Assembly (NCBI GenBank): GCA_023267535.1
Contig: JAHFNC010000007.1
Coordinates: forward strand, 1-39,246
Length of the DNA: 39,246 nucleotides
Direction of reading: 5' to 3'
Source: a bacterium
Lineage (GTDB): Bacteria; Patescibacteriota; Minisyncoccia; Phycocordibacterales; UBA5272
Shown here: positions 1 through 39,246 of the stretch, in pieces
How the letters are laid out: each line of letters starts with the position of its first letter
Position numbering within the stretch: position 1 is the first letter of the stretch
Notes under the pieces: generated by a model
What the model was told of the DNA's origin: nothing
The model's database searches: none
The model's input: the letters and a program-made list of their open reading frames with translations, nothing else
Position numbers and translations under genes: made by a program

Positions 1-148
1 TGGCCGATAAGCATATCATTAATTTATGAAGAATCTCCCACAATCCTCCACTAACTCCCATTATACCCCACCCTAATACATTTTTAATATGAAATATGTG
101 GATAACTCCCACTAATTTTTAGCCAGTAAAATATAGCTTTTAGACAAA

Positions 149-183
149 AATAACAAGCGCAACCAATGGTTGCGCTTGTTATT
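149..183. terminator. Strong stem-loop, probable intrinsic terminator
   Basis: AATAACAAGCGCAACC-AAT-GGTTGCGCTTGTTATT, perfect 16-bp stem. Confidence 0.7.
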
Positions 184-205
184 TCTTATTACATATAAGG
201 CCCAT

Positions 206-352
206 ATTATAATCAAAAAATTACTTTAGATACGCGAAGCAACGAATTTTTGAAAGAAGGCGTAGTAGACCTACGACGACTGACGAAAATGAAGTTGCGA
301 CCTGTCTGCCGACAGGCAGGCAAAGTAGATGAAGTAATTTTTTGATTATAAT
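206..352. repeat. Palindromic intergenic element with 21-bp terminal inverted repeats
   Basis: ATTATAATCAAAAAATTACTT (206-226) is the exact inverse of 332-352; inner hairpin CCTGTC-TGCC-GACAGG at 301-316. Confidence 0.6.
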
Positions 353-1800
353 TTTGGTTTTATTAGAGGAAACATTTGTGTTTCCCGCACAGGTCTATCT
401 GACAGAAAAGCAAACAGTCTCTCCCCAAAACCAAAACCGCAAGTTGGCGGCATTCCGTGTTCCAACATATCTACGAAATCATAATCAGCCATCATCGCTT
501 CTTCATCCCCTCCTTCAATTAATTTTTGCTGTATCTCAAATCTCTTTCTTTGATCAATGGGATCATTTAATTCACTGTATCCTTTCCCAAGTTCACTACC
601 CGCTAAGATTGGTTGGAATATTTGAGCAGTTAATCCATCTTCATTTTTCTTAGCTAATGGCGCAACAATTAATGAATGATTTATCAAAAAGGCTGGACCA
701 GAAATATTTTTTCTACAATACTTCCAAATAGTATCAATTAATCTTTCTCTATTTGTGCCATCGTATTTTACTTTTAATTCTTCTAACTTTTCTTTTATCT
801 CGTCATCAGTTGCTGTGTTTATATCAATTCCTGTTTGCTTTACGATTTCATCTGTATAATCTATTTTTTGCCAATCATCATTTAAATCAAAAGTGTAACC
901 TCTGGTTGTGAACTTGGTTGTACCAAAAACTTCAGTCGCTATTGTTCTGTATAATTCTTGAACCAAAGACATTCCATCATTGTAATCAGCATAAGCCATA
1001 TAGAATTCACAATTAGTAAATTCCTGAAGATGTTCTTGCGATGATCCTTCATTTCTATAAATTCTTCCTATTTCAAAAGTTTTAGGGAATCCGGCGGCCA
1101 TTAATCTCTTCTGCCACAATTCACCAACAGATATTCTCATAAACACATCCAAATCAAAATCATTGTGATGAGTAGCAAACGGTCTAGCCTCTGCTCCTCC
1201 GGTTGTGATTTCAAGAGTTGGTGTTTCCACCTCCAAAAACCCTCTTGTCTTTAAAAAGTTTCTAGAGACATCCCAAAACTTGGCTTTCATCTCAAAAAGT
1301 TTTCTTAATTCTTGATCAGTCAAAATATCAAGATATCTTTCGCGAAGTCTTAATTCCTCATCTTGTATTCCGTGATACTTATCAGGAAGAGGAAGTAATG
1401 ACTTAGAAAGCATAGAAACTCCATGAACTAACAAACTCTCTTGTCCGGTTTTAGTATTAAACATTTTTCCTGTGACTTCTATAAAATCACCAACATCTAC
1501 ATACGAAGAAAAGAAGTCGTGTATTTCTTGTGGAGACTCTGGAGATTTAACCACTACTTGAATTTTCCCTGAGCCATCATAAATATCTACAAACAAAAGC
1601 GCCCCACCACCTCTGGCTGACATTACTCTTCCATTTAAGACAACATCTTTATTGTTATCTTTTAAATCAGAAAAGTTTTTAAACGCTTCTTCTATACTGT
1701 GAGTTCTTCTAGAATTTGTCGGATATGGATTATATCCTGCCTTTTCTAAAGCTTCTAATTTTTTAATTCTCTCCGCACGAAGTTCTTCAATTGATGCCAT
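346..1800 (-). CDS. lysS: Lysyl-tRNA synthetase (class II)
   Basis: Full-length 484-aa ORF with class II LysRS motifs (FLEVETPTLEITTGGAEARPFATHHNDFDLDVFMRIS, FEIGRIYRNEG, GFGFGERL). Confidence 0.96.
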   Translation of the reverse strand: MASIEELRAERIKKLEALEKAGYNPYPTNSRRTHSIEEAFKNFSDLKDNNKDVVLNGRVMSARGGGALLFVDIYDGSGKIQVVVKSPESPQEIHDFFSSYVDVGDFIEVTGKMFNTKTGQESLLVHGVSMLSKSLLPLPDKYHGIQDEELRLRERYLDILTDQELRKLFEMKAKFWDVSRNFLKTRGFLEVETPTLEITTGGAEARPFATHHNDFDLDVFMRISVGELWQKRLMAAGFPKTFEIGRIYRNEGSSQEHLQEFTNCEFYMAYADYNDGMSLVQELYRTIATEVFGTTKFTTRGYTFDLNDDWQKIDYTDEIVKQTGIDINTATDDEIKEKLEELKVKYDGTNRERLIDTIWKYCRKNISGPAFLINHSLIVAPLAKKNEDGLTAQIFQPILAGSELGKGYSELNDPIDQRKRFEIQQKLIEGGDEEAMMADYDFVDMLEHGMPPTCGFGFGERLFAFLSDRPVRETQMFPLIKPKL

Positions 1801-1884
1801 AATACAAACAATTGTATCATATTAGGTTAGAAAATATTAAATATAATCATTGTAAAATATAATTAATTTAAGCGTGTGTAAATA

Positions 1885-1912
1885 TTGACAAATTACTATT
1901 ATATAGTATAAT
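1885..1912 (+). promoter_or_regulatory. Consensus sigma70-type promoter
   Basis: TTGACA (1885-1890), 16-nt spacer, TATAAT (1907-1912). Confidence 0.75.
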
Positions 1913-1941
1913 ACTGTTAGGTTTTTATAAAGGAAAAGATT

Positions 1942-2115
1942 ATGGACCCGAAAGAAATTCTGCCCCATCTGACACCCAAGAAGGAAGGACATGACGAGCG
2001 GATACCGCTCAGCAAGGAACTCTTCGAGCAAAACTGCCCACGATTTCTTCCGGAGTGCTTTGCTCCAGGGAAGTATCATTTCCAGGACTTCGACCGGAAA
2101 TTCGTTCTCATTTGA
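1942..2115 (+). CDS. Small hypothetical protein, 57 aa
   Basis: ATG after AAAGGAAAAG; MDPKEILPHLTPKKEGHDERIPLSKELFEQNCPRFLPECFAPGKYHFQDFDRKFVLI; bracketed by a consensus promoter and a terminator; not in the supplied ORF list. Confidence 0.65.
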   Translation: MDPKEILPHLTPKKEGHDERIPLSKELFEQNCPRFLPECFAPGKYHFQDFDRKFVLI

Positions 2116-2128
2116 GAAAGGAGAAGCC

Positions 2129-2159
2129 AAAAGCGCCACACTTGTGTGGCGCTTTTTTA
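2129..2159 (+). terminator. Intrinsic terminator of the 57-aa ORF
   Basis: AAAAGCGCCACACTTGTGTGGCGCTTTTTTA. Confidence 0.85.
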
Positions 2160-2182
2160 TTTACAATTTTCTCTGTCTTTCT

Positions 2183-2647
2183 TTAGGCTATTTTCTTAAC
2201 TGTATAAGTAACTTCTCCTTTTGGTGTTTGAGTTGAGACTGAATCCCCAGCCTTCTTTCCTAGCAATGCTTTTCCTATTGGAGATTCATTCGAAATTTTA
2301 CCAGTGGCAACATCAGACTCTTCACTACCAACAACTGTAAAAACTCTTTCGTCTTTGTCCCCTTTTTTAACAACTGTAACTGTTGAACCAACACTAACAA
2401 TTTCTGTGTGATGTCCCTCCATGATGACAGCGTTTTTTAATATTCTTTCAAGATTTGCAATTCTATCTTCGCAATTAGCTTGATCTTCGCGAGCTTGATG
2501 ATATTCTGCATTTTCTGAAAGATCGCCAAGTGACTTGGCGTATTCAAGAGCATCAGCTATTTCCTTACGACGAACAGACTTTAATTGATTTAATTCCTGT
2601 TCCAATTCTTCCTTTTTTTCATGTGTTAAGTATTCCATATGCGTCAT
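2183..2647 (-). CDS. greA: Transcription elongation factor GreA
   Basis: 154 aa; coiled-coil N-terminus (LGDLSENAEYHQAREDQ) and the GreA/GreB C-terminal pattern (ISNESPIGKALLGKKAGDSVSTQTPKGEVTYTV). Confidence 0.95.
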   Translation of the reverse strand: MTHMEYLTHEKKEELEQELNQLKSVRRKEIADALEYAKSLGDLSENAEYHQAREDQANCEDRIANLERILKNAVIMEGHHTEIVSVGSTVTVVKKGDKDERVFTVVGSEESDVATGKISNESPIGKALLGKKAGDSVSTQTPKGEVTYTVKKIA

Positions 2648-2680
2648 ATATTATCATATTTTTTACATTTTGACAAAAAC

Positions 2681-2706
2681 AAAACCGGCTCGCTTTACGT
2701 GCCGGC
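2681..2706 (-). terminator. Terminator downstream of the 2725..3093 ORF
   Basis: Minus strand GCCGGCACGTAAAGCGAGCCGGTTTTGTTTTT. Confidence 0.55.
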
Positions 2707-2724
2707 TTAATGAGTTCTTTAGCA

Positions 2725-3093
2725 TCAACTGAAATAATGATCATCAGCCAAAGATGTAGAAGGTTTTGGTGGCGAAGAGTTGTCTGCGACGAGAGCAGAA
2801 ACTTCCCCTTCTTTTTCACCAACAATTCTTCTTCTAGCTTCATTTTCAAATTTGTTGTAATCAAAGCAATCAGTTGTTTCAACATGGCTCCCCGGAAGAC
2901 GACACTCTTTATAATAAAAATCCAAAAGAAGTGAATCTTCTTGGCAAATAGTCCTAGCAAGATTTGAGTCAACATCGAAGCAACCTATGTTGTAATAAAC
3001 TTTTAGAAAGGTTTTGGCATTACTTAAGGAATTGATTGCCCTTCTTAAAACATCAATCCTGTTTGAAAAACTAGCAATAGTTTCATTATCCAT
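2725..3093 (-). CDS. Hypothetical protein
   Basis: ATG at 3093 preceded by GGAGG; MDNETIASFSNRIDVLRRAINSL...; followed by a terminator. Confidence 0.6.
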   Translation of the reverse strand: MDNETIASFSNRIDVLRRAINSLSNAKTFLKVYYNIGCFDVDSNLARTICQEDSLLLDFYYKECRLPGSHVETTDCFDYNKFENEARRRIVGEKEGEVSALVADNSSPPKPSTSLADDHYFS

Positions 3094-3169
3094 TTTTTGA
3101 ACCTCCGTATGTGGAAGGAACAACCTGACCGAATACTATCACAAAACAAACCGTGCGTCAGGTTGTTAT

Positions 3170-4891
3170 TTACTTTGTATAATCAGTATTATCGCGCATC
3201 CACTCCAAAGTATCTTTCATAGCAAATACCGCTCCGTATGGATTGTGTCTGTCTCCTTTTTCCATAATTACAACGAAAGCATACTTTGGATTTTCGTATG
3301 GGAAGAAACCTGATATCCAAGAATTAACCTGCTGTTTAGTCACTCCTAACTCTGCGGTTCCAGATTTTGTAGCAACATGCACCCCTTCAATATTCAAAGC
3401 TTTTCCTGTTCCGTCTATTGCTCCATTTCTCATTCCGTCAGTTATAACTTTCAAATCCTGAGCTCTTAGTCCTAACGTTACTCTATTTGTATCTAATTCT
3501 TTAAGGAGGTGTGGCGTCACCAAATATCCACCATTAGCAATAGCTGAAATGCCACGAACAAGCTCAAGCGGAGTTAATTGAAAACCGTACTGACCAATGG
3601 CAGTGTGATATGTATCTCCCAAAAGCCAAGTTTCATTAAAAACTTTCTTCTTCCATTCTGGGGTTGGTATCACACCCGAGTTTTCATTTGGAAGATCAAT
3701 TCCAGTAGTGGAACCAAAGCCAAACATTCTTGCGTATTTATCAATTAAATTGATTCCCAACCCCTTTTGATTTTCATATCCACCACCAACCTGATAAAAA
3801 TATTCGTCAGATGATTCAGAAATTGCTTTTCTCATATCAGTGAGACCGTGTGCTTCCCAATCACGAAAGACAGTGTCTTCTCCACCATATTTATTTTTGA
3901 TAACAATTTTCCCCGTACTTAAAATCTGTTTTTCAGGAGTAATAATTCCTTCCATAAGTGCAGCAATGGCAATAAAAGGTTTGACTGTTGATCCTGGAGT
4001 AAATAATCCAGCCACAGGACGATTCAAAAATTTGTGAGACTTATCATTTAAATCACTAGTGATTTGATTCATATCTTCTGTGGTAGAAGCATTGGTCATT
4101 AGATTGTTGTCATACTCAGGATAACTAGCTAGAGCTAAAATTTCTCCAGTTTGAATATTCATAATTACTCCAGAGCCAGCCGTAAACGGAGCCTTATGGG
4201 CTAAATCTTTAATGCTTTCGTAAAGTTTATTCTGAACATCTTTATCGATTGTTAAGACAATATTCTCTCCGTTTTGAGGATAAACAACAGTGCTACCTGA
4301 TTCAATATTATTGTGAGCGTCAACTGCTACCAGTCTTTCACCTTTTGTCCCCTGCAATCTATCTTGATATTGTTTTTCTATTCCATCTTTTCCAATATAT
4401 TCATCTTGCCAAAAAATTCCACTACTATCTTTTTTTGGATAACTAACATAACCAAGTAAATTAGAAAAGCCAGGTTCGTCTATATAAACTCTTTTTGGAA
4501 TATCACCATTAAAATCAAAATTAGTTGTTTCATTCCAAGCTAATAAATTTTGATTTTTATCTAATATTGTCCCTCGATAGGCAAAAATTGGAATTGATTT
4601 CAAATGATTCCTGTCTGATTTATCAACATAAAATTGTCCATTGGTAATTTGTAAACTAAAAACTTTTAAAACAAAAAGAAAGAAAAATAAAAAAATAAAA
4701 CCAAGAAAAATAAAACCCGTGTGATGAGAAAGAGGTCTTTCAATATGACCCTCTAATTGTTGAGTATTCATTAGAGAAATATTTGAAGAATCCAAAAAAA
4801 CATCCTCTGGATTTATATTTGAGGACCCTAATTTTTTGGCTTTAGATTCTGATGTACGGAGAAACGGCAACATATAAAACAAATATACCAC
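3170..4891 (-). CDS. mrdA: Penicillin-binding protein 2 (peptidoglycan transpeptidase)
   Basis: N-terminal TM segment, dimerisation domain, STVK (SxxK), SSD and KSGTAE motifs; mreC and mreB lie upstream. Confidence 0.93.
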   Translation of the reverse strand: MVYLFYMLPFLRTSESKAKKLGSSNINPEDVFLDSSNISLMNTQQLEGHIERPLSHHTGFIFLGFIFLFFFLFVLKVFSLQITNGQFYVDKSDRNHLKSIPIFAYRGTILDKNQNLLAWNETTNFDFNGDIPKRVYIDEPGFSNLLGYVSYPKKDSSGIFWQDEYIGKDGIEKQYQDRLQGTKGERLVAVDAHNNIESGSTVVYPQNGENIVLTIDKDVQNKLYESIKDLAHKAPFTAGSGVIMNIQTGEILALASYPEYDNNLMTNASTTEDMNQITSDLNDKSHKFLNRPVAGLFTPGSTVKPFIAIAALMEGIITPEKQILSTGKIVIKNKYGGEDTVFRDWEAHGLTDMRKAISESSDEYFYQVGGGYENQKGLGINLIDKYARMFGFGSTTGIDLPNENSGVIPTPEWKKKVFNETWLLGDTYHTAIGQYGFQLTPLELVRGISAIANGGYLVTPHLLKELDTNRVTLGLRAQDLKVITDGMRNGAIDGTGKALNIEGVHVATKSGTAELGVTKQQVNSWISGFFPYENPKYAFVVIMEKGDRHNPYGAVFAMKDTLEWMRDNTDYTK

Positions 4892-4988
4892 AAAGGATTA
4901 AAGAAAAAATCGGATACTTAGAATTACCTAGTAATATATCCAGAATCAGCGTAATAACTAATAAAAAAATATATATTTTCAATTTCAT
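4842..4988 (-). CDS. 48-aa putative two-TM membrane protein in the mreD position
   Basis: ATG one base after the mreC stop; MKLKIYIFLLVITLILDILLGNSKYPIFSLILCGIFVLYVAVSPYIRI; overlaps the start of mrdA; not in the supplied ORF list. Confidence 0.5.
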   Translation of the reverse strand: MKLKIYIFLLVITLILDILLGNSKYPIFSLILCGIFVLYVAVSPYIRI

Positions 4989-4989
4989 A

Positions 4990-5775
4990 TTATTTAGTTA
5001 TATAAAATATGTTGGCTTTCATTGGATTATATTCTCCACGAATAAAGATTACTTCGGATACGGATTCTAAATCATTTTTTACAGTAACGACTGTTCCTAA
5101 CTTCATTTTTTGATCTTCTCCATAAAAGACTTCATCCCCAACACTGATATCAACATTTTTTGGTAACTCAGCAACAAAGGAACCACCTCCTGCGCCTGTT
5201 AAAGATAAATTTAAGTCCTTACCTTTTATAACAGCATCAGTCTTGATGTTGGAAGCCGAAAACGGTGTCATTACGGACGTTTTGTCGTGAACTTCAGTTA
5301 TCGTTCCTACCGGCTCCATTCCTCTTAAATAAACAAGTGCTCCAGCCTCTACTCCATCACTGAAACCCTTTGACAAAACAGCTGAGGAATAAATCCCACT
5401 GTAATCTCTGATGATTGGATAAAGAATTATAACTTTACTGGTATCAGCCAAATCAAATTCTTTTTTATCTTGGAATTCTTTTAGAGACTCTGTTAAGCTA
5501 GCATTTTCATTTTCCAATCTTTCAATGTTCCCTTCCAAAGAAGAAATTCTATTTACAAAGTAATTTCTTAAATAGAAATAAGAAAAGAAATTTTTAAAAT
5601 AAGAAGTTGAACCATTTTGAACAACATAAGCACCATGAACAGCAGGATCAATAACTGGATAAATAAATTTTCTTATTGGCGACCAAAAATAAAAACTTAA
5701 AATTAATAATATAAAACCAATTATTATGAATTTATATTTTTTTATTCTTTTGTTTCTATCGTATAGATATGTCAT
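4990..5775 (-). CDS. mreC: Rod shape-determining protein MreC
   Basis: N-terminal TM, coiled coil, C-terminal beta domain (GLxxG-type segments, VGDEVFYGEDQKMKLGTV); adjacent to mreB. Confidence 0.88.
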   Translation of the reverse strand: MTYLYDRNKRIKKYKFIIIGFILLILSFYFWSPIRKFIYPVIDPAVHGAYVVQNGSTSYFKNFFSYFYLRNYFVNRISSLEGNIERLENENASLTESLKEFQDKKEFDLADTSKVIILYPIIRDYSGIYSSAVLSKGFSDGVEAGALVYLRGMEPVGTITEVHDKTSVMTPFSASNIKTDAVIKGKDLNLSLTGAGGGSFVAELPKNVDISVGDEVFYGEDQKMKLGTVVTVKNDLESVSEVIFIRGEYNPMKANIFYITK

Positions 5776-6805
5776 CTGTGTTTTTTATTAAAATTGAATC
5801 ATAAAAATCCAAGTCTTCAAGAATAATTCCTGTTCCACGGGCAACAGCAGTAAGCGGGTCATCAGCTACGGTGATTGGAACCTTAAGTTGCATGGCGAGT
5901 AATCTTGGTAAATTGCGAATTAAAGCTCCTCCCCCTGTTAGCATAATACCTTTATGCATAATGTCTGACAAAACTTCTGGTGGAGTTGTTTCAAGAACTT
6001 CTCTTATAGCGTCAACAAGAAGAGCGATTGAGGCGTACATTGACTCTCTGATATCAATATCTGTTATCACTGCTTCTCTAGGAAGACCTGTTACTAAATC
6101 TCTTCCTTTAATACTTATTTCTTTCCCTTCATCATCTGGAAGTGCGGAACCTAATTTTATTTTAATATCTTCTGCAGTTTTATCTCCAACTAACATCTTA
6201 AACTCATCACGCATATAAGAAATAATATCTTCGTTTAATTTGTCTCCCGCCACTTTTAAACTCTTAGCTCTAACTACACCAGACAAAGATATAACAGCAA
6301 TGTCAGTTGTGCCTCCACCAATATCAACAATCATATTTCCAATTGGTTCGTGTATTGGCATTCTGACACCAATAGCGGCGGCGGTTGGCTCTTCTACAAT
6401 ATAAACTTCTCTCGCTCCCGCAGACTTAGCCGCGTCATAAACAGCACGAGTCTCAACATTAGTTATACCAACTGGAATACCTATAACTACTCGTGGTCTA
6501 AAAATTTTCTTATCAACGTCGTTGGCTTTATTAATTAGATATGAAAGCATCTCTTCTGTAACTTCATAATCAGAAATTACACCGTCTACCAAAGGGCGAA
6601 CAATTTTTATATGGTGTGGAGTCCTGCCCATCATATTTTTAGCCTCTGTTCCGACAGCCACTACGCGATTAGTCTTTACGTTCAGTGCTACAACTGAAGG
6701 CTCATTTAAAACAATTCCTCTACCACGCAAATAAACAAGAGTATTGGCTGTCCCTAAATCAATACCGATATCGTTGGAAAATTGTCTGTAAAAAGCCTTA
6801 AACAT
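5756..6805 (-). CDS. mreB: Rod shape-determining protein MreB
   Basis: Actin-like ATPase motifs IGIDLGTANTLVY, VVIGIPVGIT, MIVDIGGGTTDIAVISL, GIMLTGGGALI. Confidence 0.96.
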   Translation of the reverse strand: MFKAFYRQFSNDIGIDLGTANTLVYLRGRGIVLNEPSVVALNVKTNRVVAVGTEAKNMMGRTPHHIKIVRPLVDGVISDYEVTEEMLSYLINKANDVDKKIFRPRVVIGIPVGITNVETRAVYDAAKSAGAREVYIVEEPTAAAIGVRMPIHEPIGNMIVDIGGGTTDIAVISLSGVVRAKSLKVAGDKLNEDIISYMRDEFKMLVGDKTAEDIKIKLGSALPDDEGKEISIKGRDLVTGLPREAVITDIDIRESMYASIALLVDAIREVLETTPPEVLSDIMHKGIMLTGGGALIRNLPRLLAMQLKVPITVADDPLTAVARGTGIILEDLDFYDSILIKNTDDISIR

Positions 6806-6904
6806 AAAAGGATTTTAACACAAAAAAGAAATATATCATTCTTTGACAAAACACTAAAAAATGTTAGATTAATATAGTTCTTTGCAAATAAAAAGGAGAA
6901 AAAA

Positions 6905-7192
6905 TTGGATAACGAAAAGCAATTTTACGAATGGTTTTCTAGGTTCTGTGAAAGGTGGAATACCCTTTCCGAGAATTCCAATCTCAAGAAAATAGATAAG
7001 GATAAGTTCAAGCAAGGGTTTCTTTTTCGAGAGCTTTTTAGAAAAGGATGTCTTTTCTTTCTTGAAAAGGAAATCATAGCTCACGGCACGCCGGAGGAGG
7101 CCGCGGATAATCTGCGAGCTCATATCGTCAACGATAAGAATGGCGAGTTTTTGGCTCTTCACGGTCCGGCATCAGGAAAATTTTGCTCTTAA
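6905..7192 (+). CDS. Hypothetical protein (TTG start)
   Basis: AAAAGGAG upstream of TTG; 95 aa; followed by a GC-rich stem-loop at about 7203-7230. Confidence 0.6.
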   Translation: MDNEKQFYEWFSRFCERWNTLSENSNLKKIDKDKFKQGFLFRELFRKGCLFFLEKEIIAHGTPEEAADNLRAHIVNDKNGEFLALHGPASGKFCS

Positions 7193-7244
7193 TTGCAAAT
7201 TGAAAAGCGTGGCCGCGGTCGCGCTTTTGTTTTAGGAGAAATCT

Positions 7245-7511
7245 ATGACCGTTTATAAGGCAACAATAAACAGAAGATATCTGTCCAGTTTTTTGATTCT
7301 CTTTTACGAACTTGAATCGTCTCGTGGGGCTGAAGTGAAAATTGTTCCAGACGAAACACAGAGTCACTTTGACAATTACGAGGTAACAATTATTGCCAAA
7401 GATGATACATGGTTTAGCATACTAACGCATTCGCTTAACGAAGGACTCCTTCATCATAGCGGTTGGGGCGGTATCTTTGCCTCACAAACAGAAGAACACT
7501 CAAAACATTAA
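7245..7511 (+). CDS. Hypothetical protein, 88 aa
   Basis: TAGGAG RBS before the ATG; followed by a terminator. Confidence 0.65.
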   Translation: MTVYKATINRRYLSSFLILFYELESSRGAEVKIVPDETQSHFDNYEVTIIAKDDTWFSILTHSLNEGLLHHSGWGGIFASQTEEHSKH

Positions 7512-7524
7512 GTTTTAAAATTAA

Positions 7525-7551
7525 AAACACGAATCAGATTCGTGTTTTATT
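7525..7551 (+). terminator. Intrinsic terminator
   Basis: AAAACACGAATCAGATTCGTGTTTTATTTTTT. Confidence 0.8.
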
Positions 7552-7553
7552 TT

Positions 7554-8828
7554 TTAATGATTACAATCGTCGCAACAATTGGTATACATTTTTATTAATT
7601 GTTCAATTGGTATGATTTCATCTTTATCACTCTTTCTCTCTTTTATTTCTACGCCTCCAGCAAGTAATGATTTTTCAGAAACAACTGCACGCATTGGAAT
7701 TCCAATCAAATCACTGTCAGCAAACTTCTCTCCAGCTCCGACTTCTCTGTCATCAAATAAAATATCAACTTTGTGCTTTCTTAATTCTTCATAAATCTCC
7801 TCAGCTTTCTTATGTGCATCGCTTCCCTCTTTACCAAGAGATACCAGATGTAACGCAAAAGGCGCTATCTCATGTGGCCAAATCATGCCTCTATCATCAG
7901 ATAATGTTTCTGCAAGAACACCCATAACTCTAGCTGGTCCAATTCCATACGATCCCATCCATACAGGTTTCTTCTCTCCAAATTCATCGGTGTATGAAAG
8001 TCCCATAGCATCAGAAAAACGAGTTCCTAAGCTAAATATATTCCCAACCTCTGAGGCTTTTTCCATATGTAAATCTTTTTCATCAATACCTAAATCTTTT
8101 AAAACTTCAGGATTCATGACTTCTTTATTGATGGCAATATTTTTTTCATCATGAACATAAATTTCATCTTCCCCTGCTTCACAGACTGTTTGAAATTCGT
8201 GAGAGTATTTAGAAAAAGTTCCACCTGAGGCAAAAGTAACATATGTTTTTTCACCAAGACCTAAACGTCTGAAAATTTTAATGTAAGAATTTTTTACTCT
8301 ATCATAATAAATATCTTGCTCTTTTTGTGTGTGACAAAATGAATACAAATCTTTCATTAAAAATTCGCGAGTACGCATGATCCCACTTTTAGCACGAGTT
8401 TCGTTTCTAAATTTTGTTTGAAATTGATAAACGAATTTTGGTAAATCACGATAACTTCTCACAAATTGAGTCATCATATTGGTGATTGGCTCTTCGTGAG
8501 TAAAAGAAAGTCCAAGAGCTGAATCGTTTTTTAATTTTGTTTTAAACCAAATGTCGACATTTTTATCATCCCATCTGTCGGTCTTATCCCAAACAGCTTT
8601 ATCTTGAAGTGCGGTCATTGATATTTCTTGTCCATCGATAGCGTTCATTTCTTCTCTAATAACTTGAACTATGTTATTTAAAACTTTAAGACCAAGCGGA
8701 AGAAATCCGTATACTCCAGCAATTTCTTTATGAATAAAACCGGCACGCAAAAGAAGTTGAGCATTTTTTGCCGTCTCTTCACTTGGAATTTCTTTTCTCG
8801 TCTTTGTAAAAAGTTGTGATTGTCGCAT
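7554..8828 (-). CDS. proS: Prolyl-tRNA synthetase, short form without the INS editing insertion
   Basis: 424 aa; RAGFIHKEIAGVYGFLPLGLKVLNNI, SFTHEEPIT, TKFRNETRAKSGIMRTREFLMKDLYSF, C-terminal anticodon-binding domain (DREVGAGEKFADSDLIGIP). Confidence 0.95.
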   Translation of the reverse strand: MRQSQLFTKTRKEIPSEETAKNAQLLLRAGFIHKEIAGVYGFLPLGLKVLNNIVQVIREEMNAIDGQEISMTALQDKAVWDKTDRWDDKNVDIWFKTKLKNDSALGLSFTHEEPITNMMTQFVRSYRDLPKFVYQFQTKFRNETRAKSGIMRTREFLMKDLYSFCHTQKEQDIYYDRVKNSYIKIFRRLGLGEKTYVTFASGGTFSKYSHEFQTVCEAGEDEIYVHDEKNIAINKEVMNPEVLKDLGIDEKDLHMEKASEVGNIFSLGTRFSDAMGLSYTDEFGEKKPVWMGSYGIGPARVMGVLAETLSDDRGMIWPHEIAPFALHLVSLGKEGSDAHKKAEEIYEELRKHKVDILFDDREVGAGEKFADSDLIGIPMRAVVSEKSLLAGGVEIKERKSDKDEIIPIEQLIKMYTNCCDDCNH

Positions 8829-8846
8829 ATTTTATGATTATATCAT

Positions 8847-8952
8847 AAAGTCAAAATTCAAATCTCAAAAGTTAAAAGTCTAGGCGCGAGAAAGCTTTGC
8901 TTTCTCGCGCCTATTTTAGTTTTGACTTTTGACTTCTAACTTTTGATTTTTA
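8847..8952. repeat. Copy 1 of a ~106-bp intergenic repeat with a central 15-bp stem-loop
   Basis: Near-identical to 10075-10180; TAGGCGCGAGAAAGC-TTT-GCTTTCTCGCGCCTA flanked by AAGTCAAAA / TTTTGACTT arms. Confidence 0.85.
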
Positions 8953-10050
8953 TTATCTATAAACATCCTTAATACTCACGGCCACAAGCAAAAGAATTAA
9001 GAGAAGAAAAGATACGGTATTTACGATAGACAATATTTTATATGGAACTTTCTTTTTAAAAATGGATTCAAATAAAACAACTATTGCTCTACCGCCGTCA
9101 AGCGCCGGTATTGGTAAAAGATTTAGAATCGCAAGATTGATAGACAAAACTGCGACTAAATTAAGAACGGCTTGATAGCCATACATACTCGTTGCGCCAA
9201 CAATCTTAGCGATACCAATTGGACCAGCTAAAGAATCAATAACGTTTTGTCTGTGAGCTACAGATATAATTAAACTTTTTAATCCAGCAAGAGTTTCCAC
9301 TGTGATGTCGTAAGTTTTTACTGAGCCGATTTTTACAGCTTCAAAAAAACCAACTTTAACTTTACCAATAACGTCAACGGAGATTCCTAATGCCTTTTTA
9401 TCTGGAACAATACCGTAAACACCAGATATAACTGTTGTTATTTTTTGGTTGTATATATTTGTAAAAGAAATACTAATTGGTTTATCAATATTTTTTTGTA
9501 TAAAAGTTATAACATCTGTTTCAGAATCCAACTTAGCGACTTCGTTTCCACTTTTAATTTGTTCAATTACAGCTCCAGGTAATAATCCGGCCATAAAGGC
9601 AGGGCTTCCCTTAGAAGAATCAATAATCATAACTCTTCCACCGATTACTCTACTTGCAAAAGCTGGGTCTGATTTACTAGCGTCAACATTTCCGTAAAAC
9701 AAAAATATAAAAATAACGAGCGCCAATAAAAAATTCATAAAAATGCCGGCGAGCAAAACAATAAGTTGGTGTAGGTATGGTCTATTATTGAAAGCTCTTT
9801 TGTCTCTTTCTCCAACTTCGTTATCGGCAAAATTTTCTCCAAATATTGAGACGAACCCTCCGAAAGGAATTATGTTGATTGAATACTTTGTCTCACCTAT
9901 CGTCTTTGAAAAAATCTTTGGCGGAAAACCGAGAGCAAATTCATCCACTCTCATTTTTGCCAATTTTGCAGTAAAAAAATGTCCAAATTCGTGGACAAAA
10001 ACAAGCACAAGTAAAATAATTATGAAAAGTAAAATTGAAAATAGAGACAT
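8953..10050 (-). CDS. rseP: RIP-type zinc metalloprotease (site-2 protease family)
   Basis: HEFGH near the N-terminus, PDZ region, NLLPIPALDGGRA near the C-terminus, several TM segments. Confidence 0.93.
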   Translation of the reverse strand: MSLFSILLFIIILLVLVFVHEFGHFFTAKLAKMRVDEFALGFPPKIFSKTIGETKYSINIIPFGGFVSIFGENFADNEVGERDKRAFNNRPYLHQLIVLLAGIFMNFLLALVIFIFLFYGNVDASKSDPAFASRVIGGRVMIIDSSKGSPAFMAGLLPGAVIEQIKSGNEVAKLDSETDVITFIQKNIDKPISISFTNIYNQKITTVISGVYGIVPDKKALGISVDVIGKVKVGFFEAVKIGSVKTYDITVETLAGLKSLIISVAHRQNVIDSLAGPIGIAKIVGATSMYGYQAVLNLVAVLSINLAILNLLPIPALDGGRAIVVLFESIFKKKVPYKILSIVNTVSFLLLILLLVAVSIKDVYR

Positions 10051-10074
10051 GAATTACATTTTAGCATAAAATGT

Positions 10075-10180
10075 AAAGTCAAAATTCAAATCTCAAAAGT
10101 AAAAAGTTTAGGCCCGAGAAAGCTTTGCTTTCTCGGGCCTATTTTAGTTTTGACTTTTGACTTCTAACTTTTGATTTTTA
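10075..10180. repeat. Copy 2 of the ~106-bp intergenic repeat
   Basis: Four differences from copy 1; two of them form a compensatory pair in the stem (GGCGCGAG/CTCGCGCC versus GGCCCGAG/CTCGGGCC). Confidence 0.85.
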
Positions 10181-10729
10181 CTCCCCCATCACTTCCTTCT
10201 CTTTTGCTGAAAAAAGAGATTCTACTTCTTGATTTGCTTCATCAACTATCTTTTGCATTTCATCACGATATTTGTGTTGTTCGTCTTCACCATATTCGCC
10301 TTCTTTAGCACGAGCATCAATATCTTTATTTATTTCTTCACGAAGACCTCTTATTTTTATTCTAGAATCTTCTAATTTATCTTTCAGAATTTTTACTAAC
10401 TTTTGTCTGGTCTCTGTGGTCAAACTAGGAAAATGAACTCTGATACCTTGATCATCTGATGAAACTGAAAGTCCTAAATCAGCTTCATTAATTGCTTTTT
10501 CAATATCACGAATAATTGTTTTGTCCCACGGAGACACGCGAAGTGTGCGTGGATCTTCTATTGAAACCGAAGCACAATGTGCTATTTGAGTTCTGGCTCC
10601 ATACATATCAATAGCTACAGAATCTAAAATCTGTGGTGAAGCACGTCCAGTAGAAATAGAACGATACTCACTAGCGAGCCATTCCAAAACTTTATTTTTA
10701 TCTTCTTTGACTTGATTAAAGTTATACAT
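10178..10729 (-). CDS. frr: Ribosome recycling factor
   Basis: 183 aa; STGRASPQILD, DPRTLRVSPWDKTIIRDIEKAI, LTTETRQKLVKI. Confidence 0.96.
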   Translation of the reverse strand: MYNFNQVKEDKNKVLEWLASEYRSISTGRASPQILDSVAIDMYGARTQIAHCASVSIEDPRTLRVSPWDKTIIRDIEKAINEADLGLSVSSDDQGIRVHFPSLTTETRQKLVKILKDKLEDSRIKIRGLREEINKDIDARAKEGEYGEDEQHKYRDEMQKIVDEANQEVESLFSAKEKEVMGE

Positions 10730-10742
10730 AGACAGGATTATA

Positions 10743-11396
10743 TCATATCTTGGGCAAGAGAAGAGCTAAATACTCCACTATCATCTTGGTGCTTGATGAC
10801 GGATTGTTTAAATAAAAAATCATATCGTTTATCTCAAGAATATATTTACTATCTAAATGATTTACACTTGCTTCCTTTTGTAATGATATTAAAAAATTTT
10901 TTGTTATCTCTCTATCTCTTCTTCCTTTCTCATCTTCGCTGTTTAATATTTTAGAAATAAAATCTAAATCTATTCTCTCTGTTTCTTTCGTTTCTAAAAA
11001 TAATTTAGCATTACTGCTAACATCATCTTTAACACCTTTTTCTAACTTGAATTCACTTAATCTAGAAAGAACAGTTGGTAATAAACTTTCTTTATTGCTA
11101 GTTATTAAAATAAATCTAACCCCCTCTCTTGGTTCTTCTAAAATTTTTAGCATGGCATTTTGTGCAGGAATTGTCGACGAATGAAAAGAAATGAGTGCCA
11201 CTCTTTCACCATTGTAAGAAGAATTTACCCATTTGATTATTTCTCTTGCGGTGTCTATGTCTAAAACCGTAACATTATGAAAAATATTTAATGGAGAAAA
11301 TAAAGTGATCTCATTCCATAAGGAGGAAGATAAATTTTTTCGGTCGTTGTGGCTTATCAAAACAGCATGATGATTTGGTAAATCAGAAAAATTCAT
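10743..11396 (-). CDS. holB: DNA polymerase III delta'-like subunit (AAA-fold)
   Basis: 217 aa; ALISFHSSTIPAQNAMLKILEEPREGVRFILITSNKESLLPTVLSR typical of delta'/DnaX clamp-loader proteins; no Walker A. Confidence 0.75.
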   Translation of the reverse strand: MNFSDLPNHHAVLISHNDRKNLSSSLWNEITLFSPLNIFHNVTVLDIDTAREIIKWVNSSYNGERVALISFHSSTIPAQNAMLKILEEPREGVRFILITSNKESLLPTVLSRLSEFKLEKGVKDDVSSNAKLFLETKETERIDLDFISKILNSEDEKGRRDREITKNFLISLQKEASVNHLDSKYILEINDMIFYLNNPSSSTKMIVEYLALLLPKI

Positions 11397-11536
11397 AAGC
11401 CAATTATATCAAAGATAAATCTTTAAAACTAAAGAACGAAAATAGTGTCTTGGCAAGATTGTTTTATGTATTTTTAAAAGATAAAATTATATCCAGTTGC
11501 ACTTTCTCATTAATTACATCTCTACGAAAGGAGTCC

Positions 11537-12655
11537 ATGATGGATAGCTTTTTAGTTATGCGCTCCTTTCCAAAAGGAAAAGAGCCTACCTTAGCAAAAG
11601 TAATACGCGACGGTGAAAATATGTATTGTGAAGCTCGGCACGTAATCGTCTTAGACGAAAGAGGCGAAATAACCTACGAGGAATATCGCCCGACAGCTTA
11701 CACAGGCAATTACATTGCAGTTTTTGCGCCGACTGTTTATAAGGGGGAAGAAATTCGACTCGCAGTCGCCCTTGAAATTGGTTTCTCTCGCTCAGTTCCA
11801 TATCAGTGGTTTGAAAAATGGCATGATGGAAAAAAGGTTACGAGAACTTTTCGTCGCCCCATCATAAAATTGAGTGACGAGGAAGTAATTCATCTCTTGC
11901 CAACGCTTTCAAGAGCAATTCAACACATTGTAGACCAGGACGTCTCTCATCGTAGAAACTTGATTTACCACACCAGCACAACCCCTTACGGAGGAAAAGC
12001 GAAAAAAGGAAAAGAGCTGGCAAGTGGTAAATTCATCACCGTACCAAACGATGAATCTGTTTTGGTATTTGCTTGTCTTGCGAAAGACTCTGAAGCGAGA
12101 AACAAAATCCAGCTTTCAGAATTCGTGAGTATGACAAATAAACGGCTCAGCAAGTTGAAATATGCCTATTACCCGAAAGGAGAACTCAAACGATTCAGTG
12201 GTGTTCAGGAAACAGCCGAGATATTGGTTGAAGCTGATTACCCACTTCACTTTGCCGAAGTCATAAGAAGGAAGCTTGGCAAAGAAACGGGAAAAGTTAG
12301 ATCTCTTTTTGAGCAGATAGTTGAAGTCTTTGAAATAAAATTCAAGGAAACGACTTATGAAAAGGATTTACTGCACGCTTCCTTGTCTCAAGTTTTGAAT
12401 GGTAAAACGAAGAATATACTGGGACGATTTAATATTTCTGTCACAAATCATCCAAAAAGAGATGCTGACAAGCTTCTGTACGCAGAAGAACACGGACACA
12501 ATCCTGCTCACGCGGTAAATTGCATTCGTGTTGAAATTTTGCCGTCTAGAGAGGCTATAGAAAAAACACACCCAGTGCAAAGTGACGGGACTAGATATGT
12601 AAACCTGTCTGAAAAATTCATTAGGGAATTTAATTCCAGAACCCGAATGAATTAA
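11537..12655 (+). CDS. Conserved-looking protein of unknown function
   Basis: Likely ATG at 11537 with GAAAGGAG RBS (the listed ORF starts at 11450); no recognisable domain; followed by a terminator. Confidence 0.7.
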   Translation: MMDSFLVMRSFPKGKEPTLAKVIRDGENMYCEARHVIVLDERGEITYEEYRPTAYTGNYIAVFAPTVYKGEEIRLAVALEIGFSRSVPYQWFEKWHDGKKVTRTFRRPIIKLSDEEVIHLLPTLSRAIQHIVDQDVSHRRNLIYHTSTTPYGGKAKKGKELASGKFITVPNDESVLVFACLAKDSEARNKIQLSEFVSMTNKRLSKLKYAYYPKGELKRFSGVQETAEILVEADYPLHFAEVIRRKLGKETGKVRSLFEQIVEVFEIKFKETTYEKDLLHASLSQVLNGKTKNILGRFNISVTNHPKRDADKLLYAEEHGHNPAHAVNCIRVEILPSREAIEKTHPVQSDGTRYVNLSEKFIREFNSRTRMN

Positions 12656-12699
12656 CGGAGATAGTTATGGCTAAAACCAGACTATCTCCGTTTTATTTT
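12655..12699 (+). terminator. Intrinsic terminator
   Basis: ACGGAGATAGT...ACTATCTCCGTTTTATTTTT. Confidence 0.8.
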
Positions 12700-12800
12700 T
12701 GCCAAAAAGTGTCAAGTTGCTATATCAATACAAAAAGGTAGAATGATGAATAGTTGAATTTTTTGTTCTTTCAAATCCACTAATTTTGCACGGAGGTAAC

Positions 12801-13856
12801 ATGGATATGGCGACTAGTTTTGTAAATACAAAGTTGCCTCCGTTTACTTTCGATCATGAAAGAGCGGAAGCACTGGTTCTTAAACTTTACAATGATTATC
12901 TTTCTAGAAACATGTTGTATGCACACGAAAACGCATCGACTGCTCCACAGAATAAACACAAGCCGTGGAGAAAGGTTGCTATCCAGACAAGTCTGTTTGA
13001 CGATGTAAGCAGAATTACAACCGCTCCCAAAATCAAACCGCTGAGTTTGAAGCACTTCATTTGGATTTTCTTTGCAACATTAACCGATAGACGCCAAGTG
13101 AGTGATGAGGTTTATAAAGCTCACTGCGTTATCTATAACGAACGTCCGTATTTGTATTCAAAAAAGGCAATAAAAGAAAATCCAGAAGCTCTAGGTGAAT
13201 ACTTGGCCACTAAAAAAGTTGGCGTGCCAAGACAATCCGCCGAATATTGGGTCAGGTGTGCCAAAACTTTGTTTGAGAGATTTAGCGGTGACCCGCTTAA
13301 GCTTTTGAAACATTGCGGAGATAACGTAGAGGGTGTTCAGAAGTTTAAAGAGAAAACAGAAAAGGAGACCGGTTCTGACCCACTTCCTGGTTATGGACCA
13401 AAGATTACTTCTTTGTTTACTCTTTTTCTGGCAGAACTTGGCGTTTACCAAATGCCTAGAGATGCCTTTCCAGTTGATGTTCATGTTCAAGCAATTTTTT
13501 TGCAACAAGAAATTATTGTTCCGGTGGAAAGAGACACTGTCAATGACGAGCTGGAAGATTTTCTCAGGAAATTTCTGTGCGAAATGGCATTCAAGCACGA
13601 CTTGGATAAAGTTCACCTCTCCCACGCTTTTTGGATTAAAGGTGCCAAACTTTGCACTGGATGTTCAAGACGAAAAGCTGTTCAGTTGCTTTGCTCTATT
13701 GAAAGTTCTTGCCTTGGGCGCGTGGATACCAACCCCTACTTTAAGGCTGGCGTCTGGGAATTTCCATTAACTTTTATGCGCAAAGGAAATCATCGGAAAT
13801 TCAAAATTGAAAATAAAAATGGTGACGATACAAATCACCATTTGTTCGAAGATTGA
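12801..13856 (+). CDS. HhH-GPD superfamily DNA glycosylase-like protein with a Cys cluster
   Basis: LPGYGPKITSLFTLFLAELG...FPVDVHVQ resembles the HhH-GPD motif with its catalytic Asp; C-x2-C-x9-C-x5-C; ATG at 12801 with GGAGGT RBS. Confidence 0.65.
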   Translation: MDMATSFVNTKLPPFTFDHERAEALVLKLYNDYLSRNMLYAHENASTAPQNKHKPWRKVAIQTSLFDDVSRITTAPKIKPLSLKHFIWIFFATLTDRRQVSDEVYKAHCVIYNERPYLYSKKAIKENPEALGEYLATKKVGVPRQSAEYWVRCAKTLFERFSGDPLKLLKHCGDNVEGVQKFKEKTEKETGSDPLPGYGPKITSLFTLFLAELGVYQMPRDAFPVDVHVQAIFLQQEIIVPVERDTVNDELEDFLRKFLCEMAFKHDLDKVHLSHAFWIKGAKLCTGCSRRKAVQLLCSIESSCLGRVDTNPYFKAGVWEFPLTFMRKGNHRKFKIENKNGDDTNHHLFED

Positions 13857-13857
13857 T

Positions 13858-13890
13858 CCGCAACCAAAACACTGGTTGCGGTTTTTTTAT
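13858..13890 (+). terminator. Intrinsic terminator
   Basis: CCGCAACCAAAACACTGGTTGCGGTTTTTTT. Confidence 0.85.
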
Positions 13891-13900
13891 AAAAAAATAC

Positions 13901-13921
13901 CTCCACTTTTCGTGGAGGCAT
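13901..13921 (-). terminator. thyA terminator
   Basis: Minus strand GCCTCCACGAAAAGTGGAGGTATTTTTTT. Confidence 0.8.
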
Positions 13922-13924
13922 AAG

Positions 13925-14719
13925 TCATACTGCAATTGGCGCAGAAATCACAGGATAAGGATTGTAATTAACGAGTTTAAAGTCTTCGTATTTGAAAGAA
14001 AAGATGTCTGAGACTTCAGGGTTTATTTCCAGTGTCGGCAATTCCCTAGGAGTTCTTGAAAGCTGCAATTTCACTTGGTCAAAATGATTGTTGTAGATGT
14101 GAACATCACCACCTATCCAAACAAATTCTCCGGGTAATAGTCCGCAAACTTGAGCAACCATCCTCGTAAGCAAAGCGTAACTGGCGATATTAAATGGTAT
14201 TCCCAAAAAAGTATCAGCACTCCTCTGATAAAGCAAACAAGTAAGTCTTCCTAGTGCAATGTAAAACTGAAACAAACAATGACATGGAGGTAGCGCCATC
14301 TTATCCACGTCTTCTGGATTCCAGGCAGAGACAATGTGTCGTCGACCATCAGGATTTGTTTTTATACTTTTTATGAGATTGGCGATTTGGTCAATTTCAC
14401 CGCCATTTCTTTTTTGCCAATGACGCCATTGATGACCATAGACTGGGCCAAGTTCTCCATTTTCGTCTGCCCATTCGTCCCAAATTTTCACTTTATTCTC
14501 TTTCAAGTAACGAATGTTAGTATTACCACTTAAAAACCAGAACAGTTCGTAGATAACAGAATGGAGATGGACTTTTTTGGTTGTAAGAAGAGGAAACCTC
14601 TCACCCAAATTAAAGCGCATCATATATCCTGGAATAGAGCGAGTCCCCGTCCCTGTTCTGTCGGTTTTGTCGGCCCCTGAAGTCATGATGTACTGCATCA
14701 TTTCAAGATATTGTTTCAA
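13925..14719 (-). CDS. thyA: Thymidylate synthase (TTG start)
   Basis: 264 aa; [32 protein letters not shown] active-site Cys, [28 protein letters not shown] upstream of TTG. Confidence 0.97.
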
Positions 14720-14824
14720 TTTTATTCTCCTTTAATGAGCAAAATTACTCTGTTTTGTATTCTTCCATATAAACGAAGATAATTCAAATTGAAATAAAAT
14801 CCTTTCTTGTGATAGATTATACTC

Positions 14825-14966
14825 GTTGCGACGAGCTGCAACACCCAAAAGGTGAGGTCTATTGCCAAGGTGAACAGCCTTCGTTTAGAAGACGACAAAT
14901 CTTCTAAAGGTCTCGTGCCGGGCCCTCGTCGCAACCAATTCCTAAGTCACGCTTAGGAATTTTTTG
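14825..14966 (+). ncRNA. Candidate structured RNA with its own terminator
   Basis: 11-bp closing stem GTTGCGACGAG (14825-14835)/CTCGTCGCAAC (14925-14935); inner hairpin TTTAGAAGA-CGACAAA-TCTTCTAAA; terminator AATTCCTAAG-TCACG-CTTAGGAATTTTTTG (14937-14966); upstream TTGAAA-N18-TAGATT. Confidence 0.5.
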
Positions 14967-14995
14967 TCTTTGGAATAAACCAAAAATCTAATTTC

Positions 14996-16009
14996 TTAGC
15001 GTTTCGCAAAAATACTTCTCTTGTAAGTATCAAGATGTTCAAGGGCTACACCTGTCCCCTTAGCCACACAAAAGAAAGCATCTTCTGCCAAAACTGCTCT
15101 GACCCCTGTTCTTCTTTCAACTAAATCTGGCAAATGACGAAGCATTGATGACCCTCCTGACATAATAATTCCATTATCAATAATATCCGAAGCTAGTTCT
15201 GGTGGAGTTTCCTGCAAAACATCTTTAATTGCCTTTATCATAATTCTCAACTCCTTATCAATAGCTTTTACAATTTCGTTAGTGTGTATCTCTACAGTTC
15301 TTGGAAGCCCTGCTACAAAATCTCTTCCTTTAACTTTCATATTTAATTCTTCTTCAAGTGGAAGTGCTGAACCAACTTTTACTTTTATATCCTCAGCTGT
15401 TTGATCTCCGATTGCCAAATTATATGTTTTCTTTATGTAATCAATAATTGCTTGATCAATTTTATTTCCAGCGCATTTTACTGAAGTTGAACAAACAATA
15501 CCTCCAAGCGAAATCACTGCCACGTCTGTTGTTCCTCCGCCAATATCAACAATCATTCTTCCTTGTGCTTCTTGAATCGGAATACCAGCACCAATCGCCG
15601 CTAGGATTGGCTCCTTAACAACGTACGCGTTTTTAGCTCCAGCTTTTATAGTAGCTTCAATCACAGCGCGACGTTCAGTTGAAGTAACTCCTGCCGGAAC
15701 AGAAACCATAACATCGGGTCGAAAAATATTAAATCCACCGAGTGACTTATTTATATAGTAACGAAGCATAGCTTCAGTCACACGATAATCAGCAATCACT
15801 CCGTCACGCATTGGACGATAAGCAATTATTGAGTCTGGTGTTTTACCAATCATTTCTTTGGCCTCAGTTCCAACGGCCAATATCTTATTATCTATTTCAG
15901 AAACAGCGACAACTGAAGGCTCAACCAAAACCACCCCCTTCCCCGGAATAAAAACAAGGGTGTTTGCCGTCCCTAAATCAATACCAATTTTCTTAGAAAA
16001 GAATCCCAT
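14996..16009 (-). CDS. mreB: Second MreB/actin-like protein
   Basis: 337 aa; IGIDLGTANTLVF, VMVSVPAGVTSTERRAV, MIVDIGGGTTDVAVISLGG, GIIMSGGSSMLRHLP. Confidence 0.95.
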   Translation of the reverse strand: MGFFSKKIGIDLGTANTLVFIPGKGVVLVEPSVVAVSEIDNKILAVGTEAKEMIGKTPDSIIAYRPMRDGVIADYRVTEAMLRYYINKSLGGFNIFRPDVMVSVPAGVTSTERRAVIEATIKAGAKNAYVVKEPILAAIGAGIPIQEAQGRMIVDIGGGTTDVAVISLGGIVCSTSVKCAGNKIDQAIIDYIKKTYNLAIGDQTAEDIKVKVGSALPLEEELNMKVKGRDFVAGLPRTVEIHTNEIVKAIDKELRIMIKAIKDVLQETPPELASDIIDNGIIMSGGSSMLRHLPDLVERRTGVRAVLAEDAFFCVAKGTGVALEHLDTYKRSIFAKR

Positions 16010-16116
16010 AGTTAGGGCATTATATCATAATTTAGATTTTTCTTTACTGCAAAAAATCAAGTAAATAAAGGATATTAAGCATTTTTAACTTACTTAGATT
16101 TTGCTATAATAGACTA

Positions 16117-17967
16117 ATGAATCTCCTTACTGTTGCTCCAATATCTGAAGGATTACCGACTGATTATCTCTCTTATTTTTCTAAAGAAAAAATATCCTGC
16201 GGTGATTTAGTGGAAATACAAATCAAAAGAAGAAATTATTCCGCTATTGTTGTTGAAGTAAAAGATTTAGCTGAAGAAAAACAAAATATAAAAAATGCCA
16301 GCTTTGGATTAAAAAAAATATCTCGTGTTATTCATAAAAATTTTATTCCTCCAAAAATTTGGGGATCACTTTACTACTCAGCATCCTACAATCTAAAACC
16401 AATCGGACAAATAATTTATGATTTGATTCCAGATAAGACCATACCTCTTTTTGAATCATTTAAAGAACCAGAAAAAACAAAAGGTTTTGAATTATTACTT
16501 TTGCAAAATAGTTATACTGACCGTATAACTAGATACAAAACGACAATACGAGAATCCTTTGCCAAAATGCAATCAATTGTGATTTTCTTTCCAACAATAA
16601 TTGATATTGAAAATGCTTATGAAAACTTATCAAAAGGAATAGATGATTTTTCTGTGATTATTCATAGCGGAGTATCTGAAAAACAATTGAAGAAAAATAT
16701 AGATAAACTAAAAAACGGAGAACACCCTCTTCTTATTTTAAGCACCTACTCTCTTATCCCTTTCATTAGAAAAGATGTTGGTTTAATGGTTATAGAAAGA
16801 GAACACAGCACTTATTATTTCACATACGGAAATGATAATTATGACACTAGGTTTGTACTAGAAAGATTGGCTCATAATTTAAATATTCCTTGCGTGTTGG
16901 GCTCACAAACGCTTTCTTTGACGGCTCATCTAAAATATAAAAGGAAAGATGCCATAGAAATAATGCCAATACATTACAGAAATGATTGTCCACTTGAGAT
17001 AGTGTCCATGGCCGACGAAGGAAAAAGTGGAAGTCCGTATCTTTCAAGAAAAGCATTGTCTGTTTTGCATAATGCCAAACTGGAAAATAAGGGTCATATC
17101 TTTTTATATACTCATAGAAAAGGAATGTATCCTACTACTATCTGCTCTGACTGTGGAACACTTTTTGTTTGCCAAAAATGTGACAAGCCTTACGTGCTTC
17201 ATAAAATAGGAGGTGTTAGAACTTATGTCTGCCACAAATGCGAAAATATAATTAGCTTGAAAGAAGACACCAGTTTAACTTGTAGACATTGTGGTGGCTG
17301 GAGAATGCAAACGTTAGGTATAGCAACAGGCGGTGTAGAAGAAGAATTAAACAGACTTGGAATTCCAATTTTTGTAATTGATGGTGAACACACAAACACA
17401 AAAGCCAAAGTTAAAAAAGTTTACACTAAATGGAGAGAGTCTCCTTACGGAGTTTTAATTGGGACGGAAATGGCACACAATGTAATACAAGAAGCAGATA
17501 ACATAATTGTTATGTCGCTTGACTCCTTGTTTTCATTGCCTGAATATAGAACTGACGAAAAAATATTAAACCTAATCTCAGAAATGGGAGAAAAAATATC
17601 AGGAACTGGAAAAATAATATTCCAAACAAGAATGTCTCATTCTCCGATTGTGAAATATTTGTCATCACATTCATTCGTTGATTTTTATAAAGAAGAATTA
17701 TCTCAAAGAGACAAATTTTTATTACCTCCGTATTATGTCGTTATAAAAACATCATTTGAAAATCTTTCCGAAGAAAAGAGAGAACGAATGAAACAGGAAC
17801 TAGAACCTTATGTTGTCGATTGGTTTGAAGCTGGTCGTGGAATAACTCTACTTTTTATACATATTAAAGAAACTGAATGGGCAAATAATGAAATACTTCG
17901 CATGCGAATTAAAAAAATAATTTACGAAGGAGATTCGAAAGTAAATCCACTTCATTTCTTCATTTAA
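16117..17967 (+). CDS. priA: PriA-like primosomal protein N' with degenerate helicase motifs
   Basis: Eight-Cys zinc-binding insert (CSDCGTLFVCQKC...CHKC...CRHCG) and PriA-like C-terminal layout (GVLIGTEM...LDSLFSLPEYRTDEK). Confidence 0.8.
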   Translation: MNLLTVAPISEGLPTDYLSYFSKEKISCGDLVEIQIKRRNYSAIVVEVKDLAEEKQNIKNASFGLKKISRVIHKNFIPPKIWGSLYYSASYNLKPIGQIIYDLIPDKTIPLFESFKEPEKTKGFELLLLQNSYTDRITRYKTTIRESFAKMQSIVIFFPTIIDIENAYENLSKGIDDFSVIIHSGVSEKQLKKNIDKLKNGEHPLLILSTYSLIPFIRKDVGLMVIEREHSTYYFTYGNDNYDTRFVLERLAHNLNIPCVLGSQTLSLTAHLKYKRKDAIEIMPIHYRNDCPLEIVSMADEGKSGSPYLSRKALSVLHNAKLENKGHIFLYTHRKGMYPTTICSDCGTLFVCQKCDKPYVLHKIGGVRTYVCHKCENIISLKEDTSLTCRHCGGWRMQTLGIATGGVEEELNRLGIPIFVIDGEHTNTKAKVKKVYTKWRESPYGVLIGTEMAHNVIQEADNIIVMSLDSLFSLPEYRTDEKILNLISEMGEKISGTGKIIFQTRMSHSPIVKYLSSHSFVDFYKEELSQRDKFLLPPYYVVIKTSFENLSEEKRERMKQELEPYVVDWFEAGRGITLLFIHIKETEWANNEILRMRIKKIIYEGDSKVNPLHFFI

Positions 17968-18024
17968 GATAATATTTCTCAACAACTTCCTTAATAAGGC
18001 TTTTATTGTTATATTATCAGTTAT

Positions 18025-18564
18025 ATGGCCGTGCCAGACAAAATAATTCAAATAGATAAAAACATAAACAATCCATTGCGAAAAATTACTCGCGAAATAG
18101 AAAAGAGTGAGTTTGGAACAAAGAATTTGAAAGATGTAATTAGAGCAATGAAGACCGCTCTAAATCGCGAAGATGATGGAGTAGCAATTGCTGCGCCACA
18201 AATAGGACAAAATTTGCGCATTTTTGTTATCTCAGAAAAATCGTTTGATGAAGAAGCAAAGTATAAACCCCTTGTTTTTATAAACCCAAAGTTAATAAAA
18301 GTATCAAAGAAAAAAAATATTGTTCAAGAAGGATGTTTATCTGTAAGATGGATTTATGGAAAAACAGAAAGATCGATTAGAGCTACAGTCGAAGCCTATG
18401 ATGAAGACGGAAATAAATTTACATTTGGCGCAGGAGGACTTCTGGCACACATCTTTCAGCACGAGATAGATCATTTAGATGGAATTTTATTTATTGACCA
18501 CGGTTTTGATTTTGAAGAATTTTCCGAAGAAGAAATTAGAAAGGCGTATAAACAAATCAAATAG
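18025..18564 (+). CDS. def: Peptide deformylase
   Basis: GVAIAAPQIG, EGCLSV, QHEIDHLDGILFID. Confidence 0.95.
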   Translation: MAVPDKIIQIDKNINNPLRKITREIEKSEFGTKNLKDVIRAMKTALNREDDGVAIAAPQIGQNLRIFVISEKSFDEEAKYKPLVFINPKLIKVSKKKNIVQEGCLSVRWIYGKTERSIRATVEAYDEDGNKFTFGAGGLLAHIFQHEIDHLDGILFIDHGFDFEEFSEEEIRKAYKQIK

Positions 18565-18573
18565 GCAAATCAA

Positions 18574-18602
18574 AAGCGCGGAGACTGTTCCGCGCTTTTT
18601 GT
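18574..18602. terminator. Terminator between convergent genes
   Basis: AAAAGCGCGGAGACTGTTCCGCGCTTTTT. Confidence 0.8.
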
Positions 18603-18612
18603 TGTAACGAAA

Positions 18613-18888
18613 TCAAGCCCTACAGAAACACTCGGCCGAATACCACAGATGCGGAGTGTCCCCTTGCAAACGAAGAAGTTTCATTTTTCTTTTTTCTCCG
18701 CTTTCCAATTCGACTTCCATCGAACCGGAAATGACGAGGGCTCTTACCACGTTTAGCTTTCTTTGTTTCCCCTTGCCAACCATCGCTGGGACAGTGTGCT
18801 TGGGATCCCTAGACAGCTGTACTTGGCAAACACCGTTTATTTTGCCAGATACTGGAGCAGCAGCGTGACCTTTGATTGTTACTAACAT
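18613..18888 (-). CDS. Hypothetical protein, 91 aa
   Basis: ATG preceded by AAGGGG; no recognised domain. Confidence 0.6.
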   Translation of the reverse strand: MLVTIKGHAAAPVSGKINGVCQVQLSRDPKHTVPAMVGKGKQRKLNVVRALVISGSMEVELESGEKRKMKLLRLQGDTPHLWYSAECFCRA

Positions 18889-19012
18889 ATTTTAAATCCC
18901 CTTAAAGAACGCTCAAACAAAATCATTTGAGTAAAATAATATTAACACTTTATTTAAAAACCGCAAGTGTAAACAATTTCTTTGTTTTTATTCTCTGAGG
19001 TATCATATAGTA

Positions 19013-19894
19013 ATGTCAGAAATATCTTTTGCTTTTTTCGGAACAGGACCACTTGCCGAGTCTGTTCTTGCCTCCCTTTGTAATGCTGGATTTATCCCCA
19101 AACTTCTTGTAACTAAACCAGATTCTCCACAAGGAAGAAACATGGAGATAAAACCTCCTCATATAAAAACATGGTGTGAGTTAAAAGGAATAAAAATTTT
19201 CCAGCCAGTTACATTACGAGAAATAGATTCTAACTCCCCGCTTCATGGAGAAAAATTTGATGTTTTTATTGTCGCTTCCTATGGAAAACTTATCCCCGAA
19301 GAAATTTTAAATATACCGAAAAAGGGAGTGCTAAATGTTCACCCTTCACTTCTTCCAAAATATCGTGGACCCTCCCCCATTGAAACCGCCCTTCTAAACG
19401 GTGATGAAGAAACTGGGGTGACAATAATAAAACTTGATAATGAAATGGATCACGGACAAATACTTGTTCAAACCGCTTTTAAAATAGACGAAAGAGAAAC
19501 TGGAGGAACACTTGAAGTAACTTGTGGACAAATTGGTGGAGAATTACTTGTACAATCTTTGTCACATTATCTAGACGGAACTTTAATTCCAAAAGAACAA
19601 AAGCACTCAGAAGCAGTGATTTGCAAAAAAATAACAAAAGATTTAGGAGAAATAAAATTAGATGATGACGTAAAAGAAGTAAGAAATAAATTTCGTGCAT
19701 TAACTCCGTGGCCGTCACTTTATTTTTTTATAAAACATAAAGATAAAGAAATTAGAGTGAAAATAACTAAGATAGATTTAATAAAAAAAGTAGATAACGA
19801 GACAAAAACAGAAGACATAATTTCATTCGTTATTCCAGAAGGCAAAAAAGGAATGAGTTTTGAAGATTTTAAAAGAGGATATTTATCAAAATAA
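19013..19894 (+). CDS. fmt: Methionyl-tRNA formyltransferase
   Basis: FFGTGPLAESVLASL, NVHPSLLPKYRGPSPIETALLNGDEETGVTII, EMDHGQIL. Confidence 0.95.
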   Translation: MSEISFAFFGTGPLAESVLASLCNAGFIPKLLVTKPDSPQGRNMEIKPPHIKTWCELKGIKIFQPVTLREIDSNSPLHGEKFDVFIVASYGKLIPEEILNIPKKGVLNVHPSLLPKYRGPSPIETALLNGDEETGVTIIKLDNEMDHGQILVQTAFKIDERETGGTLEVTCGQIGGELLVQSLSHYLDGTLIPKEQKHSEAVICKKITKDLGEIKLDDDVKEVRNKFRALTPWPSLYFFIKHKDKEIRVKITKIDLIKKVDNETKTEDIISFVIPEGKKGMSFEDFKRGYLSK

Positions 19895-19972
19895 AGATAA
19901 TTTTACTTTTAGTTTTTTATTTGATATAAAACAATAAGCAGTTCTTAAGTAAATAACCTCAAGGGGTAAAAA

Positions 19973-20344
19973 ATGGAATACGTACATGCTGACTTTTCAT
20001 CTTCTTTGTTGCTTGTAGTAGATATCAAAAAAGCAATAGAAGAAAAAGGAAGTTCGTTCAAATATTTTGTAGTAAAAGTAATATCCGGAAACCATCTTAA
20101 AGAATCCGAGTGCCCAGATAAAGATATTTTTTGGCAACTAGAAGGCACAAATAACAAAGAGGATTTATTCGTCGTTGAAGTACTGTGGTCTGCTCATTAT
20201 ATGTTTGAAGTGGGCCCCTCTGGAACAATTGAAAAAGTTAACAAATTAAGATTTCTAAAGGAAAAAGCCCAAGCTATGAATCAAAGAAAAAAAGAAGATT
20301 TATTTGGAGAAATACTCGCCAGAAAAATTGGAGCGAGAAGATAA
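19973..20344 (+). CDS. Hypothetical protein, 123 aa
   Basis: ORF with upstream AAGGGG and downstream terminator. Confidence 0.65.
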   Translation: MEYVHADFSSSLLLVVDIKKAIEEKGSSFKYFVVKVISGNHLKESECPDKDIFWQLEGTNNKEDLFVVEVLWSAHYMFEVGPSGTIEKVNKLRFLKEKAQAMNQRKKEDLFGEILARKIGARR

Positions 20345-20348
20345 AAGC

Positions 20349-20384
20349 AAATTGCCGAAGTCATTTAGACTCCGGCAATTTTTA
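20349..20384 (+). terminator. Intrinsic terminator
   Basis: AAATTGCCGAAGTCATTTAGACTCCGGCAATTTTT. Confidence 0.8.
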
Positions 20385-20403
20385 ATATAACTCAGAGCTA
20401 TTC

Positions 20404-21123
20404 TTACTTTATTACTACAGACTCAATAATTACATCTTTAATAGGTCTATCATTATTATCCGTTTGGACACTTTGGATATTAAGAGCTACATCCATACCG
20501 TGAACGACATGACCAAAGACGGTATAACTTGGAGGAAGCGGTGCTTCCGGATAAGCAGTCACGATAAAGAATTGACTACCATTTGTATTTGGCCCCGAGT
20601 TTGCCATAGCCAAAGTTCCTTGAGAATACTTTTCTTTTCCACTTAACTCGTCATCAAATTTGTATCCTGGTCCGCCAGTTCCCCAGTATGCTTTCTTTAG
20701 AGGATCTTTAGTCTGTGGATCACCCGCTTGAATCATAAAATCTCTAATAACTCTGTGGAATAATACCCCATCGTAAAAATTAGTTGACGCTAAAGAAATA
20801 AAATTCTTAACTGTATTTGGCGCAGTTCCTGAAGCAAAAGCCACCTCAATATCTCCCATATTTGTTTTTATAATTGCCCCTGTTGGGTGTTCTGGTATTG
20901 TCATAGTTGTTGTGGTTGCAGCACTTTTATTATCATCCCTTTTTAGAATGTTTGTAATTTTTTGTTTAAAACTATTTGTTGTTGAATCAACGGTAGTTGT
21001 GGCACTGCCGTTTACTGTTCCCTTATTTTGGGAAAAACTATCTTGCAAAAAATAAGCGGTGACACCTAAAACAACCACTAATAGTGTTATTACTAAATAT
21101 GTTACTTTTGCATCATCATACAT
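20404..21123 (-). CDS. Membrane-anchored cyclophilin-type peptidyl-prolyl isomerase
   Basis: N-terminal TM; FHRVIRDFMIQAGDPQ, GTLAMANSGPNTNGSQFFI, FGHVVHGMDV. Confidence 0.95.
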   Translation of the reverse strand: MYDDAKVTYLVITLLVVVLGVTAYFLQDSFSQNKGTVNGSATTTVDSTTNSFKQKITNILKRDDNKSAATTTTMTIPEHPTGAIIKTNMGDIEVAFASGTAPNTVKNFISLASTNFYDGVLFHRVIRDFMIQAGDPQTKDPLKKAYWGTGGPGYKFDDELSGKEKYSQGTLAMANSGPNTNGSQFFIVTAYPEAPLPPSYTVFGHVVHGMDVALNIQSVQTDNNDRPIKDVIIESVVIK

Positions 21124-21142
21124 ACGAATCTGGTTTAAATAA

Positions 21143-21502
21143 TTAACTTCTTTTTAATAATCTTTTTATCTTTTGGGCACTTCTTCGAAAAAGAGACTGC
21201 TGTTTATCTTTGTGTTCAATAAGTTCTCTGGCCAACATATCCTTTAGAGCATCAATTGATTTATACAAATCATCTTCCACTACCTTTGCCGAAACTTTCT
21301 TTCCGCGAACATGAATTACTCCTTCTGCTTGGAACATATCACCGTGATTGTGATGTTCTGTTGTTTTGTTTAAGAATATTTCAACTTGGACACTGGTATC
21401 ATTGCTTGGAACAAACTTTTTCAAAGAGTTTATCTTGTCGTAAACATAACTCTTTATCGCCCCCGTAACCTCAATATGAACACCGTTTATTTTGATATGC
21501 AT
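21143..21502 (-). CDS. hpf: Ribosome hibernation-promoting factor family protein (short form)
   Basis: 119 aa; HPF/RaiA fold pattern (INGVHIEVTGAIKSYVYDKINSLKKFV, AKVVEDDLYKSIDALKDMLARELIEHK). Confidence 0.88.
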   Translation of the reverse strand: MHIKINGVHIEVTGAIKSYVYDKINSLKKFVPSNDTSVQVEIFLNKTTEHHNHGDMFQAEGVIHVRGKKVSAKVVEDDLYKSIDALKDMLARELIEHKDKQQSLFRRSAQKIKRLLKRS

Positions 21503-21675
21503 ATATTTTTATTTTTGATTACTTGATATACATAATTATATCACAAAAAATATAGGCAAGAAAATCTTAAAACAAAATCAGAAATCAAGCTAATTAACTA
21601 GTGCCTTAGAAAAGATTTTCAAGCTTTGATAAATGATGGTATTGAAGTATTATTAAGATATAACATCAATTTCTA

Positions 21676-22257
21676 ATGTTTTTCTCTCTGCAAAATATAA
21701 TAGATCTTCTAATTACCTACAAGTACGCAATTATCTTTCCCGTTTCCATAATAGAAGGTCCTGCTGTTTCTATAATAGCTGGGTCATTGGCACAGGCTGG
21801 TTATATAAACGTGTACATAGTTTATTTTTTGGTTGTCCTTGGCGATATTGTTGGTGACACTATGTACTATGCTATCGGAAGATTTGGCGGACTATATTTT
21901 ATACGCAGATGGAATCATATACTTAAAATAAATACTGAAAAAGTAGTATCTTTAGAAAAAACATTCGAAAAACATGGGCCAAAATTAATAGTGATTGGCA
22001 AAACACAAGGCTTGGGAAGTATTGTTCTTATGTCAGCTGGTCTAGCCAAGTACCCATACTTACCGTTCATTTGGTACAACACCTTAGTAACTTTAGTAAA
22101 ATCTTTCGTCTTATTGTATGTTGGATACGCTTTTGGCAAGCAATATACCGTAGCCAATAACTACATAGTTAAAATCGGCATCATATTATCTTTTGTATTT
22201 TTAGTAGGTGTTTATCTTTATTTTACTAAAAGAGCTAAAGATTCTAAAGATATATGA
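21676..22257 (+). CDS. DedA/SNARE-associated family membrane protein
   Basis: IIFPVSIIEGPAVSIIAGSLAQAGYIN, GDIVGDTMYYAIGRFGG, several TM segments. Confidence 0.88.
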   Translation: MFFSLQNIIDLLITYKYAIIFPVSIIEGPAVSIIAGSLAQAGYINVYIVYFLVVLGDIVGDTMYYAIGRFGGLYFIRRWNHILKINTEKVVSLEKTFEKHGPKLIVIGKTQGLGSIVLMSAGLAKYPYLPFIWYNTLVTLVKSFVLLYVGYAFGKQYTVANNYIVKIGIILSFVFLVGVYLYFTKRAKDSKDI

Positions 22258-23273
22258 AAAAGATAGTTATTGTAAGTGATGTATTTTTAGATAAACAAGT
22301 AAACGGTGTTGGCACTTGGCTTATCAATACAAAAAAGGAACTTGAGAAGATTGGATTTGAAGTTGTGATTTTTGATGCTTCTTTTTTCTCTCATACTTTT
22401 CCTTTACCAAGTTATCCAGAGATTCGTTTAATATTATCTACCAAGAGAAATGTAGAAGGACTTTTGAAAAAAATAAATGGGGATTATATTCATATTGCTA
22501 CCGAAGGAACTCTTGGCCTTTTAACAAGAGCGGTATGTATAAAAAATAAATGGAATTTTACAACCTCATATCACACCAGATTCCCAGAATATGTTTTTGT
22601 TAGAACCAAAATAAAATTATTAGAAAATATTACTTATTCATTTGTCAGGTGGTTCCACAAAAAAGCAACCACAATGGTTGTGACTACTGAAACTCTAAAA
22701 AAAGAATTAGAGGAAAAACAATTTACTAATGTCTCTGTTGTTCCTCTCGGAGTAGATGTACATTTATTTACAAAAAATTTAAAAGCTATGACCATAGCTT
22801 CATTACAAAAACCAATTTTTGTATTTTTTGGAAGAATAGCTTCTGAAAAAAATGTTACAGCATTTTTAAAGTGTAAATTACCAGGATCAAAACTTATTAT
22901 AGGAGATGGTCCAGAGAAAAAGGAACTAGAAAAGAAATACAACAAAGATACACTCTTTGTCGGATATAAAAGTGGACAAGAACTTGTCGATTTATTATCG
23001 ATTGCTGATGTTTGTGTTTTTCCCTCAAAGACTGATACTTTTGGTTTAACAATTATTGAGGCTCTCGCTTGCAAATTACCTGTGTCCGCTTATGATGTCC
23101 AAGGACCAAATAATATTATTATTAATGGTAAAGACGGATTCATTGGAAATGATTTGCAGGAGAATGCTATTAAGTGTCTTGATATTAATAAAGAAAATTG
23201 TAGAGAAACGGCTATGAATTATTCTTGGGAACATTCTACAAAAAAGTTTTTCGATATTTTAATTCCTAGATAG
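22254..23273 (+). CDS. Glycosyltransferase (GT4-like, GT-B fold)
   Basis: TYHTRFPEY, VVPLGVDVHLF, FFGRIASEKN, FPSKTDTFGLTIIEALACKLPV. Confidence 0.9.
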   Translation: MKKIVIVSDVFLDKQVNGVGTWLINTKKELEKIGFEVVIFDASFFSHTFPLPSYPEIRLILSTKRNVEGLLKKINGDYIHIATEGTLGLLTRAVCIKNKWNFTTSYHTRFPEYVFVRTKIKLLENITYSFVRWFHKKATTMVVTTETLKKELEEKQFTNVSVVPLGVDVHLFTKNLKAMTIASLQKPIFVFFGRIASEKNVTAFLKCKLPGSKLIIGDGPEKKELEKKYNKDTLFVGYKSGQELVDLLSIADVCVFPSKTDTFGLTIIEALACKLPVSAYDVQGPNNIIINGKDGFIGNDLQENAIKCLDINKENCRETAMNYSWEHSTKKFFDILIPR

Positions 23274-23936
23274 TTTTTTCATCATATACATTTGGTAAAT
23301 GCATTTTGATATTGGAACAGTTTTAAATATTTGCATGATCATTTTAGCATCACCTAAACTACCTAAAAAGAAACCTAGCTTGTGTGATTTTCTTGGACTG
23401 ATTACTGTGTTCCAGTTTACAATCTTCAATCGTAAATTTTTTGAAATTATAAGATTGTTAATAAAAACTTCAAGTCCAAACCCTGGAAGATTTTTTAATT
23501 TTTCTTCATTATCCAATAACAAACTCTTATTAAAAACTCTTTCACCAGAAACAAAATCAAGACCAATCATTTTATATACTGATAGAGCGTTCTTACGCAA
23601 ACTTATTGTAATATCTGCATTGCCCTCTAATACTGGATTTACCAAGTCATCAATAGCCTTTTCTGATAATCCGATAAGATCAGCATCTATAAGCATAACT
23701 AGGTCATTTTTTGCCTTATTAACACCAGTTAATACAGCTTTGGTCTTTCCTCCATTTACTTCTTGATTAACGACTATAATTCCAGAAATCTTTTCGATAA
23801 TCTCTCTTGTGTTATCTGTCGAACAATCATTAACGACAATGACTTCATCTATTAAATTATGATTTACCAATGTTTCTATTACATTGGTTATTCTTTTAGC
23901 TTCGTTATACGCTGGAACTACACAGGAAATTTTCAT
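23259..23936 (-). CDS. Family 2 glycosyltransferase
   Basis: CVVPAYNEAKRITNVIETL, IVVNDCSTDNTREI, VMLIDADLIGL. Confidence 0.9.
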   Translation of the reverse strand: MKISCVVPAYNEAKRITNVIETLVNHNLIDEVIVVNDCSTDNTREIIEKISGIIVVNQEVNGGKTKAVLTGVNKAKNDLVMLIDADLIGLSEKAIDDLVNPVLEGNADITISLRKNALSVYKMIGLDFVSGERVFNKSLLLDNEEKLKNLPGFGLEVFINNLIISKNLRLKIVNWNTVISPRKSHKLGFFLGSLGDAKMIMQIFKTVPISKCIYQMYMMKKLSRN

Positions 23937-23989
23937 ATTTTATATATAATATAGTATTATATTATATAAAGATAATAATCACACAACAA

Positions 23990-24631
23990 ATGAAACAACA
24001 TATACAAAAATACAAAGAAGAGATTTGGAACAAATCATTTATAGTTTCGGTCTCGGGATCGGTAATACTTTTATTAACCAGTTTGGTAATTAATTATTAC
24101 GCAGGAAGTTTTGCCACCAACAATATGAGTAATTCTGTGACTGATATTATATTGGATAATGTAAAATATAGAGACGTTGACGGTATTTTTGTTTATGGAA
24201 TATTAATTTTTTGGTTTTTTGTTGCATATTTACTTGCAATGAAGCCGAAACAAATTCCTTTCATATTTAAAAGCATTGCTCTTTTTGTATTTATTCGTTC
24301 AATTTCAATAACCTTAACTCACATTGCTCCATTTGCCGGACAAATTAATCTTCCACCAGACAATCTTATTCGTCTCTTCACTTTTGGTGGTGACCTTTTC
24401 TTTTCTGCTCACACGGGACTTCCTTTTCTTATGGCTCTATTATATTGGAATGATAAATTGTTAAGATATATATTTTTAACAACCTCTCTTTTATTTGCTG
24501 TTGTTGTTCTTCTAGGACATTATCATTACTCTATCGATGTCTTCGCAGCCTTCTTTATAACTTATACTATCGCCCACCTATCTAGACTATTCTTTGATAA
24601 AGATCACGAAACATTTATTTCTAGAGTTTAG
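23990..24631 (+). CDS. PAP2-like / sphingomyelin-synthase-like membrane phosphatase
   Basis: Multi-TM; DLFFSAHTGLPF and GHYHYSIDVFAAF resemble PAP2-like C-terminal motifs. Confidence 0.7.
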   Translation: MKQHIQKYKEEIWNKSFIVSVSGSVILLLTSLVINYYAGSFATNNMSNSVTDIILDNVKYRDVDGIFVYGILIFWFFVAYLLAMKPKQIPFIFKSIALFVFIRSISITLTHIAPFAGQINLPPDNLIRLFTFGGDLFFSAHTGLPFLMALLYWNDKLLRYIFLTTSLLFAVVVLLGHYHYSIDVFAAFFITYTIAHLSRLFFDKDHETFISRV

Positions 24632-25274
24632 ATATTAATTTTGTCTGAAAGCTTTTACCAACTACGGCACCTATTATTGCTCCAATAATTGCTCCGGCTA
24701 CAAATTCTGAAAACCAGTGAATGCGTGTTGACACTCCGATACCTATATAGAGTGCATAAATAATGCCAACATAAAAAATATCTTTTCGTTTTGGATAAAG
24801 TGAAATTAAAGTAAAAGACATGGCAAAAGCAACAATGGTGTGAGACGATGGCCAACCCCAAAAGATTCCGTGTTTTAAAAATCCAAAATTCCACTGCCTG
24901 CTGGTATCAATCAAAACACTGTGGGGTGGTTGTATTCTTCCAGTGAAGGCTTTATACACTGCGGAAATAATCCAAGCGAGAACTGCAGATTGAGCTAGAG
25001 CCCAAGTAATAACAAGAAGATTTTTGTGTTTTATTTGTCTAGCTATTATATAAAAAATTGGAAGTCCGAAAATTGGAATTAATCCCCCTAAAAATATAGC
25101 TGGAGAAAAATATTGGGTAAGCGAAGAAACTTGTGCGAATTTAAAATAAAACCAATCAAAACCAGAAACAACTATTATATAAGTAATTAAACATGCAATA
25201 ATTTGCAAAATAATGTTGCGAATAGAAAAAATCAAAGATAAGTTCTCGCGAAATTTATAAAAAAATGGAAACAT
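24621..25274 (-). CDS. PAP2 superfamily phosphatase
   Basis: KAFTGRIQPP, GWPSSHTIVAFAM, STRIHWFSEFVAGAIIG. Confidence 0.85.
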   Translation of the reverse strand: MFPFFYKFRENLSLIFSIRNIILQIIACLITYIIVVSGFDWFYFKFAQVSSLTQYFSPAIFLGGLIPIFGLPIFYIIARQIKHKNLLVITWALAQSAVLAWIISAVYKAFTGRIQPPHSVLIDTSRQWNFGFLKHGIFWGWPSSHTIVAFAMSFTLISLYPKRKDIFYVGIIYALYIGIGVSTRIHWFSEFVAGAIIGAIIGAVVGKSFQTKLISKL

Positions 25275-25368
25275 GATTATGAATATTGTATCACAAAATT
25301 AATATTGAATATTAAGCTCTAAATTCGTCATTCCCTTTACTTCTTCCAAATATGTTATAATTAGTGTA

Positions 25369-26622
25369 TTGAAAAAAGAAATGCACACAATGTGGGACGT
25401 TGTTGTTATCGGTGGTGGACCAGCAGGAATGATGGCAGCAGGCAGAGCTTCATCTTTCGGTAAACGAGTGCTTCTTCTTGAAAAGAATACTAATTTAGGA
25501 AAGAAACTTCTTATTACTGGTGGTGGTCGTTGTAACCTGACAAATAACAAAACAAATACTCGCGAGATGCTTGCGAATTACAAAGGGAATGACAAGTTCC
25601 TATTTTCGGCGTTTTCACAATTTAATGTAAATGATACCCTAACCTTTTTTAATGACAGAGGAATGGAAACCAAAGAAGAAAATGATGGCAGAATTTTCCC
25701 TGTCTCAAACTCTTCGCAAACAGTGTTTGATATTCTCTATAAATATATGCAAGAAGGAAAAGTGGAAATACGAAAAAGTAGTATTGTTGGTGGAATTTCT
25801 TTAGAAAAAAATGGTGACGGAATTATTATAAAAACAAAAAGTGGGAATGATATTTATACGAAGGCTTGTATTGTTGCAACTGGCGGACTTTCTAGACCAG
25901 ACACAGGATCAACTGGTGAAGGATTTGCTTGGCTTAAAAAATTAGGACACACAATTAATGACAACGATGTGGCTTTAGTTCCTGTAGCACTAACTGATAC
26001 TTGGATTAAAAAGTTGAGCGGACTTACTCTTGATGAAATTAAACTAACGACATTTCAAAACGAACAAAAACAAGAAAGCTACAAAGGTAAATTACTTTTC
26101 ACACACACAGGAATAAGTGGACCTATGGTTTTGAATATGAGTAGAGATATTGGGGAGCTACTAAAATACGGAGAAGTCTCGATTACTCTTGATTTATTTC
26201 CTGGTCTTGATTCCAATACTTTAAAACAGAGATTACAAGTACTTCTAGTAACTGAAAGCAATAAAAAAATAAAAAATGTTCTGAAACAATTTATACCTTC
26301 CCCTCTCGTTCCCATAATTCTAGAAAAGACAGAAATTGATGGACAAACATTTTGTCACAGTTTAAGTAGTGAAAATCGTGTAAAAATAATCAAACAAATG
26401 AAAGAAATAAAAATGAGCGTAAAAGGTTTACTTGGAAAAGATAAAGCTATAGTGTCTTCGGGTGGTGTTTTACTTACTGAAGTAGATTTTAAAACTATGC
26501 AATCTCGTATTATTCCAAATCTTTATTTAGTTGGAGATGTTTTAGATATAGACAGACCCTCAGGTGGATATAGTTTACAATTATGTTGGACCACTGGATA
26601 TATTGCTGGAAGTAATGCTTAA
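25369..26622 (+). CDS. HI0933/BaiN-type NAD(P)/FAD-dependent oxidoreductase
   Basis: VVIGGGPAGMMAAGRAS, LITGGGRCNLTNN, VATGGLSRPDTGSTGEGFAW, GGYSLQLCWTTGYIAG. Confidence 0.92.
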   Translation: MKKEMHTMWDVVVIGGGPAGMMAAGRASSFGKRVLLLEKNTNLGKKLLITGGGRCNLTNNKTNTREMLANYKGNDKFLFSAFSQFNVNDTLTFFNDRGMETKEENDGRIFPVSNSSQTVFDILYKYMQEGKVEIRKSSIVGGISLEKNGDGIIIKTKSGNDIYTKACIVATGGLSRPDTGSTGEGFAWLKKLGHTINDNDVALVPVALTDTWIKKLSGLTLDEIKLTTFQNEQKQESYKGKLLFTHTGISGPMVLNMSRDIGELLKYGEVSITLDLFPGLDSNTLKQRLQVLLVTESNKKIKNVLKQFIPSPLVPIILEKTEIDGQTFCHSLSSENRVKIIKQMKEIKMSVKGLLGKDKAIVSSGGVLLTEVDFKTMQSRIIPNLYLVGDVLDIDRPSGGYSLQLCWTTGYIAGSNA

Positions 26623-26625
26623 AAG

Positions 26626-26662
26626 AAAAAACCTGACATTAATTTTTAATATCAGGTTTTAG
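26626..26662. terminator. Bidirectional terminator between convergent genes
   Basis: AAAACCTGACATTAATTTTTAATATCAGGTTTT. Confidence 0.7.
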
Positions 26663-26676
26663 GTGTTTGGTTAATT

Positions 26677-27780
26677 CTATTTTTTTTCCAAAACAACGGT
26701 GAACCAAAAAGTACTACCTTGCCCGAAAGTGCTTATAACTCCAGCGTTACCTCCCATCAATTCAGCAATCTTACGCGTAATCGCTAGTCCAAGACCTGTG
26801 CCACCATAATTACGAGTAAAGGAATTATCAGCTTGCTCGAAAGTATTAAAAAGCCTTGGCACAACATCTTCTGTTATGCCAATACCAGTATCCTCTACCT
26901 CGAAGCGAACTATTGTTGAGTCAGTTGTCTCTTTTTCTTTTGTAACACGAATAGTTACTTTGCCTTTCTTGGTAAACTTAACAGCATTTGAAACGTAGTT
27001 TAATAGAGCTTGTTGTATACGCGTACTGTCACCATACAAATTTGACGGCCAAATCACATTATTTTCAATCAACATGGAAACAGAATCATTTTCGATTCGT
27101 CCGGACATCATGGAATGAACATTAATCAGTATTTGGCTTAGATTGACCGGCTCTTTTTCCAAAATCATTTTGCCGGCTTCTATTTTTGAAATATCAAGAA
27201 TATCACTAATAATTTCAATAAGATGCCTCCCAGCTATTTCAATTTTTTCAAGATATTCCAACTGCTTTGCCGTCAAACCTTGTCTCTTTAATATTCCCGA
27301 CATACCTAAAATAGCATTCATTGGTGTGCGGATTTCGTGACTCATGTTTGCGAGGAAGGCACTTTTGGCTTTATTTGCGGACTCAGCAAGCTCTTTGGCT
27401 TGTATCAACTCCACTGTTCGCAAATCAACCTCTTTTTCCAAATGAGCCGAATAGTTAGACTCAAATTCAAGTAATAGTTTGTTCTTACGATCAATCAAGG
27501 ATATGGCCACAGAAGTAAAGAAAGTTAAAAAAATAAAAAGAAAAATTGTTTCGTAGTTGAAAAAATCATCCGTGGAAAATGCATAATTATCATGATACGT
27601 GTTTTCAATGATTTTATGTATTACCACTACTATCAATCCTGTAGCAAAACTGTAGAGAAGGTTGGCTTGAGAAAATTCTAATCTTGATTCAGATTCTTTT
27701 GTTTTCTTGTATGTTTCTTTTTTCACTACCTGTTTTTTCTGTTCCTTAAAGAGACGCGACATATCGTTGTGGGGTGTCAT
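26677..27780 (-). CDS. Membrane sensor histidine kinase (HisKA + HATPase_c)
   Basis: [24 protein letters not shown]-box; [36 protein letters not shown]; two predicted TM segments. Confidence 0.94.
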
Positions 27781-27793
27781 TTTAACTCCTTAA

Positions 27794-27856
27794 AATTGTG
27801 AAAGATCAAAATGTTTACTGTACCTGACTCTAACTATTTTTAATGTTTTAGTCAAT
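27794..27856 (-). promoter_or_regulatory. Promoter and 5' leader of the histidine kinase, shared with the HD-GYP gene
   Basis: Minus strand TTGACT-N17-TAGAGTC then TACAGTAAACATTTTGATCTTTCACAATT. Confidence 0.65.
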
Positions 27857-27867
27857 CAAAGTACAAA

Positions 27868-27900
27868 AAACCTAGTGTCAGTTATAACACTAGGTTTACA
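27868..27900 (-). terminator. Terminator of the HD-GYP gene or upstream boundary of the kinase promoter
   Basis: Minus strand AAACCTAGTGTTATAACTGACACTAGGTTTTTT. Confidence 0.75.
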
Positions 27901-27911
27901 GGCTTATCGCC

Positions 27912-29300
27912 TTAGGATTTCTTTTCTCCTACTAAAATTTTGAAACAAGCATCTACGACAATTGGGTCATAAAGAATGCCTCTATTTTCTACAAGCTCTA
28001 CCAATGCCGCATCAATGCCTAGAGAAGCTCTGTACGGTCTGTGACTTATCATGGCATCAACCACGTCAGCCACCGCCAAAATTCTTGCTTCCAGACTGAT
28101 TTGGTTGCCTTGCAGTCGTTTGGGATAACCAGAACCGTTTAGTCTTTCGTGATGTTGATGAACAGCTTGCTTGACCGTCTCAGATAGCTCTGAATTTTCT
28201 AGAGCTTCAAATCCAGCCTGAACATGATACCTAACTTCTTCAATTTCAAAGGACTTCAACTTCCCCGGATTAGACAAGGTTTTTTCAGGAACATAAATCT
28301 TACCAATGTCGTGTATCAAGGCAGCCATTTGAATTTCTTCAACCTGTTCGTATGGTAAATCCATACCTTGCGCAATCTTTGTTGCAAGAGAAGACACGCT
28401 CTCTGAATGACTAGAAGTATACGTATCTTTCATACTAAGCATTTTCAAAATTACATCAATAGTTCCTTTTAAACTTTTTCTTAACTTCAAGAAAGCTTGC
28501 TCTAAATCACTTTCTGTTTTCCTACGATTGGTGATATCGGTAAAAAAAACAACAACTCCCACCAACTCGCCCTGCTTGTAGATAGGAGTGCTAGTGTATT
28601 CTACATGGAAATTTGTACCATCCTTTCTCCAAAAAACTTCGTTTGAAACGTGTCTAGTCTTACTATCCTGAAAGACGGCATAAACCTGACACTCTTCTTT
28701 TGGATAAGGACTTCCATCTCCCTTGGTGTGATGCCAAATATCATGACTGGTGAGACCTATGAGTTCTTCTGGCTCGTAACCAAGCATACTAGCAGCGATT
28801 GGATTAACAAATGTGTGTTTACCATCTAAATCCAACCCCAGAATCCCCTCTCTCACCGACTTCAAAATGAGTTCATTTTGTTCATTGAGGTTTGCAAGTT
28901 TTTCTTCGGTATGTTTCCTGGTGGTTATATTATTCTTGACGGCAATGAAGTGAGTTATGTCATCGTTTCCATCAAGTCGTAAACCTGAAATTACGGCAAA
29001 CTCCCAAAACAGTTCACCATTTTTCTTCCTATTACAAATCTCACCTCGCCACTCACCTCCGTCTAAAATAGACTCCCACATTTGTTTGTAAATTTCAGGA
29101 GGATTATTTTCGGATTTTAGAATTCTGGGATTTTGACCCAAAGCTTCTTCCTTCGTATATCCGGTCAATTCTTCGAAACGAGGATTGACGTATTCAATTG
29201 CTCCGGTTCTATTTGTGATAACGATACAGGCCGGACTTTGTTTGACTACTCGAGACAATATTTCAGACCACCTGTCATCATCAGAAATAGCGTTGTGCAT
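27912..29300 (-). CDS. PAS-PAS-HD-GYP protein, putative c-di-GMP phosphodiesterase
   Basis: Two PAS/PAC units (FEELTGYTKEEALGQNPRILKS; SMLGYEPEELIGLTSHDIWH), HDIGKI, HHERLNGSGYP; likely ATG at 29300 with GGAAGGGG RBS. Confidence 0.92.
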   Translation of the reverse strand: MHNAISDDDRWSEILSRVVKQSPACIVITNRTGAIEYVNPRFEELTGYTKEEALGQNPRILKSENNPPEIYKQMWESILDGGEWRGEICNRKKNGELFWEFAVISGLRLDGNDDITHFIAVKNNITTRKHTEEKLANLNEQNELILKSVREGILGLDLDGKHTFVNPIAASMLGYEPEELIGLTSHDIWHHTKGDGSPYPKEECQVYAVFQDSKTRHVSNEVFWRKDGTNFHVEYTSTPIYKQGELVGVVVFFTDITNRRKTESDLEQAFLKLRKSLKGTIDVILKMLSMKDTYTSSHSESVSSLATKIAQGMDLPYEQVEEIQMAALIHDIGKIYVPEKTLSNPGKLKSFEIEEVRYHVQAGFEALENSELSETVKQAVHQHHERLNGSGYPKRLQGNQISLEARILAVADVVDAMISHRPYRASLGIDAALVELVENRGILYDPIVVDACFKILVGEKKS

Positions 29301-29316
29301 GTTTGTTACCCCTTCC

Positions 29317-29379
29317 AATGTGAAAGATCAAAAATGTTTTACTGTTATAGACTTTAGCGATTTTTCTAGATTAAGTCAA
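29317..29379 (-). promoter_or_regulatory. Promoter and 5' leader of the HD-GYP gene, shared with the kinase gene
   Basis: Minus strand TTGACT-N17-TAAAGTC then TAACAGTAAAACATTTTTGATCTTTCACATT. Confidence 0.65.
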
Positions 29380-29618
29380 TAATTTAGCAATTTACTTTTC
29401 TGTAATTAAGTAACTACAGACCCGTCAATATACAGTGTCGGGATAATAATAAGGTGCATCATGGCACCTGGTGGCTTTTGGTTTATAGCTACTTTTGGTA
29501 TGCCTAGAATAAAAAATGAAAAACCTAGATAATTTTAGGCAATTAACAAATAAACTTATAAAACACTTACATTATTAAAAACTAAAAAATTATTAATTAA
29601 AAATTAAATTAACAAAAT

Positions 29619-31280
29619 ATGAAGAACTTAATTACACAAAATAAAAAAATAGGACTCATATCTGCAATTGTTGTTGCCGCGCTTGGATTCGCTATGAATA
29701 CGCAAGCTGCGACCATTACAGCGGCTGATGTGGCTCTTCACAATACGGCGACGGATTGTTGGATAATATTAAATGGTAATGTCTACAATCTTACCACATT
29801 CATTCCTCTCCACGCAGGTGGAGCAGCTGTTATCATATCTCAATGTGGTAAGGACGGCACAGCAGTCTTTAATAGTGGTCCTCATCCAGCAGGAACTATT
29901 AATGTGCTTAATCCATTCTTACTTGGACCACTTGGCACAACAGCCACAACACCAGTTTTAACAACTGTAACTGTTACTCCATTAAATCCTACCATGGTAG
30001 CTAGCGATACACTACAATTAGCTGTATCAACTAAGGATCAAGATGGTAGTGCTATTGCTTCGACTTTATCATTCTCATCAAGTAACACTGCTGTAGCGAC
30101 TGTGGATTCTACCGGTTTGGTAACTAGTGTGTCAGCGGGAATAGCACAAATCACTGTCACTGCGGTAAATGGAACTACAACCCTTACCACAAATACAGTA
30201 GTGACTGTAACCCCAATGATAACACCTGTTTTAACTACGGTAACTGTTAGTCCAGCCACTTCTTCCATAATGGTTGGTGGTACACAATTGTTAACAGTTT
30301 CAACCAAAGATCAAAACGGTAACGCTATCGGAGCAACTTCAACCTTCTCATCAAGTAACACAGCTGTTGCCACAGTAAATTCTACTGGAATGGTAACAGG
30401 TGTTGGATCAGGTACAACAACCATTACTGTTACGTCGATGAATGGAACCACAACTGTAACTGGAACTTCTGTTATTACAGTAACGCCAGTAGTTCAAACA
30501 ACACCTGTTTTAACTACGGTAATGGTTACCCCAGCAACAGCTTCCGTGGCAACTGGTGGTGACACTTTACAATTAACAGCTTCACCAAAGGATCAATTTG
30601 GAAATGCAATATCTGCAACAGTTACATTTTCATCAAGTAATCCTGCCATGGCTACGGTCAACAACTCTGGATTAGTTACGGGTGTTGCATCAGGAACTGT
30701 AACTATCACCGCAACAGCAATGAACGGTTCAATAACCGTTACTGGAACCTCTGTTATTACGGTAGTACCAGTACTGGTACCAGAAGCAACAACTGTAACT
30801 GTTACTCCTGTAACATCAACTATAATGGTTGGCGGTACACAGCAATTAACTATCACAGTATCAGATCTAGATGGTGACGCAACAACAACATCATCTACGT
30901 TTTCATCTAGCAATCCTTTAGTAGCTACAGTTAGTAGCACAGGAATGGTAACGGGTGTCGGAGCAGGAACTGTAACTATTACTGCTACCGTAGTAAGTGA
31001 AGGTTCAACCTTTACTGGAACTGCGGTTGTCACAGTGACAGCACCACCAGTTGTAAACAATGAAGAAAACGAGGACGGAAATGAAATGGACAATGGAGAC
31101 CATAACAATGGTAACCAACAAGGAGACCATGAAGATGGTACAAGCACCCCTACGATGAATCATCAAAATGATGAAAACCATGTATCGGTAACATCGACAT
31201 CAACATCAAATCATGGAAACGATAACCACGGGCACAGCAACAGCAATAATGGACGTGGACACGGTAGTCACAATGACTAG
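29619..31280 (+). CDS. Secreted cytochrome b5-like domain protein with four Big_2-type Ig repeats and an Asn/His/Asp-rich tail
   Basis: Signal peptide; HNTATDCWIILNGNVYNLTTFIPLHAGGAAVIISQCGKDGTAVFNSGPHP; four ~90-aa repeats containing TFSSSNxxxATVxSTGxVTGVxxGTxTIT. Confidence 0.88.
   Translation: MKNLITQNKKIGLISAIVVAALGFAMNTQAATITAADVALHNTATDCWIILNGNVYNLTTFIPLHAGGAAVIISQCGKDGTAVFNSGPHPAGTINVLNPFLLGPLGTTATTPVLTTVTVTPLNPTMVASDTLQLAVSTKDQDGSAIASTLSFSSSNTAVATVDSTGLVTSVSAGIAQITVTAVNGTTTLTTNTVVTVTPMITPVLTTVTVSPATSSIMVGGTQLLTVSTKDQNGNAIGATSTFSSSNTAVATVNSTGMVTGVGSGTTTITVTSMNGTTTVTGTSVITVTPVVQTTPVLTTVMVTPATASVATGGDTLQLTASPKDQFGNAISATVTFSSSNPAMATVNNSGLVTGVASGTVTITATAMNGSITVTGTSVITVVPVLVPEATTVTVTPVTSTIMVGGTQQLTITVSDLDGDATTTSSTFSSSNPLVATVSSTGMVTGVGAGTVTITATVVSEGSTFTGTAVVTVTAPPVVNNEENEDGNEMDNGDHNNGNQQGDHEDGTSTPTMNHQNDENHVSVTSTSTSNHGNDNHGHSNSNNGRGHGSHND
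29952..31056 (+). repeat. Four tandem Big_2-type repeats (protein and DNA level)
   Basis: Repeated VTVTP...SSSNxAVATVNSTGMVTGVGSGT...ITVTP units. Confidence 0.85.
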
Positions 31281-31310
31281 TTGGTTAATATAAAAAGTCC
31301 TGACGAATAA

Positions 31311-31350
31311 AATTTAAAGTCCCATTTTTAAAAGTGGGACTTTAAATTTG
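31311..31350. terminator. Bidirectional terminator
   Basis: AAATTTAAAGTCCCA-TTTTTAAAA-GTGGGACTTTAAATTT. Confidence 0.8.
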
Positions 31351-31351
31351 T

Positions 31352-31720
31352 CTAAGAATTTTTAGTATCCTTAACTTGCCAAGAATCTAAAGCAAGAACT
31401 AAAGATACTATAGCTATAGAAACATCACGAAAAAGAATTTGGAAGTCTTGCATATTAAGTATGACAATCAACACCAACATAATTGTTGCTACAGCTGATG
31501 GTAAAAATATTTTTCTACCAGAAATAATCCAAAGAGCGATTATTATTTCTATCGCCCCGAAACTGTGCAGAAGTATCATATCTGGAACAATTCCATGCAT
31601 AAATTTTGGGAAATATCCTATCCAAGAATAAGGATCAAACAACGCATTAATTGGCGGATACAAGAAAGCAAAAGCAACACTAAAGCGCATCAATAGATTA
31701 ACGCTATAATCTCGTAACAT
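31352..31720 (-). CDS. DoxX-like small membrane protein
   Basis: 122 aa with 3-4 TM segments; RFSVAFAFLYPPINALF...LLHSFGAIEIIIALWIISG. Confidence 0.55.
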   Translation of the reverse strand: MLRDYSVNLLMRFSVAFAFLYPPINALFDPYSWIGYFPKFMHGIVPDMILLHSFGAIEIIIALWIISGRKIFLPSAVATIMLVLIVILNMQDFQILFRDVSIAIVSLVLALDSWQVKDTKNS

Positions 31721-31722
31721 AA

Positions 31723-32211
31723 TTATTTAACAATGATAGTCCCTTTGTCACTGGCATTGCCATGATTGTGGTATCCCCATGTACCGACTTTTTCAAAAGT
31801 GAAAGAATAAGTTGCACCAGCAGAACACTGATCGAATGCCGTACCAGTAGTATCTGGACAATGTTTATCTTTTGTCGTTCCGCTATATCCTTCGTGTGTT
31901 GGATGAGGATTTGAAGCTACCCACATTTCATCCCCGCCTTTGTTTGTAAATGTAACTTTACTGCCTTTAGATATAACTACAGTTGATGGCGAAAAACCAT
32001 TAGGGCCATAAACAACATTTACTGTCATCGGCGGAATCTCTGCAAGTTTAGAACTAGAGGAAGTTGAAGGAATTTCTGTTGTAACAACAGGACTCCCTTT
32101 GTTAATAGCTACAGTATTTACAACAGAAGTAGAGCTTCCTTTGTAAAAATAAAGTAGAGCTCCGATTACTAAAACAGCAACCACAATCCAAACAATCTTT
32201 GATGTTTTCAT
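31723..32211 (-). CDS. Membrane-anchored cupredoxin-like protein
   Basis: N-terminal TM; VNVVYGPNGFSPSTVVISKGSKVTFTNKGGDEMWVASNPHPTH...GTWGYHNHGNASDKGTIIVK. Confidence 0.85.
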   Translation of the reverse strand: MKTSKIVWIVVAVLVIGALLYFYKGSSTSVVNTVAINKGSPVVTTEIPSTSSSSKLAEIPPMTVNVVYGPNGFSPSTVVISKGSKVTFTNKGGDEMWVASNPHPTHEGYSGTTKDKHCPDTTGTAFDQCSAGATYSFTFEKVGTWGYHNHGNASDKGTIIVK

Positions 32212-32270
32212 ATTTTTTTAATTAATTATTAATATAAATTGTTATATAAAAAGTGTAACATATATTTACC

Positions 32271-32591
32271 CTAGTGGTAGGAGTTATCACTTTTTTTGTT
32301 TTTATAATCCTTGTGAAAATTTACCCAATGCCTATGTTCAACATAAACAATCTTCCACCACTTAAGGCCAGTAAGAAAACCGCCGACAGCACCCAATAGA
32401 GTTACAATTAGAAAAACAAATATAGTTTTAGAATTGTATAAAATTCCAAAACTCTCATTATATTCAGTTAAAATGTTTTGATTTAATTGAATTTTAATAA
32501 ATCCAATTAAAAAAAGTTCATATACAATAAACCCGATCAACCCCCCAAGAAAAACAGTTAAAATAATATAGACTAGTTTTTTTAAATTCAT
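32271..32591 (-). CDS. Small membrane protein, unknown function
   Basis: 106 aa with two TM segments. Confidence 0.55.
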   Translation of the reverse strand: MNLKKLVYIILTVFLGGLIGFIVYELFLIGFIKIQLNQNILTEYNESFGILYNSKTIFVFLIVTLLGAVGGFLTGLKWWKIVYVEHRHWVNFHKDYKNKKSDNSYH

Positions 32592-32648
32592 TTTATATAT
32601 AGATTATTATCTTATAAAGATACATATATTGTACACCCATTTTTAAAA

Positions 32649-32736
32649 TGGCTCCGTGGGTAGGGGTATCGGTCACAGTTTCTATTCCTCACTACGCTCG
32701 TCATAATAGAAACCGCGACCCCGTATTCGATCCCTA
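32649..32736. repeat. Imperfect palindrome with arms resembling the 3' part of tRNA-Asn
   Basis: GCTCCGTGGGTAGGG (32651-32665) is identical to the 3' end of tRNA-Asn at 32818-32832; TTCGATCCCTA (32726-32736, opposite strand) matches its T-loop; centre TTTCTATTCCTCACTACGCTCGTCATAATAGAAA. Confidence 0.6.
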
Positions 32737-32782
32737 ACGTAAGCCAAGCAGTTGGCTTACTCCTTTAGAAACGAAAAGAAAA

Positions 32783-32816
32783 ATCCTCAGGTGCAAGACC
32801 TGAGGATTTTTCTTTT
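32783..32816. terminator. Terminator downstream of tRNA-Asn (palindromic)
   Basis: GAAAAATCCTCAGGT-GCAAG-ACCTGAGGATTTTTC. Confidence 0.8.
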
Positions 32817-32856
32817 TGCTCCGTGGGTAGGGATCGAACCTACGACCAATTGGTTA

Positions 32857-33433
32857 CATTTATCCTTAAATTTCTAAAAGGGATGGACTATATCATCATC
32901 CACATACTTTTGTATGTTTGGACGCGAGGCGCTTCGGACCAAAATTAATTTTTGGCACTACTCCTAAAAAGGATAGTCTCTACACCTTCCCGTTCACCAT
33001 TTAATGTGTGCACGGGCTTGGCTCGGTATTACCCACGACTTAACACGTTTCGGGCTTCACCGAGTTCACCTCGTTTTCGACCTAAGTTACCTTAGGAAGC
33101 TGCGTCATACCCGCATGGATTTCTCTATGACAATTTGCACAGACAAGAATACATTTATCAATTTCTTTCTTTATTTTTTCCCACGACCTTGTGACACCTC
33201 TTGCAGATAAACCGAAGTCTTTCTGCTTTGGGTCACTGTGGTGAAAATCTAAAGCGTCCGCACATTTTTTATAGTTACAAATCATGCATTTACCGCCTTT
33301 GTATTCTCTAGCCATAACACGAAGTTTTTTACGACGCTCGATTACAGCTTTTTTCAAATACTCTTTGCGGTCGGCATATTTTCTTTTATCTGGCATATAC
33401 ATTAGTGTATACCAAAAAGGAAATTAATAATTC
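32857..33433 (-). other. Group I intron (IC3-like) in the anticodon loop of tRNA-Asn
   Basis: 5' exon ends in U, intron ends in G; Q-like AATACCGAGCCAAGCC (33015-33030), R/P7 GGTGTAGAGACTATCC (32971-32986), S/P7' GATATAGTCC (32885-32894); IGS GCAGC (33099-33103) pairs with exon GCUGU through a terminal G.U. Confidence 0.92.
33082..33402 (-). CDS. Intron-encoded HNH homing endonuclease
   Basis: 106 aa; CMICNYKKCADALDFHHSDPKQKDF...CILVCANCHREIHAG, the Cys-containing HNH motif. Confidence 0.9.
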   Translation of the reverse strand: MYMPDKRKYADRKEYLKKAVIERRKKLRVMAREYKGGKCMICNYKKCADALDFHHSDPKQKDFGLSARGVTRSWEKIKKEIDKCILVCANCHREIHAGMTQLPKVT

Positions 33434-33561
33434 ACAGCCAACTGCTCTACCGCTGAGCTACCACGGAATATTTAATTTTAAAATAACAATTTATTTTGTT
33501 TTCAATTGTTATCACTACTTTATTTTGTAGTTTTTTAATTCTAGCACATCTATTTTTGAAA

Positions 33562-33597
33562 AACAAAACAAGCAAAAATGCTTGTTTTGTTTTTGTC
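33562..33597 (-). terminator. Terminator of the DUF378 gene
   Basis: AAAACAAGCAAAAATGCTTGTTTT followed by T-rich sequence. Confidence 0.65.
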
Positions 33598-33614
33598 ATG
33601 ACAATGTTAAATGA

Positions 33615-33797
33615 TTAAAAAATCATCCAAACAGAAGCCGCACCTACAAGAACGTAGACAATAGCTTCTAGCCATGAGAATGATCCTAGAATCATATGGA
33701 TGATATTCCAATCACTACCCATAAGCATTCCAAGACCAATCAATCCCCAGTTAAGACCTCCGACTATTACTAAAATACGTGAAACTTGTTTTAGCAT
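33615..33797 (-). CDS. DUF378 family small membrane protein
   Basis: 60 aa; LVIVGGLNWGLIGL...LEAIVYVLVGAASVWMI. Confidence 0.85.
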   Translation of the reverse strand: MLKQVSRILVIVGGLNWGLIGLGMLMGSDWNIIHMILGSFSWLEAIVYVLVGAASVWMIF

Positions 33798-33892
33798 ATT
33801 TTAATGACGAAAATCTTCTTAATAAAAGATATTTCGCATACATATAGTTTATTCCTAATAAAGAGGAAAAGCTACTAGACAATTCACAGGAA

Positions 33893-34474
33893 TTATTTTT
33901 CAAATTTAAAGCTTGAAAATTCAGGCAAAACCGACTTCCCTTCTATTAATCTAAAATAAACTTCTGCGGCCGATAATGCTCCAGTTAATGCGTTGTGTGG
34001 TTTTGGTTCATCTGGTATTCCTGCCATATTTAAAAGTACATCTAAATTAAGAGTGGATTTTCTTTCTTTCATTGGAATAGGTTCTTTGTTTAGTAGAAGT
34101 TTTGCACATACCGCACTATGCAAATCAAATGCTCTGTATGGAATCTTACAATCAACTCCCTCTCTCACAAAAGACATATTCAAAAAAATAATATCAGCGG
34201 CAACGTTTTGTCCAACAACAGTTCTGCCATCAGATTCATCTAAAAACTTTTTCAATTGTTCAAGTCCTTCTTTTTGAGATAAAGGAATTTTTTCTAATTG
34301 TTCTTTTGTAAAACCATTAATAGCCAATCCTTCATCGTCCAAAAAGGCTCCGTCAAAAGGTTTCATCTCAAGATATATTCTTCTCTCTGGATTACTTAAA
34401 TCAATGGCTCCGACAGAAATAAGGGAGCATCTGCAAAAATCAATACCGGTCATCTCACAATCAATTGATATCAT
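33893..34474 (-). CDS. DnaQ-like 3'-5' exonuclease
   Basis: MISIDCEMTGID (DxE), GQNVAADIIFLNM, PHNALTGALSAAEVYF. Confidence 0.85.
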   Translation of the reverse strand: MISIDCEMTGIDFCRCSLISVGAIDLSNPERRIYLEMKPFDGAFLDDEGLAINGFTKEQLEKIPLSQKEGLEQLKKFLDESDGRTVVGQNVAADIIFLNMSFVREGVDCKIPYRAFDLHSAVCAKLLLNKEPIPMKERKSTLNLDVLLNMAGIPDEPKPHNALTGALSAAEVYFRLIEGKSVLPEFSSFKFEK

Positions 34475-34611
34475 AATAAAAGAATAATATCATACATCTT
34501 AAACTAATTTATGATGACACACCTGACATTTTGTGTTATCATAAAACCATCTGGCCATGTGGGCCATTTATTATTGGCCCTGTTATAAAGACCAATCTAA
34601 TATCTACAATT

Positions 34612-36087
34612 ATGGCAATAGAAAAACAAATACCTCAGGGTGGCGAGGCTGTGCTTCGTTTTGAGGATTTAACATTTAAATACGGAGAAAATAGAATCAT
34701 TTTAAAAGAGGCTAATTTTGTTGTGCGCAAAGGAATCAAATTAACTTTAATGGGACAAAATGGTGCTGGAAAGTCCACCCTCTTTTCTTTAATTACAGGA
34801 GAGCAAAAGCCTGAAGAAGGCAGAGTTATAATTGGGCAAAATTTAAAAGTATCTATTGCTAAACAATTTATTCCTCATACTAAATGGGAAATAACTGTTC
34901 GTGATTTCTTGCAAGAAGCCTTTGACGAAAAAGTTTACGATATTGATAAAAAAGCAAAAGATATTTTTAAGGTGATAAATCTAAATATAGATTTAGACAA
35001 AAAAATCCGTGAATTGTCCGGTGGACAAAAAGGAAGACTACTAATTGCTCAAGCTCTAGTACAAAAGCCAGATATATTGCTACTAGATGAACCAACTAAT
35101 AATCTTGATAAAGAAGGAGTTAAACTTCTTATGGAATTTCTAAAAGATTACGAAGGAACAGTGATAGTTATTTCTCACGATTCTGCCTTTTTAAATTCTT
35201 TCACTCACGGGGTGTTATATATGAATACTCAAAACTACCAGACTGAACAATATACCGGTAACTATTACAAAGTGGTAGAAGATATTAAAAGAAGAGTTGA
35301 AAAAGAACAGAGATCAAACGCTCAATTGGAAAAAGAAATTATTGGCAATAAAGAAAAAGTAAACTTCTTTGCTCACAAAGGAGGAAAGATGCGTAAGTTA
35401 GCGGCAAAACTAAAAGATGAAGTGGAAGAAATGGAAGACAGTAAGGTTGATGTTAGAAAAGAAGATAGAACTATAAAAAATTTCTCTATCAGTTGCCAAG
35501 AAGAAATTGGCGGAGTGATTGTTAAATTTGATGCCGTTGAAATGCTAGACAATGGAAAAGTTGTAACTAAGAAAGTAGACATTGAACTTCGTAAAGGAGA
35601 CAAGCTTCATATTACTGGACCAAATGGAGTTGGGAAAACTACGCTACTTGAAAGAATCGCCAAGAGAAAAGCTAAAGGTGTCACCATACAAGAAGATATA
35701 AATATCGGTTATTACAGACAAGACTTTTCTACTTTAGATTTTGATAAAAGTGCTTATCAAGAATTGGCACAAATTTTAAAAAAGTTAGATGATCAACTAG
35801 TTAGAAAAACTGCGGCTCACATGTTGCTTGGTTCGGAAGCATTAAAATCAAAAATTGGATTATTATCAGAAGGACAGAAAGGATTACTGATGTTTGCTTA
35901 TCTTCGTTTACAAGTCCCTGGCCTTCTTATATTAGATGAACCAACCAACCACATAAACTTCCGACACATTCCAGCCATTGCTGAAGCTATCAAAAATTAC
36001 GAAGGCCCTGTTATAATCGTCTCTCACGTCAATGATTTTGTAAGACAGCTTGGAATCACTCAAACTCTTGATTTAGGAAAAATATAA
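34612..36087 (+). CDS. ABC-F family ATPase
   Basis: Two ATPase domains: GQNGAGKST, LSGGQKGRLLIAQAL, LLLDEPTNNLD; GPNGVGKTT, LSEGQKGLL, LILDEPTNHI; ATG at 34612 is the probable start (listed ORF starts at 34531). Confidence 0.93.
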   Translation: MAIEKQIPQGGEAVLRFEDLTFKYGENRIILKEANFVVRKGIKLTLMGQNGAGKSTLFSLITGEQKPEEGRVIIGQNLKVSIAKQFIPHTKWEITVRDFLQEAFDEKVYDIDKKAKDIFKVINLNIDLDKKIRELSGGQKGRLLIAQALVQKPDILLLDEPTNNLDKEGVKLLMEFLKDYEGTVIVISHDSAFLNSFTHGVLYMNTQNYQTEQYTGNYYKVVEDIKRRVEKEQRSNAQLEKEIIGNKEKVNFFAHKGGKMRKLAAKLKDEVEEMEDSKVDVRKEDRTIKNFSISCQEEIGGVIVKFDAVEMLDNGKVVTKKVDIELRKGDKLHITGPNGVGKTTLLERIAKRKAKGVTIQEDINIGYYRQDFSTLDFDKSAYQELAQILKKLDDQLVRKTAAHMLLGSEALKSKIGLLSEGQKGLLMFAYLRLQVPGLLILDEPTNHINFRHIPAIAEAIKNYEGPVIIVSHVNDFVRQLGITQTLDLGKI

Positions 36088-36092
36088 CAAAA

Positions 36093-36123
36093 CAAAAATC
36101 CACCTTTCGGTGGATTTTTGTTT
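36093..36123. terminator. Intrinsic terminator
   Basis: AAAAATCCACCTTTCGGTGGATTTTTG. Confidence 0.8.
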
Positions 36124-36134
36124 AATCAAAACGA

Positions 36135-36416
36135 TTAGAATGATCTGCGAGGACGATCCTCTCTCTTCTCCATTGGACGAGCAACATTCACTGTTAGACG
36201 ACGTCCCTCGAATTCTTTATCGTGGTACATGTCTATAGCTTTGTTGGCATCTTCCTCAGAAGCCATCTCTACGAATCCAAAACCCTTTGAACGGTTTGTC
36301 ATCTTATCGTTGATAATTTGAGCTGAAACAACAGTTCCAGCTTTTGAGAAATGATTTTTAAGGTCATCGCTTGTAGAAGTGTAAGGAATTCCTCCTACGA
36401 ATAATTTTGTGGTCAT
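36135..36416 (-). CDS. RRM-type RNA-binding protein
   Basis: KLFVGGIPYTSTSDDLKNHFS (RNP2), KGFGFVEM (RNP1), Arg-rich tail. Confidence 0.95.
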   Translation of the reverse strand: MTTKLFVGGIPYTSTSDDLKNHFSKAGTVVSAQIINDKMTNRSKGFGFVEMASEEDANKAIDMYHDKEFEGRRLTVNVARPMEKREDRPRRSF

Positions 36417-36569
36417 TTAAAAAAATTTAAACTTATTAAAGTAAGGCACAAACACAATTAACAAAACAAAACTTTGCAAACTGAGAAAGACACTTACTAG
36501 GGAACAATATAACACAGAAACAATAATTAGTCACGGCCTTAATTAATAAAAGACAATTATAAACAAAAA

Positions 36570-36593
36570 AACCATTGCCAAGTAATGGTTTTA
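36570..36593 (-). terminator. Minus-strand terminator
   Basis: Minus strand AAAACCATTACTTGGCAATGGTTTTTTTG. Confidence 0.65.
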
Positions 36594-36599
36594 AAAACT

Positions 36600-36629
36600 T
36601 TGACTTGCTTTTGTTAAAATATATGTTAT
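36600..36629 (+). promoter_or_regulatory. Promoter of the candidate ncRNA
   Basis: TTGACT (36600-36605) with -10 candidates TATGTT (16-nt spacer) or TGTTAT (18-nt spacer). Confidence 0.55.
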
Positions 36630-36635
36630 GTTTAA

Positions 36636-36806
36636 GCTGGGTTTGTGGATCGACACCATTCCATGGAAACAGTCGACGTCGTGTGGGTGAGTAAGTCCCC
36701 ACATGTGAGTGTGTCAAAGCTCACTTAGGTGTATCTCACAGGACACCTAAAGACAGATCTTGCAATACCTACCCGTCAATCTCCCCTTGTTGACGGGTTC
36801 TTTTTT
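36636..36806 (+). ncRNA. Candidate ncRNA with serial hairpins and an intrinsic terminator
   Basis: Hairpins TGTGGG/CCCACA, GTGAG/CTCAC, TTAGGTGT/ACACCTAA and terminator ACCCGTCAA/TTGACGGGT, all with 10-nt loops; U tract after the last. Confidence 0.6.
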
Positions 36807-36821
36807 TGATTATTTGAATTA

Positions 36822-37514
36822 CTATTTGCTCCAACCTTTTTTAATAAGAGCATTCTTGGCGGCATTAGTTTCAGCTTCTTGTTTACTTTTTCCATCACCT
36901 TCTGCAATTTTTTCATCACCGAAATGAATTGAGATAATAAATAATTTGTCATGATCAGGGCCAGACTCTGAAACAACTCTATAACTTGGAGTTACTCCAA
37001 ATTTTTCTTGTGACTTTTCTTGAACCAAACTCTTTGGATCTTTGTAAGCACCGTTTCTGACAATGGCATCAGTCTTTACTAAAAGAGTTTTAGTAATAAA
37101 TTCTTTAACCTTTTCGTAACCGCCATCAATGTATAAAGCTCCGATAAATGCTTCATAAGCATCTGCTAATATTGAACTTCTAGCACGAGATACGTCTTTC
37201 GCCTCCCCTTTAGAAAGTAAAATTAAATCATTAAAAGAAAGTTCATTTGCTACTTCACTTAATGTTATGGTATTAACCAGAGCTGAACGATAAGCAGTCA
37301 AATCCCCTTCGTTGTGGTCTTTATATTTATTAAAAAGAAATTCAGTAGTAATGAGTTCTAAAACAGCATCACCTAAAAATTCTAATCTCTCATTGTGATG
37401 AAGATTTATTTTTGGATTCTCATTTATATAACTACGATGAATAAAGGCTTGCTTAAGTAAGTCTTTATCATTAAATTTTATATTTACCTTTTTCTCAAAT
37501 TCACTAAGTGTCAT
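36822..37514 (-). CDS. rnc: Ribonuclease III
   Basis: HNERLEFLGDAVLEL signature; SSILADAYEAFIGALYIDGG; C-terminal dsRBD. Confidence 0.97.
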   Translation of the reverse strand: MTLSEFEKKVNIKFNDKDLLKQAFIHRSYINENPKINLHHNERLEFLGDAVLELITTEFLFNKYKDHNEGDLTAYRSALVNTITLSEVANELSFNDLILLSKGEAKDVSRARSSILADAYEAFIGALYIDGGYEKVKEFITKTLLVKTDAIVRNGAYKDPKSLVQEKSQEKFGVTPSYRVVSESGPDHDKLFIISIHFGDEKIAEGDGKSKQEAETNAAKNALIKKGWSK

Positions 37515-38386
37515 TTTATTTTTTCTATTGCTCCACTTATTATTGGTCTGACATCATCGTATATTTTTAGAGAAGCTATTTCACTTACAGGAAACCACTT
37601 CACATCATCAAGACCGGATTTATCTTCTAGTTTTAATTTATCATCACTTGCTTCAGCTAGAAAATAAGTGACATGCTTTTTTATTTTATCTCCCCCATTT
37701 TTATTAGCAATATATTCGTTCTCACATAAAGAACAAATAATCTTTGTAGATAAACCGATTTCTTCTTTTATCTTTTTAATTGTTTCTTTTTTAATGTCCT
37801 TTGTACCGTCGACGTGTCCTTTTGTTAAAGTCCAATGACCGAAAATATCGTGAACCAAAGCGATGTTTATCTTAGCTTCTTTTTTAATAAAAACAACCGC
37901 TCCAACTAAGTCTTCTCTTTTCAATTCTTTCTTTTCTTTTTTCTGATCTTTATCTGGCTCACCAAGTTCTCTGTAAACTGCACCGAGCACTCCGTTTACG
38001 AATTTACCTGATGTCTCTCCGCCAAAAGCTTTGGCGAGTTCAATAGCTTCATCAATCGCCACCTTTGGTGGGACTTCTTTTCTGTCACCAAATAAAAGTT
38101 CACAAAGTCCGATACGAAGAATGTTTCTATCGATAGTATTTATTTTATCAAGTGGCCACTCAGGAGCGGCACGAGAAATGATGTCGTCAATTGTTGTTCT
38201 TCTGTCTAATGATTCACAAGACAAAAACAAAGCAAAAGAAATATCTTTTGCTTCATCTCCAAATTCTAATTTATTTCTTTTAACTATACCTTCAATAACC
38301 TCTTTGTTTGATGAGAGTTCCTCTCTAATATCAAGTTCAAAAAGCGTCTGCAATGCGATTATTCGTGCTGTGTGACGGCTACTCAT
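37511..38386 (-). CDS. nusB: NusB domain fused to a C-terminal Nudix-like domain
   Basis: NusB: ARIIALQTLFELD, IDRNILRIGLCELLF, VAIDEAIELAKAFGGETSGKFVNGVLGAV; Nudix-like: GAVVFIKKEAKINIALVHDIFGHWTLTKGHVDGTKDIKKETIKKIKEEIGL. Confidence 0.88.
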   Translation of the reverse strand: MSSRHTARIIALQTLFELDIREELSSNKEVIEGIVKRNKLEFGDEAKDISFALFLSCESLDRRTTIDDIISRAAPEWPLDKINTIDRNILRIGLCELLFGDRKEVPPKVAIDEAIELAKAFGGETSGKFVNGVLGAVYRELGEPDKDQKKEKKELKREDLVGAVVFIKKEAKINIALVHDIFGHWTLTKGHVDGTKDIKKETIKKIKEEIGLSTKIICSLCENEYIANKNGGDKIKKHVTYFLAEASDDKLKLEDKSGLDDVKWFPVSEIASLKIYDDVRPIISGAIEKIK

Positions 38387-38423
38387 AGGTTATTGAAAGA
38401 GCAAATAGTTTAATTAATTAAAT

Positions 38424-38609
38424 TTATTTTGTTTTAGCTTTTACTTTTATAATTTTCTTTCCACGATACATTCCACAAGCATCACATACTCGGTGAGGAG
38501 TTTTCATTGCCCCACAATCCTTGCAAGTAACTAAATTTACTGCTTTTAAGGCGTGATGACTGCGACGGTTTGCAGTATGCGCGCGGGTGTGTCTCATTCG
38601 TACTACCAT
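38424..38609 (-). CDS. rpmF: 50S ribosomal protein L32
   Basis: RMRHTRAHTANRRSHHAL, CKDCGAMKTPHRVCDACGMYRGKKI. Confidence 0.95.
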   Translation of the reverse strand: MVVRMRHTRAHTANRRSHHALKAVNLVTCKDCGAMKTPHRVCDACGMYRGKKIIKVKAKTK

Positions 38610-38656
38610 TGCGTTATTATACAGTAAATCTTGATTAAATCAAAATAATAATAACT

Positions 38657-38757
38657 AAGTCAAAAGTCAAAGGGCAAAAGTCAAAACTGTAGCACGAAGT
38701 GACCCCACCTCAGGTGGGGTCACTTATTTTTGACTTTTTACTTTTGCGTTTTGACTT
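38657..38757. repeat. Related palindromic intergenic element (AAGTCAAAA arms, GC-rich core stem)
   Basis: AAGTCAAAAGTCAAAGGGCAAAAGTCAAAAC ... AAGTGACCCCACC-TCA-GGTGGGGTCACTT (38697-38725) ... TTTTTGACTTTTTACTTTTGCGTTTTGACTT. Confidence 0.7.
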
Positions 38758-38758
38758 C

Positions 38759-39246
38759 CTACGGAGTAGATGTTGCGTCAGTAGTTGGTGGAACATCAGG
38801 AACTACTGGCGGTGTTGAGGATGAATCTGGAATTACAGGTGGAGTTGATGTTGCGTCTGGTATCACCGGAGGAGTGGAAGTTCCATTATCTTGTGGAGTT
38901 GATGTTCCGGTATCTGGAGTGCTTGAACCATTATTTTGTGAACTACTTCCGCCATCTATGATACTTGGAGTTGAAGTTGCTCCAGCATATTTATTCAAAA
39001 TACTCTTTAGTTGATCTCTATCGATACAAGTATTCTTTAGACAGAGGAACTTAGCATATAGTCTTCCATTCTCATCTATAGACCACTTCCCATTTGCAGA
39101 CGAGATAGCTTTAATGTTATTTAAGGCCACCCCATTCCCATTCAAATCAAGGATTCCAGAGGTAAGCATGGTAGTAGTAGCTAGTCCTTGATTATCAAGC
39201 TTTCTGTAGCTAGTTTGTAATAACATATAGATAGTGTTTCTATCAT
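38759..39246 (-). CDS. C-terminal part of a surface/secreted protein with Thr-Ser-Thr-Pro-rich tail (5' end beyond window)
   Basis: Frame stays open to the window edge; tail TSTPQDNGTSTPPVIPDATSTPPVIPDSSSTPPVVPD. Confidence 0.6.
   Translation of the reverse strand, partial: DRNTIYMLLQTSYRKLDNQGLATTTMLTSGILDLNGNGVALNNIKAISSANGKWSIDENGRLYAKFLCLKNTCIDRDQLKSILNKYAGATSTPSIIDGGSSSQNNGSSTPDTGTSTPQDNGTSTPPVIPDATSTPPVIPDSSSTPPVVPDVPPTTDATSTP

Follow-up and report, generated by a model that had tools for sequence, protein, structure and literature searches.

The 6S RNA is a rod whose large central bubble mimics an open promoter; it binds RNA polymerase and templates pRNA. Bacterial SRP RNA carries a domain IV with a GGAA loop and AGCAG, sponges of the CsrB/RsmY type pair several GGA hairpin loops with a CsrA homologue, and the sRNAs of the staphylococcal Rsa and streptococcal csRNA types mask Shine-Dalgarno (SD) sites with C-rich loops. 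In Campylobacter, CJnc190 and CJnc180 reportedly form a convergent cis-antisense pair of sRNAs that is cut by RNase III. To our knowledge little has been described on sRNAs in Patescibacteria, for which a literature search returned no clear match. More generally, RNase III cleavage of sRNA pairs is an established theme (e.g. PMC8687705), and the Ms1 RNA of Actinobacteria, an intergenic sRNA shown to bind the RNAP core, diverges in sequence beyond the reach of BLAST and has been tracked by its gene neighbourhood (PMC9130861).

The window analysed here, a 39,246-nt stretch of DNA that is contig C13 of a 652-kb MAG (G000; 94% complete, 35% GC), holds a candidate sRNA gene unit at 36600-36806 (+), in which a promoter region is followed by a body of ~170 nt and a terminator. 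The genome is inferred to be of Patescibacteria type, and rnc matches in other genomes bear the names Patescibacteria, Parcubacteria and Paceibacterota. The unit is divergent from the gene of an RRM-domain RNA-binding protein (36135..36416, -; Pfam RRM_1, 1.4e-23) and convergent with rnc, the RNase III gene (36822..37514, -; Pfam Ribonucleas_3_3, 2.1e-37, and dsrm, 5.5e-17), whose stop codon lies about 16 nt from the 3' end of the putative sRNA. The intrinsic terminator reported in the initial annotation was recovered by a terminator scan at 36771..36806 (+), where ACCCGTCAA/TTGACGGGT encloses the nominal loop TCTCCCCTTG and precedes a T-run, and no gene on the + strand accounts for it. The nearest such gene codes for an ABC-F-type protein and stops at 36087, where a terminator-like hairpin of that gene follows, so that the terminator at 36771-36806 calls for a transcript starting within the gap. 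The -35/-10 pair noted upstream is likewise present, but it can be read in three overlapping ways, as TTGACT-16-TATGTT (36600-36627, +; scan), as TTGCTT-16-TATGTT with TGn before the -10 (36605-36632, +; by eye) or as TTAAAA-18-TAAAAT (scan), and the 800 nt scanned contain four promoter-like sites where 2.6 are expected; a sigma70-type promoter for the element is plausible, not proven. If the 5' end is placed some 7 nt downstream of the -10 box, a candidate sRNA of about 170 nt results (36634..36806, +), a transcript that likely exists. With promoter-like boxes and a terminator of its own, and no ORF in common with its counterparts in related genomes, the element has the make-up to be expected of a stand-alone sRNA gene.

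Within the host genome, such units are scarce. The GC content of the element (0.486) compares with a mean of 0.341 for intergenic regions, and its region ranks 38th by GC among the 241 intergenic regions that reach 80 nt, a count that rests, like the SD and -10 counts given below, on home-made, crude gene calls; many of the regions with higher GC carry tRNAs. A promoter and a terminator inside one gap were found in 20 units of the genome scan, and when a body GC of at least 0.45 was imposed and tRNA units and small genes recognized by eye were set aside, two remained. One is the element at 36600-36806; the other is an orphan unit made up of a promoter, a short GC-rich hairpin RNA and a terminator (G000:C5:179804-179916, +; locus L162, 19804-19916). 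Being one of two such units among the 241 regions, and having positional counterparts in three relatives, the segment bears out its earlier designation as a candidate noncoding RNA gene. Two further observations were made in this genome. A tRNA-Asn(GTT) gene (window 32818-33467, -) is interrupted at anticodon positions 34-35 by a 577-nt group I intron, which contains an HNH-type ORF at 33082-33402, and a conspicuous stem-loop segment (GGATAGGAAC ... GTTTCTATC) occurs around 86336-86735 (-) of another contig (G000:C12), where the next gene lies on the other strand.

The element could not be assigned to a described RNA family, in agreement with the initial annotation: searches of Rfam at gathering and at permissive thresholds (cmscan E up to 5) gave only chance-level matches. 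The 6S RNA model RF00013 had no match in the element region (cmscan E up to 5) or in the 16 genus genomes, and neither did the SRP RNA models RF00169 and RF01854, although the RF01854 search control missed B. subtilis, so that the lack of RNA families across the genus is not firm. SRP RNA was set aside because the element has neither a covariance-model match nor the domain IV GGAA loop/AGCAG motif, tmRNA because its gene is elsewhere in the genome, and RNase P RNA because the element matches no Rfam RNA; RNase P RNA itself was found in 15 of the 16 genus genomes and not in G000. A sponge of the CsrB/RsmY type was rejected too, as no convincing CsrA emerged (tblastn best E 0.30) and GGA occurs in one nominal loop only. 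In kind, the element is probably an ordinary sRNA gene outside the known Rfam families.

The + strand folds better than its shuffles (z about -3.1 to -3.7 in two runs, -3.7 for 36634..36806), and the - strand does not (z -0.65 and -0.62). Four consecutive stems, each closing a 10-nt loop, had been described in this segment, and under Watson-Crick pairing alone the description is exact: stems of 6, 5, 8 and 9 bp at 36682-36703, 36705-36724, 36725-36750 and 36771-36798 are the only ungapped hairpins with 5 bp or more (loops of 3-15 nt) in 36640-36800, and every loop has 10 nt. Hairpin 1 (36681..36704) is formed by TGTGGG/CCCACA around the nominal loop TGAGTAAGTC, hairpin 2 (36705..36724) by GTGAG/CTCAC around TGTGTCAAAG, reduced to 8 nt by a U-G pair, and hairpin 3 (36725..36750) by TTAGGTGT/ACACCTAA around ATCTCACAGG, reduced to 3 nt by an inner helix; all three were obtained both by folding and by hairpin search. 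When G-U and inner pairs are admitted, however, the loops of the MFE fold measure 5, 8, 3 and 8 nt. None of 3,000 shuffles yielded four equal loops, a post hoc result that holds only while those pairs are ignored; four hairpins as such are ordinary among shuffles (P=0.17), the loops of the counterparts differ, and equal loops find no support as a structural hallmark. The four stems stand where they were placed, but the description had missed a fifth, imperfect hairpin (hairpin 0, 36648..36680; TCGAC/GTCGA with CCAT/ATGG inside) and a weak, G-U-rich closing stem, predicted in the MFE and centroid folds between 36636..36646 and 36753..36763, which completes a multi-branched MFE structure with four inner hairpins. 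The surroundings of its 3' arm, AAAGACA-GA-CTTGCAATACC, are the part most like the counterpart in genome G001. The proposed contacts of loop 3 with loops 1 and 2 do not stand out, since two loop pairs complementary over 4 nt or more arise in 24% of shuffled loop sets (P about 0.24), and loop-loop pseudoknots were rejected at this chance level. The claim of equal loops is hence best dropped, leaving a probable sRNA gene of no special loop geometry.

A unit of similar build occupies the same locus in three of the 15 genus relatives, identified by position in G001 (C19:9450-9652, -), G013 (C13:3668-3854, +) and G006 (C11:5874-6048, -). Each adjoins the RRM gene and comprises a promoter-like region, a structured segment of 140-170 nt and a terminator; boxes of the form TTGC..TGnTAnnnT precede those of G001 and G006, and the promoter of G013 is the least clear of the set. 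The units of G001 and G013 are convergent with rnc, and that of G006 with an ORF that reads by eye as a TlyA-type gene. Their primary sequences have drifted apart: similarity between the window and G001 is marginal (P about 0.012), most other pairs are at chance, and the elements do not allow a confident alignment. The four contain about 4, 2, 2 and 1 inner hairpins, with unlike loops. Searches with blastn in 61 relatives, 21 family genomes and 380 phylum genomes returned only chance-level pieces of 16-33 nt, among which a 23-nt match in G011 was discarded as a homologue because it merely shares the terminator; nor did the element have a match in phages or plasmids or by two exact IMG/VR patterns. 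The adjacent 5' leader of the RRM mRNA (36417 to about 36510, -; AARTAAGCAACT ... GGGCTTA) recurs in conserved form in 11 genus genomes, has no Rfam match and is a possible cis-regulatory leader; as it was readily aligned by the same tools over the same genomes, a conserved RNA at the element would have shown. We regard the element as probably an orphan, fast-evolving sRNA gene.

An alternative is that the RNA is transcribed yet functionless or transient and arose independently at a permissive locus. Few species have the element, no significant sequence match lies beyond G000 in the genomes searched, and most RRM-rnc gaps of relatives are without it; nevertheless, the full-length elements of the window, G001 and G006 all fold above their shuffles, and four genomes share the locus with a promoter-like region and terminator unit of similar size, so that we rate this explanation as rather unlikely. 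A small peptide gene is far less credible still. It would be the 20-aa ORF MFKLGLWIDTIPWKQSTSCG, already named as an alternative in the initial annotation and possibly leaderless, or another short ORF, and it could draw on the frequency of leaderless starts in G000 and on a TAAAAT box 7 nt before the ATG (36628). Under either of the other -10 readings, however, this ATG falls upstream of the RNA start, and the counterparts carry unrelated ORFs of 16-48 aa; the 20-aa ORF, not being conserved among them, does not displace the noncoding reading.

For the putative sRNA gene, the layout of the locus suggests a mode of action. A free-standing gene with its own sigma70-type promoter and terminator would lie tail-to-tail with rnc, and rnc transcripts running through the element would gain a 3' tail that is the exact complement of the sRNA. 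The two could pair into a long duplex, a potential substrate of the RNase III that rnc itself encodes, and cleavage of this duplex could set the level or the 3' ends of the rnc mRNA. Cis-antisense pairing with read-through of the convergent gene, usually rnc, is the most likely of the modes considered, and we propose it tentatively and with low confidence. The promoter-like boxes, the terminator, the + strand folding, the convergent layout and the three counterparts are observations, whereas transcription, read-through, pairing, cleavage and regulation are inferred. Since no consensus-type terminator separates the rnc stop codon from the element, convergent transcripts would be expected to run through it, with the qualification that the simple consensus scan behind this result missed the sRNA terminators of G001 and G006, owing to their longer loops, and its negative results are soft. 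The same scan calls no terminator on the - strand in 36300-37100, a range that includes an AT-rich hairpin with a T-run seen by eye at 36566..36595 (-), where rnc read-through might end. Convergence with rnc in G000, G001 and G013, and a strong rnc-strand terminator standing beyond the element in G013, favour this mode, which needs position and orientation but not conserved sequence and thus fits a shared locus with barely alignable sequences. Against it, of 12 genus genomes with a recognized RRM gene only four have the element at that locus, the convergent gene of G006 is not rnc, and the structure of the + strand (z -3.7) exceeds the need of a pure antisense RNA. In G002 and G011, rnc stands beside the RRM gene with just a short gap and one hairpin, and a scan of 80 rnc loci found mostly short gaps after rnc, indicating that the unit is not a general feature of Patescibacteria.

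In favour of a trans-acting sRNA, whose exposed loops, or the segment 36747-36770, would pair with mRNAs elsewhere, the element has the anatomy typical of sRNAs. This segment, the part most like G001, forms one duplex (-22.5 kcal/mol) more stable than those of 120 shuffles, but it was one of six segments tried, and the duplex spans the likely promoter of the target gene, upstream of the expected RNA start, for which reason the target was rejected. Duplex energies of loops 1-3 resemble those of shuffled loops, and loop 4, for which binding to SD sequences had been proposed, does only slightly better (35 sites at or below -10 vs 17-24 for shuffled loops). An SD motif precedes 47 of 600 genes (about 8%) in G000, a 6-mer complementary to the loop occurs in eight of 600 initiation regions, and the C-rich loop sits in the terminator loop of the window element and is absent from the terminator loops of the counterparts; the anti-SD proposal finds no backing here. 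In this incomplete MAG a pattern search for the 16S 3' end returned nothing. Strong -10 boxes are most frequent at -12 to -15 relative to the start codon (600 genes), a position that, together with the rare SD motifs, points to widely leaderless mRNAs in G000. A search for Hfq was positive in G006, G008 and G009 and negative in G000, G001 and G013. Together with the rarity of SD sites, this makes both an anti-SD loop and a trans-acting sRNA of the usual kind less convincing, and a trans-acting role rather unlikely.

A structured RNA that binds protein, such as a 6S-like ligand of RNA polymerase or a sponge for the RRM protein, is another of the less likely explanations. The 6S slot is open in the 16 genus genomes, in each of the four elements the predicted fold places a closing stem immediately ahead of the terminator hairpin, and RNAP-binding RNAs such as Ms1 can evade sequence search and be found by synteny (PMC9130861). 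The motif AGTAAGT, moreover, is found in loop 1 and likewise in the RRM mRNA leader, but it occurs once in the element and not in the counterparts; the number of inner hairpins varies between elements, and the window RNA folds as a multi-branched structure instead of a rod with a central bubble. More speculatively, and in our estimation improbably, these RNAs might constitute a Patescibacteria-specific sRNA of the RRM-rnc locus, with a conserved architecture (the closing stem abutting the terminator) and near-free sequence; such an sRNA would act as an antisense switch linked to RNase III or stand in for 6S RNA in a lineage that yielded no match to it. A promoter-RNA-terminator unit that persists beside rnc despite sequence drift would open a way to study regulation in a reduced genome in which Hfq, 6S RNA and most SD sites were not found; if the RNA is functionless, the locus is an ordinary one.

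Among described systems, 6S RNA resembles the element as a stand-alone, promoter-driven structured RNA, with a closing stem predicted in all four elements, but the element has no covariance-model match and several hairpins in place of one bubble rod. With the Rsa and csRNA types it shares CUCCCC in a hairpin loop, although here the C-rich loop belongs to the terminator, is not kept in the counterparts and faces a genome in which SD sites are rare. Ms1 is similar as an intergenic, sequence-divergent sRNA followed by its neighbourhood; the element, a putative sRNA, has another neighbourhood and no 6S-like rod. Relative to CJnc190/CJnc180, the opposite strand would here be the 3' tail of an mRNA, and the likeness lies in overlapping opposite transcripts, predicted in this case, with RNase III as their likely processor.
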